Assembly: GCA_015233395.1 (NCBI GenBank)
Contig: JADFXV010000007.1
Location: forward strand, 1-64,000
DNA: 64,000 nt
From: Desulfovibrionaceae bacterium
Lineage (GTDB): Bacteria; Desulfobacterota; Desulfovibrionia; Desulfovibrionales; Desulfovibrionaceae
Direction of reading: 5' to 3'
Below are positions 1 through 64,000 of this stretch, one piece after another. A program made the translations under genes and the position numbers. How positions within the stretch are numbered: the stretch's first letter is position 1; each line of letters starts with the position of its first letter. The notes below the pieces were generated by a model. That model made no database searches and was not told the DNA's origin. It worked only from the letters and a program-made list of their open reading frames with translations.

Positions 1-50
1 TTTTTGAAAAAAAGGTTCCCCTCCCGGGCCCTCCCCTCCCAAAAACTGTA
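1..50 (-). repeat. Family B extragenic palindrome, cut by window start
   Basis: The first 50 bases hold a run of T, a GGTTCCCCTCCC stretch and CCCAAAAACT. This is the inverted-orientation right half of the palindrome seen complete near 16016, 23313, 35434 and 52294. The left half lies outside the window. It probably follows an upstream gene, as the other copies do. Confidence 0.5.
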
Positions 51-177
51 TTCTTTTATGAAAGACAAGCGGCCGTGGGGCGTTTGCGTCCTTGACCAAG
101 GGGCGAACCGGCGTAAAGTTTATTGCGAAGCCGTCGATAAGTGCTGCAAGAACCCGCAAGGGTGTCGGGGAGACGGC

Positions 178-675
178 ATGAAAAAAACCATAAAACGCGT
201 CGTGGTGGCCAGCCTGCTGATTCTTTTGGCCTCGCTTTACGCCTGCGGCCGGGAAGGCGCTCGCGATGCGCGGCCCGTCGCCGCCCCGGTTCCGGAGCCG
301 ACCCTGATCGCCATCCGCGACGCCGCCGCCCCCTCCTCGGCCGACAAAACGCCGAAGCCGTACGCCGCCAAGAAAAAGACGAAAAAAGGCGAAGCAGGCA
401 AAAAAAACACGGCCTCAAAGGCCGCTCCGGCCGGAACCCGCCCGCCCGACTGTCCGAAATGCCCGGACCAGGGCGCGGACACGGGCGCGGGAACGGGCGC
501 GGGCGCAAACGCGGCGGCGGGAACGGCCGCCAGCGCCTCCAATCCGGTGCTCGACGCCCTGGCCAAAGAACTGTCGCTGGCCCTGGACACCAACAAGGCC
601 GCCGACCAGGAGCCTGCGGCGAAGGCCGCGCCGGCAGCCACGACAGCGCAAACGCCCGAGCCAAAGAAGGAATAA
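178..675 (+). CDS. Low-complexity lipoprotein, unknown function
   Basis: The predicted protein has 165 residues. It begins with a basic stretch and a hydrophobic segment ending in a lipobox-like LYAC near residue 22, so it is probably exported and lipidated. The rest is Ala/Pro/Lys-rich with a CPKC pair and Gly-Ala-Thr repeats, without a recognisable domain. I chose ATG 178 because GGGGAG sits just upstream and the signal peptide starts there; an upstream in-frame extension to position 4 reads through repeat B and is unlikely. It is followed 4 nt later by a 47-codon gene and then by a FlgO-like lipoprotein gene, probably one operon. I do not recognise the family. Confidence 0.65.
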   Translation: MKKTIKRVVVASLLILLASLYACGREGARDARPVAAPVPEPTLIAIRDAAAPSSADKTPKPYAAKKKTKKGEAGKKNTASKAAPAGTRPPDCPKCPDQGADTGAGTGAGANAAAGTAASASNPVLDALAKELSLALDTNKAADQEPAAKAAPAATTAQTPEPKKE

Positions 676-679
676 ACCC

Positions 680-823
680 ATGTTGCATCTCTCCTTGGCC
701 GCCTGCATCCTGATCGCAAGCTTCACCCCCGCCCTGGTCTACACCGTGGTCCTGCTCCGCCTGCAAGCGGACGTGCGCGCGCGCGAAAAAGCCGGAGCGC
801 GCCCGGACTGGAACCGCCCATGA
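680..823 (+). CDS. Small single-span membrane protein (47 aa)
   Basis: A 47-codon reading frame begins 4 nt after the preceding stop and ends in a TGA that overlaps the ATG of the next gene (ATGA), the pattern of translational coupling. Residues 3 to about 27 are hydrophobic, followed by an Arg-rich tail, so a single membrane span with a cytoplasmic basic tail is likely. I recognise no family. The tight packing between two lipoprotein genes is the main evidence that it is real. Confidence 0.55.
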   Translation: MLHLSLAACILIASFTPALVYTVVLLRLQADVRAREKAGARPDWNRP

Positions 824-1467
824 ACCGCGTCGCCACCGCCCTGCTCCTCATCGCCGCCGCCCTGACCGGCGGCTGCGGCAACCGCTGGTCATCGCCCCTG
901 ATCAATTTTCCCTCGTTTTCCGAGGACGGCGACAACTACGCCCAGATGGCCAAAGAGATCGTCCGCGAGCTCGACGGCCAGATCGCGCCGCGCATGGGCA
1001 TCGCCGGCAACCGCAACGCCTACAACGTGGCCGTGACCGTGCCGGCCAACCTGCATTCCCTGGACAAAAGCTCGGCCCTGGCCCGGGTCATGGCCCAGGA
1101 AATCGCAAGCAACCTGGTCGCCCTGGGCTACAACGTCCAGGAAATGCGCAAGGGCCGGGAAATCCTCTTCGACCGCACCCAGGGCGCATTGTACCTGACC
1201 GGCAACGTTCGCGGCCTGGCCAGGCCGGACGTCGCCGCCACCCTGGTCGTCGTGGGCTCCTTCTCGCCCGCGCCCGGCGGCACGCGCTTTTCCATCGAGT
1301 GCCTGGACGCGCGCAACAACAACACGGTGGCCATGGCGTCGCGCACCGTGTCGGCCGGACCGGGGGCGGACGACTCCTTCGGCGGCGCGCGCCCGGGCAA
1401 CGGGCTGACTCCCTCGGTGGTCACCACCCAAGGGAAACTCACCACCAGGGACTTCAAGCTGCCCTAA
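820..1467 (+). CDS. FlgO-domain outer-membrane lipoprotein
   Basis: The protein has 215 residues with a signal peptide ending in TGGC, a lipobox with Cys at residue 19. The body carries the FlgO-type pattern: a stretch reading VAVTVPANLHSLDKSS, then an Ala/Leu helix (residues 90-110) and GYNVQEMR with a strand region after it. FlgO proteins are outer-membrane lipoproteins needed for normal flagella in Vibrio, but many homologues lie outside flagellar loci, as here. The start overlaps the upstream small gene by 4 nt. The link to flagella is inference from the domain only. Confidence 0.7.
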   Translation: MNRVATALLLIAAALTGGCGNRWSSPLINFPSFSEDGDNYAQMAKEIVRELDGQIAPRMGIAGNRNAYNVAVTVPANLHSLDKSSALARVMAQEIASNLVALGYNVQEMRKGREILFDRTQGALYLTGNVRGLARPDVAATLVVVGSFSPAPGGTRFSIECLDARNNNTVAMASRTVSAGPGADDSFGGARPGNGLTPSVVTTQGKLTTRDFKLP

Positions 1468-1637
1468 ACCCGCCCCGCTCACGCCGCCGCAGTCTGCGCC
1501 GTCGCTCGCCGCATGGTTTCGTCCTGCTCAAGGAGAACGATCGGCAATCGGTCGGATCGCGCGCCGCCTCGGCCGGTCAAATCGTCTGTTCGCGACGCAT
1601 CGCGGCCGCGCGGCTTGCCATTGGGGCCGCGAAGCCT

Positions 1638-1757
1638 TATTGATGGGAGCAGAAAATGTCTTCATTTTCGTGCGCCCATTTATACGTACGGCCCCGCTCT
1701 TGGCGGGGCCAAGCGGCGTCCGCCGCCGGGAGCGAAAAGTATCTTACTTTTTAATAC
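1638..1757 (+). repeat. Family C repeat, copy 1, in a gene-free gap
   Basis: The gap 1468-1811 has no convincing gene. It contains a composite palindrome: GGGAGCAGAAAATG facing a CATTTTCGTGCGCCC-like arm, then GGCCCCGC/GCGGGGCC, GGCGTCCGCC, and GGGAGCGAAAAGTA. The same modules recur at 22646 (inverted), 57569, 60094 and 62295. The function is unknown; it could fold into tandem hairpins. Confidence 0.7.
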
Positions 1758-1811
1758 AGGGACAGCCGGGGCGTGCGCCGCGCCCCGCTCCGATTGTAGA
1801 GGAGGCTTTTG

Positions 1812-2426
1812 ATGACCCAGTCGGCCGCCGCCTTGATTTCGGCCCATGCCGCGGAAGGGGCGCAACTGCGCGAGGTCTTCTTTCGGACCAACGCGGCGCT
1901 CGTGGCCGAGGCGGCCCGGACCCTGGCCGCGCGGCTGGCCAAGGGCGGCAAGATTTTGCTGTGCGGCAACGGCGGCAGCGCCGCCGACGCCCAGCATATC
2001 GCCGCCGAATTCGTCAACCGCTTTCTGATGGAGCGTCCGCCCCTGCCGGCTCTGGCCCTGACCACGGACACCTCGGCGCTGACCGCCATCGGCAACGATT
2101 ACGGATTCGAGAAGATCTTCGCCAAGCAAGTCCAGGCCCTGGGCGTGGCCGGGGACGCCCTTGTGGCCATTTCCACCTCCGGAACCAGCCCAAACGTCAT
2201 CGAGGCTCTCAAAACAGCCCGGGACAAAGGTCTGGTGACCGTCGGACTGACCGGCCAGGCCGGCGACATGGCCCCGCTGTGCGACTATCTTTTTTGCGTG
2301 CCGAGCGCGGCCACCCCGTTGATCCAGGAAGTGCACATCGCCTTGGGGCACATCGTCTGCCGCCTGGTCGATTACTACCTCTTCGAGGCGGTCGCGGAAC
2401 TGGCGCCGTACCTCGAAACGCCGTGA
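1812..2426 (+). CDS. gmhA: Sedoheptulose-7-phosphate isomerase
   Basis: The 204-residue protein is a single SIS domain. It shows the phosphosugar-binding [11 protein letters not shown] signature, the STSGTSPNV loop and a C-terminal [11 protein letters not shown] helix typical of GmhA. The enzyme converts sedoheptulose 7-phosphate to glycero-manno-heptose 7-phosphate, the first step of lipopolysaccharide inner-core heptose synthesis in the cytoplasm. ATG 1812 is chosen because GAGGAGG lies 7 nt upstream; a TTG one codon earlier is less likely. An FmdB-type zinc-ribbon gene follows 18 nt downstream. No other heptose gene is in the window. Confidence 0.93.
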
Positions 2427-2444
2427 GAACGCCAAGGAGCGAGC

Positions 2445-2684
2445 ATGCCCATTTACGAATATCAATGCGACGAATGCGACCATATTTTTGAAGAGATCGT
2501 CTTCGGCGACAAAGCCGTGCCCTGCCCCAAGTGCGGCTGCGCCAAGACCGGCAAGCTCATTTCCCGCACCCAGCGCTGCCGCTCGGGCGGCGGCGATTAC
2601 CGGGGGCAGGCCGAGTCCGCCCCGGCCTCCCGGGGCGGCGGCTGCGCCGGTTGCGCCGGGGGCTCCTGCTCCACCTGCGGTTAG
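2445..2684 (+). CDS. FmdB-family zinc-ribbon protein
   Basis: The 79-residue protein starts MPIYEYQCDECDHIFE, the hallmark of the FmdB/CxxC regulatory family, with a second CPKCGC pair that completes a four-cysteine zinc ribbon. The tail is Gly/Ser-rich and ends in CAGCAGGSCSTCG, giving extra cysteines often seen in deltaproteobacterial members. The family is named after a putative regulator of formamidase, but its real role is unsettled. It follows gmhA by 18 nt with AAGGAG upstream, so the two are probably co-transcribed. Confidence 0.88.
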   Translation: MPIYEYQCDECDHIFEEIVFGDKAVPCPKCGCAKTGKLISRTQRCRSGGGDYRGQAESAPASRGGGCAGCAGGSCSTCG

Positions 2685-2786
2685 GCCTCGTCTCACAAAC
2701 CCAGCGGCGCTTAAACGGCGCGGATTATCACGCGCCTTGGCCGCGCTTTTGGCCCCGGCCGCGCAAACAAGGGACTTTCACCGACC

Positions 2787-3722
2787 ATGACGCAATGCAC
2801 CATCGCCACCCGGGGCAGCCAGCTCGCCCTGTGGCAGGCCAACCACATCGCGGCGCTTTTGCGGGAACGCCATCCGGGCCTGACGGTCTCGCTTTTGGTC
2901 CTGAAAACCACCGGCGACAAGATCCTCGACGTCCCTTTGGCCAAGGTCGGGGGCAAGGGCCTGTTCGTCAAGGAAATCGAGGACGCCCTGCTGGACGGCC
3001 GGGCCGACCTGGCCGTGCACAGCTTAAAAGACGTGCCCGCCGAGCTGCCCGCCGGCCTGACGCTTGGGGTCGTGCCCAGGCGCGAGGAGCCCGCGGACGT
3101 CTTTTTGTCCGTGGATTGCGACAGCCCGGCGGCGCTGCCGCGCGCGGCGACCGTCGGCACGAGCAGCCTGCGCCGCCAGGCCCAGCTTTTGGCCTTGCGG
3201 CCGGATCTGACGATCGAAAGCCTGCGCGGCAACCTGGACACCCGGGTGCGCAAGCTCCTGGAAGGCGTTTACGCGGCCATCGTCGTCGCCGCCGCCGGAC
3301 TCAACCGCCTGGGACTCACCGCGCCCAAACGCTTCGTCCTTGGCCCGCCGGATTTCCTGCCGGCCGTGGGCCAGGGGGCGCTCGGCCTGGAATACCGCGA
3401 AAGCGACGCCGCCACCGCCGCCTTGGTCTCATTTTTGAACGATCCGGACAGCCGCGACGCGACCGACGCCGAACGCGGCTTTTTGGCCGGTCTCGACGGC
3501 GGCTGCCAGGCGCCGATCGCGGCGCACGCGGTCATGCTCGGCAGCGACAGCCTGCGCCTGACCGGCCTGGTCGCCGATCTGACCGGCGCGCGGGTGGTCC
3601 GGCGCGAAATCGTCGCCCCGCGCGAGCGCGCGCGCGAAGCGGGCCTTTCCCTGGCCAGGACGGTGCTCGACGCCGGGGGCCAAGCGCTCATGGACGAACT
3701 CTACGCCCACGATGCGGGATAG
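2787..3722 (+). CDS. hemC: Hydroxymethylbilane synthase (porphobilinogen deaminase)
   Basis: The 311-residue protein matches the family in length and motifs: [11 protein letters not shown] at the N-terminus, [27 protein letters not shown] and RGNLDTR for substrate and cofactor binding. Cys240 in LDGGCQAPI is the attachment point of the dipyrromethane cofactor. It joins four porphobilinogen units into hydroxymethylbilane in tetrapyrrole synthesis, feeding haem, sirohaem and cobalamin-type cofactors. No other hem gene lies nearby. The gene stands 102 nt after the FmdB gene and 18 nt before a membrane-protein gene. Confidence 0.96.
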
Positions 3723-3740
3723 CGCCGGCGCGACAAGTCC

Positions 3741-5093
3741 ATGAACATCCCGACGCTGCAAAAAACCGTTCGCCCGCTGTTGGCCTTCCTGGCGATCGCG
3801 CCGCTGCTCCTGGCTGCGGCGATGGCCTTTGTCAGCAAAATCGACGCCCATCCCGACGAGATCAACCATATCGAGGCCGGGCGCTACTATCTCACGTACT
3901 TCGACCCGCCCAGGGCCGGAGATCCGCGCACGCTGGAATCGCTCAGCAAATACGGCATCTCCTACTTAAACCAGTTCGAGAGCGTCTACTTCGCGGCCGG
4001 CAACTTCGCCAAGATCTTCACCTTGTGCGGCCTGCCGGATTATCTCGCCCTGCGTCTGTTCAACCTGACGCTGTTTGGGCTGCTCATCGCCCTGGCCCTG
4101 AGTTTGCCGGGCCGGGCGAAAATCGCCTTTCTGCCTCTCTACCTGAGCCCCCAGATCTGGTACGTCTTCAGTTATTTCAACGGCGACGGCCTGCCCTTGG
4201 CCCTGTCCTTCGTACCGGTCTGGCTGGCCGCCCGGGGTCTTTTCCCGCCGGACGCAGGCGCCTTGGACGCGCCGGCCCCGGACGAAGAGGACGAACCGGA
4301 GGAAGAGACAGAAGAGGACGCGCGCCCGGCTTGGCGGACGTGGGCGCTGACGCTGTGCGTCGCGGCGGCGCTTGTCACCTGCAAAATGAACTATTACGTG
4401 TACATCGCCTATCTCTTCGCCTTTGCGGCGGGAGTCGCCGCCAACCGGGGCCGGTGGCGCGCCGCCGGCAAAATCGTCCTGGCGTGCGCGGTCGTGGCCC
4501 TGCTGGGCCTTGCCGCGCGCGAGCAATTCGACGGCTACGTCAACGCGGGAGAGACCAATAAGGCCCAGATGGTGGCCGAACAGTTCGCGCAACAGGATTT
4601 CAAGCCTTCAAGCCAGGACATCGGCGTGGCCCACTTCGGCATGCACATGCGCGCCATGGGCTTGTCCTACAAGGATTTGTTCGTGGTCTGGGACTGGCAC
4701 GTCTGGACCTTCCGGACCTCGTTCGGCACGTACGACTACATGAAAATTTACGCTCCCTTCATTTATTACCGCTACATGAGCTGGGCCTTGATCGGACTGT
4801 GCCTGGCTGCCTTTTTGCCGCTTTTTCGCGGCGGCCGCGAGCCGGCCTTGCTCGCCGCCATGTGCCTGTTTTTCGGCGCGGCCTGCATCTTTCAGTCGAC
4901 TTGGCATTCCTGGGTCGACGATTTCCAGGCCCAGGGCCGCTACCTCTTTCCCATCGCGGCCATGGCCGGCCTGCTCATGGCGAGGTTTCGCGACCGTCTG
5001 ACCAATATTTTTATCCCGGTCTGCGCCGGGGCGATGTACGCCCTTTCGATCTACTCCTTCGTCTTCGTGGGTCTGGCCCAGATTCCGAAATGA
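3741..5093 (+). CDS. Polytopic membrane protein, possible GT-C glycosyltransferase-like
   Basis: The 450-residue protein has about ten hydrophobic segments. An early motif, KIDAHPDEINHIEAGRYY after the first span, resembles the acidic DE/H loop of GT-C glycosyltransferases and DUF2142 proteins. A very acidic cytoplasmic loop (DEEDEPEEETEED, near residues 180-195) interrupts the hydrophobic core. I infer a lipid-linked sugar or surface-polysaccharide role, but no catalytic motif is decisive. It follows hemC by 18 nt, perhaps by chance, since no pathway link is apparent. Confidence 0.6.
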   Translation: MNIPTLQKTVRPLLAFLAIAPLLLAAAMAFVSKIDAHPDEINHIEAGRYYLTYFDPPRAGDPRTLESLSKYGISYLNQFESVYFAAGNFAKIFTLCGLPDYLALRLFNLTLFGLLIALALSLPGRAKIAFLPLYLSPQIWYVFSYFNGDGLPLALSFVPVWLAARGLFPPDAGALDAPAPDEEDEPEEETEEDARPAWRTWALTLCVAAALVTCKMNYYVYIAYLFAFAAGVAANRGRWRAAGKIVLACAVVALLGLAAREQFDGYVNAGETNKAQMVAEQFAQQDFKPSSQDIGVAHFGMHMRAMGLSYKDLFVVWDWHVWTFRTSFGTYDYMKIYAPFIYYRYMSWALIGLCLAAFLPLFRGGREPALLAAMCLFFGAACIFQSTWHSWVDDFQAQGRYLFPIAAMAGLLMARFRDRLTNIFIPVCAGAMYALSIYSFVFVGLAQIPK

Positions 5094-5326
5094 CTCCAGC
5101 CCGGTGCCGGCCCGGCGCGCAAGCGGCCTGTTTTCACGGAACGCCCGTTCGCGCGGAGGCGCCGCCGGGCCGCCGAGAACGGCCGGGCGAAATATCCGGA
5201 GTTTTCAAGCAAAAAAATCTTGAAAAACAAATGGTCCCGAGGTAAAGAGGCCTTTCTTCGTTTTGGGGAGCGTTCGTCCCTGCGGGGACGCAGCGATCCC
5301 GGCCCGGCCAAGGCAGCGGCAGGAAT

Positions 5327-5740
5327 ATGGAAAATTGCGTTTTTTGCAAAATCGTCGCCGGCGAAATTCCCAGCGCCAAAATCGTCGAGACCGAGGACGT
5401 TCTCGCTTTTTTGGACATCGCGCCGGTCAATCCGGGCCACACCCTGATCATTCCCATCCGGCATTTCGAGACTCTCTGGGATCTGCCGGAGGATATCGCC
5501 CTGACCCTGACCCGGGCCATCCGCAAGATTTCCAAGGCGATCATGGCCGCCACCAAGGCCGACGGACTCAATGTGGGCATGAACAACTTGCGCGCCGCCG
5601 GACAACTCGTGCCCCACGCCCATTTCCACCTCATCCCGCGCTTTGCCGGGGACGGACTGGACCATTGGCCCGGAAAGGCTTACAAAAATGTTGAAGAAAT
5701 GAACCTGGTCGCGGCCGATGTCCGCCGGGCCCTGGGCTGA
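5327..5740 (+). CDS. HIT-family nucleotide hydrolase (HinT-like)
   Basis: The 137-residue protein has the N-terminal CVFCKIVAGEIP motif and the histidine triad VPHAHFHLIPR near residues 95-105, whose middle His is the nucleophile. HIT proteins of this size hydrolyse AMP-amidates or dinucleotides in the cytoplasm. The start has AGGA 5 nt upstream. The preceding 233-nt gap contains a hairpin, CGTCCC-TGCG-GGGACG, around 5275-5290 and no gene. An IHF-like gene follows 64 nt later. Confidence 0.92.
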   Translation: MENCVFCKIVAGEIPSAKIVETEDVLAFLDIAPVNPGHTLIIPIRHFETLWDLPEDIALTLTRAIRKISKAIMAATKADGLNVGMNNLRAAGQLVPHAHFHLIPRFAGDGLDHWPGKAYKNVEEMNLVAADVRRALG

Positions 5741-5804
5741 GCGTAAGCACCCGGCCCCCGGACCTTTGAAAGACGCCGCGCGAACGGGATAACTCGGAGG
5801 GAGC

Positions 5805-6101
5805 ATGAGCGGGAAGACACTGACTAAGGCCGACATCGTCGATTATATTTACGAAAAGACGGACAAAAGCCGAACCGAAGTCAAGGTGATGGTGGAAAGC
5901 CTTCTGGACATCATGAAGGAATCCATCAAGAAGGATCACGCCTTGCTCATCAGCGGGTTCGGCAAATTCGAGGCCTACGACAAAAAAGCCCGCAAGGGGC
6001 GCAACCCGCACACGACCGAGACCATCACCCTGCCGCCGCGCAAGGTCGTGGTCTTCCGCCTGTCCCGCAAATTCCGCGCCGAACTCAATCCGGACGAGTA
6101 G
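5805..6101 (+). CDS. ihfA: Integration host factor alpha-like DNA-bending protein
   Basis: The 98-residue protein is a complete HU/IHF domain: LTKADIVDYIYEKTD at the N-terminus, GFGKFEAYDKKARKGRNP in the DNA-clamping arm with the conserved RKGRNP, and VVVFRLSRKFRAELN at the end. The length and the extended C-terminal helix favour IHF alpha over HU, though I cannot exclude another IHF/HU paralogue. It would bend DNA, for example at sigma-54 promoters such as the one before the flagellar operon. GGAGGGAG precedes the ATG. Confidence 0.82.
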   Translation: MSGKTLTKADIVDYIYEKTDKSRTEVKVMVESLLDIMKESIKKDHALLISGFGKFEAYDKKARKGRNPHTTETITLPPRKVVVFRLSRKFRAELNPDE

Positions 6102-6214
6102 CCGCTTGCGGCTGCCCGGCTCGCGGCCGGGGGCAGTATCCGCCCCGGCCCGAGGCGCAGCCCGCCAGCCGCCCCCTCCCGAGCGCGGCGTCCCCTGGTC
6201 GCCGCGACCCGTTT

Positions 6215-6244
6215 TTTCGCCCAATTCGTTGTCTTGACTATAAT
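6215..6244 (+). promoter_or_regulatory. Possible sigma-70 promoter of the MarR gene
   Basis: A perfect TATAAT lies at 6239-6244 in an otherwise GC-rich gap. A weak -35 (TTTCGC, 6215) is 18 nt upstream. It sits 114 nt before the MarR start. A perfect -10 is rare by chance at this base composition, but the -35 is poor. Confidence 0.35.
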
Positions 6245-6357
6245 TGATCGGCTGCATAAAAACCGTGCCGACCCTGCCGGTGCGGCCTTTTTTGCCTGAG
6301 CGGACCGCGCCCGGCCGGCAAACATTGTTTTTGGGAGCCTTCGGGAGAAAACGCGCC

Positions 6358-6843
6358 ATGACCGCCGCCCCACTTTCCATCGACCCCGAGGCGTCACCGG
6401 GCTTTTTAATGGCCAAGACCGTCAACATCCTCAAGGCGGGCTTGCGCCGGACCTTTCTCGCCGCCGGACACGACTTGACCGCGGAACAATGGGGCGTTTT
6501 TTTATTCGTCTGCCGCGAGCCGGGCCTGACCCAAAGCGATCTGGCGGAGCGGACCTTCAAGGACAAGCCCACCATCACCCGCATCCTGGACAGGCTGGAA
6601 AAAAAGAACCTGCTCGGCCGCAGGCCGAACGTCCTGGACCGGCGCAGCTTCACGATCTATCCCACCCGGGTGGGGCTTGAACTGTATCCCGAACTGGCCG
6701 AGGCGGCGCGCTCCTATTCAAGCCTCGTCCTCGGCGGCCTGCGCCCGGGCGAGGTCGACACCCTGCTCGACCTGATTTCGCGCATAGCCTCCCGGGGCAG
6801 GGCGGCGGCCAAAACGCGGGGCGGCGGCGCATTGACCGGATAA
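6358..6843 (+). CDS. MarR-family transcriptional regulator
   Basis: The 161-residue protein has the MarR winged helix: LTAEQWGVFLFVCREPGLTQSDLAERTFKDKPTITRILDRL (helices 2-4, recognition helix at KPTITR) and a wing containing RRPNVLDRRSF, where DRR is the usual wing-tip motif. MarR proteins bind inverted repeats as dimers and release DNA on ligand binding. I took ATG 6358; an in-frame upstream extension exists but lacks family similarity. The gene is followed by an RND efflux operon in the same direction, with an inverted repeat at 6852-6868 as a plausible operator. Confidence 0.88.
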   Translation: MTAAPLSIDPEASPGFLMAKTVNILKAGLRRTFLAAGHDLTAEQWGVFLFVCREPGLTQSDLAERTFKDKPTITRILDRLEKKNLLGRRPNVLDRRSFTIYPTRVGLELYPELAEAARSYSSLVLGGLRPGEVDTLLDLISRIASRGRAAAKTRGGGALTG

Positions 6844-6851
6844 AAAACTGT

Positions 6852-6868
6852 TTGTAATGGTAATACAA
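6852..6868. promoter_or_regulatory. Candidate MarR operator before the RND operon
   Basis: TTGTA and TACAA arms are separated by 7 nt, inside an AT-rich patch that begins 9 nt after the MarR stop. The overlapping TAATAC could serve as a -10 element. A 17-bp dyad with TTGTA half-sites fits the size of MarR operators. The assignment is inference from position and symmetry. Confidence 0.4.
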
Positions 6869-6952
6869 TGGCGGTTTCGTTCGTCCTGTACCGTATCGGG
6901 CAAGACGACGCGAACGCTTTGCATCGCACGCCATCAAGCCGCAACATCACAC

Positions 6953-6978
6953 CCTCCGGCGGCCTAAGCCGCCGGAGG
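6953..6978. repeat. GC-rich perfect hairpin in the RND operon leader
   Basis: Eleven-base arms CCTCCGGCGGC and GCCGCCGGAGG flank CTAA, ending just before the AGGAAA ribosome site of the fusion-protein gene. It shares the CTCCGGCGGCC core of family D repeats. In RNA it would form a strong stem close to the start codon, so it could affect translation or act as a partial terminator. Confidence 0.5.
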
Positions 6979-6994
6979 CGACAGGAAACCGCAC

Positions 6995-8173
6995 ATGCTC
7001 GAACCCGCCCGCCGTCGCTTCCGGATTTTGTCCTGGCCCGTTTTGGTCGCCGCCCTGATCCTTGCGGCCGGCGGCTGGTACTTGCTTGCGCGGGGTCGCG
7101 GCGATCAGGCCCGGCTGGCCAAGGGGCCGCCCGCGATGCGCGCCCCGGTGAGCACGGTCGCGGCCAAGCTCGAAAACGCCCCGGTCTATCTGACCGGGCT
7201 TGGCTCGGTCACTCCGGTCCAAAGCGCCACGATCAAGAGCCGGGTGGACGGGCAACTGATGCGGGTCGACTTCACCGAAGGACAGATCGTCGCCAAGGAT
7301 TCCCTGTTGCTCGAAATCGATCCGCGCCCTTACCAGGTCCAGCTTTCCCAGGCCGAAGGGCAGCTCTTGCGCGACAAGGCGTTGCTCGAAAACACCAAGC
7401 TGGACCTTGCGCGCTACCGGGAGCTGCTCGCCGGCGACTTCGTCTCCAAGCAACAGGTCGACACCCAGGATTCGCTGGCCCACCAATACGAAGGCGCGAT
7501 CAAGACCGACCAGGCCAATGTCGACAGCGCCAAGCTCAATCTCACTTACTGCCGCATCACCGCGCCGTTTGACGGCCTGGTCGGCCTGCGCCTGGTCGAT
7601 CCCGGAAACATGGTCCACGCCGCGGACCCCGGCGGCCTGCTCGTGATCAACCAGATCCGGCCGATCAACGTCGTCTTCACCCTTCCCGAGGACGCGTTGC
7701 CCAGGATCTCGGCCAAACTGGCCGCGGGCATGAAACTGACGGTCGAGGCCTTCGACCGCGAACAAAAGCAAAAACTGGCCGACGGGACGCTCGCAAGCAT
7801 GGACAACCAGATCGACCCGACCACGGGCACGGTGCGGCTCAAGGCGGTTTTCGACAACGCGAATCTGACGCTCTTTCCCAGCCAGTTCGTCAACGCCAGG
7901 CTGCTCCTTGAAGTGCTGCAAAACGCCGTGGTCGTCCCGGCGGCGGCGATTTCCCGCGGCCCGCAGGGAACCTTCGTGTACGTGGTCAAAGAAGACAAGA
8001 CAGTCTCGGTCAGACCGGTCGTCCTGGGAGAGACCACCGAGGGCGTAAGCGTCGTGACCAAGGGCCTAAGCCCCGGCGAGCCGGTGGTCGTTGAAGGCGC
8101 CGAGCGGCTGCGCGAGGGCGCGCCCGTGGACGTGAAAAACAACGGCGAGTCGGCCCAAAAGGCCCCTTCATGA
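6995..8173 (+). CDS. RND efflux pump periplasmic adaptor (membrane fusion protein)
   Basis: The 392-residue protein has an N-terminal membrane anchor (residues 13-33), a biotinyl-lipoyl half motif ([18 protein letters not shown] and [17 protein letters not shown]), a coiled-coil hairpin between them, and beta-barrel and membrane-proximal domains ([25 protein letters not shown]). It links the inner-membrane pump to an outer-membrane channel. It closely resembles MdtA-type adaptors. Its stop overlaps the ATG of the first permease by 4 nt. No outer-membrane TolC-type gene is in the cluster, so a channel encoded elsewhere is needed. Confidence 0.93.
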
Positions 8174-11100
8174 ATTTTTCCGGTCCCTTCATCCTGCGGC
8201 CGGTGGCCACCACCCTGCTCATGGTGGCCATCATCCTGTCGGGCCTGATGGCCTACAAGCAGTTGCCGGTTTCCGCCCTGCCCCAGGTCGATTACCCCAC
8301 CATCCAGGTGCGCACGTTCTACCCCGGGGCCAGCCCCGAGGTCATGACCTCCTCGGTGACCGCGCCGCTGGAGCGCCAATTCGGCCAGATGCCGGGACTC
8401 ACCCAGATGACTTCGGCCAGTTCGTCCGGCTCCTCGGTCATCACCTTGCAGTTCACCCTGGAGCTTTCGCTCGACGTGGCCGAACAACAGGTCCAGGCGG
8501 CGATCAACGCCTCCTTCACCTATCTGCCCAAGAACCTGCCCAACCCGCCGGTCTACAGCAAGGTCAACCCGGCCGACGCGCCCATTTTGACCTTGGCGCT
8601 GTCCTCGGACAGCCTGCCCCTGCCCAAGGTCGAGGATCTGGCCGACACCCGCTTCGCCCAGAAGATCTCCCAGCTGCCGGGGGTTGGCCTGGTGAGCATC
8701 AGCGGCGGCCAGCGGCCGGCCGTGCGCATCCTGGCCAACCCGGCCGCTCTGGCCTCCTACGGCCTGTCGCTGGAAGCTCTGCGCTCGGCCATCGCCGCGG
8801 CCAACGTCAACGCCGCCAAGGGCGGTTTCGACGGCCCGAGGCAGGCCTCGATCATCGGCGCCAACGACCAGCTCCTGACCAGCGCCGAATACCTGCCGTT
8901 GGTGGTCGCCTATAAAAACGGCTCCCCGGTTTTTTTGTCCGACGTGGCCCAGGCCGTGGACGACGTCGAGGACGTGCGCCAGGCGGCCTGGATGAACCAG
9001 ACACCGGCGGTGGTGGTCAACATCCAGCGCCAGCCGGGGGCCAACGTCATCGAGGTCGTGGACCGCATCCAAAAGCTGCTGCCCCAGTTGCGCGGCTCGC
9101 TGCCCGCGGCGGTCACGGTTTCCGTGCTCACCGACCGCACCGCCACCATCCGTGCCTCGGTCAACGACGTCCAGCTCGAACTGCTGCTGTCCGTGGCCCT
9201 GGTGGTCCTGGTCATTTTCGTGTTCCTGCGCAACGTCGCCGCCACGATCATTCCGAGCGTGGCCGTGCCCCTGTCCCTGATCGGAACCTTCGGGGTCATG
9301 TATCTTTTGGGCTTTAGCTTAAACAACCTCTCGCTGATGGCGCTGACCATCTCCACCGGTTTCGTGGTGGACGACGCCATCGTCATGATCGAAAACGTGG
9401 CCCGCTTCGTGGAAATGGGCGAGCCTCCGCTTGCGGCCGCGCTCAAGGGCTCCAAGCAGATCGGCTTCACCATCATGAGCCTGACCATCTCGCTGATCGC
9501 CGTGCTCATCCCGCTGCTTTTCATGGGCGACGTGGTCGGCAGGCTCTTTCGCGAATTCGCCGTGACTCTTGGCGTGACCATCCTGATTTCGGCCGTGGTG
9601 TCGCTGACGCTCACGCCCATGATGTGCGCCCGGCTGCTCAAGCACGCCCCGGACAAAAAAGAGCACAGTTTTTTCGCCGCCAGCCAGCGCGTCTTCGACG
9701 CCGCCCTGAACTTCTACGCCCTGACCCTGCGCTTCGTTCTGCGCCATCAGCCCACGACCCTGGCCGTGGCCGCCGGCACGCTGCTTCTGACCGTGGCGCT
9801 CTACGTCGCCGCTCCCAAGGGCTTTTTTCCGGTCCAGGACACCGGCCTGATCATGGGCATCTCCGACGCCCCGCAGCAGGTTTCGTTCGCCGAAATGACG
9901 CGGCGCCAGAAAGCGCTGGCCGCAAAGGTCCTTACGGACCCGGCCGTGGCCAGCCTGTCGTCGTTCATCGGCATCGACGGAACCAATTCCAGCCTCAACA
10001 GCGGACGGATACTCATCAATCTCAAACCCCTCTCCGAGCGCCGCGAAAGCGCTTCCCAGGTCATCCGGCGCCTGGCCGCCTCGCTGGAATCGGTCGAAGG
10101 GATCACCCTGTACATGCAGCCGGTCCAGGATCTGTCCGTGGACGCGCGCGTCAGCCGCACCCAGTATCAATACTCCCTGGAAGACCCGAACTCGGCCGTC
10201 TTGAACACCTACGTGCCCAAGCTCGTGGAGGCGCTGCGCCTGAGGCCGGAACTGCGCGACGTGAGCCACGACCTGCAGGACAAGGCGCCGCGCATCCTGC
10301 TGAATATCGATCGGGCCACGGCCTCGCGGCTTGGCGTCACTCCCCAGATGATCGACGACACCCTCTACGACGCCTTCGGCCAGCGCCAGGTGTCGACCAT
10401 CTTCACCGAACTCAACCAATACCGCGTAGTCCTGACGGTCAAACCGGACATGGCCCAGGGCGTCCAGGCGCTCGACAACGTCTTTCTGAGCGGCGCGGGC
10501 GGCAAGTCCGTGCCGCTTTCGACCGTGGCCCGGGCCAGCATTTCCACCGGCCCGCTGGTCATCGGCCGCCTGGGCCAGTTCCCGGCCGCGAACGTGTCCT
10601 TCAACCTGGCCCCGGGCGTGTCGCTCGGCGAGGCGGTGGACGCGGTCAAGGCCGAGACCGCGCGCCTGCAACTGCCGGCCAGCGTCCAGACGAGTTTCCA
10701 GGGAACGGCCCAGGCCTTCATGAATTCGCTCGGCAACGAGGTCGTGCTCATCCTGGCCGCGCTGGTGACGGTCTATATCGTGCTCGGGGTGATGTACGAA
10801 AGCTTCATCCACCCGGTGACCATCCTCTCCACCTTGCCCTCGGCCGGGGTGGGCGCGGTGCTGGCGCTGATGTTCACCGGCTCGGACCTGGACGTCATCG
10901 CCGTGATCGGCATCATCCTGCTCATCGGCATCGTCAAGAAAAACGGAATCATGATGGTCGATTTCGCGCTTGAGGCCGAACGCCGCGAGGGCAAATCCCC
11001 GGACGAGGCCATCTATCAGGCCTGCCTGCTCCGCTTCCGGCCGATCATGATGACCACCTTCGCCGCCCTGCTCGGGGCTTTGCCCCTGGCGCTCGGCACG

Positions 11101-11268
11101 GGAGTCGGCAGCGAACTGCGCCGGCCGCTTGGCGTGTGCATCATCGGCGGTCTGATCTTCAGCCAGATCCTGACGCTCTACACCACCCCGGTCATTTACA
11201 TTTATTTCGACCGGCTGGCCGCCCGGCTTCGCGGGCGCAAGGCCGCCGTTCCGGCCGAGTTCGCATGA
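8170..11268 (+). CDS. RND efflux pump permease 1 (MdtB-like)
   Basis: At 1032 residues it has the full length of an HAE1 pump. It starts with [13 protein letters not shown], a first transmembrane span, and the periplasmic porter domain ([21 protein letters not shown]). The proton-relay pair appears in [13 protein letters not shown] in TM4. The second half repeats the pattern, with [15 protein letters not shown] in TM10. It exports drugs or other amphiphiles using the proton gradient, as a trimer. It overlaps the adaptor gene and the next permease gene by 4 nt each, so the three products are made in a coupled way. Confidence 0.95.
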
Positions 11269-14200
11269 ACCTGTCCGCGCTGTGCATCACCCGGCCGGTC
11301 GGAACCGTTTTGCTGACCATCGGCCTGGCCCTGGCCGGCATCCTGGCCTTCGGCCAATTGCCGGTCTCGCCCCTGCCCCAGGTGGATTTCCCCACCATCT
11401 CGGTATCGGCCGGCCTGCCCGGCGCCGACCCGGAAACCATGTCCACTTCCGTGGCCGCGCCGCTGGAACGCCAGTTCGCCCGCATCGCGGGCGTGACCGA
11501 GATCACCTCCACCAGCAATCGGGGTTCGGCCAGCGTCACCCTGCAATTCGACCTGGGCCGCAACATCGACGGCGCCGCCCGCGACGTCCAGGCGGCCATC
11601 AACGCCGCCAGGGGATACCTGCCGCCGAACCTGCCCAACAACCCCACCTACCGCAAAGTCAATCCGGCCGACTCGCCGATCCTGATCCTGGCCTTGACCA
11701 GCGATTCGGTGAACATCCCGAGCATGTACGACGCCGCCTCGACCATCCTGCAGCAAAAGCTGTCCCAGGTCGCCGGCATCGGCCAGGTGTTCGTGGGCGG
11801 CAGTTCGCTTCCGGCCGTGCGGGTGGAGCTCAATCCCATGGCGCTTTCCCGGTACGGCGTCAGCCTGGAGGACGTGCGCGCCATGCTCGCGGCCACCAAC
11901 GTCAACCTGCCCAAGGGCGAGCTCTCCGATGCGTCGACCTCGTTTGAGATCGACACCAACGACCAGTTTTTCAAAGCCTGGCAATACCTGCCGCTGGTCG
12001 TGGCCTACCGTTCGGGAGCGGCCGTGCGCCTGTCCGACATCGCCACCGTGGTCGATTCCGTCGAGGACGTGCGCGCGGGCGGCCTGGTCAACGGCAAGCC
12101 CGCGGTCATGCTGGTCTGCTTCCGCCAGCCCGGGGCCAACATCATCGAAACCGTGGACGCGGTCCGGGCGATGATGCCCCAACTGAAGGCCAGCCTGCCC
12201 GGCGCCGTGGATCTCGAAATCGTGCTCGACCGCACCCCGCCCATCAGGGGCTCGCTGCACGACGTGGAATTCACCCTGGCCGTCTCCTGCCTGCTGGTCA
12301 TCCTGGTGGTCTTCGTCTTTTTGCGCGACGCGCGGGCCACGGTCATTCCCGCGGTGGCGGTGGTCTGTTCGCTGATCGGCACCTTCGCGGTCATGTACCT
12401 GTTTAACTATTCGCTCGACAACCTCTCGCTGATGGCCCTGACCATCGCCACCGGCTTCGTGGTGGACGACGCCATCGTGGTCCTGGAGAACATCTCCAGG
12501 CACATCGAAAACGGGGTCAAACCCCTGGAGGCGGCTTTCTCCGGCTCAAAGGAAATCTCCTTCACGGTCTTGTCCATGAGCGTGTCGCTGGTGGCCGTAT
12601 TCATCCCGATCCTGCTCATGGGCGGCATGGTCGGGCGGCTTTTCCGCGAATTCGCCGTGACCCTGTCCTCGGCCATCTTCGTCTCCATGATCCTGTCGCT
12701 CACGACCACGCCCATGATGTGCGCCTACCTGCTCAAATCGCGGGGAAAAATTCGGCGCGGCGCATTCTTTCGGACCAGCGAACGTTTCTTTGACGGCATG
12801 CACTCCCTCTACGAACGCACCCTGCATTGGGCGCTCGCCCATTCCCGGCTGATGCTCGCCATCACGCTTGCGACCGTGGTCTTCAACGTCTACCTCTACA
12901 CCATCGTTCCCAAGGGCTTTTTCCCGCAGCAAGACACCGGACGGGTGATGGGCGCGATCCAGGCCGCCCAGGACATCTCCTTTCAGGCCATGCGAGTCAA
13001 ACTCAAGGAAGTCGTCGACATCCTGCGCTCCGACCAGGACATCGACTACGCCGTCGGCTTCACCGGCGGCGGCGGCGGCTCGACCACCAACACCGCCCGG
13101 ATCTTCATCACCCTCATGCCCTTCGGCCAGCGCACGACGTCCATGGACAAACTCATCGCCAGGCTGCGGGGCCGGCTGTCCGGGGTGGTCGGCGCGCCGA
13201 CCTTTTTGCAGCCGGTCCAGGATCTGCGCGTGGGCGGCAGGATGAGCAACGCGCTCTACCAATACACCCTGCAAGGAGACAACCTCGCCGAGTTGGCCGT
13301 CTGGGGCCCGAAGATGCTCGGCATCATGCGCTCGATGCCCCAACTGGTGGACGTCAGCAGCGACCAGCAGGACCGGGGGCTCGAATCCACCCTGACCATC
13401 GACCGCCCCACGGCCTCGCGCCTGGGGATCAGTCCCCAGCTCGTCGACAGCATCCTCTACGACGCCTTCGGCCAGAGCCAGGTGGCCGTGTCCTACACCA
13501 TGCTCAACCAGTACCACGTGGTCATGGAAGTCGATCCGCGCTATTGGCAAAACCCGGACACCTTAAAAGACATCTACGTGCCGACCTCGTTCGGCAATCT
13601 CGCTCCCCTGTCCGCCTTTTCCCGCTACAAGCAAAGTTCCTCGGCCCTGGCCGTCAACCACCAAAGCCAGTTTCCCGCCGTCACCCTGTCCTTCAATCTG
13701 CCCCAGGGAACGGCTCTCGGCCAGGCCGTGGACGCCATCGAGGCCACCGCCCTGAAAGCCGGCATGCCCGGCACAATCCGGGGCAGCTTCCAGGGCACGG
13801 CCCAGGCCTTCCAGGACTCGCTGGCCAACGAGCCCATCTTGATCCTGGCCGCCCTGCTCACGGTCTACATCGTGCTCGGCATCCTCTACGAAAGCACCGT
13901 CCACCCGGTCACCATCCTCTCCACCCTGCCCTCGGCCGGGGTGGGCGCGGTGCTGGCCCTGCTCCTGTTCGGCATCGACCTCTCGGTCATCTCCATGATC
14001 GGCATTATCCTGCTCATCGGCATCGTCAAGAAAAACGGCATCATGATGGTCGATTTCGCCATGGTGGCCGAGCGTGAGCACGGCCTGGGGCCGAAGGAGG
14101 CCATTTTCGAGGCCTGCCTGCTGCGCTTCCGCCCGATCATGATGACCACCTTCGCCGCCCTGCTCGGCGCCTTGCCCTTGGCGCTGGGCACGGGAGTCGG

Positions 14201-14354
14201 CGCGGAACTGCGCCGGCCGCTCGGCATCACCATCATCGGCGGCCTGCTCATCAGCCAGGCGCTCACCCTGTACACCACCCCGGTGATCTATCTCTACCTC
14301 GACCGGGCGCGCCTGTGGCTTGGCGGCCTGCGCTGGGCGAAACGCGGCGCGTAG
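11265..14354 (+). CDS. RND efflux pump permease 2 (MdtC-like)
   Basis: The protein has 1029 residues from ATG 11265, which overlaps the previous stop; an earlier in-frame start at 11136 would lie inside the upstream gene. Motifs match an HAE1 permease: [35 protein letters not shown] and [15 protein letters not shown]. It is a diverged paralogue of its neighbour, so the two may form a heterotrimer as MdtB and MdtC do. Two different permeases with one adaptor is the diagnostic MdtABC arrangement. Substrates are unknown. Confidence 0.95.
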
Positions 14355-14487
14355 GAAGCCGGCCCGCGCAACAATCAGGTCGCGAGGCAAGCCGTTGGCG
14401 ATGGACCGGAGCCGTGGCCGGCCCCCACGGCGCCGCGAGCGCGACGCTTGGGGCGGCTTCGTCCCGGCGTAAACCGAAGGCGGGCGT

Positions 14488-15012
14488 ATGGACGGCGGAA
14501 ACGCGCGGGCGGACAACGAAACGGCGGCCTTTCAAGACGTGATCGAGTGCGTCAGGCAAAGCCGCGCCGCGTGCGTCATCCATACGCACGCAGCCTCCCG
14601 GACGATGGCGGACGCCGCCAACCTGTCCTTTGACCTGACGCGGATCGTCAAAACCGTGGCCTTCCGCGCCCGAAGCGGCGCGATCGTTCTGGCGGCGCTG
14701 CGCGGGACGCGACGGGTCGATTATCCCAAACTCGCGGCGTTGATCGGCCTCAAGCGCCGCGACCTTGCCCCGCTGTCGGCGGCCGAGGTGAAGCAGCTCC
14801 TGGGAGTCGAGCCGGGAGGCGTCTCTCCGCTGCCGCCGCGAGAGGATGTCGCCATTTTCATCGACAACGACGCGCTCACGATCCGGCCGACCATTTTCTG
14901 CGGCGCCGGCCGCCAGGACAAGACTCTCGAAATAGCGCCCGAAGACCTCGTGCGCCTGGCCAGGGCACGGACCGGCGATTTTTCGCGGTCATCCGAGACG
15001 GGCCTGGGGTAG
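14488..15012 (+). CDS. YbaK/EbsC-type aminoacyl-tRNA deacylase
   Basis: The 174-residue protein has the YbaK fold pattern: a SRAACVIHTHAAS strand-turn, LTRIVKTVAFRARSGAIVLAALRG in place of the usual catalytic-lysine strand (K near residue 55), and a C-terminal pattern ending IFCGAGRQDKTLEIAPEDL. Family members clear mischarged tRNAs such as Cys- or Ala-tRNA(Pro) in trans. I cannot tell YbaK from ProX or another branch. It starts 133 nt after the RND operon; the coordinates assume ATG 14488, with GGCGGG as a weak ribosome site. Confidence 0.8.
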   Translation: MDGGNARADNETAAFQDVIECVRQSRAACVIHTHAASRTMADAANLSFDLTRIVKTVAFRARSGAIVLAALRGTRRVDYPKLAALIGLKRRDLAPLSAAEVKQLLGVEPGGVSPLPPREDVAIFIDNDALTIRPTIFCGAGRQDKTLEIAPEDLVRLARARTGDFSRSSETGLG

Positions 15013-15046
15013 CGCCGGGCAATGGGCCTGAGCCCGGACCGCCCCG

Positions 15047-15859
15047 TTATTTATGAGGCCGGACAGCGGCGCCGGACGAAGAGACGAAGGGAATGGCCAA
15101 AATGCCGCCAAGGCTGGAATAGCGCGCCTCCCGCAGGATGTTCAGACCGATCCTCATGCCCTCGCATCCCTTGGCGGGGCGCGCCAGGTACGTTCCAAAA
15201 AGCCGGTCCCACCAGGGGAAATTGAAGCCGAAATTGGCGTTCGCCTCGCGCATGTCCGCGCTGTGGTGCACCCGGTGCATGTCCGGGGTGACCAGCAGAA
15301 GCCTCAGGACGCGGTCGCACCGGCCGGGAAGGCGCAGGTTGGAATGGTTGAACATGGGCAGGCAGTTGAGCATAATTTCAAAGGCCAGCACCGCCGCCGG
15401 GCTCGGGCCGAGCGCCGCGACCAGCGCCAGCTTGTAGGCCGTCGAGAGCATGATCTCCAGGGGATGGAAGCGCACGGCGGTGGTGAAGTCGAAAAAGACG
15501 TCGGCGTGGTGCGCCCGGTGCAAAAGCCACAGCGGCCTGAGCGCATGCATGGCCCGGTGCTGCAAATAAATGGCCAGGTCGAGCGCGGCTGAGGCCAAAA
15601 GAAACGAGAGCGCCCCGGGCAGGACGACGACGTTGAGCAGCCCCACCCCGCGCCCGCCCGCCCAGACGGCCGCCGCGACCGGCAGCACGGGAAAAAGCCA
15701 GGTGCAGGCGACGCTCACCGCCGAGACTCCGAGATTGCCCAGCCAGCGCCGCCTGGCCCCGGCCGGAGGCGGCAGCTTCGGCCGCAACGCCTCGCCCGCG
15801 GCCAAGACGGCCGCGACCGAGAGAAAAAAAACCAGCCGGATCAGCGCCTCGGACGGCAT
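15047..15859 (-). CDS. Fatty-acid hydroxylase / sterol-desaturase family membrane protein
   Basis: The 270-residue protein has several hydrophobic spans and the histidine clusters of di-iron membrane hydroxylases: HRAMH, HRAHH and, near the C-terminus, HRVHH. It probably hydroxylates or desaturates a lipid at the cytoplasmic membrane face, using oxygen, or acts on an ether-type lipid as in other family members. AAGGAG lies 4 nt before the ATG. It converges with the YbaK-type gene, 34 nt apart. An oxygen-dependent enzyme is slightly unexpected if the host is an anaerobe, but such genes are common there. Confidence 0.85.
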   Translation of the reverse strand: MPSEALIRLVFFLSVAAVLAAGEALRPKLPPPAGARRRWLGNLGVSAVSVACTWLFPVLPVAAAVWAGGRGVGLLNVVVLPGALSFLLASAALDLAIYLQHRAMHALRPLWLLHRAHHADVFFDFTTAVRFHPLEIMLSTAYKLALVAALGPSPAAVLAFEIMLNCLPMFNHSNLRLPGRCDRVLRLLLVTPDMHRVHHSADMREANANFGFNFPWWDRLFGTYLARPAKGCEGMRIGLNILREARYSSLGGILAIPFVSSSGAAVRPHK

Positions 15860-15899
15860 GGCGTCTCCTTTTGCGAAGAAGGGAGAATCCGGATAAAGA

Positions 15900-15919
15900 G
15901 GGCGATTCGTGAATCGCCC
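15900..15919. repeat. Family F palindrome, copy 1
   Basis: GGGCGATTC and GAATCGCCC arms flank GT. The same 20 bases occur at 52057-52076. On the plus strand it is followed by GTTTTTT, giving an intrinsic-terminator shape. It lies downstream of the flavoprotein gene at 16072 (minus), so a bidirectional stop is possible. Confidence 0.6.
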
Positions 15920-16015
15920 GTTTTTTCCCGGCTCCCCGCTTCAGGTCGAGCAAAAACACGGAGCGCCTTGTCCAAGAAGGCCCCAAACTATAAAGTTTTT
16001 GGGAGGTGGGGGGTT

Positions 16016-16055
16016 CGGGGGAGGAACCTTTTGTTCACAAAAGGTTCCTCCCCCG
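16016..16055. repeat. Family B palindrome, complete copy
   Basis: Two perfect 19-base arms, CGGGGGAGGAACCTTTTGT and its complement, flank TC. It begins 17 bases beyond the 3' end of the flavoprotein gene, which is read leftward, and is preceded by the AAAGTTTTTGGGAGG motif shared by the other copies. A strong RNA hairpin here could end or stabilise that transcript. Confidence 0.75.
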
Positions 16056-16071
16056 ATCTTCCTCTTCCCTC

Positions 16072-17508
16072 TTACCCCTTTCCCCTCAGCCCGAAGAAAA
16101 ATTTGAGTAATTTCAATATTTTGGGTGAGAAAAGTTTTTCCGCGACCACTTTCCCGGCCAGGGTTTTGTTGATTTCGCCGAAGGTCGGGTAGGGATGGAC
16201 GAGTCCGGCCAGCCTGGTCAGGCCAAGTCCGCCGCCGAGCACGGCCGCCCATTCGCAGATCAGTTCCCCGGCGCGCGGGCCGAGGATATGCACGCCAAGC
16301 GGCTTGTCTCCCCGGCCGAGCAAGATCTTGATCCGGCCGGCGACGCCTTCGGTCTGGGCGCGGTCGTTGGCGGAAAAATCCTCGCTCACCGTCCGAAAGT
16401 CGATTCCGGCCCGGCGCGCCGCCTCTTCGCCCATGCCGATCTGGGCCAGTTCGGGGCCGGTGAAGACCGCCCAGGGGAAGAACCGGTAATCGACCTTGCG
16501 CGGCAGGCGCAAAACCGCGTTGGCGACCGCCACCCCGGCCTCGTATCCGGCGGCGTGGGTGAAGAGGTATTTCCCGCGCACGTCGCCGCAGGCGAAGATG
16601 TGTTTTTGCGTGGCGCGCAGGCGGTCGTCGGCAGCGACGCCGGATGCGTCGTACTTCACTCCGGCCTTTTCCAGGCCGAGGCCGGCGACGTTGGGCGCGC
16701 GGCCGAGCGCGGCCAGCGCCGCCTCGCAATCCAGCGTCCAGGGCTTGTCCTCTTGCAGCCCCTCGATACGGGTGACGCCGTTTTCCCGGTTTAGGCGTTT
16801 GATGATGGTCTTTTCGGCAAAAACCACGCCCTCGTCCTTGAGGCGCTGCCCGAGCAGGGCGGCCAGTTCCGGGTCGGCGCGCTTGAGCAGGCCCTGGCCC
16901 CGGTGCACGATGGTGACTTTGGAGCCCAGGCGCGCGAAGGCCTGGGCCATTTCCACGGCCACCGGCCCGGCCCCGAGCACGGCCAGGCGCGCGGGCAGCG
17001 TGGTCAGCGAAAAAATTTCCCGGTTGGTCAGGGCTCCGGCCTCGGCCAGGCCGAAGCCGCCGGGATAGACCGGGCTCGAACCGGTGGCGATGATCCATTT
17101 CGCGGCCGTGGCCAGGCGTCTTTCGAGACGCACGGTGTGTTCGTCCATGAACACCGGCCTGTCGATGGCCACCTCGACCCCGAGTTTTTCGAAGCGCTCC
17201 ACCGAGTCGTGCCGGCCGACGGCGGCGACGACCTCGCGGATGCGGGCGGCGACCAGGGCCATGTCGGCGGGCGGCGCGGCGCACGGCGCAAGTCCGAAGC
17301 GCTCCGCCCGCAGCATCGACCAGCGCAGGTTGGCGGTATGGATCAGGGTTTTGCTCGGCACGCAGCCGTAGTGCAGGCAGTCGCCGCCCAGGCTCTTTTC
17401 GGCTTCGATCAGCAAAACCTTGGCCCCGAACCTGGCCGCCCCGGCGGCCGCGCTCAGCCCGGCGGCCCCTGCGCCGATCACGCCGATATCATAGTCGAAA
17501 ACAGCCAT
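16072..17508 (-). CDS. FAD-dependent pyridine nucleotide-disulfide oxidoreductase
   Basis: The 478-residue protein has the FAD-binding GAGAAG at residues 12-17, the redox-active disulfide in GGDCLHYGCVPSK (Cys44 and Cys49), the NAD(P)-binding GAGPVAVEMA, the FACGDV motif, and a C-terminal HPYPTFGEINK that supplies the base. This is the mercuric-reductase/dihydrolipoamide-dehydrogenase group. It lacks the extra C-terminal cysteine pair and N-terminal metal-binding domain of true MerA. The substrate is unknown. Its last residues are basic and aromatic, and the stop lies next to a family B palindrome. Confidence 0.9.
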   Translation of the reverse strand: MAVFDYDIGVIGAGAAGLSAAAGAARFGAKVLLIEAEKSLGGDCLHYGCVPSKTLIHTANLRWSMLRAERFGLAPCAAPPADMALVAARIREVVAAVGRHDSVERFEKLGVEVAIDRPVFMDEHTVRLERRLATAAKWIIATGSSPVYPGGFGLAEAGALTNREIFSLTTLPARLAVLGAGPVAVEMAQAFARLGSKVTIVHRGQGLLKRADPELAALLGQRLKDEGVVFAEKTIIKRLNRENGVTRIEGLQEDKPWTLDCEAALAALGRAPNVAGLGLEKAGVKYDASGVAADDRLRATQKHIFACGDVRGKYLFTHAAGYEAGVAVANAVLRLPRKVDYRFFPWAVFTGPELAQIGMGEEAARRAGIDFRTVSEDFSANDRAQTEGVAGRIKILLGRGDKPLGVHILGPRAGELICEWAAVLGGGLGLTRLAGLVHPYPTFGEINKTLAGKVVAEKLFSPKILKLLKFFFGLRGKG

Positions 17509-17602
17509 GGCTTCTCCCGGACACGCGCCGCGAAGGCCGGGCGCGGATGTATGGCTTCTGTAGACTCGGGTGGGAAAAAATACAAGACGCGGGAGGGATT
17601 TG

Positions 17603-17660
17603 CAAAATAGCGGTTTTTTACGCCTGCGGCGGCCAAAGGGCCATTCCCTTTGGAATCCCC
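17603..17660 (+). repeat. Family D palindrome, copy 1
   Basis: The segment reads AAAATAGCGGTTTTTTACGCC, then CTGCGGCGGCCAAAGGG, a short loop, and CCCTTTGGAATCCCC. The same order occurs inverted at 30872-30937 and in part at 37767. It lies upstream of the flavoprotein gene, immediately before a family A copy. Confidence 0.65.
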
Positions 17661-17670
17661 ATGATTGAAA

Positions 17671-17836
17671 GGGTGTCCTCGCTGAGCAATTCGCTTTCCG
17701 CTTTATGGGGGCCGGGGGCGAAGCCCCCTTGGAAAAAAAACCAGTGGTTCTGGCTTTCCTCTTCAGAGGGCTGACGCGTTCGGTCTTGAGAGCAGAAAAC
17801 CGGAACCACTCTTTTTTTCCCCAAGGCTCCCGAGGT
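17671..17836 (-). repeat. Family A MITE-like repeat, truncated copy 3
   Basis: It starts with a degenerate terminal repeat GGGTGTCCTC and continues through TTCGCTTTCCGCTTTATGGG, the GGCCGGGGGCGAAGCCCCC stem, and the GTGGTTCTGG...GGAACCAC inner stem. Compared with the complete copies at 23030 and 37973 it is inverted, and it lacks about 95 bases at its far end, stopping next to the stop codon of a small minus-strand gene. Confidence 0.75.
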
Positions 17837-18022
17837 CTAAATTCCGATCATGACGATCGTGCCCGGGTCGGTGAACACCTCGTCCGGATCGTAGGTGCGC
17901 GACCCGCAGGGATGTTGCGGCAAGGCCGGGGGTTGCGCCGGGGCGGCGGCGTCCTGGCCGCACTCGGGGGATTGGTTTGCGGAAATCCCCGGCGCGGCGG
18001 GAAGCGAAGCGGTGCTTTTCAT
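17837..18022 (-). CDS. Possible small peptide gene (61 aa), unknown
   Basis: A 61-codon frame starts at ATG 18022 with AAGGA 7 nt upstream. The first half is Ala/Pro/Gln-rich with two cysteines (residues 20 and 42), and the end reads TYDPDEVFTDPGTIVMIGI, a patterned acidic-to-hydrophobic tail. The tail's look and the spacing of the ribosome site suggest a real product, perhaps a precursor peptide, but I recognise no family and no maturation enzyme is adjacent. It ends exactly where a family A repeat begins. A longer in-frame start upstream lacks a good ribosome site. Confidence 0.4.
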   Translation of the reverse strand: MKSTASLPAAPGISANQSPECGQDAAAPAQPPALPQHPCGSRTYDPDEVFTDPGTIVMIGI

Positions 18023-18214
18023 GGCGGCGTCCTTGCCTTTGGTTCGAATGGCCTTGTTCCAAGCAAGATGGGCGCCAGGCGCCTCACGGCGAGACCACGC
18101 CAAGACAGCCAGGCGCGCGCCGCGCCCGGCCGGCCGCCGTTATCCGGCTTTGCGGCGGCATCTTGACGCGGCGCGGCGGCGAACCTGCCGAAAAACAAAA
18201 TTCCGGAAATTGTA

Positions 18215-18259
18215 TTGACAACATCCGATAGGAATGTATCTTCCATAGTCTGACAGACT
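18215..18259 (+). promoter_or_regulatory. Sigma-70 promoter and operator-like dyad of msrAB
   Basis: TTGACA at 18215-18220 is followed after 16 nt by TATCTT (18237-18242). A perfect dyad AGTCTG-A-CAGACT (18247-18259) covers the expected transcription start. The start codon is 19 nt further on. The placement suggests repression by an unidentified dimeric regulator. Confidence 0.6.
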
Positions 18260-18278
18260 TTCACCAAGGATAATCACC

Positions 18279-19430
18279 ATGAATAAAGCCGCACCGATCC
18301 TGTTCGCCCTGGTCCTGGCTCTGGCTTACGCCCTGGTCCCGGCCGGTCCCGTTAGGGCGGCCGAAAAAGAGGGAGCTCCCATGCAAAGCGGCGACACGGC
18401 TGCGGCGACCTTCGCCGGCGGATGCTTTTGGTGCGTCGAATCGGATTTCATGAAGGTTCCGGGCGTGATTTCCGTGGTTTCCGGCTACACCGGCGGCCAG
18501 GAAAAAAATCCGACCTACGAGCAGGTGAGCGCGCACCGCACCGGCCACCTGGAATCCGTCCAGGTGCATTACGATCCGGCCAAGGTCAGCTACGAGTATC
18601 TGCTCGACTACTTCTGGCGGCACATCGATCCCACCGACGACGGCGGCCAGTTCTGCGACCGGGGCGAACAGTACCGCTCGGCGATCTTTTACCAAGGCGA
18701 GGCGCAGCGCCTGGCGGCCGAAAAGTCCAAGGCCGAACTCGACAAGTCCGGCGTCCTGCATAAGCCGGTGACCACCACGATCAGGCCGCTTACGGTCTTC
18801 TACCCGGCCGAGGACTACCACCAGAACTACGCGGGGAAAAATCCCTTGCGCTATGAATATTACCGCTTCAGCTGCGGCCGCGACAAGACGGTCAAGGCGG
18901 TCTGGTCCGGCGCAAGCGAACCGCCCCCGCCAGTTGCGCCAGTTGCGCCCGGCGCGATTGGCGCGACTGGCGCGCCTTGGGTGACCGGATCGTACCGCAA
19001 ACCGCCCGAAAGCGAGCTGCGCAAGACGCTCACGCCCATGCAATTCGAGGTGACCCAGAAGGAAGGCACCGAGCCGCCCTTCAAGAACGAATACGATCAC
19101 AACCAACGGCCTGGTCTCTATGTGGATATTTTGACCGGCGAACCGCTCTTCTCCTCCACGGACAAGTTCGATTCCGGCACGGGCTGGCCGAGCTTCACCA
19201 GGCCTCTGGAACCGGGCAACATCGTGGAAAAGGAGGACCGCCACCTCTTTTCGACCCGCACCGAGATACGCAGCAAGCTGGGCGACAACCATATCGGCCA
19301 CGTCTTTCCGGACGGTCCGCCGCCGACCGGGCTGCGCTACTGCATGAATTCGGCCGCCCTGCGTTTCGTGCCCAAAGGGGATCTGGAAAAGGAAGGCTAC
19401 GGGAAGTATCTGACGCTGTTCGCCAAGTAG
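18279..19430 (+). CDS. msrAB: Exported methionine sulfoxide reductase MsrA-MsrB fusion
   Basis: The 383-residue protein has a signal peptide (about residues 1-27, ending VRAAE), an MsrA domain with GCFWC (catalytic Cys49), a collagen-like linker of Pro/Val/Ala/Gly repeats near residues 212-230, and an MsrB domain with GTGWPSF and [11 protein letters not shown] (catalytic Cys355). MsrA repairs S- and MsrB repairs R-methionine sulfoxide, so one polypeptide handles both in the periplasm. The MsrB part lacks the usual zinc-binding CxxC pair (YVDILTG in its place). A good promoter lies directly upstream. Confidence 0.95.
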
Positions 19431-19490
19431 CCGGGGACCGGACGGATCGGCCTCTTCTTCGCGGCGCTCAATGCCGCCGCGAGGGCGGCG

Positions 19491-19976
19491 TCAATTCGCC
19501 TTTATGGTCAATACGCCCTTGCGGCCGGTGGCCGTGGTGGTCCAAATCGCCCGAATCGTTTTCCAGTCCGGCGAAATCTCGCCGCGATAGGAGCCTTCGG
19601 TCGCGAACTTGGGGTTGTCGCGCGTCCCCCGGGGCGACTTTTCCCACATCTCCACGGCCAGGGTCGCCGGGTCGATCACCAGTTCGACGGCGATGTTCGT
19701 GCGGAAATATTCCTCCACGTGCCGGCCCTCGCCCTCGGCCCAGATCAGGCCGCCCACGGCGCGCACGCTCGTCAGCTTGACGGCGACCTCGCTGCCCAAG
19801 ACGCGGTCGTTCCATTTGAACCCGCCCTCGAAGCGGCGCGGCAGCGCCGCGGCAGCTGCGGCCGCGCCGGTCTCATTGGCCGCATCGGGCGCATTGGGCG
19901 CGCCGGCCGCCGAGGTCCAGACGCACGCACAGCCAAGAAACGCCGCCAGGACGAGAAGCGAGCGGAATTTTTTCAT
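19491..19976 (-). CDS. Secreted hypothetical protein (161 aa)
   Basis: The protein starts MKKFRSLL, followed by a hydrophobic signal segment to about residue 24 and an Ala-rich spacer. The mature part (from residue 44) is a compact globular sequence with RTNIAVELVIDPATLAVEMWEK and a final strand-rich IRAIWTTTATGRKGVLTIKAN. I recognise no domain. It faces msrAB tail to tail, 60 nt apart. I chose ATG 19976 rather than an upstream start 11 codons earlier because the signal peptide begins here and AAAAAGG precedes it. Confidence 0.65.
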   Translation of the reverse strand: MKKFRSLLVLAAFLGCACVWTSAAGAPNAPDAANETGAAAAAAALPRRFEGGFKWNDRVLGSEVAVKLTSVRAVGGLIWAEGEGRHVEEYFRTNIAVELVIDPATLAVEMWEKSPRGTRDNPKFATEGSYRGEISPDWKTIRAIWTTTATGRKGVLTIKAN

Positions 19977-20469
19977 ACGTTGGCCTTTTTCGAGAGGTTG
20001 CGTGAGCACTGCGAACGCCGTGAAGCGCGATTATGCCCAATGCCGCGAAAAACTCAAGCTCCGCAATCAGGCTATGCGTGACGCGAATTTTCGGGAATGC
20101 CCGGATTCAATCTTCAGGGGTGCGGATGTTCCTGGCGGCCGCAAGCGCTTTTCGAGCCTACCCGGCGCCAGGTTCAACAACCGCGAACTGTGTTCCATAT
20201 GACAACATGGTCAAAGATGATCATTCCCTCAGTCTTTTACGGAAAATATGCAAGCCATCTTTCGCCAAATTGATTCTAACGATCTAAGAGACGGGTGATG
20301 TTCCGACTTTTGAGGTTGAGTGGCGCAAGAATGCGCCTGCATGAATTTTCATAAATGTCGTGGAGTCTTATCCCGCGCCGCGCTTTCCTTTTCTGCAATG
20401 GACTTTTCGGGTAGGTCTTCAAGCAACACCAAAAATCATCACGCTTTCAATGAACGAGGAGAAAACATC
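19977..20469. other. Gene-poor, lower-GC region with possible remnants
   Basis: About 490 nt without a convincing intact gene. A GTG-started frame at 20002-20202 (66 residues, Arg/Asn-rich) has no recognisable family. Further on, a 16-codon frame (20248-20298) followed in another frame by VPTFEVEWRKNA looks like decayed toxin-antitoxin-type sequence, but this is weak. Base composition drops relative to flanking genes. Confidence 0.3.
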
Positions 20470-20667
20470 ATGAAAAAAAGAGAACTCCGGGCAAAGGCCT
20501 AGCAGCTTGGCGTAAAAATCGGCAGCCGCGCCGGCACTGTGGAATTGGTTCGCACGATCCAACTCTCCGAAGGCTTCAATGACGGCTTCGGGCGCGGATT
20601 AGTCGACACATGCCAGGACAGCCCCCCTTTCTTTTTCCCATGGACGCGGCGGGCTCTGGCGGGGTAG
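20470..20667 (+). pseudogene. Small SAP-like protein with in-frame amber codon, probably decayed
   Basis: GAGGAG precedes ATG 20470, which opens MKKRELRAKA and then hits TAG at 20500-20502. Reading on in frame gives QLGVKIGSRAG, VELVRTIQLSEG and a further 30 codons to TAG at 20665. Start and middle match the pattern I know for small SAP/Rho-N-like proteins of deltaproteobacteria (MKK.ELR.KAK.LGIK...ELIRTIQ..EGN), where a Lys stands at the amber position. The family's C-terminal cysteine motif is degraded here: FDCFG has become NDGFG and the REDC end is lost. A single AAG-to-TAG change plus later drift explains it best. Confidence 0.6.
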
Positions 20668-20688
20668 GAAACCGTCACGGGGGTGAGC

Positions 20689-20982
20689 ATGCCGCGCAGC
20701 GTATTTGTGATGGGTTCCGGGGCACGGCGCGGCAAGTCCGTTTTTTCGCCCGGGCTGTCGCGGGCGGCGGTGGAAGCGGGCAAGCGGGTGGCGGCGCTGC
20801 GGCCCGTGATCGCCGATCCGTCCGGCGGCGCGCTTGACCCGGATTTAACCCCGGACGGTTGCCGGATGGCGGAGGATTTTTCCAATTTTTATGAATCTCT
20901 TCCCCGGGATGCCGTGCATTCAAGTTCTTTGCTCCGCACCGTGGCCATGGCCAAACATCTTTGCGATGCCGCAGGAATATAA
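20689..20982 (+). CDS. P-loop-like fragment (97 aa), possible gene remnant
   Basis: The N-terminus SVFVMGSGARRGKSVFSPGL and then GKRVAALRPVI resembles the opening of dethiobiotin synthetase or the N-terminal P-loop domain of phosphate acetyltransferase (GTDTGVGKT / ...RSGKS, then KRV.F.RP). The later part does not follow either family and stops far short of their usual lengths. I read it as a truncated relic or a small unrecognised protein. ATG 20689 is preceded by GGGGGTGAG. Confidence 0.35.
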   Translation: MPRSVFVMGSGARRGKSVFSPGLSRAAVEAGKRVAALRPVIADPSGGALDPDLTPDGCRMAEDFSNFYESLPRDAVHSSSLLRTVAMAKHLCDAAGI

Positions 20983-21165
20983 ATGCAACCCAAAAAAAGG
21001 CTTAAAGAAATTTCTTGTGGTCAATTGGAATCAAAAACTCCGAAAGATGTGAATATCGAGTTTCGCATCGACGATATTCGCTGGCTATCATGTCCAGCGC
21101 TGAATGCCTTAACTGGGGGAGGAACTGCGCAAACGGATTGGGAAATACTAATGGGAGAAGACTAA
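20983..21165 (+). CDS. Possible small protein (60 aa), unknown
   Basis: ATG 20983 directly follows the previous TAA, with AGGA 7 nt upstream, so translation is plausible. The 60-residue product is charged at the start, has KDVNIEFRIDDIRWLSCPALNAL in segments resembling a strand-helix unit, and ends in WEILMGED. No family is recognised. Base composition is lower in GC than neighbouring genes, which suggests transfer or decay. It ends 21 nt before the antiporter gene. Confidence 0.35.
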   Translation: MQPKKRLKEISCGQLESKTPKDVNIEFRIDDIRWLSCPALNALTGGGTAQTDWEILMGED

Positions 21166-21186
21166 ACAGTCTCCCGCGAGTTCGCC

Positions 21187-22443
21187 ATGAACATATTTAT
21201 TCATTCTCTCGCTGCCCTGCTTTTCGCCGTCGCCCTGGTCCACACCTTCTCCACCAAGCATTTCGAACGCCTGGCCCGGCGTGGCCCTGCCCATGCGGGC
21301 CTGTGGCGCCTTCTCGCCGAGGTCGAGGTTGTCTTCGGCTTTTGGGCGGCTGTCTTGATGCTTGCGATGTTCGCGTTTACCGGGCGCGACGAGACGATCG
21401 GCTACCTGCAGTCGCGCGATTTCACCCAGCCGATGTTCGTCTTCGCGATCATGGTCGTCGCCTGCACCCGGCCGGTTTTGCAGGCCGCCATGGTCTGCGT
21501 GCGCGCGGTGGCGAAGGTCTTGCCCATGCCGGCCCAGTGCTCCCATTTTTTCCTGCTGCTGTCCCTGGCGCCGCTTCTCGGCTCGCTGATCACCGGACCG
21601 GCGGCCATGACCCTGGCCGCCTTTGCCCTGCGCGACCGGTTCTTTACCGGCGAGTCCAGCGAGCGGCTGAAGTACGCCACGCTCGGCGCGCTCTTCGTCA
21701 ACATATCCATAGGAGGGGTGCTCACCACCTTTGCCTCGCCGCCGGTGCTCATGGTGGCCGGGACCTGGGGCTGGGACACCGGGTTTATGCTGGCCAACTT
21801 CGGCTGGAAGGCGATCCTGGCGGTCTTGGTCAACGCCCTGGGGGCGACCCTGCTTTTCCGTAAAGAGCTGTCCCGGCTGCCCGGGGAAAAGATCCTGGGC
21901 GAGGCCGAGTCCGCGCCCGCCGCATTAGTCATCGCCAACCTGATTTTTTTGCTGCTGCTGGTTGTTTTCGCCCAGTTCCCGGTGGTCTTTATGGGGCTAT
22001 TTCTGCTTTTTCTCGGCGTGGCCCAAGCCTATGAACGGAGCATGGGCGCCCTCATCCTGCGCGAGGGACTGTTGGTGGCCTGCTTTCTGGCCGGCTTGGT
22101 CGTGCTGGGAGGATTTCAGGAATGGTGGCTCAGGCCCGCCCTGCTCGGCATGAGCAGCAACGCGGTCTACTTCGGCGCGACCGCGCTGACCGCCGTGACC
22201 GACAATGCCGCCCTCACCTACCTGGCCTCGTTGGTTCAAGGGCTCAGCGCGGATTTCAAATACGCCCTGGTGGCCGGGGCGGTCACGGGCGGGGGATTGA
22301 CCATCATCGCCAATGCGCCCAATCCGGCCGGCATCGCCATCCTGAGAGGCTGTTTCGACGAGGGTTCGGTCAATCCGTTTGGCCTTTTGATCGCGGCTTT
22401 ACCGCCGACCATCATTGCCGGGTTGGCGTTCGGATATCTCTAA
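21187..22443 (+). CDS. Predicted Na+/H+ antiporter-type membrane protein
   Basis: The 418-residue protein has about eleven membrane spans. Polar signatures within them include SLITGPAAMTLAA, FVNISIGGVLTTFASPPVLM, TDNAALTYLASLVQG and GGLTIIANAPNPAG, the pattern of the DUF1504 / ion-transporter superfamily antiporters. The repeated Asn-Pro and Thr-Asp-Asn in-membrane motifs are those expected for cation exchange. It presumably exchanges cations across the inner membrane. It is monocistronic: a perfect hairpin follows 6 nt after the stop. Confidence 0.82.
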   Translation: MNIFIHSLAALLFAVALVHTFSTKHFERLARRGPAHAGLWRLLAEVEVVFGFWAAVLMLAMFAFTGRDETIGYLQSRDFTQPMFVFAIMVVACTRPVLQAAMVCVRAVAKVLPMPAQCSHFFLLLSLAPLLGSLITGPAAMTLAAFALRDRFFTGESSERLKYATLGALFVNISIGGVLTTFASPPVLMVAGTWGWDTGFMLANFGWKAILAVLVNALGATLLFRKELSRLPGEKILGEAESAPAALVIANLIFLLLLVVFAQFPVVFMGLFLLFLGVAQAYERSMGALILREGLLVACFLAGLVVLGGFQEWWLRPALLGMSSNAVYFGATALTAVTDNAALTYLASLVQGLSADFKYALVAGAVTGGGLTIIANAPNPAGIAILRGCFDEGSVNPFGLLIAALPPTIIAGLAFGYL

Positions 22444-22449
22444 CAGTCT

Positions 22450-22480
22450 GTTGAAAAACGCCGTCCTGGCGTTTTTCAAC
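22450..22480 (+). terminator. Hairpin after the antiporter gene
   Basis: Perfect 13-base arms GTTGAAAAACGCC and GGCGTTTTTCAAC flank GTCCT. It starts 6 nt after the stop codon. The T-rich right arm gives intrinsic-terminator character, although no long T run follows. Confidence 0.65.
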
Positions 22481-22565
22481 TTCGGACTGGCGAAAGTGAA
22501 TTTCGCCGACCCTCCCGGATTGCGGGCAAACGAGTTTTCCCGCAATCCGGCGCGCCGTCCCTGGC

Positions 22566-22599
22566 GCTTAGCAGCCCGTTTTCTGACGGGCTGCTAAGC
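22566..22599. repeat. Second perfect hairpin downstream of the antiporter
   Basis: Fourteen-base arms GCTTAGCAGCCCGT and ACGGGCTGCTAAGC flank TTTCTG. Together with the preceding hairpin it frames a 115-nt stretch (22450-22599) that contains no gene. The motif AGCAGCCCGTT...ACGGGCTGCT is commonly found near decayed insertion sequences, but no transposase remnant is visible. Confidence 0.5.
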
Positions 22600-22645
22600 A
22601 TCGGAAGGCATCCGCGCAAAAATTCGCGCATGGACGGTTTCATAA

Positions 22646-22775
22646 GTATTACTGGGAGCACAAAGTACCTTACTTTTTGCTCCCAGCGGCGGACGCCGCT
22701 TGGCCCCGCCCAAATCGAGGCCGTACTTATAAATGGGCGCACGGGAATGAAGACATTTTCTGCTCCCATTAATAA
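22646..22775 (-). repeat. Family C repeat, copy 2 (inverted)
   Basis: It reads ACTGGGAGCACAAAGTACC, TTACTTTTTGCTCCCAGCGG, GGACGCCGCTTGGCCCCGCC, then ATAAATGGGCGCACGGGAAT and ACATTTTCTGCTCCCATTAA. This is the reverse complement of the copy at 1638 with good agreement along its length. It separates the antiporter gene from the tRNA. Confidence 0.75.
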
Positions 22776-22776
22776 A

Positions 22777-22805
22777 AATCCGGCCCCCTTTCGGAAGCCG
22801 GATTG
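22777..22805 (-). terminator. Intrinsic terminator of tRNA-Ser
   Basis: On the minus strand AATCCGGCTTCC and its GGGGGCCGGATT partner flank GAAA, followed by TTTTATT. It starts 10 nt after the tRNA 3' end. Confidence 0.8.
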
Positions 22806-22814
22806 TGTTGGCAG

Positions 22815-22908
22815 TGGCGGAGAGGGAGGGATTCGAACCCTCGATCAGGTTTTAAGCCCGATACCCGCTTAGCAGGCGAGCGCCTTCGGCCGACTCGGCC
22901 ACCTCTCC
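22815..22908 (-). tRNA. tRNA-Ser(GCT)
   Basis: On the minus strand the molecule starts GGAGAGGTGGCCGAG, has the anticodon loop CTGCTAA (anticodon GCT, reading AGC/AGU), a long class II variable arm, the T arm GAGGGTTCGAATCCCTC, and the acceptor 3' strand CCTCTCC followed by G and an encoded CCA (22815-22817). All seven acceptor pairs form. A terminator follows directly. It is a single gene, not part of a tRNA cluster. Confidence 0.97.
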
Positions 22909-23029
22909 GCGATGAAGCCGCATATGCGGAACTTGGATTGATAAACAACCGGGGGCGGACATGTCAACCTAAGCGGAGCATTGCGGACGGCAGCCGCGCC
23001 GCCGCGTCAAGCCGCCCCGAAAAAAGTTT

Positions 23030-23290
23030 GGGGCTGTCCTGGCCAACAGGCGGCAATCCGTATCTTTCGTAATGTTATTAGACTGTTGAAGTTGTTTTTC
23101 TGCTTTATCTTAAAGCGGGGGCCGGGGGCGCCGGCCCCCTGGAAAAAAAAGAGTGGTTTTGGTTTTCTGCTTTCAAGTCTGAACGCGGCAACCCTTTGAA
23201 GAAGAAAGCCAGAACCACTGGTCTTTTTCCAAGGGGCTTCGCCCCCGGCCCCATAAAAGCGGAAAACGAATTCCTCAGTAGGACAGCCCC
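23030..23290 (+). repeat. Family A MITE-like element, complete copy 1 (261 bp)
   Basis: The ends are perfect inverted repeats GGGGCTGTCCT and AGGACAGCCCC (TTTGGGGCTGTCCT counting three flanking bases). Inside are nested stems: GGGGGCCGGGGGC with GCCCCCGGCCCC, and GTGGTTTTGGTTTTC with GAAAGCCAGAACCAC. No reading frame of note is present. Size, terminal repeats and multiple copies fit a miniature inverted-repeat element mobilised by an absent transposase. Confidence 0.8.
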
Positions 23291-23312
23291 AAAAGCATTT
23301 TGAAGGGGGTTT

Positions 23313-23344
23313 GGGGGCGCTTTTGTTCACAAAAGTTCCCCCCG
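23313..23344. repeat. Family B palindrome beside the HD-gene 3' end
   Basis: GGGGG-GC-CTTTTGT, TC, ACAAAAG-TT-CCCCCC pair with two mismatched spacers. It begins 13 nt beyond the stop of the HD-domain gene, which is read leftward, in the same position relative to a 3' end as the other family B copies. Confidence 0.65.
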
Positions 23345-23357
23345 ATTCTTCTCCCCT

Positions 23358-24611
23358 CTAGTCAAAATCCGCCAGCAGCGCGCCGATGTGCAGGGTGTCG
23401 TTGACCGCCTTGGAGGCGTACATGGTCTTGATGCGCCAGACCGCCTGTTGCAGCTGGCTTGAGGTGATGCCGTTTTGCAGGGTGACGAACGCCTCGATGA
23501 AAGCCGCCAGCGAATCGCAAATTTTCAAGAGCTCGCCGTCCTTGGGATCGAAGCGGTCGTGATTGTAGGGCCCAGCGATATCGGCCGGGGTGATTTTCGC
23601 GATTTTGCCGTCGACGATCACCGTGTCGGCGAATTCCGAGCCCACTTCCAGCCCCAGGTAGTAGGTAAGCCGCTGCGCCAGATCCGGGTAGTCCTTGGCG
23701 AGCGGGCCGAGGATCAGGCGAGAGAGGGCGATCTGCTCGTATTCCTGGATCAGGCCCTGCATGGGTTCGATGGATTGCTTGACCGGGGAGATGATGTCGC
23801 GGGTGAGCAGTTCGGGCAGGTCGTGGAACAGGCCCGCGAAAAAGCCGTTGACCAGCCTGGCGGAGCAGGCTTCGGCGGCCAGGCCGAGAAAGTAGGCGTA
23901 GGCGGCGACGAGGAACATGTGTCCGAGCACCGAGGTTTCCGGGATGCGCGGGGTCTGGGACCAGCGTTTCTGGAAGCGCAGTTGCCCGCAGATCTGACAG
24001 AAGCGGCCCAGGGTGTTTTTTTCGCCGGAGACGATGGCGTTTTTGAGTTCGCTCACGCCGGTCAGGCCCTCGTGTTTGGTCAGCCCGTCGCGGAAAGAGG
24101 ATTCGATTTCGAGCAGCTCCTCGTCCCAGGGGTTTTCCTGCTTGATGAGGTTGTATTCCCAGGTCGAGGCGTAGAGGTGGGCGGCGTCTAAGATGTCGCG
24201 CGCCAGGGATTTTTCGTCCGGGGACAAAAGATAGCGCGACAGCCGCTCCCAGAACTCCTTGCCCAGCGGCTGCAAGCGGGGCTCGAGTTCGCTGAGCACC
24301 CAGGAGGTCAGTTTGCGGAAGTGCTCCGGATTGGCCTTGATCTGATAGAAGATCGGCGGCTTGATGTCGGTGATGATCAGGCGGTAGAAATAGTCGAACA
24401 GCCCGCCCTCGATCACCTCGCGCTCCAGGCGCAGCCGGTCTTGCGGATTCATGTCCCGGCTGTTGAGCCGGGTCAAGGCCCAGGCGGTGAGCATCTTGTG
24501 GGCCTGCTTGTCCACCTCGACGAATTCCATGGAGCGGCGCTTGTCGTTCCAGCGCTTCATGAAAGAACCCTGGAAAATCAGCTGGAGTAAGCTCTTACGG
24601 ATGCTTGGCAT
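23358..24611 (-). CDS. HD-domain phosphohydrolase (YfbR-like)
   Basis: The 417-residue protein begins MPSIRKSLLQLIFQG and carries an HD fold in its second half: ETSVLGHMFLVAAYAY supplies the first His, GLFHDLPELLTRD the HD pair, and the later VDGKIAKITPADIAG a conserved Asp. The N-terminal 180 residues have no recognisable domain. YfbR-type HD enzymes dephosphorylate deoxynucleoside monophosphates; the extended N-terminus makes that specificity uncertain. ATG 24611 is chosen because the longer upstream frame is low-complexity antisense to the SDR gene. It is divergent from that gene. Confidence 0.8.
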   Translation of the reverse strand: MPSIRKSLLQLIFQGSFMKRWNDKRRSMEFVEVDKQAHKMLTAWALTRLNSRDMNPQDRLRLEREVIEGGLFDYFYRLIITDIKPPIFYQIKANPEHFRKLTSWVLSELEPRLQPLGKEFWERLSRYLLSPDEKSLARDILDAAHLYASTWEYNLIKQENPWDEELLEIESSFRDGLTKHEGLTGVSELKNAIVSGEKNTLGRFCQICGQLRFQKRWSQTPRIPETSVLGHMFLVAAYAYFLGLAAEACSARLVNGFFAGLFHDLPELLTRDIISPVKQSIEPMQGLIQEYEQIALSRLILGPLAKDYPDLAQRLTYYLGLEVGSEFADTVIVDGKIAKITPADIAGPYNHDRFDPKDGELLKICDSLAAFIEAFVTLQNGITSSQLQQAVWRIKTMYASKAVNDTLHIGALLADFD

Positions 24612-24734
24612 TTTGTTTGATCGCCGGTAATGGTTAGAGGTGAACGCGCGCGGCCGCCTAGCCGGTATGACACAGGCCGCGGCGCGCCACAAGCGTTCCG
24701 CAATACGCGCGCTTGGCCGCGAAAGGATACGGAT

Positions 24735-25664
24735 ATGCGCTTTGTCGTCGCCGGGGGCTCGGGCTTTATCGGCCGCGAGCTGACCAGGCTTTTGCTCGCC
24801 TCGGGCCACGAGGCGATCGTACTCGGCCGAACGCCCAGGCAGTCCGGCCAGTCCGGCCAGTCGGGGGACGCGCGGCTGCGTTTCGCCGTCTGGGACGGGG
24901 TGAACCAAGGCGAGTGGTCGTCCGCCGTGGACGGCGCGGACGCGGTCGTCAACCTGGCCGGGGCGGACATCGCCGGAAAACGCTGGACAGCGCGCTACAA
25001 GGAACTTTTGCTGCGCAGCCGGATCGATTCCACCCAGGCCCTGACCCGGGCGATCGAAGCGGCCGGCGTGAAACCGGGGGTCGTGATCCAGGGCTCGGCC
25101 GTGGGTTATTACGGCAACCTGGCCGAGCCGAGCGACGAGAGCGCGCCCCGGGGCGAGGGCTTTCTGGCCGAACTGGCCGGGCGCTGGGAAGAGGCCGGGG
25201 CAGGGGTGGAGAGTTTGGGAATCAGGCGCTGCGTCGTCCGCACCGGACTCGTGCTCGGCGCGGGCGGAATCTTGGCCCGGATGCTGCCCGCCTTTCGCCT
25301 TTACGCCGGAGCGGTGTTCGGTTCGGGCGCGCAGGGCTTTGCCTGGATCCATGTGGCCGACGAGGCGCGGGCCATTCTCTTTCTGGCGCAAAATTCCTCG
25401 GCCTCTGGCGCCTACAACCTGACCGCGCCGGAGGGCGTGGATTTGAACGCGTTCTGCGCCGCGCTCGGGGAGCGCCTGGGCCGGCCGGTGTATTTTCGCG
25501 CGCCGGCCTTCATGCTCAAGGCCCTGCTTGGCGAAATGGCCCGGGAACTTCTGCTCTCGGGCTGCCTGGCCAAGCCCGCGCGGCTGCTTGAAGCCGGTTT
25601 CGTCTTCCGGTTTGCGCGGCTGCGCGCCGCCCTGGCCGACCTTGTGCCCGCCCCGGGAGTTTGA
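24735..25664 (+). CDS. TIGR01777-type SDR epimerase (YfcH-like)
   Basis: The 309-residue protein has the nucleotide-binding GGSGFIGRELTRLL, the GADAVVNLAGADIAGKRW loop, QGSAVGYYG with the catalytic-type tyrosine, and the IHVADEARAILFL helix. The C-terminal helical tail matches DUF1731. These short-chain dehydrogenase-like proteins are nucleotide-sugar epimerase relatives of unproven function. A short in-frame repeat of Gln-Ser-Gly (three 9-nt units near 24840) lengthens a surface loop. ATG 24735 has GAAAGGA 7 nt upstream. Confidence 0.88.
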   Translation: MRFVVAGGSGFIGRELTRLLLASGHEAIVLGRTPRQSGQSGQSGDARLRFAVWDGVNQGEWSSAVDGADAVVNLAGADIAGKRWTARYKELLLRSRIDSTQALTRAIEAAGVKPGVVIQGSAVGYYGNLAEPSDESAPRGEGFLAELAGRWEEAGAGVESLGIRRCVVRTGLVLGAGGILARMLPAFRLYAGAVFGSGAQGFAWIHVADEARAILFLAQNSSASGAYNLTAPEGVDLNAFCAALGERLGRPVYFRAPAFMLKALLGEMARELLLSGCLAKPARLLEAGFVFRFARLRAALADLVPAPGV

Positions 25665-25778
25665 CGTGAAAACGCCGCTTGTCTTCGGGGCCGAAATCGC
25701 GTCATATTCCGGCGAGCGGGCGCAAGTCGCCCGGCATCCCGCGCAAAGACGCGCCATAACGAATCACCGAGCCGCACC

Positions 25779-27173
25779 ATGAGCCGCAAACGCATCCTGA
25801 TCGTCGAAGACGAAGGCGTGGTCGCCCTGGATATCAAGAACCGCCTGGGCTACCTGGGGTACGACGCCGTGGCCAGCGTGCGCAGCGGCGAAGAGGCCGT
25901 GGCCGCCGCGGGCTCGCTCGCCCCGGACCTGGCGCTCATGGACATCCGCCTGGAAGGGGCCATGGACGGCGTGGACGCGGCTTTGGAGATCAAGCGGCGC
26001 TTCGGCATCCCCGTGGTCTACATCACCGGCAACGCCGACGAGGCGACGCTCAAGCGCGCCCAGGTGGCCGGCCCCTTCGGCTATATTCTCAAACCCTTCG
26101 AAGACAGGGAACTGCACATCACCATCCAGATGGCCCTGTACAAGCACTCCCTGGAAAGCCGCCTGATCGAGCGCGAGCGCCTGCTCTCCACCACCCTGGA
26201 ATCCATCGGCGAGGCGGTGCTCACCGTGGACGCGGGAGGGCTCGTCCAATATTTGAATCCCGTGGGCGAACGCCTGCTGGGCGTGAGCATGGCCCGGGCC
26301 CTGGGCCGGCCGCTGACGGAGATCTTCAAGGTCCAGGAGCCATGCCCCCCGGACTGCCGGGTCCAGACCTACGCCGGAAACGGTCCTCGTCCGGATTGCC
26401 AGATCATGCTCACCGGGGATGGGCAGCGGGTGTTCATCGAAAAATCCATCACCCCCGTCCAGGCCGAATCCGGCCACGGCTCGGGCTCGGTGCTGGTGGT
26501 GCGCGACATCTCGGCCCGGGTGCGCGCCGAGCAGGCCCTGATCGAATCGCTGGATTCCCTGCGCCTGAGCCTGGAAGCCACGGTCGAGGCGCTCGGCGTG
26601 GCCTCGGAAAAACGCGACCCATACACCGCCGGCCACCAACGGCGCACCGCCCTGCTCGCCCAGGCCATCGCCGTGGAACTGGGCCTGGATCCGCACCGGA
26701 TCGCGGGCGTGCGGGCCGCCGGACTGCTCCACGACATCGGCAAGATCTCCATTCCGGCCGAGATCCTGACCAAGCCGGCCAAGCTCACGGAAATCGAATT
26801 CGGCATCATCCGCACCCACCCCTTAGTCGGCTACGAGATCCTCAAAACCATTCCCTTTCCCTGGCCGGTGGCCGATATCGTGCTCTCCCACCACGAACGC
26901 TTAAACGGCTCCGGCTATCCGCGAGGACTTTCGGGCGACGCAATTTCGCTTGAAGCCAGGATCATGGCCGTGGCCGACGTGGTCGAAGCCATGAGCTCGC
27001 ACCGGCCCTACCGCCCGGCGCTCGGCACGGCCAAGGCTCTCGGCGAAGTCATGGGCCTGGCCGGAACCATGTTCGATCCGGACGCGGTCAAGGCCTGCGC
27101 CAGGCTGATCACGGAAAAAGGTTTCAGCTTCGAGGCCGCGCCGGACGCAGCCGGACCGGACGCGCATTGTTGA
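25779..27173 (+). CDS. Receiver-PAS-HD-GYP protein, probable c-di-GMP phosphodiesterase
   Basis: The 464-residue protein has an N-terminal receiver (phosphoacceptor Asp55, KPFED at 105-109), a PAS domain (about 130-245) with two cysteines pairs CPPDC and RPDC, and an HD-GYP domain (about 265-450) with HD at 318-319, HHE at 371-373 and GYP at 379-381. HD-GYP enzymes hydrolyse cyclic di-GMP to GMP and so favour motility over biofilm. Its kinase is unknown. The gene starts 114 nt after the SDR gene, and an NtrC-type regulator gene follows 21 nt later. Confidence 0.92.
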   Translation: MSRKRILIVEDEGVVALDIKNRLGYLGYDAVASVRSGEEAVAAAGSLAPDLALMDIRLEGAMDGVDAALEIKRRFGIPVVYITGNADEATLKRAQVAGPFGYILKPFEDRELHITIQMALYKHSLESRLIERERLLSTTLESIGEAVLTVDAGGLVQYLNPVGERLLGVSMARALGRPLTEIFKVQEPCPPDCRVQTYAGNGPRPDCQIMLTGDGQRVFIEKSITPVQAESGHGSGSVLVVRDISARVRAEQALIESLDSLRLSLEATVEALGVASEKRDPYTAGHQRRTALLAQAIAVELGLDPHRIAGVRAAGLLHDIGKISIPAEILTKPAKLTEIEFGIIRTHPLVGYEILKTIPFPWPVADIVLSHHERLNGSGYPRGLSGDAISLEARIMAVADVVEAMSSHRPYRPALGTAKALGEVMGLAGTMFDPDAVKACARLITEKGFSFEAAPDAAGPDAHC

Positions 27174-27194
27174 AGCGGCAAATAGGCGACCCGC

Positions 27195-28586
<1,392 letters not shown>

Positions 28587-28690
28587 CGGTCCGGAAAAGC
28601 GCGCTCCGCCTCGCACGGACTTTTTTCGAGGCGGCAACCCCCGGAAATAAGTTCCCGATTTTCCAGGAGATAAAAAAATCACAAATGGGG

Positions 28691-28719
28691 TTGACAGCAA
28701 TTTATCAAGCATGTAAACA
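28691..28719 (+). promoter_or_regulatory. Possible sigma-70 promoter of the NlpC/P60 gene
   Basis: TTGACA (28691-28696) is followed after 17 nt by TAAACA (28714-28719). The -35 is perfect, the -10 moderate. The surrounding patch is AT-rich and contains two direct copies of CAATTTATCA about 35 nt apart, which could be binding sites. Confidence 0.45.
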
Positions 28720-28774
28720 GCCTACATCAATTTATCATACGTACGGGTTTTTGACAAGATATTTTTCAAAAAAA

Positions 28775-28858
28775 CGGCTGCGTCCCTCTGGACGAAGCGC
28801 CGAATCCTGGATCGACCCGGTTTCGCTCACGCTAGGTGAGCATCAGACCCCGCAGCCG
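28775..28858 (+). ncRNA. Structured 5' leader upstream of the NlpC/P60 lipoprotein gene
   Basis: CGGCTGCG (28775-28782) pairs with CGCAGCCG (28851-28858) to close a multibranch structure. Inside, GCTCAC/GTGAGC (28825-28841, GCTAG loop) and smaller hairpins such as GTCC-CTCT-GGAC can form. The closing helix ends 24 nt before the ATG, so it is part of the leader. No known riboswitch signature is evident to me; this is a fold prediction by eye. Confidence 0.35.
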
Positions 28859-28881
28859 CGGGCCAAGAGGAGCACGAAGGG

Positions 28882-29571
28882 ATGCATGTTCAGCCCGAAC
28901 TTCAGAACTCCCCGAAATCACTGGCTATTACGCTTTTCATCTGTTTTGTGGCCGTAAGCATTTCCGCCTGCGCCCCCAAAACGTACTCCGACCGCAGCTC
29001 CTTCTCCTCTCTTTTCGCCAAAAAGGACGTCCATCAGGACGGCGCCTTCAACCCGCTCAAGACGCTGACCCCCGCCGGCGACGCCGCCGCGCCGCCGTCC
29101 GTCGCCTACGGCGACAATATTTTGCACAAAAATCTCTTTGAAATGGCCGCCCAGAACAGCAACAGATTCTGCTCCGCCTCCGCGCTCAAGGGCAACACCC
29201 CCTTCGACCATCTGATCAGGACCGCCTTCACCCAACTCGGCAAGTATTATCGTTCCGGCGGCGTCGATCCGGGCACCGGCTTCGACTGCTCCGGCTTCAC
29301 CAGCTGGGTTTTCGCCGCCAACGGCATCAATCTGCCCCGCAGCTCCCGCGAACAATTCCTCGAAGGCAAGGTCATCGACCGCAACCAGCTCCAGAGCGGC
29401 GACCTGGTCTTTTTCCGCAAAAAGAAATCCATCTCCCACGTCGGCATCTACTTGGAAAACGGCCAATTCATCCATTCCAGCCGCAAGGGAGACACCGTCA
29501 AGATCAGCTCTCTTTCCGAGCCGATCTGGGAACAACAATTCGCCGGAGCGCGGCGCATAGTAAACAACTAA
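28882..29571 (+). CDS. NlpC/P60-family lipoprotein endopeptidase
   Basis: The 229-residue protein has a signal segment ending ISAC (lipidated Cys30) and a C-terminal NlpC/P60 domain with the catalytic triad in DCSGFTSW (Cys136), SHVGIYL (His186) and FIHSS (His198). Such C40 cysteine peptidases cut the D-Glu to diaminopimelate link in peptidoglycan stems at the outer membrane's inner face. Residues 31-100 are low-complexity linker. GAAGGG precedes the ATG, and a structured leader lies just upstream. The next gene encodes another peptidoglycan enzyme, 71 nt later. Confidence 0.9.
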   Translation: MHVQPELQNSPKSLAITLFICFVAVSISACAPKTYSDRSSFSSLFAKKDVHQDGAFNPLKTLTPAGDAAAPPSVAYGDNILHKNLFEMAAQNSNRFCSASALKGNTPFDHLIRTAFTQLGKYYRSGGVDPGTGFDCSGFTSWVFAANGINLPRSSREQFLEGKVIDRNQLQSGDLVFFRKKKSISHVGIYLENGQFIHSSRKGDTVKISSLSEPIWEQQFAGARRIVNN

Positions 29572-29642
29572 CGCCGAGCCGGCCGTATTCGGGCGCGCCC
29601 GGCCCGAAAACGCCTTGGCCCGGCTTTACAACGTAACGTCTC

Positions 29643-30812
29643 ATGCACTTGCCGATCACGGGCGTTTCGCCCCATGCCGCTTGCCGCTTGCGGGCGAGCA
29701 AACTCCGCCTTCCCTCGACAAGACGTCCCGGCCTTGCCTCGCTCGCCTGTCTGGTTCTGTGCGCCTGTCTGGCCCTGGCGACGCCTGCCCGTTCGGCCGA
29801 GGACGGAGCCGCATCAACGGCCACTGGCCTCGCGGCGGTCCCGGAGCCCGGCGGCCCGGCCGCGATCAGCCAATCTGCCCAAACGGACCAAGCGGGGCAG
29901 CCCGCCCCCGGCGAACCGGCCATGCCGGCCGCACCGGCCGCATTGCCCGAACAGGCCAAACAGGCCGCGCCGCCTAGCCCGGCCGCCCGCGAATTCGAGG
30001 AGCTGCGCGAGGAATTTGCGGCCAGCGTGTACGCCCCCACCCTGAACCGGCTCAATCATTACCTGGCGACCTTCCGCGATCCCAAAGCCATCAAACGCAT
30101 CGAGGGCCGCGTGCAGCGGCTGGCCGAACCGGCCCCGGGGTATCTCGATTTCGTGGCCGGGGACGCCCTGGCCAAGCTCACGAGCAGCGGCGCGGCGGCG
30201 CTCGGCAGCCAATACTTCCTCTACGTCGACCGCAATCCGGCCATGCAGGCCATCTTCGTCTGCTTCTACGACGCAGCGGCCGGGCGCGTCGAACTTCTGG
30301 GACACGACCTGATCAGCTCCGGCGACATCAACCGGGGAGCGGACTATTTTCAAACCCCGGCCGGAGTCTTCGAGCATGTGCTGGAAAATTTCGACTACCG
30401 GGCCCTGGGCACGCCCAACGCCGAAGGCTGGCGCGGCCTTGGCGAAAAAGACAGCCGGGTCTGGGACTTCGGATACCAGTCCGGGATGAAGTTCTACAAA
30501 AACGGAACCACCCGCAGCCAATTGCGCCTGCTTCTGCACGCCACCGATCCGGTCGCCGGCGAGGAGCGGCTCGGGCGCATCGACTCCAAGGGCTGCATCC
30601 GCATCTCCAAAGGCCTCAACCGCTTCCTGGACATCCACGCCATCCTGGATTGGCACTACGAGGAGTGGGCCAAGACAAAACCCGCCAACTGGCTTTTGCG
30701 CAAAGAGCGCAAGCCGGTTTCCCTGCCGGGCCGGTATCTGGTCGTCGGCGATTCCTCTCCGGACGGCGGCTTGCAAATCGCCGCCCCCCCAAAACAGGCC
30801 GCACGGCCGTAA
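29643..30812 (+). CDS. Exported L,D-transpeptidase-like (YkuD) protein
   Basis: The 389-residue protein has an Arg-rich N-region, a hydrophobic signal (about 28-50, ending ARSAE) and a long Ala/Pro/Gln linker. The C-terminal part carries the YkuD-type motif: LLLHATDP followed by GRIDSKGCIRIS, where the Ser-Lys-Gly-Cys-Ile-Arg replaces SHGCIR with the catalytic cysteine. It also has the earlier strand QYFLYVDRNPAMQAIFV. It would form or modify 3-3 cross-links in peptidoglycan. The pairing with an NlpC/P60 gene suggests joint wall remodelling. Confidence 0.8.
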   Translation: MHLPITGVSPHAACRLRASKLRLPSTRRPGLASLACLVLCACLALATPARSAEDGAASTATGLAAVPEPGGPAAISQSAQTDQAGQPAPGEPAMPAAPAALPEQAKQAAPPSPAAREFEELREEFAASVYAPTLNRLNHYLATFRDPKAIKRIEGRVQRLAEPAPGYLDFVAGDALAKLTSSGAAALGSQYFLYVDRNPAMQAIFVCFYDAAAGRVELLGHDLISSGDINRGADYFQTPAGVFEHVLENFDYRALGTPNAEGWRGLGEKDSRVWDFGYQSGMKFYKNGTTRSQLRLLLHATDPVAGEERLGRIDSKGCIRISKGLNRFLDIHAILDWHYEEWAKTKPANWLLRKERKPVSLPGRYLVVGDSSPDGGLQIAAPPKQAARP

Positions 30813-30871
30813 ATCACGCCCCGCGAGGCCGCCCGGGCAACCCGCCGGGTTGAGCAACTCATGAGATGGCT

Positions 30872-30937
30872 CCGGGATTCCAAAGGGCGCAGCCCTTTGG
30901 CCGCCGGAGGCGTTAAAAAACCGCTTTTTTTGCGATC
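30872..30937 (-). repeat. Family D palindrome, inverted, overlapping a gene end
   Basis: It reads GGATTCCAAAGGGC, GCAGCCCTTTGGCCGCCGG and AGGCGTTAAAAAACCGCTTT. This is the reverse complement of the 17603 copy including its GCGGTTTTTTAACGCC arm. The last codons and stop of the amidohydrolase gene (Lys-Lys-Ala-Val-Phe-stop) lie inside it. Confidence 0.7.
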
Positions 30938-31755
30938 CCCTCTTTCACGCACGGCCGCGCCGAGGCCTTGGGCGCGAGCAGTTCGCCGGCGGCGCTCAAA
31001 TGGAGTTCCAGCCTGGAATCAGAGAGGCGCAGGCGCGAGGCGAGTTGCTCGATCTCGGCCTTGGGGTCGAACAGCGGGTAATCGGAGCCGAACAGGATGC
31101 GCTCCGGCGGGTGGCAGTCGTAGAGCAGGCGCAGCAGGGCGTCGTCGACGAACGGCAGGGTGCTTGAGGTGTCGATGTACAGGTCGAGCCCGGCCAGATA
31201 CGTGAGCGCGTGCCGCCAGTGGAGATAGCCGCCCATGTGGGCGGCGATCAGGCGCAGATCTTTAAAATCATTGACGATCCTTGCCAGCTTGCGAGGGCAG
31301 GACGGGTTTTGCTCCGGCGGCAGGCGGTCGCCGACGTGCACCATGAAGACGAAACGGTCCCCGGCGGCCTCGAAGATCGGCCCCAGGCGCGGATCGTCCA
31401 GAAAAAATCCCTGAAAATCCGGATGGATCTTGATCCCTGGAACCCCGGCCGCGTGCAGACGGTCGAGTTCTGCCTCGAAATCCAGATATTCAGGATGGAT
31501 GGACCCGAAAGCGAGCAGCCCGGGATTCTCGGCGGCGATTTCCATGGCCCAGTTGTTGGCCGGGACGACCTGGGCCGGGCCGGTGGCGGCGGTGTGCACC
31601 ACCGCCCCGTCCAGGCCCGCCCTGGCCAGGCGCGACAGCAGGTCCGCGGCCAGGCCCGTGCCCACCGGCGTGATGCCGTAATGGCCGTGGAGCTGGGCCA
31701 GGACCTTGTCCGCGATCTTGGGATGAAAGGCATGGGTATGCACGTCGAGCAGCAT
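30913..31755 (-). CDS. Amidohydrolase-2-type metal-dependent hydrolase
   Basis: The 280-residue protein is a TIM-barrel member of the amidohydrolase-2 group: it starts with the metal-binding DVHTHAFHP, then GIKIHPDFQGF, FMVHVGD, AAHMGGY and the terminal GSDYPLFDP. The pattern is that of decarboxylases or hydrolases acting on small carboxylated or lactone substrates in the cytoplasm. The exact substrate cannot be inferred. I chose ATG 31755 because HTHAFH follows it at once; a longer upstream frame is low in family similarity. Its final residues are encoded by a family D repeat. Confidence 0.85.
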   Translation of the reverse strand: MLLDVHTHAFHPKIADKVLAQLHGHYGITPVGTGLAADLLSRLARAGLDGAVVHTAATGPAQVVPANNWAMEIAAENPGLLAFGSIHPEYLDFEAELDRLHAAGVPGIKIHPDFQGFFLDDPRLGPIFEAAGDRFVFMVHVGDRLPPEQNPSCPRKLARIVNDFKDLRLIAAHMGGYLHWRHALTYLAGLDLYIDTSSTLPFVDDALLRLLYDCHPPERILFGSDYPLFDPKAEIEQLASRLRLSDSRLELHLSAAGELLAPKASARPCVKEGIAKKAVF

Positions 31756-31814
31756 GGGAAGTCGTGTCTCCGATCGGGGAAAAGATGTTGGGGGAAAGGG
31801 ATTGCGGACGGTTC

Positions 31815-31849
31815 GCCGGTCCGCCGGTCCGCCGGTCCGCCGGTCCGCT
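31815..31849. repeat. Tandem 9-bp repeat between two genes
   Basis: The unit GCCGGTCCG repeats about four times without interruption in the 107-nt gap between the amidohydrolase and thioesterase genes. The gap contains no gene. Slipped-strand changes in copy number are possible here. A related GGCCGGTCT array lies at about 60430. Confidence 0.75.
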
Positions 31850-31862
31850 GCGCGGCTGCGGC

Positions 31863-32321
31863 CTAGGCCGTGGCGAAGAGCTCCCTGAGCCAGTCCGGCA
31901 CGGCCTTGGGCCGATAGTCCGGTCCGACGCAGGCGTGCTGGGTTTCGCCGGCGCACAGAAGTTTGTTCCCGGCCGGCCCGCCAGGCTCGCCAGGCGCTTC
32001 GCAGCGCACTTCATAAATAAAGGTCATCGAGGCGCGTCCCCACAGGCCGACGGCGCAACGCACGGCGATGGCGTCGTCGTACCGGGCCGGGGCGAAATAC
32101 CGGCACTTGAGCTCGCGCACCGGCAAAATCACCCCCCGGCGCTCAACCTCGGCGTAGCTCATGCCGCGCTCGCGGATGAGCTGGCCCCGGGCGCGCTCGA
32201 AAAAATGGGCGTAATTGGCGTAGTAGACCACGCCCATGGCGTCGGTTTCGCCGTAGGAAACATATTGCCGGTATACGGTGACCGGCTCGTTCCAGGTGAG
32301 GGCGGTTTTCTCGGGTCGCAT
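31863..32321 (-). CDS. Hot-dog fold acyl-CoA thioesterase (YbgC/4HBT-type)
   Basis: The 152-residue protein has the 4-hydroxybenzoyl-CoA thioesterase signature, YGETDAMGVVYYANYAHFFERARG, with the catalytic Asp, and the hot-dog beta strands after it (CRYFAPARYDDAIAVRCAV in segments). These enzymes hydrolyse acyl-CoA or acyl-carrier thioesters. A linker GEPGGPAG interrupts strand 5 slightly. I take ATG 32321; an upstream in-frame start is alanine-rich and unlikely. It lies 107 nt before the amidohydrolase gene in the same direction and may be co-transcribed with it. Confidence 0.85.
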   Translation of the reverse strand: MRPEKTALTWNEPVTVYRQYVSYGETDAMGVVYYANYAHFFERARGQLIRERGMSYAEVERRGVILPVRELKCRYFAPARYDDAIAVRCAVGLWGRASMTFIYEVRCEAPGEPGGPAGNKLLCAGETQHACVGPDYRPKAVPDWLRELFATA

Positions 32322-32539
32322 CGCGCCTTGTCGCGCCGGACTTGCGGCCGCTTCGGCCGCCTCGCGCGCGGCGGAATTTGACCTCAAGCGCGCCTGTTGT
32401 CAAGCGCGCCGCCATCCCCACTGCCTTCCCGGCCTCTCCTCGCCCGGCCCCGGAATACCCGCGCCTTGCCTTCCCCCGCGGCCCTGGGGTAGCATGAACC
32501 CGCCAAGGCCAGACGCGTACGCCGCCCCAAGGAGCCCGC

Positions 32540-32599
32540 ATGACCCTTTCTTCCCAGACCGGCCGTTTGCGCGCGCCGGTCTCCCCGAGGGCGCGATGA
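32540..32599 (+). CDS. 19-codon leader ORF coupled to the aldo/keto reductase gene
   Basis: AAGGAG precedes ATG 32540. The 19-residue frame ends in a TGA that overlaps the ATG of the reductase gene. The reductase itself has only GAGG near its start, so ribosomes may reach it by re-initiation. No product function is implied. Chance is possible because the frame is short. Confidence 0.35.
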   Translation: MTLSSQTGRLRAPVSPRAR

Positions 32600-33612
32600 C
32601 CGGCGATCGCGAGCCCCGGCCGGACTTGCCGCCGCGCAGGCCGTTCGGCGAGACCGGCCTTGATTTTCGCCCCCTCGGCCTGGGCGCCTGGCAGATCGGA
32701 ACCGGCTGGGGACGGGTGAGCGATGAGGACGCGCTCGGCGTCCTGCGCGCCGCCCGCGAATCCGGGGTGGATTTCATCGACACCGCCGACGTCTATGGCG
32801 ACGGCCGCAGCGAACGCTTGATCGGTCGAGTCCTGGCCGAGGGCGATTGGCGGCCGTTCGTGGCCACCAAGGTCGGCCGCTGGCGCGATCCGGGCTGGCC
32901 GGGCAATTTCCGGCGCGACGTCCTGCGCGCGCAGGTCCGGGCGTCGCTTGCGCGCCTTGGAGTGAAGCGTCTGGATCTGCTGCAACTGCACACCGTGCCG
33001 TTCGAAATCCTGCGCCAAGGCGAGATCTTCGAGCAGCTGCGCGAACTGCAAGCCGAAGGCGCCATCCGGTATTTCGGCGCCAGCGTGGAATCCATGGACG
33101 AAGCCTTCCACTGCCTCGGCGAACCCGGCTTGACCGCGCTGCAGATCATCTTCAACGTCTTTCGCCAAAAACCGGCCGAGGCCCTGTTCGCCGCCGCCCG
33201 CGCCAAAGGCGTCGCCCTGATCGCGCGCACCCCCCTGGCCAGCGGGCTGGCCACCGCCAAATTCAAGCCCGCGACCACCTTCGCCGGCAACGACCATCGC
33301 CATTTCAACCGCGACGGCGCGCACTTCAACCCGGGCGAAACCTTCGCCGGCCTGCCCTTTGAAAAAGGCGTCGCCCTGGCCCGGGAACTGCGCGAATTCC
33401 GGCCCGTTCACGCCAGCATGGCCCAATTCGCCCTGCGCTATATCCTGGATTTCCCCGAAATATCCGTGGTCATCCCCGGCGCGCGCAAGGCCGCCCAAGT
33501 TCTCGAAAACATGGGCGCGCTCGCGCTCAAACCCCTTTCGCCCGAGACCCACGGCCGCTTGGCCGACTATTACCGGACCCGGGTCGCCGCGCATATTCGG
33601 GGGGCGAATTAG
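32596..33612 (+). CDS. Aldo/keto reductase
   Basis: The 338-residue protein has the AKR barrel signature: LGLGAWQIGTGWG, VDFIDTADVYGDGRSE with catalytic Asp and Tyr, FVATKVGRW with Lys, and LDLLQLH with His. Later ISVVIPGARKAAQVLEN matches the NADPH-binding end. It belongs to the AKR group similar to YajO or Tas. It reduces aldehydes or ketones in the cytoplasm; the substrate is unknown. The preferred start has a short leader ORF overlapping it, and uvrC follows 2 nt after the stop. Confidence 0.9.
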   Translation: MTGDREPRPDLPPRRPFGETGLDFRPLGLGAWQIGTGWGRVSDEDALGVLRAARESGVDFIDTADVYGDGRSERLIGRVLAEGDWRPFVATKVGRWRDPGWPGNFRRDVLRAQVRASLARLGVKRLDLLQLHTVPFEILRQGEIFEQLRELQAEGAIRYFGASVESMDEAFHCLGEPGLTALQIIFNVFRQKPAEALFAAARAKGVALIARTPLASGLATAKFKPATTFAGNDHRHFNRDGAHFNPGETFAGLPFEKGVALARELREFRPVHASMAQFALRYILDFPEISVVIPGARKAAQVLENMGALALKPLSPETHGRLADYYRTRVAAHIRGAN

Positions 33613-33614
33613 AC

Positions 33615-35489
33615 GTGGCCGGTTTCTCCTTCGACCCGAAAAACTACCCCGCTTCGCCGGGCGTGTATCTCATGAAAAACGCCTCCGGCCGCATCGTCTA
33701 CGTGGGCAAGGCCAAAAGTCTGCGCGCGAGGCTTTCCTCCTATTTCCGGGGCTCGGACCATACTCCCAAGACGCGCGTGCTGGTCTCGCTCATCGCCGCC
33801 ATCGACACCCTGCTCACCGGCTCGGAAAAAGAAGCCCTGCTCCTGGAAGCGAGCCTGATCAAGAAGCACAAGCCGCGCTACAACATCGTCCTGCGCGACG
33901 ACAAATCCTACGTCCTGTTCAAGCTCGACAAGTCAAGCGCCTACCCGCGCCTGAGCATGACGAGGCGCGTGGCCGCCGACGGATCGACATACTACGGCCC
34001 CTTCACCTCGGCTGCCTCGGCCCGGGCCACCTGGCGCGAACTGACCCGCATCTTCGCCATCCGCAAATGCTCGGACGCCTCCTTCGCCAACCGCGCCAGG
34101 CCCTGCCTCTACCACCACCTCGGCCAGTGCGGCGCTCCCTGCAAGGGCCTGGTCGCGCCCGAAGACTACGCCGCCGTGGTGCGCCAGGTGGAAGCCTTCC
34201 TGGCCGGGCGCTCCAAGGAGCTCATCGTCAATCTGGAAAAAGAGATGCGCGAGGCTTCGGCCGGCCTGCAATACGAGCGGGCCGCAAAACTGCGCGACCT
34301 GATCCGGGCCATGCGCGACACGGTCGAGGGCCAGGCCGCCGTTTTGCCGGGCATGGGCGACCTGGACGCGCTCGGCTACCACGTCAGCGAACGCGGCCTG
34401 GCCGCGAGCCTGGTCTTCGTGCGCCAAGGCCGGGTCCTGGACCGGACCAATTTCTATTGGCCGCGACTGACCGGCGCCGACGTCCTCGAAGCTCTGTCCG
34501 GCCTGCCCGCCCAGTTCTACGGACCGGGACGCTTTATCCCGCCGCGCCTGATCGTCCCGTTCGCCCTGCCGGACGCGGCCGCCATCGCCGAGGCCCTGGC
34601 CGTGCACCGGGGCGCTCCGGTGAAAATCTCCGCCGCCAGAGGCGCCAAGGAAAAAGGACTGATCGAAATCGCCAACGCCAATGCCGGCGAAGCCGCCCGC
34701 GAACGCGAACGCAGGCTTGCCGCCGATCCGGCGAGCCTGCTCGCCGTCGCCCTGCATCTATCCCGCGAGGCGAAACGCATCGAAACCGTGGACATCTCGC
34801 ACCTGGGCGGCGGCGGCGTGGTGGCCGGACAGGTGGTCTACGAGGACGGCCGGCTCAAGACCGAAGACTACCGGCACTACAAGCTCGAAGCAGCCGAGGG
34901 CTCAAGCGACGACTACCTGGCCCTGGCCGCCTGGGCCGCCCGCCGCGCCGCCTCGGGCGAACCCTGGCCCGACCTGGTCCTGATCGACGGCGGACGCGGA
35001 CAACTCGCGGCCGTGCAGCGCGCCCTGGACGAAGCCGGAGCCGCCGGACGCTTCGAACTGGCGGCCATCGTCAAGGAATCGCACGCCGCAAGCGCCCTGG
35101 AAGACGCCGTCTACCGGCCGGGACGCAAAAATCCGCTGCCGCTCAAGCCAGGCAGCCCGGAACTGCTCTTCCTGCAACACCTGCGCGACGCCGCCCACCG
35201 CTTCGCCCTCTCGCGACAACGCCGCTCCCGAAAAGCCGCCGCCCTGCAAAGCCGCGTGCTCGACATCCCAGGCGTCGGACCGAAAACCGCGCGCCTGCTC
35301 TGGGACCGCTTCGACTCGGTCGAAGCCATGGCGAAGGCCACGGCCGAAGACCTGGCCAGCCTGGGACTCGGCCTCGAACGGGCGAGCCGCCTTGCCGGAA
35401 AACTGGCGAAGATTTTGGAGAGAGGTGGAGAATCGGGGGAGAAACCCTTTGTGAACAAAGGGTTCCTCCCCCGAACCCCCTCCTCCTAA
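33615..35489 (+). CDS. uvrC: Excinuclease ABC subunit C
   Basis: The 624-residue protein has the N-terminal GIY-YIG nuclease (ASPGVYLMKN, IVYVGKAKSL), a UVR helix pair (EKEMREASAGLQYERAAKLRD), the RNase H-like C-terminal nuclease with IETVDISHLGGGGVVAG and LVLIDGGRGQL, and a helix-hairpin-helix end (IPGVGPKTARLLWDRF). It makes both incisions beside UvrA/B-marked damage. GTG 33615 begins 2 nt after the previous stop. The last 18 or so residues are encoded by a family B palindrome and are unlikely to be functional. Confidence 0.97.
   Translation: MAGFSFDPKNYPASPGVYLMKNASGRIVYVGKAKSLRARLSSYFRGSDHTPKTRVLVSLIAAIDTLLTGSEKEALLLEASLIKKHKPRYNIVLRDDKSYVLFKLDKSSAYPRLSMTRRVAADGSTYYGPFTSAASARATWRELTRIFAIRKCSDASFANRARPCLYHHLGQCGAPCKGLVAPEDYAAVVRQVEAFLAGRSKELIVNLEKEMREASAGLQYERAAKLRDLIRAMRDTVEGQAAVLPGMGDLDALGYHVSERGLAASLVFVRQGRVLDRTNFYWPRLTGADVLEALSGLPAQFYGPGRFIPPRLIVPFALPDAAAIAEALAVHRGAPVKISAARGAKEKGLIEIANANAGEAARERERRLAADPASLLAVALHLSREAKRIETVDISHLGGGGVVAGQVVYEDGRLKTEDYRHYKLEAAEGSSDDYLALAAWAARRAASGEPWPDLVLIDGGRGQLAAVQRALDEAGAAGRFELAAIVKESHAASALEDAVYRPGRKNPLPLKPGSPELLFLQHLRDAAHRFALSRQRRSRKAAALQSRVLDIPGVGPKTARLLWDRFDSVEAMAKATAEDLASLGLGLERASRLAGKLAKILERGGESGEKPFVNKGFLPRTPSS
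35434..35473. repeat. Family B palindrome inside the uvrC 3' end
   Basis: The arms CGGGGGAGAAACCCTTTGT and its near complement flank GA, with one mismatch in 19. It occupies codons just before the uvrC stop (35487). Downstream is CCGAACCCCCTCCTCCTAAAAACTTTGT, the inverted flank seen at the other copies. Confidence 0.75.
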
Positions 35490-35554
35490 AAACTTTGTCA
35501 GGTTTTGCGCAGGCCGCAGTCTCCGGCCGGCGACCGCCCCCCTGACGTGGGGGT

Positions 35555-35602
35555 CCGGGGGCGATCATCGCCCCCGGCGGGGTCCAGGGGCAGAGCCCCT
35601 GG
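35555..35602. repeat. Family D-type paired palindromes in the uvrC-cdsA gap
   Basis: A 23-base perfect palindrome around GGGGGCGATCATCGCCCCC (35555-35577) is followed by CCAGGGGC-AGA-GCCCCTGG (35584-35602). The first is identical to one at 50736-50758. The gap 35490-35722 contains no gene. Both structures would form strong RNA hairpins. Confidence 0.7.
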
Positions 35603-35722
35603 CGGCGCCTCACGCTGGCAAACGCATTGACTTCTTTGCCGGCAACGGTATCATCCGTGTGATGCGCGGCGTCCCGGGGGCGGCGGCTGTTTGGGACTCA
35701 TCTTTAATACCGGAAGCGGAAC

Positions 35723-36541
35723 ATGACCGATTCGATTCGCAAGCCTTTGCCCGCCTCGCATGCAATCCGTCTGATCACGTCGGTTTGCCTGCTTTCGGTG
35801 GTTGCGGCGGCGCTCATCTGGCCGGACCCCTTGCTTTTTCCCCTGATTTTGGCCGTTTCTCTGGCGGCGCAGTGGGAATTTTACGGCCTGGCCTGGAAAG
35901 GCCCGTCGCGTCTGGCCTTGAAGCTCACCGGGCTGGTGCTCGGCGCGGGCATGGTCCTGGTCATGGCCCAGGACCGCCATCTGGGCGCTTTGACCTTGTG
36001 CCTGATTTCGCTGTGGGTGGAGAACGTCCGTTTCCTGGCCGCTTTCGGCACGGGCCAGAAGACCGGGCAAAGCGCAAGGTTGACCGCCGGGCTGCTGTAT
36101 GTCCCGGCTGCTTTGGGCCTGCTTTTCGACATGAGCGTCACGGAAATCATCCTGATCCTGTTGGTGGCTATCGCCGCCGACGCCGGGGCCTATTACGCCG
36201 GAACATTGTTCGGCAAAACCCCGTTCTGGCCCAAGATCAGCCCGCACAAGACCTGGGAAGGCTTTTGCGGCGGACTTGCGGCCACGGTGGCGGCGGTCAT
36301 GATGTACGGGACGATTTTCGGAACGGCCTCCAAGGGCGGCTTTTTCGCGCTCGGGCTGTGGCTGTTCTTCGCCGCCCTGCTCGGGGATTTCGTGGAGTCG
36401 GCGCTCAAGCGCCACCACGGGGTGAAGGATACGGGCGCGATTTTGCCCGGCCACGGCGGGATGCTCGACCGCATCGACAGCCTGCTCGCCGTGATCCCGG
36501 CTTACGCCCTGATCAAGTACTCCTATCCGATGTTCGGTTGA
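35723..36541 (+). CDS. cdsA: Phosphatidate cytidylyltransferase
   Basis: The 272-residue protein has about eight membrane spans and the CDP-diglyceride synthase signature near its end: KRHHGVKDTGAILPGHGGMLDRIDS. The motif's two Asp residues bind metal and CTP. It converts phosphatidic acid to CDP-diacylglycerol, the entry point to all phospholipids. It starts 4 nt before dxr's own start region and both face the same way, the usual cdsA-dxr pair. The usual upstream uppS gene is not here: a repeat-filled gap precedes it. Confidence 0.95.
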   Translation: MTDSIRKPLPASHAIRLITSVCLLSVVAAALIWPDPLLFPLILAVSLAAQWEFYGLAWKGPSRLALKLTGLVLGAGMVLVMAQDRHLGALTLCLISLWVENVRFLAAFGTGQKTGQSARLTAGLLYVPAALGLLFDMSVTEIILILLVAIAADAGAYYAGTLFGKTPFWPKISPHKTWEGFCGGLAATVAAVMMYGTIFGTASKGGFFALGLWLFFAALLGDFVESALKRHHGVKDTGAILPGHGGMLDRIDSLLAVIPAYALIKYSYPMFG

Positions 36542-36544
36542 CCC

Positions 36545-37756
36545 ATGCGCGGCTATATCTCCAGGCTGCCTCTGGTCGCCGACTCTCCGGCCTTTCCCAG
36601 GCGTTTGTGCGTGCTCGGGGCCACCGGCTCGATCGGGGCCTCGACGCTTGACATCGCGGGCGCCCATCCGGACATGTTCAGCGTCCTGGCTTTGGCCGGG
36701 GCGAACAACGTGCGCAAGCTGGCCGAGCTGGCGGCGCGTTTTCGGCCCAAGTATCTGGCCGTGTTGCATGAAGACGGGGTCAAGGAGCTGCTCGCGCTCT
36801 TGCCGCCCGGCTACCGGCCGTTCATCGCCGCCGGGGAATCGGCCTACGTCGATTTGGCCACCCTTCCCGAAGCCGACGTGGTGGTTTCGGCGATCGTGGG
36901 CGCGGCCGGGCTGGCGCCGACCTTGGCGGCCGCGCGCGCGGGCAAGACGATCGCCCTGGCCAACAAGGAATCGCTTGTCCTGGCCGGCGATCTCATCCGC
37001 GGCGCCTGCGCCGCGACCGGCGCGGTCGTGTTGCCGGTCGATTCGGAACACAACGCCTTGTTCCAGGCGCTTCGCGGCCACGACCCGGCCTACGTCAGCG
37101 AACTGATTTTGACCGCCTCGGGCGGCCCGTTCCGCGACAAGGACGCCGCCTTCATCGCGAGCGTCACCCCGGAGCAGGCCCTGGCCCACCCCAACTGGAG
37201 CATGGGCGCGAAGATCTCCATCGACTCGGCCACGCTCATGAACAAGGGCCTGGAGGTGATCGAGGCCTGCCATCTTTACGGCCTGGCCGCCGGCAAGGTG
37301 GCCGTGGTCGTGCATCCGCAAAGCATCGTGCATTCGCTGGTGCGCTACGCCGACGGTTCGCTGCTCGCCCATCTCGGTCCGCCCGACATGCGCGTGGCCA
37401 TCTCCTATTGCCTGGGCTACCCTTTGCGCCTGCCGCTGAACCTTGCGCCGCTCGACATCGTCGCCCTGGGCAAGCTCACCTTCGAGGCCCCGCGCGAGGA
37501 CGACTTCCCCTGCCTCGGTTTGGCCAGACGGGCCTTTGAGGCCGGAGGCGGCGCCACGGTGGTTTTGAACGCCGCCAACGAAGCAGCCGTGGAACTTTTT
37601 TTGGCGCGCAAGATCGGCTTCACCGGCATCGCCCGCATCGTGGAGACGGCGCTTGACCGCCACGCGGCCACGGACGCAGGCGACCTCGACTCGATCCTGG
37701 CCCTGGACCGCGAAACCAGGGACAGGGTGAAGATGACCCAGGCGGGACTCGGGTAG
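36545..37756 (+). CDS. dxr: 1-deoxy-D-xylulose-5-phosphate reductoisomerase
   Basis: The 403-residue protein has the NADPH motif GATGSIGASTLDI, the ALANKESLVLAG and VDSEHNALFQAL active-site strands, and GAKISIDSATLMNKGLEVIEA. It converts DXP to MEP, the committed step of the non-mevalonate isoprenoid pathway. The gene begins 4 nt after cdsA, so the two form an operon. In related genomes rseP follows, but here a palindrome-rich gap with only a 32-codon gene follows. Confidence 0.97.
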   Translation: MRGYISRLPLVADSPAFPRRLCVLGATGSIGASTLDIAGAHPDMFSVLALAGANNVRKLAELAARFRPKYLAVLHEDGVKELLALLPPGYRPFIAAGESAYVDLATLPEADVVVSAIVGAAGLAPTLAAARAGKTIALANKESLVLAGDLIRGACAATGAVVLPVDSEHNALFQALRGHDPAYVSELILTASGGPFRDKDAAFIASVTPEQALAHPNWSMGAKISIDSATLMNKGLEVIEACHLYGLAAGKVAVVVHPQSIVHSLVRYADGSLLAHLGPPDMRVAISYCLGYPLRLPLNLAPLDIVALGKLTFEAPREDDFPCLGLARRAFEAGGGATVVLNAANEAAVELFLARKIGFTGIARIVETALDRHAATDAGDLDSILALDRETRDRVKMTQAGLG

Positions 37757-37766
37757 GAAGAAAGCC

Positions 37767-37803
37767 TCCGGCGGCCAAAGGGCTTACGCCCTTTGGAATC
37801 CCG
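37767..37803 (+). repeat. Family D palindrome, copy 3
   Basis: CTCCGGCGGCCAAAGGGC and GCCCTTTGGAATCCC with a TTAC loop lie 11 nt after dxr. It matches the core of the 17603 and 30872 copies. Its position suggests it ends or protects the cdsA-dxr transcript. Confidence 0.65.
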
Positions 37804-37829
37804 ATAGGTGAAGAATCGAGGAGCTTGGC

Positions 37830-37928
37830 ATGTTCATCGACTCCAATCCGGGCGTCATGGCGGCGGCATTGCTGCTGGCCGTGATGCTCGGGGTCTTTAT
37901 CGGCGGCTGGCTGCGGCGCAAACGATAG
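37830..37928 (+). CDS. Small membrane protein (32 aa)
   Basis: A 32-codon frame starts at ATG 37830 with GAGGAG 8 nt upstream. It encodes a hydrophobic helix (Val-Met-Ala-Ala-Ala-Leu...Gly-Val-Phe-Ile-Gly-Gly-Trp) flanked by acidic and basic ends (final RRKR), a typical single-span microprotein. It lies between dxr with its palindrome and a family A repeat. Nothing similar is known to me. Confidence 0.5.
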   Translation: MFIDSNPGVMAAALLLAVMLGVFIGGWLRRKR

Positions 37929-37972
37929 CGCCGCCAAGACAGGCCCGTATCCCGCAATACCATAAAAGTTTT

Positions 37973-38235
37973 GGGGCTGTCCTAGCTAACAAGCGACGAT
38001 CCACATTTTTCGCAATGTTATTAGACTGTTGAAGTGGATTCTTTGTTTGTCTTCAAGCGGGGGCCGGGGGCCGCAGGCCCCCTGGGAAAAAAAGAGTGGT
38101 TTTGGTTTTCTGCTTTCTAGCCTGGACGCGGCAGCTCTTTGAAGAGGAAAGCCAGAACCACTGGTTTTTTCCCAGGGGGCTTCGCCCCCGGCCCCCATGA
38201 AAGCGGAAAGCGAATTCCTTAGCTAGGACAGCCCC
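37973..38235 (+). repeat. Family A MITE-like element, complete copy 2 (263 bp)
   Basis: Terminal inverted repeats GGGGCTGTCCTAGCTAA and TTAGCTAGGACAGCCCC agree perfectly over 17 bases. The interior matches copy 1 closely: TTATTAGACTGTTGAAGT, the GGGGGCCGGGGGCC stem and the GTGGTTTTGGTTTTC/GAAAGCCAGAACCAC stem. It lies in the gap 37929-38382, which holds no gene. A family B-like stretch (38236-38275) follows directly. Confidence 0.8.
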
Positions 38236-38340
38236 AAAGTTTTTGGGGAAGGGGGTTTCCCCCCGGATTCTCCTCCCTCCCCGCTCCGCCTCTTTCTCCG
38301 TCTCCCCAAACACCGCTCCACGTCTCGCTTTCCGGTCATT

Positions 38341-38354
38341 GGCCCGCATATTGC
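38341..38354 (+). promoter_or_regulatory. Sigma-54 promoter of the flagellar operon
   Basis: TTGGCCCGCATATTGCTT has GG (38341-38342) and GC (38353-38354) separated by exactly ten bases, with the TGGC and TTGC cores of the -24/-12 consensus. The start codon of flgF is 29 nt downstream with AAGGAG between, so transcription would begin near 38366. Sigma-54 control of rod and hook-associated genes is usual in polar-flagellated Proteobacteria and Desulfovibrio. Confidence 0.75.
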
Positions 38355-38382
38355 TTAGTCCTGCGCAGCAAGGAGAAGCATT

Positions 38383-39165
38383 ATGCAAGACGCAGTCATG
38401 TCGGGCCTGTTCGGCGCCCTGAGCAACGAGACGAGGATGAACCTCATCTCCAATAATTTGGCGAATATAAACACCACCGGGTACAAGCGCGACCGGGTGT
38501 CGTTTCAGGACACGTTTTTGCGTTTGGCCACCGACTACATGCCCGACCCGCGGGTCAACCTGCGCGAGAAAAAGCTCCTGCCCGAAGGCCATGTCATCGC
38601 CAAGCCGCGCCTGGCGAAGCAGACCATCGACATGAGCCAGGGCAGCGTGCAGCCCACCGGCAACGCTTTGGACCTGGCCATTTCCGGCACGGGTTTTTTC
38701 AAGGTCATAACCCCGCAAGGGGTGATGTACACCCGCAACGGGGAATTCTACCGCAACGCCGACGGATTGCTGGTCGACACCAAGGGCTATCCGGTGGCCG
38801 GCGGCGGCGGCACCGTCGCCTTGCCGGACAAGGGCAAGGTCACCTTCGGCCCGGACGGCCGCATATTTGCAGACTCCCAGTTGGTCGGGACCCTGGACAT
38901 GGTCAAGGTCCAGAACGAGCAGGCGCTGGAGCGTTTCGGCCAGAACTATTTCACCGCCGCCAAGGGCCAGACGGTCACGGAACAGGAGCTTGGGACCAAC
39001 GAATCCGAGCTCATGCAGGGATATCTGGAAAAACCAAACGTCGAGGTGGTGACGGAGATGGTGAACATGATCGAGACCCAGCACTCCTTCGAGGCGTATC
39101 AGAAGGCGATCACCGGGGCCAACGATATGGATTCGAGCGCCATGCGGGTCGGCCAGGCGTCGTAA
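38383..39165 (+). CDS. flgF: Flagellar basal-body rod protein FlgF
   Basis: The 260-residue protein starts with SGLFGALSNETRMNLISNNLANINTTGYKRD, the N-terminal rod signature, and ends with a helix containing TEMVNMIETQHSFEAYQKAI. The middle is the hook-type beta domain (DLAISGTGFFKV). It forms part of the proximal rod, assembled through the type III export gate. It is the first gene of the flg operon. A 51-nt gap to flgG carries GGAGCAAGGAGG. Confidence 0.95.
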   Translation: MQDAVMSGLFGALSNETRMNLISNNLANINTTGYKRDRVSFQDTFLRLATDYMPDPRVNLREKKLLPEGHVIAKPRLAKQTIDMSQGSVQPTGNALDLAISGTGFFKVITPQGVMYTRNGEFYRNADGLLVDTKGYPVAGGGGTVALPDKGKVTFGPDGRIFADSQLVGTLDMVKVQNEQALERFGQNYFTAAKGQTVTEQELGTNESELMQGYLEKPNVEVVTEMVNMIETQHSFEAYQKAITGANDMDSSAMRVGQAS

Positions 39166-39216
39166 CAAATAATTGACGCCCGGACCGTTTGTCCGGAGCA
39201 AGGAGGATACCCCGTC

Positions 39217-39999
39217 ATGATGCGTTCGCTTTACACCGCGACCACCGGCATGGTGGCCATGCAGATGCAGATCGATGTCATGTCCAACAACTTGGCCAAC
39301 GTGAGCACGGTCGGCTTCAAGAAGTCCCGGGCCGAGTTCGAGGATTTGATGTATCAGACGCAAAACGTGGCCGGCGCCCAGACCGTGCAGGGCAACTTGA
39401 TCCCCACGGGCTTGCAGGTCGGCCTCGGCGTGCGGCCGACCACGGTGCACAAATATTTCGCCCAGGGCGACTTCCAGAACACGGGCAACCCGCTCGATCT
39501 GGCCATCGAGGGCGACGGCTTCTTCAAGGTGGATTACAACGGCACGGACGCCTACACCCGGGCCGGCTCGTTCGAGCTCAACCAGAACGGGCAGGTCGTC
39601 ACCAGCGACGGTTACGTCTTGCAGCCCGCCTTCACCGTTCCCCAGAACACGAGCAGCATCGTGGTCACCGAAAACGGCACCCTGACCGCGCTCGCCAAGG
39701 ACGGGACCACGCTCGGCACGAGCACGATGTCGCTTTACACCTTCACCAACCCGGCCGGCCTCACGGCCAAGGGACGCAACCTGTATCAGGTCTCGGAGGC
39801 CTCGGGCGCGGCCCAGGAGAACACCCCGGGCCAGAACGACGCCGGCACGATCGCCCAGGGCTATCTGGAAATGAGCAACGTGCAGCTGGTCGATGAAATG
39901 GTCGGCCTGATCACCGCCCAGCGGGCTTACGAGGCCAACTCGAAGGTCATCACCACGGCCGACGCCATGCTGTCCACGGCGATGGGCGTCAAGCGGTAA
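39217..39999 (+). CDS. flgG: Flagellar distal rod protein FlgG
   Basis: The 260-residue protein has MMRSLYTATTGMVAMQMQIDVMSNNLANVSTVGFKKSRAEFEDLMYQT in segments at the N-terminus and LIEEMVGLITAQRAYEANSKVITTADAML-type end helices. It builds the distal rod that carries the hook. AGGAGG sits upstream. It is nearly the same size as FlgF but has the FlgG-specific VGFKKSRAEFEDL motif. Confidence 0.97.
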   Translation: MMRSLYTATTGMVAMQMQIDVMSNNLANVSTVGFKKSRAEFEDLMYQTQNVAGAQTVQGNLIPTGLQVGLGVRPTTVHKYFAQGDFQNTGNPLDLAIEGDGFFKVDYNGTDAYTRAGSFELNQNGQVVTSDGYVLQPAFTVPQNTSSIVVTENGTLTALAKDGTTLGTSTMSLYTFTNPAGLTAKGRNLYQVSEASGAAQENTPGQNDAGTIAQGYLEMSNVQLVDEMVGLITAQRAYEANSKVITTADAMLSTAMGVKR

Positions 40000-40019
40000 A
40001 AACCAAGGCGGTAAACGAC

Positions 40020-41021
40020 ATGACTCGTCGGATGCATTTCGCGATACGGCTGATTCTCTCCGGTTTGGCTCTGGCCGTTTTGGCCGCTTCCCCGGCCCGC
40101 GCCCAGGAACAAAGGCCGGCTTGGCGTCTGAAGGTGGTCCAGGCGGCGGCCGTGTCGCACGAACAGGTCACGCTCGGCGACATCGCGGTCCCGGTGGGTC
40201 AGATCGACCCCTTGGACTGGGAACAACTGAAGGCCATCGAACTTTTCTCCGCCCCTCCCCAGGCCGGCAAGCCCATGTCCATCTCCAGGGCCGGCTTGCG
40301 CGCCGCCTTGGAATACCATCTCAAGGATTTGGTCAACAATCTGATTTTGCCCGAGCAGCTCGTCTTGCAGTACGGCGGCAAGGCCTATTTGCCCGAGGAG
40401 CTCCAGGCCATGGCCATGGAGGTTTTGAAGCCCCAGATCAAGGCCATGGAGGGCGAACCAGAAATCCGCGACTGGAGCTTTCCGCTGTACGTGTTCATCG
40501 CCGACGGCGAAAGGCTGACGGCCGAGACCGCGGGCGCGGTCCAGCCCGGCCGGGTGTCGGTGCGCTGGACGGTCATCGGCGCCTCCGGCAAGGCCGACCG
40601 TCAATTTTCCGGCGGGATCTTTCTGAACCTGTGGGCCATGGTTCCGGTGGCGGCCAAGGCGATCGGCCCGGGCGACGGCCCGATCAACGCGGGCATGGTC
40701 ACGTACGCCCGGCGCAACCTGGCCAACCTGCGTCCCAAGATGTGGGACGGCCGGGGCGGTCCCTGGCGCGTGAAAAGCACGATCGGCGCGGACCAGGTGA
40801 TTTACGCCGACAACCTGGAGACTCCGCCCATGGTCAAAAAGGGCGACGAAGTCACGGTGCGCTACGATGGCCCGAACATCCGCATCACCGCCAAGGCCAT
40901 GGCCATGCACGACGCCAAGCCCGACGGAACGATCGAGGTACAGAATCTGCAAAGCAAGAAGCAGTTCGCCGCCAAGGTCATCGACGCCAAGACCGTGGCC
41001 GTGATTTCCAGCACCAATTAA
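40020..41021 (+). CDS. flgA: Flagellar P-ring assembly chaperone FlgA
   Basis: The 333-residue protein has a signal peptide (residues 1-29, ending PARAQE) and a C-terminal SAF/FlgA domain with MVTYARRNLANLRPKMWDG and VIYADNLETPPMVKKGDEVTVRY. It acts in the periplasm to help FlgI form the P ring. At 333 residues it is longer than the E. coli protein (about 220), with an N-terminal extension typical of Desulfovibrio FlgA. It starts 20 nt after flgG. Confidence 0.9.
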   Translation: MTRRMHFAIRLILSGLALAVLAASPARAQEQRPAWRLKVVQAAAVSHEQVTLGDIAVPVGQIDPLDWEQLKAIELFSAPPQAGKPMSISRAGLRAALEYHLKDLVNNLILPEQLVLQYGGKAYLPEELQAMAMEVLKPQIKAMEGEPEIRDWSFPLYVFIADGERLTAETAGAVQPGRVSVRWTVIGASGKADRQFSGGIFLNLWAMVPVAAKAIGPGDGPINAGMVTYARRNLANLRPKMWDGRGGPWRVKSTIGADQVIYADNLETPPMVKKGDEVTVRYDGPNIRITAKAMAMHDAKPDGTIEVQNLQSKKQFAAKVIDAKTVAVISSTN

Positions 41022-41034
41022 GCGAGGCCAAACC

Positions 41035-41784
41035 ATGAAGACCATCAGCTCGAACACGAAAATCGCCCTGGCTCTGACCGCCTGCGCCCTGGCTCTGACC
41101 GCCTGCACGCCGGCGGCCAAGACGTCCATCCCCATGTCGACGCTGACTCCGCCGGTATCCCAGGCGCCGCCGCCCTCGGCCAATCCCGGGTCGCTGTATT
41201 CCCTGGGCGATTCCTCCTTCCTGTTCGAGGACAACCGGGCCAGGCGGGTCGGCGACATCGTGATGGTCAACATCATCGAGAATTCGACGGGCCAGAACAC
41301 GGCCAAGACCAAAAGCAACCGAACCTCCTCGACCAACATGGGCGTTTCGGCTTTCTTCAACAACACCAGCATGGACGCCTCGCCCATCGACCTGCTCACC
41401 GGCGCGGACATCAACAACCTGGGCATGAAAAGCCCGGTCGGCGCCCACCCCCAAATCGCGACCACGTCCACCAACAACCTGACCACCGACGGCTCGACCC
41501 AGCGTTCAAGCCAGGTCACGGCCACGGTCGGCTGCCGGATCATCAACGTCCTGCCCGGCCCGGTGTTCCAGATCGAGGGCGCGCGCCAGACGCGGGTCAA
41601 CGACGAAAACCAGATCCTGGTCGTGCGCGGCCTGATCCGGCCCACGGACATCGCCCAGGACAACACCATTCCTTCCAGCGCCCTGGCCGACGCCCAGGTC
41701 GAATACTACGGCGAAGGCTCGCTCGGCGACCGGCAGAAGCCCGGCTGGCTCACCCGGGTCATGGACAATATCTACCCGTTCTAA
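41035..41784 (+). CDS. flgH: Flagellar L-ring protein FlgH
   Basis: The 249-residue protein has a signal peptide ending LTAC, a lipobox with Cys at about residue 22, and the FlgH domain: [35 protein letters not shown] and [21 protein letters not shown] in segments. It forms the L ring that acts as an outer-membrane bushing. It starts 13 nt after flgA. The order flgA-flgH-flgI is conserved. Confidence 0.95.
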
Positions 41785-41827
41785 TCCGGACGCGCATCGT
41801 CACGCCCGGCCCAAGGAGAACGCGATC

Positions 41828-42973
41828 ATGCAGGGAAGCAATCGCACCACGCGCAACAAGGCCCAGACGTTCTGGCTCACGCTCGCCGCATTCGCGGCCC
41901 TGGCGGCCGGCGCCTGGCTTGCTCCGCGCGAAGCGGACGCCGCCAGGATCAAGGACATCGCCTCCTTTTCCGGCCTGCGCACCAACCAGCTGGTCGGCTA
42001 CGGCCTGGTGGTCGGCCTGTCGGGCACGGGCGACAAAAGCGGCTCAGCCGCCTTCACGGTCCGCAGCCTGGTGAACATGCTCGAAAAGATGGGCGTCAAG
42101 GTCGATCCCAAGACCCTCAAGCCGGCCAACGTGGCCGCAGTCATGGTCACGGCCCAGATGTCCGTCACCGCCAGGCCGGGTTCGAAGATCGACGTGACCG
42201 TCTCCTCCATGGGCGACTCCAGCAGCCTGTACGGCGGCGTGCTCATGCTTACGCCGCTCAAGGGCGTCGACGGCAACGTCTACGCCCTGGGCCAGGGCTC
42301 GCTGACGGTCGGCGGCTATTCGGTCGGCGGCGCGGCCACCCAGGCCACCAAGAACGTGGCCACCGTGGCCATCATCCCGGGCGGGGCCAACGTGGAGCGC
42401 GGCGTGCCGTTCGAATTCAATCAGCAGGCCGGCGTGACGCTTAACATGTTCAATCCCGATTTTTCCACCACCATGGCCGTGGTCAAGAAGATCAACGCGG
42501 CCATGGGCGGCAAGTACGCCAACGCCGCCGACGCCTCGACCATCAAGCTCGACGTGCCGCCCCAGAGCCAGGGCAATCTGGTGCCTCTGATGGCCGCCCT
42601 GGAAAATCTGGAGGTCTCCCCCGATTCCAAGGCCAAGGTGGTGGTGGACGAAAAGACCGGCACCGTGGTCGTGGGGCTCAAGACCCAGCTCATGCGCGCG
42701 GCCATCACCCAAGGCAATCTGCAGATCGTGGTCCAGGAATCGGCCCAGGTCTCCCAGCCCCTGCCGTTCTCCCAGGGCCAAACCGTGGTCACCCCGGAAA
42801 CCTCGGTGGCCGCCAAAGAAGAAAACCGCAAGCTGGTCATGGTCGAAGGCGCGACGCTGCAGGAACTCATCGAGGGCTTAAACGCCCTGGGCGCCACGCC
42901 CCGCGATCTGATCAGCATCCTGCGCACGCTACGCGCCGCGGGCGCGTTGCAGGCCGAGCTCGAGGTCATCTAA
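41828..42973 (+). CDS. flgI: Flagellar P-ring protein FlgI
   Basis: The 381-residue protein has a signal peptide ending DAARIKD, then the FlgI motifs [24 protein letters not shown] and [22 protein letters not shown] in segments, with [19 protein letters not shown]-type C-terminal end. It assembles as the periplasmic P ring around the rod. The spacing to flgJ is 4 nt, so the two are translationally linked. Confidence 0.96.
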
Positions 42974-42977
42974 GGCC

Positions 42978-43979
42978 ATGGCCGCGAGCATCACCCCCGA
43001 CATGGCGGCCCAGGCCGGGCTCGCCCAGGACGTCCAGCAAAAGATCCGCCTGGACGCCCTGCGCACCAGCCTGACGCCGCGCGAATCCGACGAAAAAAAA
43101 CTGCGCGGCGCCTGCCAGGGGTTCGAGTCCGTGTTCGTGAACAAACTGCTCTCGCAGATGCGCTCCAGCCTGCCCAAGGAAGGCCTTTTGCACAGCAAGT
43201 ACGAAGAGCAATACCTGTCCATGTTCGATCAGGAGCTGGCGGACAAGATCTCCAAGGACGGCGGCGTCGGCATCGCCCAAATGATGTACGACCAGCTCTC
43301 GGCCAAGCTCCATCCGGCCAAGCCCGAGGGCTCGCCCCAAAGCGGCGACATTTACGCCAAACACGCCGTCAGCCGTTTTCCCCAGCATAAAAGCCAGGAT
43401 CTTCACGGCGACGTCACGGCCAAGGACGGCATGCGCTCCCTTGCGGCGGCGAACCGGCGCGCGCCCGGCGAATCTTCGCAAGCGGGAGAGACCGGGCAAA
43501 GCCAGGCGGCCGCAACGGGCGCCCAACCCGGCGCGGCCATGGCCACGCCCTGCGACGGCACGGTCTCAAGCGGCTTCGGCTGGCGCAGCGATCCCGTCAG
43601 CGGACAGTCAGACTGGCACTCCGGAGTGGACATCCAGGCCCCCAAGGGGACCGCGGTCGACGCCTGCTGGGACGGCAAGGTCGTTTTTGCCGGGGAGCGC
43701 GGCGGCTACGGCAAGTGCGTCGTGATCGAGCACAGCGGCGGCTGGCAAAGCATTTACGGGCACAACAGCAATATCGTGGCCCAGGTGGGACAGGCCGTTC
43801 GCGCTGGTCAAAAAATTGCAGAAGTGGGGAGTACGGGCAAGGCCACCGGCGCGCACCTGCACTTCGAACTGCGCCAGGACGGAGTCGCCCACGACCCGAT
43901 CGGGGTCCAGATGGCCGCGCTCGGCGGCTCCGGACAATCCCCGAATGCAGGCGGGGCAACCCAGGTCGCCTCACGGTAA
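42978..43979 (+). CDS. flgJ: FlgJ rod-binding domain fused to an M23 endopeptidase
   Basis: The 333-residue protein has the rod-capping domain (about 30-115: LRGACQGFESVFVNKLLSQMR and GGVGIAQMMYDQLS in segments) and a C-terminal LytM/M23 metallopeptidase (about 190-325). Zinc ligands are visible in WHSGVDI (His214, Asp218) and HLHFE (His293, His295). It caps the rod and cuts peptidoglycan so the rod can pass. In enterics the same position is held by a glucosaminidase instead. A low-complexity linker joins the two domains. Confidence 0.9.
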   Translation: MAASITPDMAAQAGLAQDVQQKIRLDALRTSLTPRESDEKKLRGACQGFESVFVNKLLSQMRSSLPKEGLLHSKYEEQYLSMFDQELADKISKDGGVGIAQMMYDQLSAKLHPAKPEGSPQSGDIYAKHAVSRFPQHKSQDLHGDVTAKDGMRSLAAANRRAPGESSQAGETGQSQAAATGAQPGAAMATPCDGTVSSGFGWRSDPVSGQSDWHSGVDIQAPKGTAVDACWDGKVVFAGERGGYGKCVVIEHSGGWQSIYGHNSNIVAQVGQAVRAGQKIAEVGSTGKATGAHLHFELRQDGVAHDPIGVQMAALGGSGQSPNAGGATQVASR

Positions 43980-44057
43980 AACAAACGGTTTCAATATGAT
44001 ATACACACATTCCAATGCAGCGGCGCCCGGCCGCTACGGACCAGGGGAGGCGCTCCC

Positions 44058-44543
44058 ATGACCGGCCGCATCATCGCCAATCTCATCCGCCAGAAGCTGA
44101 CCCTGGAACTTTTGGAAAAACTCCAGGCGGAAGAAATTTCCCATTTGATGGAACTCAACCCCACTGCCGTATCGAGCGTGGAGTTGTCCATCCAGGAACT
44201 GCTGCGCCAACTGATGACCGAACGCGAAGAACTGCGGGCCATGATCCGTTCGGTCGACTCCGGCGCCAACAGGCTCGCCCACATTCTGGACTCCATGGAC
44301 GACGTCTCGCGCAAGAGCGTGAATATCCTGCTGCACGACATCGACCGGCTGGAGCAGTCCCGGGCCATCCAGGCCGAAAAAAACAGCCGCATGGCCAAGG
44401 CCCTGTTCGAGCAAAGCAAAAGCTACGTGAATTTCATCCAGGAAAAAATCACTCCCAAGCCTCCGACCTACACCCGGCGCGGCGAGCATGGGGCGTATAG
44501 CGCGCACTCCCGGTCGCTCGGCCACACCCTGGGGAGGACATAA
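44058..44543 (+). CDS. flgN: Flagellar export chaperone FlgN-like
   Basis: The 161-residue protein is almost all helix, with LTLELLEKLQAEEISHLMELNP, IQELLRQLMTEREELR and ALFEQSKSYVNFIQEK segments. Size, charge pattern and position before flgK fit FlgN, the chaperone for FlgK and FlgL. Sequence similarity in this family is weak, so the call leans on position. GGGGAGG precedes ATG 44058. FlgK begins 1 nt after its stop. Confidence 0.85.
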   Translation: MTGRIIANLIRQKLTLELLEKLQAEEISHLMELNPTAVSSVELSIQELLRQLMTEREELRAMIRSVDSGANRLAHILDSMDDVSRKSVNILLHDIDRLEQSRAIQAEKNSRMAKALFEQSKSYVNFIQEKITPKPPTYTRRGEHGAYSAHSRSLGHTLGRT

Positions 44544-44544
44544 C

Positions 44545-46671
44545 ATGTCCCTCGGCATCGACAGCATACTCAACATCGCCGGCTCGGCGCTGTCCGCCAA
44601 CCAGACGGCGCTCAACGTCACCGGCAACAACATCGCCAACGTCAACACCGCCGGCTATTCCCGCCAGGAGGCCGTTTTCACCGACGGCCTGTACGTCGAC
44701 GCCAACGGCGGGCAAGTCGGCACCGGCGCGTCGATCAGCCAGATCTCGCGCGAATTCAACACGTACATCGAAAGCCAGTACAACGACGCCTCGACCCTCT
44801 CCAACCGCTACAACGTCTTGTACCAGAACCTGCAATACGTCGAGACCATCTTCGCGCAAAACGATTCCGGCGACATGGGCACCTCGCTCGACCAATTCTT
44901 TTCGGACTGGTCCAGCCTGCAAGCCAATCCGAGCGACACGGCCGCCAGGCAGGCGCTGCTCAACGACACCCAAAGCCTGGACAGCACGATCCAGGAAGCC
45001 CAAAGCAACATCGCTTCGGCCCAGAACTCGGTCAACCAGCAAGTCAGCACGGACGTGGAAAGCGCCAACCAGATCATCCAGAACATCGCCACCTTAAACG
45101 GCGAGATCGCCTCTCAGACGAGCAGCACCAGCACGCCCAACGGACTTTTGGACGCCCGGGCCACCCAGGTGCGCGACCTGGCCAAACTGCTCAACATCAA
45201 CACCATCGACCGGGGAGGCGGCAACCTCCTGATCCAGACCAGCAACGGCTGCAGCCTGGTCGACGGCACGGCCACCAGCCAGCTCAAGTATCTCAACAAT
45301 CAGGTCACCCCCTCCCTGACGCCGGGATCGAGCTTCAACGGCAAGATCTTCTTCGAGGGCCAAGACAGCAACGAATACACCCTGCGGGTCGTCCAGGCCG
45401 GCGGCTATTCGAACGGCGGGGCGGTGTTCGAGGCTTCCCTCGACGGCGGAAAAACCTGGATGACCAGCAATTCCGGCAAGACCGAATACTTCTCGGCCGG
45501 GAATTACGGCGGCAAGGCCACCGTGGGCAATCTGAGCGTCTATTTCGGCCAGGCTTCGAACTCCACCATGGCGCCGAGCGGCAACCTGGCCGTCGGCGAC
45601 CAGTTCCAGATCGTGCCCAAAGGCGGCGTATACTATTACCAGTCGGCCTCGACGCCGATCAACCTCACGCCCCAGCAGCTCGCCGGCGGCGTCGACAACC
45701 CCAACCGCCTGACCGGCGGCGAAATCGCCGGACTGCTCGACTACCGGGACATCTACTGCGGGGCCTACCAGGAAAAACTCAACACCCTGGCCAAGAGCCT
45801 GATCTGGGAGGTCAACAGCCAGCATTCCCAGGGCGCGGGCCTGGAAAAATTCAGCCAGTCCACCGGGACTTACGCGGTCAACAGCAACGGCGGGTCCCTG
45901 GGGCTCAATTCCACCGGGCTGGCCTTTGCCGGCAAGCTCTCCTCCGGCGCCTCGATGATGTACTTCTACTCCGCGTCCACCGGAGCGCTGGCCTCGGGCG
46001 GCTCCTTCGGCATGATCAATTTCGGCGGCTCGGGCAACGCCCTGCGCGGACTCGATCCCAAAACCGACAGCCTCACCGACGTGGCCAACGCCATCAACAA
46101 CACCTTCGGCACATTCTGCACCGCCTCGATCCTCAATAACAAACTGCAGATCACGGCCAACGCCGGCTACACCTTCGCCTACGGCTCGGATTCCTCGGGG
46201 CTTTACGCAGCTTTGGGGCTGAACACCTATTTCGACGGCAGTTCGTCCTCGACGATTTCGTTGAACGCGGCGGTCGGCGCCAACAGCGACTTCATCAACG
46301 CCGGGCACGTGGACGGAACCGGCCTGTCCGCCTCGGGCGACAACACCACCGCCACCGCCATCGCGGGACTGGCGACCAAGACCGTCGACCTGAGCAATCC
46401 CTTCACCGGCTCGACCAGCCAGACGCTCGGCGGCTACTACAGCACCATGGTGTCGCAAATCGGCTCGGACGCGGCCAACACCAAATACGACTACCAGTTC
46501 CAATCGACCATGGCGAGCAGCCTCGACTCGCAGCAGAACGCGGTCTCGGGCGTCAACCTGGACGAGGAACTGACCAACCTAATGAAATACCAGCATTCAT
46601 ACCAGGCCGCCGCCAAACTGGTCACAACGGCCGACCAGATGATGCAAACCGTGCTCGGCTTGAAGTCATAG
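44545..46671 (+). CDS. flgK: Flagellar hook-associated protein FlgK (HAP1)
   Basis: From ATG 44545 (GGGGAGGAC upstream) the protein has 708 residues. It begins SIDSILNIAGSALSANQTALNVTGNNIANVNTAGYSRQE in segments, the FlgK D0/D1 helix, and ends ELTNLMKYQHSYQAAAKLVTTADQMMQTVLGL in segments. The middle is large and rich in Ser/Gly/Thr, an extended surface domain. It joins the hook to the filament. The earlier in-frame start at 44488 would overlap flgN and is rejected. Confidence 0.95.
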   Translation: MSLGIDSILNIAGSALSANQTALNVTGNNIANVNTAGYSRQEAVFTDGLYVDANGGQVGTGASISQISREFNTYIESQYNDASTLSNRYNVLYQNLQYVETIFAQNDSGDMGTSLDQFFSDWSSLQANPSDTAARQALLNDTQSLDSTIQEAQSNIASAQNSVNQQVSTDVESANQIIQNIATLNGEIASQTSSTSTPNGLLDARATQVRDLAKLLNINTIDRGGGNLLIQTSNGCSLVDGTATSQLKYLNNQVTPSLTPGSSFNGKIFFEGQDSNEYTLRVVQAGGYSNGGAVFEASLDGGKTWMTSNSGKTEYFSAGNYGGKATVGNLSVYFGQASNSTMAPSGNLAVGDQFQIVPKGGVYYYQSASTPINLTPQQLAGGVDNPNRLTGGEIAGLLDYRDIYCGAYQEKLNTLAKSLIWEVNSQHSQGAGLEKFSQSTGTYAVNSNGGSLGLNSTGLAFAGKLSSGASMMYFYSASTGALASGGSFGMINFGGSGNALRGLDPKTDSLTDVANAINNTFGTFCTASILNNKLQITANAGYTFAYGSDSSGLYAALGLNTYFDGSSSSTISLNAAVGANSDFINAGHVDGTGLSASGDNTTATAIAGLATKTVDLSNPFTGSTSQTLGGYYSTMVSQIGSDAANTKYDYQFQSTMASSLDSQQNAVSGVNLDEELTNLMKYQHSYQAAAKLVTTADQMMQTVLGLKS

Positions 46672-46684
46672 CCGGAGGTGGACA

Positions 46685-48268
46685 ATGAATTTTCGAGTAA
46701 CGCAACGGGATATCTACGCCATATCCCTGACCAACATGAACTCCACCCTGTCCGGACTCCAGCAGTCCAACATCCAGGCGGCCAGCCAAAAACGGATCAA
46801 CCAGCCCGAAGACGATCCGGCCGGACAGGCCCTGGCCCTGCAACTGCGCAGTTCGATCTCCCAACTCGGCCAGTATCAGAAGAACATCACCACGGCCACG
46901 GGCTGGCTGAATTTGGCCGACAGCACCACCAGCCAGGTCAGCACCGTCCTGACCGGGCTCAAGGAGTTGGCCGAACAAGCCTCAACCGGCACCATGACCG
47001 ACCAGAACCGGCAGCAGATCAGCTACCAGGCGAGACAGGAATTCGAGCAGCTCATCAGCCTGGCCAACACCACCTATGAAAACCAATCCATTTTCAGCGG
47101 CCAAAAAACCGATTCCCCGGCCTATGCCCAGTCCCTGTGGCTCACGGCCAACGACTCCTCCCTGTCCAACGTCAGCTTCAGCATCAGCGGCGCGACGTCC
47201 TACACCGGCCTGGTCCAGTTCACCGACCCGGCCAGTTCGGGCGGCGGCTCCAGCCTGACCATGGGCGCGGGCTTGAACTTCCGCTATTCCCTGGACGGCG
47301 GCCAGAACTGGACCAAAGGCGTGGCCGTCTCGGGCGCGGCCGGATACGCCACGCTCAACCTGGGCTCCGGACTGGCCGTGAGCATCGCCGACGGGGCCAC
47401 GGTGAAATCCGATCCCAACACCGGCTCAAGATCCGATTACAACTCCACCGCGGGCACGAGCCTGTGGGTCAGGCCCACGGCCCAGTACCTGGGCGACGAC
47501 CACGACTCGGTGGACGTCGATCCGCTCACGGCCCAGACCTACGCCTCCGGCACCAAGGCGAGAGCCGGCGGGACCTTCTCAAGCAACGTCATGGTGCGCA
47601 TCGACGCCGCCGCCTCGGGCGCGGGATCGATCGTGCGCTATTCCTATTCCCTGGACAACGGCAGCACCTGGGTCCACTCCAACACCTCGGCGACCACCAC
47701 CGGAACCACCGCCACCCTGTCCTTGCCGGGCGGCATCCTGACTTTATCCAACGCCGGCAAACTGGCCGTCGCCGCCGGGGACGAATACGTCGTTAGGCCC
47801 CGCACCGCGAACATCAACGTCGCCATCTCGCCCACCGAAACGATCACCGTCAACGGCGTGGGCAAGGACATCTTCGGCGGCATCTACAAGCAACCGGGCT
47901 CGAACGCGGCCAGCGCGATCACCAGCATGGGCAGCAACGCCAATATCTTCGAGGTGGCCGGCAAGTTCATCGGCTACCTGGAAACCAACAACCAGACAGG
48001 CATCGCGCAGTGCGTCGCGGCCTTCAGCGACGCGCAGCAGCAAGTGCTCACCTACGCCACCAACGTGGGCGGCCGCGAAAACCGCCTGACCACCGCAAGC
48101 ACGGTGCTGACCAACTTGTCGCAAGGCCAGACCCAGCAGCTCTCAAACGACGAAGACGTGGACCTCTCGTCGCTTCTGAGCAAGCTCGCGCAACAGCAGA
48201 TCGCCTACCAGGCGGTGCTCAAATCCTCGAGCATGATCATGCAGCTTTCGTTGGTGAGCTACATCTAG
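46685..48268 (+). CDS. flgL: Flagellar hook-associated protein FlgL (HAP3)
   Basis: The 527-residue protein starts MNFRVTQRDIYAISLTNMN and QAASQKRINQPEDDPAGQALALQ in segments (D0/D1), then LTGLKELAEQAS, and ends VDLSSLLSKLAQQQIAYQAVLKSSSMIMQLSLVSYI in segments. FlgL is usually about 300-400 residues; this one has a large central insertion rich in Ser/Gly/Thr, matching the long FlgK. It is the second junction protein, starting 13 nt after flgK. Confidence 0.93.
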   Translation: MNFRVTQRDIYAISLTNMNSTLSGLQQSNIQAASQKRINQPEDDPAGQALALQLRSSISQLGQYQKNITTATGWLNLADSTTSQVSTVLTGLKELAEQASTGTMTDQNRQQISYQARQEFEQLISLANTTYENQSIFSGQKTDSPAYAQSLWLTANDSSLSNVSFSISGATSYTGLVQFTDPASSGGGSSLTMGAGLNFRYSLDGGQNWTKGVAVSGAAGYATLNLGSGLAVSIADGATVKSDPNTGSRSDYNSTAGTSLWVRPTAQYLGDDHDSVDVDPLTAQTYASGTKARAGGTFSSNVMVRIDAAASGAGSIVRYSYSLDNGSTWVHSNTSATTTGTTATLSLPGGILTLSNAGKLAVAAGDEYVVRPRTANINVAISPTETITVNGVGKDIFGGIYKQPGSNAASAITSMGSNANIFEVAGKFIGYLETNNQTGIAQCVAAFSDAQQQVLTYATNVGGRENRLTTASTVLTNLSQGQTQQLSNDEDVDLSSLLSKLAQQQIAYQAVLKSSSMIMQLSLVSYI

Positions 48269-48356
48269 CATTGACAAGGCCCGCGCCGGCTTGTAGGCCG
48301 AAACGACAAGCCGCCGGGTTTTCCCGGACGGCCGAAAAAACAAAGGCCGATTCGGA

Positions 48357-48596
48357 ATGCTGATACTCACGAGACGCCCCGGGGAAAGCCTCCACGTCGG
48401 CGACAACATCAAGATCACCATCCTGGCCGTCCAGGGGAAGCAGATCAAGATCGGCCTGGATGTTCCGGACGACATCCCGGTGTATCGCGAGGAAGTGTAC
48501 CGGCGGGTTCTCGAACAAAACAGAATGGCCCTGCAGTCCTCGGACCAGGACCTGATCGCGGTGACCAAGCTATGGGAAAAAAACAAGAACGGCTGA
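48357..48596 (+). CDS. csrA: Carbon storage regulator CsrA
   Basis: The 79-residue protein starts [20 protein letters not shown] and has the RNA-binding VPVYREEVY-like segment ([13 protein letters not shown]) with a conserved Arg, then an extended acidic tail. It binds GGA-containing mRNA leaders, typically repressing flagellin translation. The next gene, fliW, starts 25 nt before its stop. The longer C-terminus (about 15 residues beyond enteric CsrA) is common in species that carry FliW. Confidence 0.96.
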
Positions 48597-49135
48597 TCCA
48601 GACGCGGATGGGCCAATTTTCCATCCCGGTGGAGAATATTTTGGTCTTTCCCAGAGGCTTGATCGGGTTCGAGGGACATCGCGAATTCACCCTGATCCGG
48701 ATCAAGGACGATTCGCCCTTCATGATCCTGCAAAGCCTCTCCAGTCCGGAACTGGGACTTTTGGTCACCGATCCCTTCGCCTTCATCGGCGACTACAAAA
48801 TCAACGTCGGCGACCAGGAACTCAAGCAACTCAAACTTGAGTCCGTGGAACAGACGGCCATCCTGGTGACCGTCACCATCCCGCCAGGCCAGCCCGAACA
48901 AACCACCCTCAACCTGTCCGGCCCGCTGGTCATCAACCACGAAGCCAAAATCGGCATGCAGGTCCCCCAGGTGGATTTGGCGTTCCCCAGCCATTACCAA
49001 CCCGGATCCCAAAGCTTCACCGGCGCCCAAGCCGAACCGGCGGCCGGCCAAGAATCAACGGCCCCCGATTCCCCAAACTCTCCGGATTCCCCCAATTCCC
49101 CGGACGCTCCGGCCAAAACGGACGCCAAACATTGA
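48572..49135 (+). CDS. fliW: Flagellar assembly factor FliW
   Basis: The 187-residue protein has [31 protein letters not shown] in segments, [17 protein letters not shown] and the terminal [17 protein letters not shown], the whole FliW domain. It binds CsrA and frees it from flagellin mRNA when flagellin is not bound, coupling flagellin level to translation. ATG 48572 lies inside csrA; the overlap is 25 nt. The tail is a repetitive Asp/Ser/Pro linker ([12 protein letters not shown]) not needed for the fold. Confidence 0.95.
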
Positions 49136-49220
49136 TCGAAGCGAAAAACCGCTTCATTTTCCCGCCCCGGTTTGCTAGCCTAAGGCGATGACCGGCGAAA
49201 TTCCCACGCAGGAGCCCCGC

Positions 49221-49523
49221 ATGAGCGACGAACGCGACGAAGCAGGCCCAACCTCGCCGAACCCGGACTGTTACGCCCTGCCCGAACCGAGCTTCACCAC
49301 CTTCATGCTCTCGCTCGCCTCCTCGGCCTTGGTCCACCTGGGCGAAACCCCTGACCCCGACTCCGGACAATACACGCCGAATCTGGCCCTGGCCAAACAC
49401 ACCATCGACATCCTGGCCATGCTGCAAAAAAAGACCTCCGGAAACCTCGCCGAAGAGGAATCGCGCGTCCTCGAACACATGCTCTGCCAACTGCGCTTGG
49501 CCTACGTCTCCAAAACCAAATAA
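49221..49523 (+). CDS. DUF1844-family protein
   Basis: The 100-residue protein has FTTFMLSLASSALVHLGETPDPDSG and NLALAKHTIDILAMLQKKTSGNL in segments, then LTEEE-like NLAEEESRVLEHMLCQLRLAYV. This is the DUF1844 family, found widely in deltaproteobacteria and often next to translation or flagellar genes. Function is unknown. I chose ATG 49221, with AGGAG 7 nt upstream, over an ATG 33 nt earlier without a good ribosome site. It follows fliW by 85 nt. Confidence 0.85.
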   Translation: MSDERDEAGPTSPNPDCYALPEPSFTTFMLSLASSALVHLGETPDPDSGQYTPNLALAKHTIDILAMLQKKTSGNLAEEESRVLEHMLCQLRLAYVSKTK

Positions 49524-49636
49524 ACGCCCGTCGACGTCCGGCCCGCAGCCGCGCACGCCCCCTCTTCTTTACAGAAACGGCGGCCCGGTGCTATTGACCG
49601 CCCGCAACGCCGCCCCGCCCACGACAGGAGATCGCC

Positions 49637-50689
49637 ATGACCCGATTTTCGGCCGCCGTCGCCGGAGTGACCGGCTATACCGGCATGGAGCTGTGCCGCA
49701 TTCTCGCCGGACACCCGAATATCGACCTGACCCTGGCCACCTCGCGCACCGAGGCGGGAAAACAACTCCAGGACGTCTACCCCTTCCTGCGCGGCCTGCC
49801 GCTTGGTTCTCTCGCCATCACCGCCCCAAGCGCCGAAACCATCAAGGATTCCTGCGATCTGGCCTTTCTCGCCGTGCCCCACGGCGCGGCCATGGACCTG
49901 GCCGCCGCACTCTACGATCTGGGACTGAAAACGGTCGACCTGAGCGCCGATTTCCGGCTTCACGACAAGAAAACATACGACGCCTGGTACGCCCTCGACC
50001 ACCGCCATCCGGAATTGCTCGCGCAGGCGGTCTACGGCCTGCCGGAACTGCACGGCGAACGGATCAAAAGCGCCCGCCTCGTCGCCAACCCGGGCTGCTA
50101 CCCGACCTCGGCCATCCTGGGGCTGGCCCCGGCCCTGGCGAGCGGACTCGTCCATACCGGCGACATCGTCATCGACGCCAAATCCGGGGCCAGCGGCGCG
50201 GGACGCAAACCGGCCCAGGCAACCCTGTTCTGCGAAGTCTCCGACACCTTCCGGGCCTACAACCTGACCAAACACCGGCATACCCCGGAAATCGAACAGG
50301 AAATATCCCTGGTCGCGGGCGAAGCGCTGACCGTGTCCTTCAACACCCACCTCTTGCCCATCAACCGGGGCATCCTCTCCACCATCTACACCCGCCTGAC
50401 CCGGACAATCTCACCCGAACGCGTCCACGAACTGTACGAAAATTTCTACAAGGATTCCCCGTTCGTGCGCGTGCTGCCGCCGGGCTGTCTGCCGGAAACC
50501 CGGCACGTGCGCGCAACCATGTTCTGCGACATCGGGCTGTGCCTGGACGCGCGCACGAACCGGCTGCTCATCCTCTCGGCAATCGATAACCTTTGCCGGG
50601 GCGCCTCCGGACAAGCCGTGGCCTGCGCCAACCTCATGCTGGGACTGCCGCTTACAACCGGCCTGAACTTCGCGCCGCTGATGCCCTGA
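49637..50689 (+). CDS. argC: N-acetyl-gamma-glutamyl-phosphate reductase
   Basis: The 350-residue protein starts with the NADP-binding VAGVTGYTGMELCRIL, then the catalytic Cys154 in ANPGCYPTSAILGL, and later HRHTPEIEQEI with conserved histidines. It reduces N-acetylglutamyl-5-phosphate to the semialdehyde, the third step of arginine synthesis. It is single here; no other arg genes adjoin. CAGGAG precedes the ATG. A family D palindrome pair follows the stop. Confidence 0.97.
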   Translation: MTRFSAAVAGVTGYTGMELCRILAGHPNIDLTLATSRTEAGKQLQDVYPFLRGLPLGSLAITAPSAETIKDSCDLAFLAVPHGAAMDLAAALYDLGLKTVDLSADFRLHDKKTYDAWYALDHRHPELLAQAVYGLPELHGERIKSARLVANPGCYPTSAILGLAPALASGLVHTGDIVIDAKSGASGAGRKPAQATLFCEVSDTFRAYNLTKHRHTPEIEQEISLVAGEALTVSFNTHLLPINRGILSTIYTRLTRTISPERVHELYENFYKDSPFVRVLPPGCLPETRHVRATMFCDIGLCLDARTNRLLILSAIDNLCRGASGQAVACANLMLGLPLTTGLNFAPLMP

Positions 50690-50707
50690 CCCCGCGGCCT
50701 GCGGCGG

Positions 50708-50758
50708 CCAAGGGGCTTTGCCCCTTGGATCCCCACCGGGGGCGATCATCGCCCCCGG
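50708..50758. repeat. Family D-type paired palindromes after argC
   Basis: CCAAGGGGC-TTT-GCCCCTTGG (50708-50728) is followed by the 23-base palindrome around GGGGGCGATCATCGCCCCC (50736-50758), identical to the one at 35555. The pair lies 19 nt after the argC stop and 31 nt before the MFS gene, so it may terminate argC. Confidence 0.7.
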
Positions 50759-50789
50759 ACCCCCTCGACAGTTTGGGTTGTGAGGATCG

Positions 50790-52034
50790 ATGTCCGCTTC
50801 CAACGCAAGTCCATCGGGCAAGACGCCCCGGGTCTCTTGGAAGGCGTTGGCGCGCTCTTTTCAACACCGCGACTACCGGCTGTTTTTCACCGGACAGTTC
50901 ATCTCCCTCGTGGGCACCTGGATGCAGCAGGTGGCCCAGTCCTGGCTGGTGTACCGCCTGACCGGGTCGAGCCTCTCGCTCGGGCTGGTGGGCTTTGCCG
51001 GACAATTCCCCGTGTTTCTGCTGTCCGTCTTCGGCGGGGTCATGGCCGACAGGCTCAACCGCCGCTTTGTGCTGGTGGGCACGCAGGTCGCCGCCATGCT
51101 CCAGGCCGCCGTCCTGGCCGGGCTGACCCTCGCGGGAAGCGTCCAGGTCTGGGAAGTGGTGGTCCTGGCCGCGTTTCTGGGCGCGGTCAACGCCGTGGAC
51201 ATCCCCACCCGGCAGTCGTTCGTCGTGGAACTGGTGGGCAAAAAAGACCTGCACAACGCCATCGCGCTGAACTCCTCCATGTTCAACCTGGCGCGCATCC
51301 TGGGCCCGTCCCTGGCCGGGATGCTCCTGGCGGCGGTAGGCGAGGGCTGGTGCTTCGCGCTCAACGCCGTCAGCTTCCTGGCGGTCATCGCCTGCCTGCT
51401 GCGCATGAACGCGCCGCGCCGCCCGGCGCCGGAGAGGACCGGCTCCATGCGCGAACACCTGGGCGAGGGCTTCGCCTACGCCTGGCGGACGGCCGCAGTG
51501 CGTTCGGTTTTGTTCCTGCTCGGCGTCATGAGCGTCATCAGCATGTCCTACGTGGTGCTCATGCCGGTATTCGCGAGCGACATCTTAAGCGGCGGCCCGC
51601 GCGCCCTGGGCCTGCTCATGGCCGCCTCGGGCGTGGGCAGCCTGGCGGGCGCGCTCATGCTCGCCATGCGCAGCGAAAGCCGGGGGCTGGGCCGTTTCGC
51701 CTATTTCGGGATGCTCGGTTTCGGCGCCTGCCTGGTCCTGTTCTCCCAATCCACGCTCTTGCCGCTCTCGGCCGCGCTGATGCTGCCGGCGGGCTTTTGC
51801 ATGATCGTGAGCATGGCCGCCGCCAACACCATCCTGCAGACGCTCTGCCCGGACCACCTGCGCGGCCGGGTCATGGCGCTCTTCACCATGATGTTCATGG
51901 GGATGGCCCCGTTCGGAGCGCTTTTGTCGGGCAGCCTGGCGCACGTAATCGGCGCCCCGGCCACGGTGGCCGCAGGCGGCGCCGCCTGTGTGCTCATGAT
52001 GGGCCTGGGCGGCCGCCGGCTACTGCTGTTGTGA
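50790..52034 (+). CDS. MFS exporter of the EntS/MFS_3 type
   Basis: The 414-residue protein has twelve hydrophobic segments and starts WKALARSFQHRDYRLFFTGQF, then WMQQVAQSWLVYRLTGSS and, after TM5, the loop RQSFVVELVGKKDLHNAIALNS. This is the MFS_3 (DUF894) branch that includes the enterobactin exporter EntS. It probably exports a siderophore or drug with protons. The C-terminus is basic and short. No siderophore genes lie near, so the substrate is open. GTGAGGATC precedes ATG 50790. Confidence 0.9.
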   Translation: MSASNASPSGKTPRVSWKALARSFQHRDYRLFFTGQFISLVGTWMQQVAQSWLVYRLTGSSLSLGLVGFAGQFPVFLLSVFGGVMADRLNRRFVLVGTQVAAMLQAAVLAGLTLAGSVQVWEVVVLAAFLGAVNAVDIPTRQSFVVELVGKKDLHNAIALNSSMFNLARILGPSLAGMLLAAVGEGWCFALNAVSFLAVIACLLRMNAPRRPAPERTGSMREHLGEGFAYAWRTAAVRSVLFLLGVMSVISMSYVVLMPVFASDILSGGPRALGLLMAASGVGSLAGALMLAMRSESRGLGRFAYFGMLGFGACLVLFSQSTLLPLSAALMLPAGFCMIVSMAAANTILQTLCPDHLRGRVMALFTMMFMGMAPFGALLSGSLAHVIGAPATVAAGGAACVLMMGLGGRRLLLL

Positions 52035-52056
52035 CGCTCGGCCGCCAATCGAAGAA

Positions 52057-52076
52057 GGGCGATTCGTGAATCGCCC
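52057..52076. repeat. Family F palindrome, copy 2
   Basis: The same 20 bases as at 15900-15919, GGGCGATTC-GT-GAATCGCCC, lie 22 nt after the MFS stop. Here CCCTAC follows rather than a T run, so terminator activity is less certain. Confidence 0.6.
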
Positions 52077-52221
52077 CTACTCATGATCGTCCGGCGTCAA
52101 TGTGTTTGGATGTCTTTTCAGAACGCCGTAGCCCGTGAATCGAGTATCCGCTCATAAAGATATCGGCGCTCTAGTAGAATCGCCCATTTTCCCCCTGCCC
52201 CCGCCCCCCTTCACAAAACGT

Positions 52222-52270
52222 TTGCGGCCCTTTTCCCCCAGCGCTGCGCGCTGGGGGAAAAGGGCCGCAA
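52222..52270. repeat. 49-nt perfect inverted repeat
   Basis: Two 23-base arms with no mismatch flank TGC. The left arm starts TTGCGGCCCTTTTCCCCC and ends AGCGC. This is the longest perfect palindrome in the window and is unique here. It lies in the gap between the MFS gene and the selenoprotein gene, next to a family B copy. An RNA hairpin of this length is very stable. Confidence 0.85.
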
Positions 52271-52293
52271 TGACAAAGTTTTTTGAAAGGGGT

Positions 52294-52329
52294 CCGGGGA
52301 AAATTTTTTTTCAAAAAAGTTTTCCCCGG
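52294..52329. repeat. Family B-type palindrome downstream of the selenoprotein gene
   Basis: CCGGGGAAAA and TTTTCCCCGG arms enclose a T/A-rich loop, preceded by ACAAAGTTTTTTGAAAGGGG, as in other family B copies. For the minus-strand selenoprotein gene it lies 43 nt beyond the stop, after another hairpin. Confidence 0.6.
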
Positions 52330-52344
52330 CCTTCTCTTCTCCCT

Positions 52345-52362
52345 CCGGGACGACCGTCCCGG
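52345..52362 (-). terminator. Hairpin after the selenoprotein gene
   Basis: CCGGGAC and GTCCCGG (7-base arms, GGTC loop) lie 9 nt beyond the stop codon of the minus-strand gene. There is no T run, so it may act with the family B palindrome further on. Confidence 0.45.
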
Positions 52363-52371
52363 TTACACGCC

Positions 52372-52572
52372 TCAGGCGCCGCCGTAGCCGACGGTTGTTT
52401 CGCCGTCCGCGACGATGACCGGCACTTTGCGTTGTCCGCCCGACAGGGCGAGCATCGCGGTCAGAAGCGACGGCTCGGCTTTCACGTTTTTGTAGTCATG
52501 GTCCGGATACGCCTTCCTGGCGTTTTCGGTGTAGGGTCAGCCGTCCTTGCCATAGATGATTGTCCTGGCCAT
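52372..52572 (-). CDS. UXX-star selenoprotein, glutaredoxin-like, Sec at residue 12
   Basis: Read with selenocysteine at the in-frame TGA (52539-52537), the frame is 66 residues: MARTIIYGKDG-U-PYTENARKAY, then DYKNVKAEP, LLTAMLALSGGQRKVPVIVADGE and a GYGG end. UPYT stands where glutaredoxins have CPYC, and the Lys-Val-Pro-Val-Ile strand and Gly-Tyr-Gly-Gly tail match the known UXX-star (seleno)protein family. Sequence continues coherently after the TGA to a TGA stop at 52374-52372. AAGGAGG lies 6 nt before the ATG. A stem-loop just after the TGA fits a bacterial SECIS. A redox role on thiols is inference. Sec-machinery genes are not in this window. Confidence 0.85.
52509..52523 (-). promoter_or_regulatory. 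Candidate SECIS stem-loop
   Basis: On the minus strand ACGCC and GGCGT pair around AGGAA, beginning 13 nt after the in-frame TGA. A lower CCG/CGG pair can extend it across a 3x3 internal loop. A small stem with a G-containing apical loop within 16-37 nt of the UGA is the bacterial SECIS form that SelB binds. Confidence 0.5.
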
Positions 52573-52622
52573 GGCGTCCTCCTTGCGGCTTGCCGGCCGA
52601 TTTTGCCGGTGCGTTTCGCCTT

Positions 52623-52651
52623 GCGATATTTATTTTATCTATGAAAGTCAA
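52623..52651 (-). promoter_or_regulatory. Possible promoter of the selenoprotein gene
   Basis: On the minus strand TTGACT (52651-52646) and TATCGC (52628-52623) are 17 nt apart in an AT-rich patch containing AGATAAAATAAA. It lies about 50 nt upstream of the start. The -10 is weak. The patch might also hold a regulator site, but none is recognisable. Confidence 0.35.
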
Positions 52652-52772
52652 TCGCATCGATAGGGATTCATTGGATAATTGCCCGCAGGCGATTGGACAA
52701 GGCCGGGGCAAGCGGCTATGAAGGGGCCGGCCTGTTCAAACTTGAAACCTCGCCTTGCAGCCCTTTGCCCCT

Positions 52773-55700
52773 ATGTCCGAATTCGTCCATCTGCACTGCC
52801 ACTCGGAATATTCCCTGCTCGACGGGGCGATCCGCATCGCCGACGCCGTGGCCTCGGCCAAGGCGTACGGGTGTCCGGCCCTGGCCCTGACCGACCACGG
52901 CAATCTCCACGGGGCGCTCATTTTTTACGACGCGGCGCACAAGGCCGGGATCAAGCCCATCATCGGCATGGAGGCGTACGTCGCGCCCAAACTGCGGACC
53001 AACCGCGACGCGAGGTCGCCGCGCGACGCGGGCTATCACCTGATCCTTCTGGCCAAGGACCAGGACGGCTACAAAAACCTGCTCAAGCTCTCGACCATCG
53101 GGCATCTGGACGGCTTCCACTACAAGCCGCGCGTCGACAAGGAGGTCCTGGCCGCATACGGCGGCGGTCTGATCGCCCTGTCGGCCTGCCTCAAGGGCGA
53201 GGTGATCCAAAAAACCCTGAAGGAAGGCTACCGCGCCGGGCTGGAGGCGGCGCAACGCTACGCGGCGCTTTTTCCCGGCCGTTTCTATCTCGAACTCCAG
53301 GCCAACGACATCCCGGAACAGGCGGTGGCCAACCAGAAGCTCATCGAGATCGCGGCCGAGCTTGGGCTGCCGCTGGTGGCCACCAACGACTGCCACTATC
53401 TCACCCGGGCCGACGCCGAGGCCCACGACGTGCTCCTGTGCATCCAGACGGCCGCCTGCGTGAGCGACGAACGGCGCATGCGCATGTCGACCACGGACCT
53501 GTATTTCAAATCCCCGGACGAAATGGCCGCGGCCTTCGCCCACGTCCCCGAAGCGCTGGCCAACACCGTTATCGTCGCGGGCGAGGTCGATCTGGAACTC
53601 GACCTGGGCAAGCATTATTTCCCCGCCTACCGGCCGGAACCGGGCAAGACCCTAGAAGAGGAGCTGGCCGAGCTGGCCCGCGAGGGCTTAGCCGAGCGCC
53701 TGGCCAAAACGCCCGGGCCGGTCGACCGGGAAAAATACGCGCAGCGCCTGGAATACGAGCTCAAGGTCATCATCGATCTCGGTTTTTCCGGATATTTCCT
53801 GATCGTGGCCGACTTCATCAACTGGGCCAAGGCCCAGGGCATCCCGGTCGGCCCCGGGCGCGGCTCGGCGGCCGGGTCGCTGGCAGCCTACGCCCTGCGC
53901 ATCACCAACCTGGACCCCTTGCCCTACGACCTGCTCTTCGAACGGTTTTTGAACAGCGAACGCGTCAGCCTGCCGGACATCGACGTGGATTTCTGCGAAC
54001 GCCGGCGGGTCGAGGTCATCCGCTACGTCACCGAGAAGTACGGCGCCGACTGCGTGGCCCAGATCACCACCTTCGGCACCATGAAGGCCAAGGCGGTCAT
54101 CCGCGACGTGGGCCGGGCCATGGGCATGAGCTTCGCCGAGACCGACCGCATCGCCAAGCTGGTGCCCGAAGAGCTCAAGATGACCATCGAAAAGGCCCTG
54201 GAACGCGAACCCGAACTGGCCGCGATGGCGCAGTCCGACCCGAGAGTGGCCAAGCTGCTCGACATTTCGCGCCGCCTGGAGGGCATCGCGCGCCACGCCT
54301 CGACCCACGCCGCCGGGGTGGTCATCTCCGACAAGCCCATGACCGAGTACGTGCCGCTCTACCGGGGCAAGAACCAGGAAATCATCACCCAATGGGACAT
54401 GAAGAAGGTCGAACGGGCGGGCCTGGTCAAGTTCGACTTTCTGGGCCTGCGCACCATGACCGTGATCCAGGACGCTCTGGAAGTCATACGAGGCATGGGG
54501 GTCGAGCCGCCCGATCTGGACAATCTCCCGCTTAACGACCCGCAGACCTACGCCCTGCTCTCGGCCGGCGACACCGACGGCATCTTCCAGGTGGAATCGG
54601 AAGGCATGCGCAAATACCTGCGGATGCTCAAGCCCAACCGCTTCGAGGACCTGGTCGCCATGAACGCCCTGTACCGCCCGGGGCCGCTCGGCTCGGGCAT
54701 GGTGGACGAATTCATCAAGCGCAAGCACGGCCAGGCGCAAATCGAGCACTACCATCCCTCGCTCGCCGAGACGCTGGGCCCGACTTACGGGGTCATCGTC
54801 TACCAGGAACAGGTGATGAAGATCGCCCAGGTCCTGGCCAATTATTCGCTCGGCGAGGGCGACCTGCTGCGCCGGGCCATGGGCAAGAAAAAGCCCGAGG
54901 AAATGGCCAAGCAGCGGGCGCGTTTCCTGTCCGGGGCGGCCGAAAACTCCGTGCCGGAAAAGCTGGCCAACGAAATTTTCGACCTGATGGAGAAATTCGC
55001 CGAGTACGGTTTCAACAAGTCGCACTCGGCGGCCTACGCGCTGGTCTCCTACCACACCGCCTATCTCAAGGCCCACTTCCCGCTGGCCTACATGGCCGCC
55101 TTGATCACCTCGGAAATCGAGAATCAGGACAAGGTGTTTAAGTACATCGTCTCCTGCCGGGAAAAGGGCATCGCCGTGCTGGCCCCGGACGTGAGCCAAA
55201 GCAAAAGTTACTTCTCGGTCAAGGACAACAAGCTGGTGTACGGCCTGGCGGCGATCAAGAACGTCGGTCAGGAGGCCATCGGCTCCATCGTGCGCGAGCG
55301 GGATGAAAACGGCCCCTACCTCTCGCTGCTCGATCTCGCCTGCCGCGTGGACCTGCGCAAGGTCACGAAAAGGGTGCTGGAATACCTGATCAAAAGCGGG
55401 GCCATGGACTGCTTCGGGGTGACCCGTGCGGGCATGTTCGCCGCCCTGGACCGGGTGGTGGAAACCGCCCAGCGCCGGGCCAAGGATAAAAATTCCGGCC
55501 AGTTCTCGCTTATGGGCCTGATGCCGGAAAAACCCAGGACCGAGCCGGGCGTCGGGCTGGCCTGCCCCGAAGCCGGCGTCCCGGAATGGACGACCCAGGA
55601 AAAGACCGCCGCCGAAAAGGAGTCCCTGGGCTTTTACCTGACCAGCCATCCGCTCTTGGACTATGTCCAGGACATCAGGCGCCTGGGGCTCACGCCGCTG

Positions 55701-56249
55701 TCGCAGGTCGCGGAAATGGGTCCTGGCTGCCAGGTCCGCGCGGCGGCGCTCATCACCCAGGTCAGGGAAACCTTCACCAAATCCGACCCGCCGCGCAAAA
55801 TGGCCATCTGCCAGATCGAGGACCTTTCCGGAGTGCGCGGCGAAGCCTTGGTTTTCCCCAAGGCCTTTGACGCGGCCAGGGAATTTCTGGTCACGGACAA
55901 GCCCTTGATCATCGAGGGCTCCACGCCCAAACGCCCCCAGACCGAGGGCGAGGGCGCGGACAAAATCGCCAAGATCTTCGTCGATGCGGTCAAGCTCCTG
56001 GCCCCGGCCTTAAACGGCGGCGACCACCCTGCCGAGATCCGCCTTCAATGCGAACGCCAGGACCCAGAGGCCATGGCCGCGCTGAAAGAAACCCTCGCCC
56101 GCCATCCGGGCAACATCCTCTTGCATCTGATCCTGGCCTTCCCGGACGGCGAAGTGCGCCTGCGCCTGGACGACAGCCTGCGCGTCTCCCCCTGCCCGGA
56201 GTTCTGGCGCGAGATCGCCGAACTCAAGGCGACGTTCGCGATGCAATGA
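52773..56249 (+). CDS. dnaE: DNA polymerase III alpha subunit
   Basis: The 1158-residue protein has the N-terminal PHP domain (FVHLHCHSEYSLLDGAIR), the polymerase core with GPGRGSAAGSLAAYAL and the catalytic PDIDVDF (Asp402, 404 and 406), FEKFAEYGFNKSHSAAYA-type motif, and a C-terminal OB and tail region. It is the replicative polymerase. ATG 52773 starts MSEFVHLHCHSEY; a TTG start six codons upstream is less likely. It runs opposite the selenoprotein gene. Confidence 0.97.
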   Translation: MSEFVHLHCHSEYSLLDGAIRIADAVASAKAYGCPALALTDHGNLHGALIFYDAAHKAGIKPIIGMEAYVAPKLRTNRDARSPRDAGYHLILLAKDQDGYKNLLKLSTIGHLDGFHYKPRVDKEVLAAYGGGLIALSACLKGEVIQKTLKEGYRAGLEAAQRYAALFPGRFYLELQANDIPEQAVANQKLIEIAAELGLPLVATNDCHYLTRADAEAHDVLLCIQTAACVSDERRMRMSTTDLYFKSPDEMAAAFAHVPEALANTVIVAGEVDLELDLGKHYFPAYRPEPGKTLEEELAELAREGLAERLAKTPGPVDREKYAQRLEYELKVIIDLGFSGYFLIVADFINWAKAQGIPVGPGRGSAAGSLAAYALRITNLDPLPYDLLFERFLNSERVSLPDIDVDFCERRRVEVIRYVTEKYGADCVAQITTFGTMKAKAVIRDVGRAMGMSFAETDRIAKLVPEELKMTIEKALEREPELAAMAQSDPRVAKLLDISRRLEGIARHASTHAAGVVISDKPMTEYVPLYRGKNQEIITQWDMKKVERAGLVKFDFLGLRTMTVIQDALEVIRGMGVEPPDLDNLPLNDPQTYALLSAGDTDGIFQVESEGMRKYLRMLKPNRFEDLVAMNALYRPGPLGSGMVDEFIKRKHGQAQIEHYHPSLAETLGPTYGVIVYQEQVMKIAQVLANYSLGEGDLLRRAMGKKKPEEMAKQRARFLSGAAENSVPEKLANEIFDLMEKFAEYGFNKSHSAAYALVSYHTAYLKAHFPLAYMAALITSEIENQDKVFKYIVSCREKGIAVLAPDVSQSKSYFSVKDNKLVYGLAAIKNVGQEAIGSIVRERDENGPYLSLLDLACRVDLRKVTKRVLEYLIKSGAMDCFGVTRAGMFAALDRVVETAQRRAKDKNSGQFSLMGLMPEKPRTEPGVGLACPEAGVPEWTTQEKTAAEKESLGFYLTSHPLLDYVQDIRRLGLTPLSQVAEMGPGCQVRAAALITQVRETFTKSDPPRKMAICQIEDLSGVRGEALVFPKAFDAAREFLVTDKPLIIEGSTPKRPQTEGEGADKIAKIFVDAVKLLAPALNGGDHPAEIRLQCERQDPEAMAALKETLARHPGNILLHLILAFPDGEVRLRLDDSLRVSPCPEFWREIAELKATFAMQ

Positions 56250-56392
56250 ACCGCGAGTGGAACCGCACTCTTCTTTTTGACATACCGGTGAAGAAAAATT
56301 GAACCGGCAGGCAACTGGCGCTTCAAAAAAATCTTTTGTCTTATCAGTTCTTTTGGGCAGCGCCATAATATTTCAATTCCTCCGGAGGACGC

Positions 56393-57556
56393 ATGAAATA
56401 TTCCATCTTCATGTTATTATTTTATATTCTCTCACCGAATATTGCCCACTCGCAAATGTTAATAACAGTTCCAGATGTAATTTCAGGATTAAACTGTCAG
56501 GAAAATACGTGCCTTGTAACTACTAAGGCTGGCGGAAAATTCATCATACCCGGCGTCGATTCAAATTATTTTGATATTGAAACGCACAATAAAATCATTG
56601 ATTTTATAAAATCAAATATCAATACTGAAATAGAACTGACTCTCGACGACGATAATATCGTCGGAGTCGCCAGTCTCGATAAAAAAATCGATATTATATA
56701 TAAAAACCCTGCCGAAAAAGATGAACTCATCAATCGCCAGGTAAATATTACTGGAGTAGTCGAGGCCGGACATGATGTCGCTGGCGGTTTTTTTGGCATT
56801 CAAGATAAAGACGGAAGCGGATTTCATATTATCGCATATTACTTTGAAGTATCCAATTCCGACCTAGGAAATATTTTAGATAAACTGGTTGACACAAAAA
56901 AAATTGTTAGCGTCAGAGGCTTCCAGAAATACAAATATTCGTTTCAAAAGGACGGATTGATTTTAATCGCCGACAATCATGAGTATAAATACGGCGCCAA
57001 CAATACACCACAAATATCCAATTCAACGCCTACTCAACAGAAAAATTCCCCGCCGGTTGAAGACAAGCCTGCAATTTCCACATACGCTGATTTCGACGGT
57101 TTTCGTGGACTCAAGTGGGGAGACTCTCCTTCAAAGGACTTCCAATTAGTCAATGATGACGGGGAAATTAAAGCATACACAAGGAAAAACGATTTGATGT
57201 CCTTGTTTGAAATACCTATCGAATCGATATGGTATTATTTTATTAACGACAAATTTTATTCAGTTGTGATTGGCTGGAAAAGTCCTCATGCCCCCGGACT
57301 GGGCATTCAAAGCAAAATATTGCTGGCTGCAAGAGAAAAATTTGGCAAACCTTTTGATGAAGGCGAAAAAAACAATTGCCCTTTCTGGCGTTGGAAAGGA
57401 AAAATTTCTTTTGCCAATATCGGAACTGTTATTCCCCAATACAATGGGGCATTAATTGATTATGAATTCTATTTATCAATAGATAACTCTGAGCTTGGTA
57501 AGATTGCGTTTGAATACACAGAAAGCAAAAGACCGACGACCAAGGATGGATTTTAA
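56393..57556 (+). CDS. AT-rich exported protein of unknown function
   Basis: The 387-residue protein starts with a signal peptide (MKYSIFMLLFYILSPNIAHS, cleavage near residue 20), then a strand-rich N-terminal half with two cysteines, a Gln/Ser/Pro linker near 205-230, and a C-terminal domain from YADFDGFRGLKWGDSPSKD, a pattern of small exported deltaproteobacterial proteins. No function is recognisable. Base composition is much lower in GC than all neighbours, and it uses ATA, TTA and AAA codons freely, which suggests recent horizontal acquisition. CCTCCGGAGG (a perfect palindrome including the ribosome site) precedes ATG. Confidence 0.8.
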   Translation: MKYSIFMLLFYILSPNIAHSQMLITVPDVISGLNCQENTCLVTTKAGGKFIIPGVDSNYFDIETHNKIIDFIKSNINTEIELTLDDDNIVGVASLDKKIDIIYKNPAEKDELINRQVNITGVVEAGHDVAGGFFGIQDKDGSGFHIIAYYFEVSNSDLGNILDKLVDTKKIVSVRGFQKYKYSFQKDGLILIADNHEYKYGANNTPQISNSTPTQQKNSPPVEDKPAISTYADFDGFRGLKWGDSPSKDFQLVNDDGEIKAYTRKNDLMSLFEIPIESIWYYFINDKFYSVVIGWKSPHAPGLGIQSKILLAAREKFGKPFDEGEKNNCPFWRWKGKISFANIGTVIPQYNGALIDYEFYLSIDNSELGKIAFEYTESKRPTTKDGF

Positions 57557-57568
57557 TTTGGCGTTTTA

Positions 57569-57627
57569 ATTACTGGGAGCGTAAAGTTTTTATTTTTACG
57601 CTCCCAGCGGCGCGCGCCGCTTGACGC
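57569..57627 (-). repeat. Family C repeat, partial copy 3
   Basis: TACTGGGAGCGTAAAG, an A/T loop and TTTTTACGCTCCCAGCGGCG pair into one long hairpin, followed by CGCGCCGCTTGACGCC. Only the right half of the family C layout is present. It lies 13 nt after the AT-rich gene. Confidence 0.65.
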
Positions 57628-57715
57628 CACACCGCCTGATTGCATCCCGTTTCGGCCGCCTCATAGCGAGTTCCTTCGCCGCGACCACTCCGGCCCAGGA
57701 TCAGGACAGCCGACA

Positions 57716-57775
57716 TCCCCTGGACCCCTGCCCGCCGGGGGGGATGATCCCCCTGGATCCCCTCGAAATAGTTTC
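57716..57775 (+). repeat. Family D-type degenerate palindromes
   Basis: TCCCCTGGACCCCTGCCCGC is followed by CGGGGGGGATGATCCCCCTGG and ATCCCCTCGAAATAG. The layout matches the 50708 copy with substitutions. The gap 57557-57922 holds only this and the family C copy, no gene. Confidence 0.5.
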
Positions 57776-57922
57776 CCCTCCCGGTTTTCCCTTGGATTCC
57801 CTCTAAACCAATTCCAAAAAGCGCCGATACCTTCAGCGGGGAGTGGAGGGTGCGGGCCGGGCGTTCGCCGGGGAGTGACGGACGTCCGGACCGCCTCAAA
57901 ACCGATCGGAAGGTGGTTTGTC

Positions 57923-59095
57923 ATGATCATGCATCTCGTCTCCCCGTCCAAATTTCGTTCCGCGCTGGTGATCGGCAAATCCGAAGCCTTGATCAAGGTG
58001 GACAAGGATTTTTTGAAGCGCGTGGACATCCGCGAGGTGCGCACGGCGGTTTCGGCCGCCGACGCCAAGCGAATCATGTCCCGGTTTGCGGCCGAAATCG
58101 TGATTTGCGCCGACGAATTGGCCGACATGACGGGGCTTGATTTCGTGCGAAGCCTGCGCGCCGATGACGGCTACCGCGACGTGCCGGTGGTGATGGTCTC
58201 GACTTCTCCGGGCCGCGAGGCGGTGCTTCAGTCGGTGGCCGCCGGTTGCGCGGGCTATCTGGTGCGGCCGTATTCGCTTGACGCCTTGTCGCGCCACATG
58301 GACGCGGCCTGGCGTCTGCGCGAATTCGCCGGAGAGCGGACCGGCTTGTTGCGCCGGGCCGGGTTGGCCGCCGAGTCGGGCGAGATGGCCAAGGCGGTTG
58401 GCGATTACGAAGCCGTGGTTTCCGCCGGCGATCCTATGGCCTATTTCGAGGACGGCGCGGGCCATTTTGAAAACGGCCGGTTCGACCAGGCCATCGAGGC
58501 CTTCAATAAGGCGGTCAAGCTCAACGAACTGTTCGCCGAGGCCTATTTGGGCCTGTCGCGCTCGTACGCGGCCAAGGGACTGGTCAACCAGGCCAGGAAA
58601 TATTTCGGCAAGGCGGCGCACGCCAGCCTGGTCGACCGGCGCTTTGCGCAGCTCAAGGAGCAGTTCGTGGCGCTGTACCGCGCCGAGGCTGACGGATTCA
58701 ATCCGTTTGCCGCCATGGGGCGCGAGATGTCCAAGCTGCGCGACCTGGCCGGGGCCGAAGAGGCCTTCGGCTGCGCCCTGGAACTCGCTCCCAAGGACAG
58801 CTCGCTGCACGTGGAGCTGGCGCGCGTGTACCACGCCCAGCGCCGGTCGGAGGAGGCCCTGACCGCGCTTGGCGCGGCCCTGACCCTGCGCGGAGACGAC
58901 CACGCCGCACAGGAACTCTATCAGCGCTTGACCGGCCGGGGCTACGACGAAATCGGCGAGCCCTTCGAGGATCCGGACTCCCCCTTCCGGCCGTCGCTCA
59001 CCATGCGCATCATCAACGCGGTGCTCTATATGGCCGTCGGCGCGACCGAAGCCATCCACCGCCTGCGCAGGCCGGATATGACCCAGGCCGCCTAG
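57923..59095 (+). CDS. Atypical receiver-TPR protein
   Basis: The 390-residue protein has a receiver-like domain (residues 1-125) and about five tetratricopeptide repeats (140-320: YFEDGAGHFENGRFDQAIEAFNKAVKLNELFAEAYLGLSRSYAAKGLVNQA in segments). The receiver lacks the N-terminal acidic pair (VIGKSEAL instead of VDDD-type) and has Arg in place of the conserved Lys (VRPYS), so phosphotransfer is doubtful. It may act as a scaffold in protein-protein signalling. ATG 57923 is chosen for GGAAGGTGG upstream. A hydrophobic end (residues 355-375) precedes the stop. Confidence 0.75.
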   Translation: MIMHLVSPSKFRSALVIGKSEALIKVDKDFLKRVDIREVRTAVSAADAKRIMSRFAAEIVICADELADMTGLDFVRSLRADDGYRDVPVVMVSTSPGREAVLQSVAAGCAGYLVRPYSLDALSRHMDAAWRLREFAGERTGLLRRAGLAAESGEMAKAVGDYEAVVSAGDPMAYFEDGAGHFENGRFDQAIEAFNKAVKLNELFAEAYLGLSRSYAAKGLVNQARKYFGKAAHASLVDRRFAQLKEQFVALYRAEADGFNPFAAMGREMSKLRDLAGAEEAFGCALELAPKDSSLHVELARVYHAQRRSEEALTALGAALTLRGDDHAAQELYQRLTGRGYDEIGEPFEDPDSPFRPSLTMRIINAVLYMAVGATEAIHRLRRPDMTQAA

Positions 59096-59131
59096 GCGGG
59101 GGCATCCGGCGGCAAGAGAACCGCATCGATT

Positions 59132-59161
59132 CCCCTCACCGGTTTATGAACCGGTAAGGGG
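59132..59161 (+). terminator. Hairpin after the receiver-TPR gene
   Basis: CCCCT-C-ACCGGTT and AACCGGT-A-AGGGG arms flank TATG, 36 nt after the stop. It is followed by AAATGGTTTCATTTT, partly T-rich, so an intrinsic terminator is likely. Confidence 0.65.
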
Positions 59162-59459
59162 AAATGGTTTCATTTTCTCTCTCCCGTCCCTTGGCGCGAC
59201 CTCGCAAGGCGCGGGGCCATGCCGCACCCGTCGCTTTGGGCAAAAAAATCACACTTCGCGTTCCCGCCGCCATGAGAGCGGCCTTGCCCGGCCAAGGCAG
59301 GGCTGCCTAAGTCTCCGAAGAATAAATCAAAAGCTGTATGCGCTGGCGATATCGCGCGGCGACGGCAATTCTTGCTTTCCTGTGGACTTGCCTGCCCGGG
59401 TTGCGTATGGGGGTAGCAGTCAATCAACCGGCTGCTCGCCACACGAAAAGGAGATTTTC
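59162..59459. other. Intergenic region, no gene seen
   Basis: Nearly 300 nt between the hairpin and the EF-hand-like gene. Reading frames on both strands here look like random translations. A promoter for the next gene should lie at its right end, but I see only weak matches. Confidence 0.5.
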
Positions 59460-59792
59460 ATGAAATCGATGCGGATTGTGCTTTTGGCTTTTTCGTTGTC
59501 GCTTCTGTTTTCGGGCGTCGCCCTGACCCAGGGCATGACGGACAAAGGCGACATGATGGAAAAAGGCGACATGGGCAAAGGGCCGATGCACGGCGGCATG
59601 AAGGCCATCCTGGACAAGAACGGCAAGATCACCAAGGACGAATACCTGGACCTGGCCAAACAGCGCGCCGAGATGGCCTGGAAAAAACTCGATCCGGAAG
59701 GCAAGGGCGTGGTCACCAAGGAAGAAATGGATTCCAAGCGCCAGGAGCGCAAGGAAAAACGCATGCTGAAAAAGCAGGCGGCGCCGCAATAA
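59460..59792 (+). CDS. Small secreted EF-hand-like protein
   Basis: The 110-residue protein has a signal peptide (about residues 1-24, ending GVALTQ) and two degenerate EF-hand-type loops: LDKNGKITKDEYLDLA and LDPEGKGVVTKEEMD, each with acidic and Glu-12-like residues. Between signal and loops is a Met/Lys/Gly-rich stretch with GDMMEKGDMGKGPMHGGM. Calcium binding is possible but the loops lack some ligands. AAAAGGAG precedes ATG 59460. A strong terminator follows. Confidence 0.8.
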   Translation: MKSMRIVLLAFSLSLLFSGVALTQGMTDKGDMMEKGDMGKGPMHGGMKAILDKNGKITKDEYLDLAKQRAEMAWKKLDPEGKGVVTKEEMDSKRQERKEKRMLKKQAAPQ

Positions 59793-59813
59793 CGCCGCCG
59801 CGACGCTTTTCCA

Positions 59814-59843
59814 AGGCCGTCCCCACCGGGGCGGCCTTTTTTA
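59814..59843 (+). terminator. Intrinsic terminator of the EF-hand-like gene
   Basis: AAGGCCG-T-CCCC and GGGG-C-GGCCTT arms flank AC, followed by TTTTTA. It begins 22 nt after the stop. This is the clearest rho-independent terminator in the window. Confidence 0.9.
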
Positions 59844-59907
59844 TTGGGTGGTGAATCGGGAGGAAAACCCTTTCCCAACGAGGGACTTGCCAAAAGATGT
59901 TTTTTTA

Positions 59908-60094
59908 GGGCCTGTCCTCGCTGGCCAATTCGCTTTCCGCTTTCATGGGGGCCGGGGGCGAAACCCCCTTGGGAAAAAAAGAGCGGTTCTGGCTTTCTTC
60001 TTCAAAAGGCTGCCGCGTTCAGGCTTGAAAGCCGAAAATCAAAACCACTCTTTTTTCCCCAGGGGGCTGCCGCCCCCGGCCCCCGCTTTACGAT
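59908..60094 (-). repeat. Family A MITE-like element, truncated copy 4
   Basis: It starts with the degenerate terminal repeat GGGCCTGTCCTCGCTGGCCA, then TTCGCTTTCCGCTTTCATGGG, the GGCCGGGGGCGAAACCCCC stem and the GCGGTTCTGGCTTTC...AAAACCACTC stem. Orientation matches the 17671 copy, inverted relative to copies 1 and 2. It is cut after CCCCGCTTTACGAT by a family C copy. Confidence 0.75.
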
Positions 60095-60142
60095 ATTAAC
60101 GGGAACAGAAAATTTTCTTCCTTTTCGTGCTCCCGTCAATAG
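60094..60142 (+). repeat. Family C repeat, partial copy 4, overlapping a gene end
   Basis: ATTAACGGGAACAGAAAATTT and CCTTTTCGTGCTCCCGTCAAT form a hairpin matching the left half of family C. The stop codon of the minus-strand gene at 60136 lies inside it. Confidence 0.65.
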
Positions 60143-60633
60143 CGCTTCCAGCCGTCCGGCAGGTCCGTGAAACGGCAGAGGTACAGGGTGACGCCGCGTT
60201 TGGCGCATTCGGCGATGATTTGCTGGAGCAGGGCTTTTTCGGCGGCGGTGTAGGCTTCCGGGGCGTTGGTCACGATCCAGACGCCGCCGGCCTTGACCGG
60301 CGGGTTTTGCTTTTCGACATAGACGAAGAAATCTTCGGCGGTCTGGAGCACGGGCGGCGTCCCTTCGCGCAGGAGGTAGGGCGAGGGGGCGACGGCGAAG
60401 CCGGGTTTGCGGCCCGGCCGGGCCTGCCCGTCCGGCCGGTCTGGCCGGTCTGGCCGGTCTGGCCGGTCCGGAATATCGGATCGATCTGGCCGGTCCGGCC
60501 GGCCGGTTGGGGCGACGGCGCTTTGGGGAATAAACTGCATGGAAATGCCAAGCGAGCGGTCCGGCTTGTCGCCGGCCAAGGCGGGCGCGCACCAGAGCGT
60601 CAAAAAAACCAGGGCGAACACGCGTCGTCGCAT
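60136..60633 (-). CDS. Small exported protein with DRP tandem repeats
   Basis: The 165-residue protein has a signal peptide (about residues 1-20, ending ALAGD), a repeat region of Asp-Arg-Pro triplets (residues 46-68) encoded by 9-nt units, and a globular C-terminal part with FFVYVEKQNPP and GGVWIVTNAPEAYTAAEKALLQQIIAECAKRGVTLYLCRF in segments, possibly a small enzyme-like fold. I do not recognise it. It starts 41 nt after the kinase gene on the same strand, so the two may be co-transcribed. Its last codons lie in a family C repeat. Confidence 0.65.
   Translation of the reverse strand: MRRRVFALVFLTLWCAPALAGDKPDRSLGISMQFIPQSAVAPTGRPDRPDRSDIPDRPDRPDRPDRPDGQARPGRKPGFAVAPSPYLLREGTPPVLQTAEDFFVYVEKQNPPVKAGGVWIVTNAPEAYTAAEKALLQQIIAECAKRGVTLYLCRFTDLPDGWKRY
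60430..60500. repeat. 9-bp tandem repeat inside the 60136 gene
   Basis: Three perfect and several imperfect CTGGCCGGT units lie in a row, then an interrupted copy at 60485. On the coding strand they specify Asp-Arg-Pro. Copy number could vary by slippage, changing the length of the linker without frameshift. Confidence 0.8.
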
Positions 60634-60674
60634 AAGGAAAATCCTGGCCCGAGCCCGGGAGGCCGCCAACCGGC

Positions 60675-62141
60675 CTATTCGTTGACCGCCAGGACGGGCG
60701 GAATGAACAGCATGACCTTGGTTCCCTTGCCCACGGTCGAGGTCAAATCCACGGCCCCGCCGATGCCGTCGAGGATTTTTTTGGTCATGGCCAGGCCCAG
60801 GCCCGAGCCCTTGCCCTTGGTGCTGAAGAAGGGATTGAACACCTGGTCCAGAAATTCCGGGGGGATGCCCCGGCCGGTGTCGGCCACGGTCAAGGTGATG
60901 AACTTGCCGTCGAAACCCGTGGCCACGCTCAGATTTCCGCCGTTCTCCATGGCCTCGGCCGCGTTTTTGACCAGATTGATCAGGCATTGCTTGAGCATTT
61001 CGTCGTCGCCCTTGGCCCTGGGCGAGTTTGAGGCCAGGGAAAGTTCCACCTCGATGCCTTTTTGGGAAAACCCAATGGCCATGACGTCCATGGTCTCCTT
61101 GACCACGCGATTGACGTCCACCTCGCCGCTTACGGAATCCGTGGGCCTGGCGAAGTCCACGATGCTTTTGAGGATCTTGTCCAGGCGGTTGGATTCCTCG
61201 ATGATGATTTGGGCCTTGTCCCTGGCCGCGTCGTCGAGGCTCTTGGAACGCATGAGCGAATTGGCGAAACCGGCGATGGCGAACAGCGGGTTTCTGATTT
61301 CGTGGGCGATGTAGGTGGACAGTTCGCCGATGGCGGCCAGCTTTTCGGACTGCTGCAGCCGGTTCTCCATATGGGTGCGCTGGGTGATGTCGCGGCGCAT
61401 GATCACGATGTGCGACAGCTCGCCCCCGCCGTCGATGAACACGGGGTAGGCGTAGATGCGATGGTATTGGAGCCGTCCCTGGCCGTCGACCCGGGTGTCC
61501 ACGAAATCGTTTTGGCTGTTTTCGAGCAAGGCCGACTTGAACCGCTCGAACTCTTCCGGGGAGTCGCGGAACTTGCCGTAGCCGGCAAGCGTTTCCCAGC
61601 ATGATTTCCCGGTGATTTCCCTGCGCGTGACGCCAAGGCGCTCCAGGTTGACGTCGTTTAAGTCGATGATGCGCCCGCCCGCGTCGAGCAGGATGATGTC
61701 GTCCTGCATCTGATTGATGATGGTGTGCAGCAGAAGTTTGGTGCGCGCGAGCTCCTGGCGGCAACCGCGGCATTCCGGGTCCGCGCCCAGGATGTCGAGC
61801 AGGGCCTCGGCCTCGGCCGGCCCGAAGACGCCGATGCCGGCGGCAACGCCGTCCGGGGACGGATCGGCCGCAAACTTGCCGGTCAGGTCGATGAGCAGGT
61901 TGACCGCCGGGACGGCGGCCAGAGCCTTGGGAAGATCCGGAAAGACCGCCACGCCGAGCCCGCTCAGACGCGCGCGCAGGCCGGGGTCAAGCTCCCGGGC
62001 GGCCACGGCCGCGACCCGCGCGCCGGGCGACAGGCAAAGCAGCGCGCCGGGCGTGGCTCGTGAAACCAACTCGGCAAGGAAAGGACCGTTTCCGTTGACC
62101 GCAACGGTGAATTTCGACTCGCAGGGCGTCAGGATATCCAT
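60675..62141 (-). CDS. PAS-domain histidine kinase (NtrB-like)
   Basis: The 488-residue protein has an N-terminal about 135-residue region without a known domain, a PAS domain (about 135-255: IIDLNDVNLERLGVTRREITGKSCW in segments), a dimerisation helix with phosphoacceptor His280 in YIAHEIRNPLF, and an ATPase domain (NLVKNAAEAM, ADTGRGIPPEF, GLGLAMTKKI). It autophosphorylates in the cytoplasm or at the membrane face without visible transmembrane spans. No partner regulator is adjacent; the divergent receiver-HPt gene starts 312 nt away. Confidence 0.93.
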   Translation of the reverse strand: MDILTPCESKFTVAVNGNGPFLAELVSRATPGALLCLSPGARVAAVAARELDPGLRARLSGLGVAVFPDLPKALAAVPAVNLLIDLTGKFAADPSPDGVAAGIGVFGPAEAEALLDILGADPECRGCRQELARTKLLLHTIINQMQDDIILLDAGGRIIDLNDVNLERLGVTRREITGKSCWETLAGYGKFRDSPEEFERFKSALLENSQNDFVDTRVDGQGRLQYHRIYAYPVFIDGGGELSHIVIMRRDITQRTHMENRLQQSEKLAAIGELSTYIAHEIRNPLFAIAGFANSLMRSKSLDDAARDKAQIIIEESNRLDKILKSIVDFARPTDSVSGEVDVNRVVKETMDVMAIGFSQKGIEVELSLASNSPRAKGDDEMLKQCLINLVKNAAEAMENGGNLSVATGFDGKFITLTVADTGRGIPPEFLDQVFNPFFSTKGKGSGLGLAMTKKILDGIGGAVDLTSTVGKGTKVMLFIPPVLAVNE

Positions 62142-62294
62142 TGCGCCTCCGCCGCCAAATTAACCCGGCCGCGACCGGATGTCCACACAGACCCGGCGCA
62201 AAACGCGCCCGGGCCGCGCATCCCGCGGGCAATTCACGGGCCGGGGGCCAACCGGGCGTGAACGCACCCTTTTCTTTTGGCCCGCGCCCTGGCA

Positions 62295-62420
62295 TATGAA
62301 CGGGAGCAGAAAATTTCTTGCTTTTCGCGCTCCCGTTTATTTGGACGGCCCCGCTTTTGGCGGGGCCAAGCGGCGTCCGCCGCTTTGAGCGTAAGGTGAA
62401 AAACTTTACGCTCAAAGGAA
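62295..62420 (+). repeat. Family C repeat, copy 5, in a divergent gap
   Basis: The layout is complete: ACGGGAGCAGAAAATTTC and CTTTTCGCGCTCCCGT, then GGCCCCGC/GCGGGGCC, GCGGCGTCCGCCGC, and TGAGCGTAAGGTG with ACTTTACGCTCA. It lies in the 62142-62453 gap between divergent genes, with no gene in it. It ends 34 nt before the receiver-HPt start. Confidence 0.75.
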
Positions 62421-62453
62421 TCATCGCGCCGATTACTCGCAACCGAGGCCCGC

Positions 62454-63326
62454 ATGACCGTCCGCAAATTCCCGAGCCCTCCGGCCGCTTGCCCGCGCGC
62501 GGCCGGCGCGCGGGCAAAGACGCCCAGCCCGAGGCCGCTCACAATCCTGCTCGCCGAAGACCTGGAGCTCAACGCCGGGATCATCGCCTATTTTCTGCGC
62601 CTGGACGGACATACGGTGACCGTGGCCGAAAACGGCGCCCAAGCCCTGGAAGCGCTGGCCCGGGACGCTTTCGACCTGGTTCTCATGGACGTGCAGATGC
62701 CGGTCATGGACGGACTTGAAGCCCTGCGCCGGATACGGGGCGGCCTCACGCCCGGGATCGATCCCGCCGTCCCGGTCATCGCCCTGACCGCCCACGCCGC
62801 CGCCGGAGACCGCGAAAACCTTCTGGAAGCGGGGATGGACGGCTATCTCTCCAAACCCCTGGATACGGAAAAACTTTACGCGGCCATCGCCGCGCTGGCG
62901 CACACGGGCCGCCGGACCGCGGCGTTCGGCCCGGGCCGCGAGATCGCCCCCCCGGACGACGCCATCGACATCCCGGGCCTGATCCGCAAATTCGCGGGCG
63001 ACGCCAAGGTCGTCGGCGAACTGCTGACCCTGTACCTCGAAACCTCGGCCCAAAAAGCCGGCGAAATCGAGGCGGCCGCCGCTGCGGGCGACGCGGCGGC
63101 GCTGGCCCGGGAATGCCATTCCCTGGCCGGAATCGCCGCTTCCTTCGGATTGAAGGCCGTGGCCGAGGCTTGCAAGGAAACCGGGCGGCTGGCCCAGGCG
63201 GACGAACAGACGAGGTTCCGAGGCGCCGCGAGCGCCTTGCGCCTGGCCATGGAACGCACAAACGCCGCCATCCGCGCCCACCTGGAAAACACGCCGCCCT
63301 CCGCCCCGGCGGCGACTCCCGCATGA
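62454..63326 (+). CDS. Receiver-HPt phosphorelay protein
   Basis: The 290-residue protein has an N-terminal Pro/Ala linker (1-28), a receiver (30-150, phosphoacceptor Asp79, VLMDVQMPVMDG, SKPL at 133-136) and an HPt domain (170-265, phospho-His222 in ECHSLAGIAASFG). Such proteins relay phosphate between a hybrid kinase and a response regulator. No output domain is present. The upstream kinase gene faces away, so they may be a pair or independent. Its stop overlaps the next gene by 4 nt. Confidence 0.9.
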   Translation: MTVRKFPSPPAACPRAAGARAKTPSPRPLTILLAEDLELNAGIIAYFLRLDGHTVTVAENGAQALEALARDAFDLVLMDVQMPVMDGLEALRRIRGGLTPGIDPAVPVIALTAHAAAGDRENLLEAGMDGYLSKPLDTEKLYAAIAALAHTGRRTAAFGPGREIAPPDDAIDIPGLIRKFAGDAKVVGELLTLYLETSAQKAGEIEAAAAAGDAAALARECHSLAGIAASFGLKAVAEACKETGRLAQADEQTRFRGAASALRLAMERTNAAIRAHLENTPPSAPAATPA

Positions 63327-64000
63327 ACCAACGCAACAAGGCCCTGTGCCAGCTTGCGTTCACGGCGCTACTGTGGAGCCTGGCCGGCGTGTGCATCAAG
63401 GCCGTCAACTTAAGCGGCCCGGCCATCGCCGGCATCCGCAGCGCCATCGCCTTCGTCTTTTTGTTCGCCATCATGCCCAAAACCCGGCCGGTCTGGTCGA
63501 AAAACTGCCTCGCCGGGGCCGCCTGCTACGCCCTGACCATGCTCACCTTCGTCACGGCGACGAAACTGACCACCGCCGCCAACGCCATCCTGCTGCAATA
63601 CACCGCGCCCTTCTACGTGGCCGTGGCCGCCCCCAGACTGCTCGGCGAAACCACCCGCAAGGCCGATTGGCTGACGCTTGCGGCCGCCTTCGGCGGCATG
63701 ACCCTCTTTTTTATGGGCGATCTTTCCGGCGACGGCCTGCTCGGCAACATCCTGGCCATCGTCTCGGGACTGAGCTTCGCCGGACTGGCCGTGTTCCTGC
63801 GAGGACAAAAGGACGCCTCGCCCTGGCACTCGGTTCTGCTCGGCAACGCCCTCACCGCCGCCGTCTGCCTGCCTTTCTGCCTCCAAACCGCCCCCGGGCC
63901 GTCAGACTGGCTGGTGCTGGCCTTCCTCGGCGTGGTCCAAACCGGACTGTCCTACTATCTCTACAGCCTGGCCATCAAACACGTGCGCGCGCTCGACGCC
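63323..64000 (+). CDS. EamA/DMT-family transporter, partial (3' end beyond window)
   Basis: At least 226 residues: NKALCQLAFTALLWSLAGVCIKAV, then several membrane spans (YALTMLTFVTATKLTTAANAILLQYTAPFYVAV in segments), GMTLFFMGDLSG and the start of the second EamA repeat. These proteins export amino acids or metabolites by a ten-span fold. Its start overlaps the preceding stop (ATGA), so the two genes are translationally coupled. The window ends within the second half of the protein. Confidence 0.85.
   Translation, partial: MNQRNKALCQLAFTALLWSLAGVCIKAVNLSGPAIAGIRSAIAFVFLFAIMPKTRPVWSKNCLAGAACYALTMLTFVTATKLTTAANAILLQYTAPFYVAVAAPRLLGETTRKADWLTLAAAFGGMTLFFMGDLSGDGLLGNILAIVSGLSFAGLAVFLRGQKDASPWHSVLLGNALTAAVCLPFCLQTAPGPSDWLVLAFLGVVQTGLSYYLYSLAIKHVRALDA

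Follow-up and report, generated by a model that had tools for sequence, protein, structure and literature searches.

The closest described relatives of the protein considered here make up UXX-star selenoprotein family 1, for which there is a curated NCBI model (NF041114) and which appears in two reviews as 'Distant Grx-like protein 1'; the earlier of these lists the family under that name (PMC9312934), and the second, of 2026, gives NF041114 with the motif UxxT and two selenocysteine (Sec) residues (PMC13188914). A literature search found no papers on the family besides these two reviews. The family, with its two Sec residues, is therefore already known from the curated model and a review, and what is new in the present account is the conservation of each of the two sites, a SECIS element in the 3' untranslated region (UTR) and a prediction of how the C-terminal tail is docked.

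Two other groups of proteins need to be kept distinct from this family. Glutaredoxin 3 and the NrdH-redoxins (TIGR02181 and TIGR02194) share the fold of our protein over residues 1–65 (Z about 9), but the sequence match is weak, with scores far under the cut-offs of the two models (24.2 bits against 90 for the dithiol glutaredoxins of TIGR02181); moreover, our protein has UPYT instead of CxxC, with no second Cys at the CxxC position, lacks the last helix, and carries a C-terminal Sec tail. The second group, the HUGP/GUXX-star fusion proteins (NF045501), shares a glutaredoxin-like domain, which in L136 closes with Sec-X-X-stop, but the domain is fused to a C_GCAxxG_C_C domain and has CPYC, and our protein scores only 45.1 bits where the cut-off is 325. 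In L136 and L137 (relatives G087 and G194) a UXX-star-like domain is fused to a HUGP / C_GCAxxG_C_C domain, and that of L136 has CPYC while still ending in Sec-A-V-stop. The family of the fusion partner (PF09719) was not found in the genome that carries our gene.

A new member of UXX-star family 1

The DNA analysed (the window) is a stretch of 64,000 nucleotides from a Desulfovibrionaceae bacterium, and contains on its minus strand a genuine, tiny selenoprotein gene of this known family (Table 1). From an ATG at 52572 the frame passes through TGA at codon 12, where it encodes UPYT (residues 12–15), and TGA at codon 67, to end at TAA, with the C-terminal layout GGA-U-G-V (U67-G68-V69-TAA). A preliminary description of this DNA had the strand, the frame, the ATG and the ribosome site (AAGGAGG, five bases upstream) as we find them, and was exact about the in-frame TGA at codon 12 (52539-52537), but in proposing a 66-codon frame with one Sec it placed the end of the gene wrongly, at a TGA (52374-52372) that is the conserved second Sec codon. 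Because the frame goes on with G-V past this UGA to TAA, the protein is 69 residues long instead of 66 and contains a second Sec. Overall, the best explanation, which we rate at a probability of roughly 0.85, would be that this is a stand-alone gene for a minimal, glutaredoxin-like protein with two Sec residues, decoded and provided with a redox-active tail in the ways proposed below.

Table 1. Features of the UXX-star family 1 locus and the single tRNA gene of the window
Feature	Position	Strand	Basis or remark
UXX-star family 1 gene	52363..52572	-	69 aa, Sec12 and Sec67; TAA stop at 52365-52363
UGA12, Sec codon of the UPYT site	52537..52539	-	Homologue codon counts
UGA67, C-terminal Sec codon	52372..52374	-	TGA in 124/124 homologues; codon-position pattern
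Ribosome site AAGGAGG	52578..52584	-	5 nt before ATG; read directly
SECIS-like hairpin for UGA12	52503..52529	-	Fold energy; fixed-register pairing; pair changes
SECIS-like hairpin for UGA67	52345..52362	-	Fold energy; equivalents in homologues
tRNA-Ser (gct)	22815-22908	-	Only tRNA in the window

In profile searches, with C substituted for U, the 69-residue protein scored 102.9 bits with NF041114 (E 7.8e-30), far over the cut-off of 72, so that the assignment to the UXX-star family made in the preliminary description holds good. The match spans profile positions 2–70 of 70, and removal of the last three residues lowers the score to 94.4 bits; with the parent model, NF041212 (cut-off 66), the same removal takes it from 72.1 to 65.2 bits. 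Scores with UXX-star families 2 and 3 (NF041211 and NF047338) were 38.2 and 36.5 bits, below the cut-offs of 100 and 97. The gene is thus a new addition to family 1, a kind already described with two Sec, and it shares with the described family the full-length match, UxxT and both Sec residues; we see no difference of substance, although its identity to any collected homologue reaches at most 67%. Profile search found a single family 1 gene in its genome, together with a second, weak UXX-star match (26 bits) that has no UGA.

We collected 124 distinct homologues from 395 genomes of the phylum, from 288 genomes of the family and by scanning named genomes (L055, which has TAG ahead of the C-terminal column, was excluded from the counts). 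Codon 12 is TGA in 75 of them and Cys in 49 (TGC in 37, TGT in 12), so Sec and Cys occupy the same column, which the preliminary description had named as a sign that would support its reading. It had also taken UPYT as the site behind the name 'UXX-star', but 122 of the 124 homologues end in Sec-X-X-stop instead, and it is most plausibly this layout to which the name refers. Two of the homologues (L024 and L122, in genome G367 at C16:100071-100696) are tandem family 1 genes separated by about 225 nt, and both of them have two TGA codons.

Predicted fold and tail docking, and possible function

The AlphaFold model of the protein (pLDDT 94.6) finds its best structural matches, over residues 1–65, among glutaredoxins, NrdH-redoxins and small thioredoxin-like proteins, and the modelled fold is confidently of the glutaredoxin type, ending before the last helix. 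Comparison of sequences likewise gave matches to glutaredoxins. An alignment of 67 rows has nine invariant positions: I6, G8, U/C12, P13, T15, A18, P51, G62 and U67. To judge from the sequences, the place of the second Cys in CxxC does not normally hold a chalcogen, although a more distant homologue outside this alignment (L124) has Cys at position 15.

In the model, DSSP assigns two strands of two residues each, 49-50 and 67-68. If residues 1–66 are predicted alone, the strand at 49-50 is lost and confidence in the last block falls from 95 to 77. It is this loss on omission of residues 67–69 that leads us to predict, as the likeliest arrangement, that K49-V50, immediately ahead of cis-Pro51, is the pairing partner of the Sec67 tail. 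In glutaredoxins, glutathione or the substrate sits by the cis-proline. The predicted docking would set Sec67 beside Sec12, which suggests that the two may form a redox pair. In the mechanism that we propose, the UPYT site would be monothiol-like, since position 15 offers no resolving residue. The tail, rich in glycine, would turn back on the protein and Sec67-Gly68 would pair with Lys49-Val50, at the site that glutathione takes up in ordinary glutaredoxins. From there Sec67 could join Sec12 in a diselenide or, in relatives that have Cys12, form a selenylsulfide. The tail might then serve as a built-in resolving arm, much like the Sec tail at the C terminus of thioredoxin reductase. In the mammalian form of that enzyme the tail is mobile and contains glycine, and the Sec close to its end reaches a second redox centre; the likeness to the tail described here would be one of working principle, and not of homology.

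Going by the model and the conservation, we take the protein, with about even confidence, to be an oxidoreductase in which Sec67 would be the selenol that cannot be spared, while its partner, residue 12, could be exchanged. More tentative is the fuller picture, which we hold with slightly less than even confidence, in which Sec67 would dock in the protein's own glutathione groove and form an intramolecular diselenide with Sec12, its SECIS lying wholly in the 3' UTR and nearly half of the relatives having a UGA for Sec followed 9 nt later by a UGA for stop. A serious rival, though in our view a less likely one, is that the two selenols bind a metal, a metalloid or another electrophile instead of acting as a redox pair. 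A role as metal ligand has been suggested for Sec in UXX-star proteins (PMC13188914), two invariant chalcogens predicted to lie close together would also suit a binding site, and no redox partner is encoded nearby. Set against this, no recurring metal or metalloid resistance gene was seen among the neighbours examined, of which a minority were annotated individually, and the fold is that of oxidoreductases, which by itself proves no function. In addition, relatives fuse a related domain, with CPYC and a C-terminal Sec, to the C_GCAxxG_C_C domain, and because this partner is putatively redox-active the fusion speaks for redox work, though the genome of our gene lacks a match to the partner family.

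Reading of the two UGA codons

It is almost certain, from the sequence evidence assembled here, that both UGA codons are read as Sec by SelB, each with a hairpin of its own, and that TAA ends the chain. SelB would deliver Sec-tRNA at UGA12 under the guidance of a hairpin within the coding sequence, and at UGA67 under that of a hairpin right after the stop codon, and termination at TAA would follow residue 69.

By comparison of the sequences, Sec67 is the more conserved of the two Sec residues, and is kept by all of the collected homologues: TGA occupies the C-terminal codon in 124/124, a count to be read in the knowledge that most were gathered with the model of their own family, so that relatives lacking the C-terminal UGA could be under-sampled. 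A stop follows exactly at the third codon after this TGA, with two codons between, in 122 of the 124 (TGA in 58, TAA in 33 and TAG in 31). The identity of this true stop has changed at least 55 times on the (poorly resolved) protein tree, whereas the C-terminal TGA has not changed at all. In 24 homologues with equal spacing, codons 68–69 differ from those of our gene at frequencies of 0.10, 0.06 and 0.60 at positions 1, 2 and 3, a pattern also found for codons 2–11 and 13–66, while in the 33 nt before the ATG and the 45 nt after the stop the difference is about 0.7 at every position (about 0.73 after the stop). It follows that UGA67 does not interrupt the coding sequence, whose last codon is 69. 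A protein with only one Sec, in which UGA12 would be read as Sec, UGA67 would be a true stop and the 3' hairpin a terminator or a product of chance, is accordingly very improbable: UGA is a common stop, and the frame up to UGA67 still matches the family model well above its cut-off, but such a reading sits badly with a codon 67 that stays fixed while the next stop varies freely, with the conservation of codons 68–69 as protein, with the hairpins' general lack of T-rich tails (see below) and with the two Sec given for the family by PMC13188914.

In the 58 homologues in which the true stop is also TGA (for example L045, L053 and L066), it lies 9 nt past the Sec TGA, so that two UGA codons so close together have different meanings. 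The spacing of the hairpin in these shows no obvious difference from that in homologues ending in TAA or TAG.

Published rules for bacterial SECIS elements (bSECIS) specify a loop of 3–9 nt, with G in its first two bases, at 16–37 nt from the UGA, and both hairpins of our gene conform to them (18 nt and AGGAA for UGA12; 16 nt and GGUC for UGA67). The hairpin for UGA67 (CCGGGAC-GGUC-GUCCCGG) starts directly after TAA and has a fold energy of -13.9 kcal/mol. Its z is -2.29 in a local fold of 36 nt but only -0.90 in one of 55 nt. In 122 of the 124 homologues a hairpin of -6 kcal/mol or lower follows the C-terminal UGA, mostly at 16–21 nt; 118 have G within the first two loop bases, and a T-rich tail is found in only four, which makes these hairpins unlike terminators. 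They are equally strong in homologues with Sec12 and with Cys12, as would be expected if they serve codon 67. According to a review, a bSECIS is typically part of the coding region, whereas the candidate element for UGA67 lies wholly in the 3' UTR.

The stem-loop of 5 bp that the preliminary description saw starting 13 nt after TGA12 is indeed there (ACGCC-AGGAA-GGCGU, at 52509-52523, with a short lower stem in addition), and its distance of 18 nt and its loop fit a SECIS role at that codon. Folded in 45 nt it gives -11.2 kcal/mol (z -2.24), and compared with synonymous recoding its apical part has p 0.046. Hairpins in the homologues cluster at 18 nt when residue 12 is Sec (32/55) and are scattered when it is Cys, strict independent pairs being too few to decide the association. 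Codons 18 and 20 each contribute their third base to the apical pair, and in fixed register it is formed in all Sec12 homologues (as CG, TA, GT, GC or TG), against 72% of shuffles and 57% of Cys12 homologues; the tree shows 11 changes of pair type, in which the bases on both sides vary.

The means of Sec incorporation, which the preliminary description had made a point on which its reading would depend, are all present in the genome: selA (612 bits), selB (E 1.1e-101), selC (tRNA-Sec with anticodon tca, 85.7 bits) and selD (321.6 bits). The selD gene (L134, at C66:24610-25530) itself has one in-frame TGA, in KAAGUAAK. In selenophosphate synthetases this position is occupied by Sec or Cys, and the genome probably specifies a Sec-containing enzyme of this kind. 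Co-occurrence of selB with the family (38/40 versus 37/40) was not informative, selB being too common in the phylum to discriminate.

Genomic context

The gene stands alone, between a divergent gene for DNA polymerase III alpha and a gene for an MFS transporter, and a scan for sigma-70 promoters found none. No shared operon was evident among the neighbourhoods of the homologues, where the neighbours are only clade-specific and indicate no pathway. Phage records gave no match to the gene, and the sole plasmid match is an annotated glutaredoxin 3. The intergenic stretch at 52200-52345, outside the SECIS-like hairpin, contains a perfect 23-nt inverted repeat and a terminator-like palindrome, and about 45 similar stretches elsewhere in the genome (46 matches) mark it as one of a REP-like or terminator-like family of repeats. 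On the opposite strand an open reading frame of 169 codons (52135-52644) overlaps the gene, but that it should be the real gene, or the minus-strand frame a chance one, can be given hardly any credence in view of the E-value of the family match, the minus-strand start and ribosome site, the sel genes and, decisively for its rejection, the fact that the variable base is the third codon position of the minus strand and the first of the antisense frame.

Significance

To end the gene at UGA67 is to drop a residue that every collected homologue retains, and gene callers and careful readers alike can miss Sec67 in this way. With two Sec in 69 residues and a SECIS element past the stop codon, the family may be a useful test bench for the decoding of UGA, the more so as UGA serves as the stop 9 nt after the Sec UGA in 58 of the 124 homologues; and the predicted docking of the tail would provide a concrete test of the function of UXX-star family 1.
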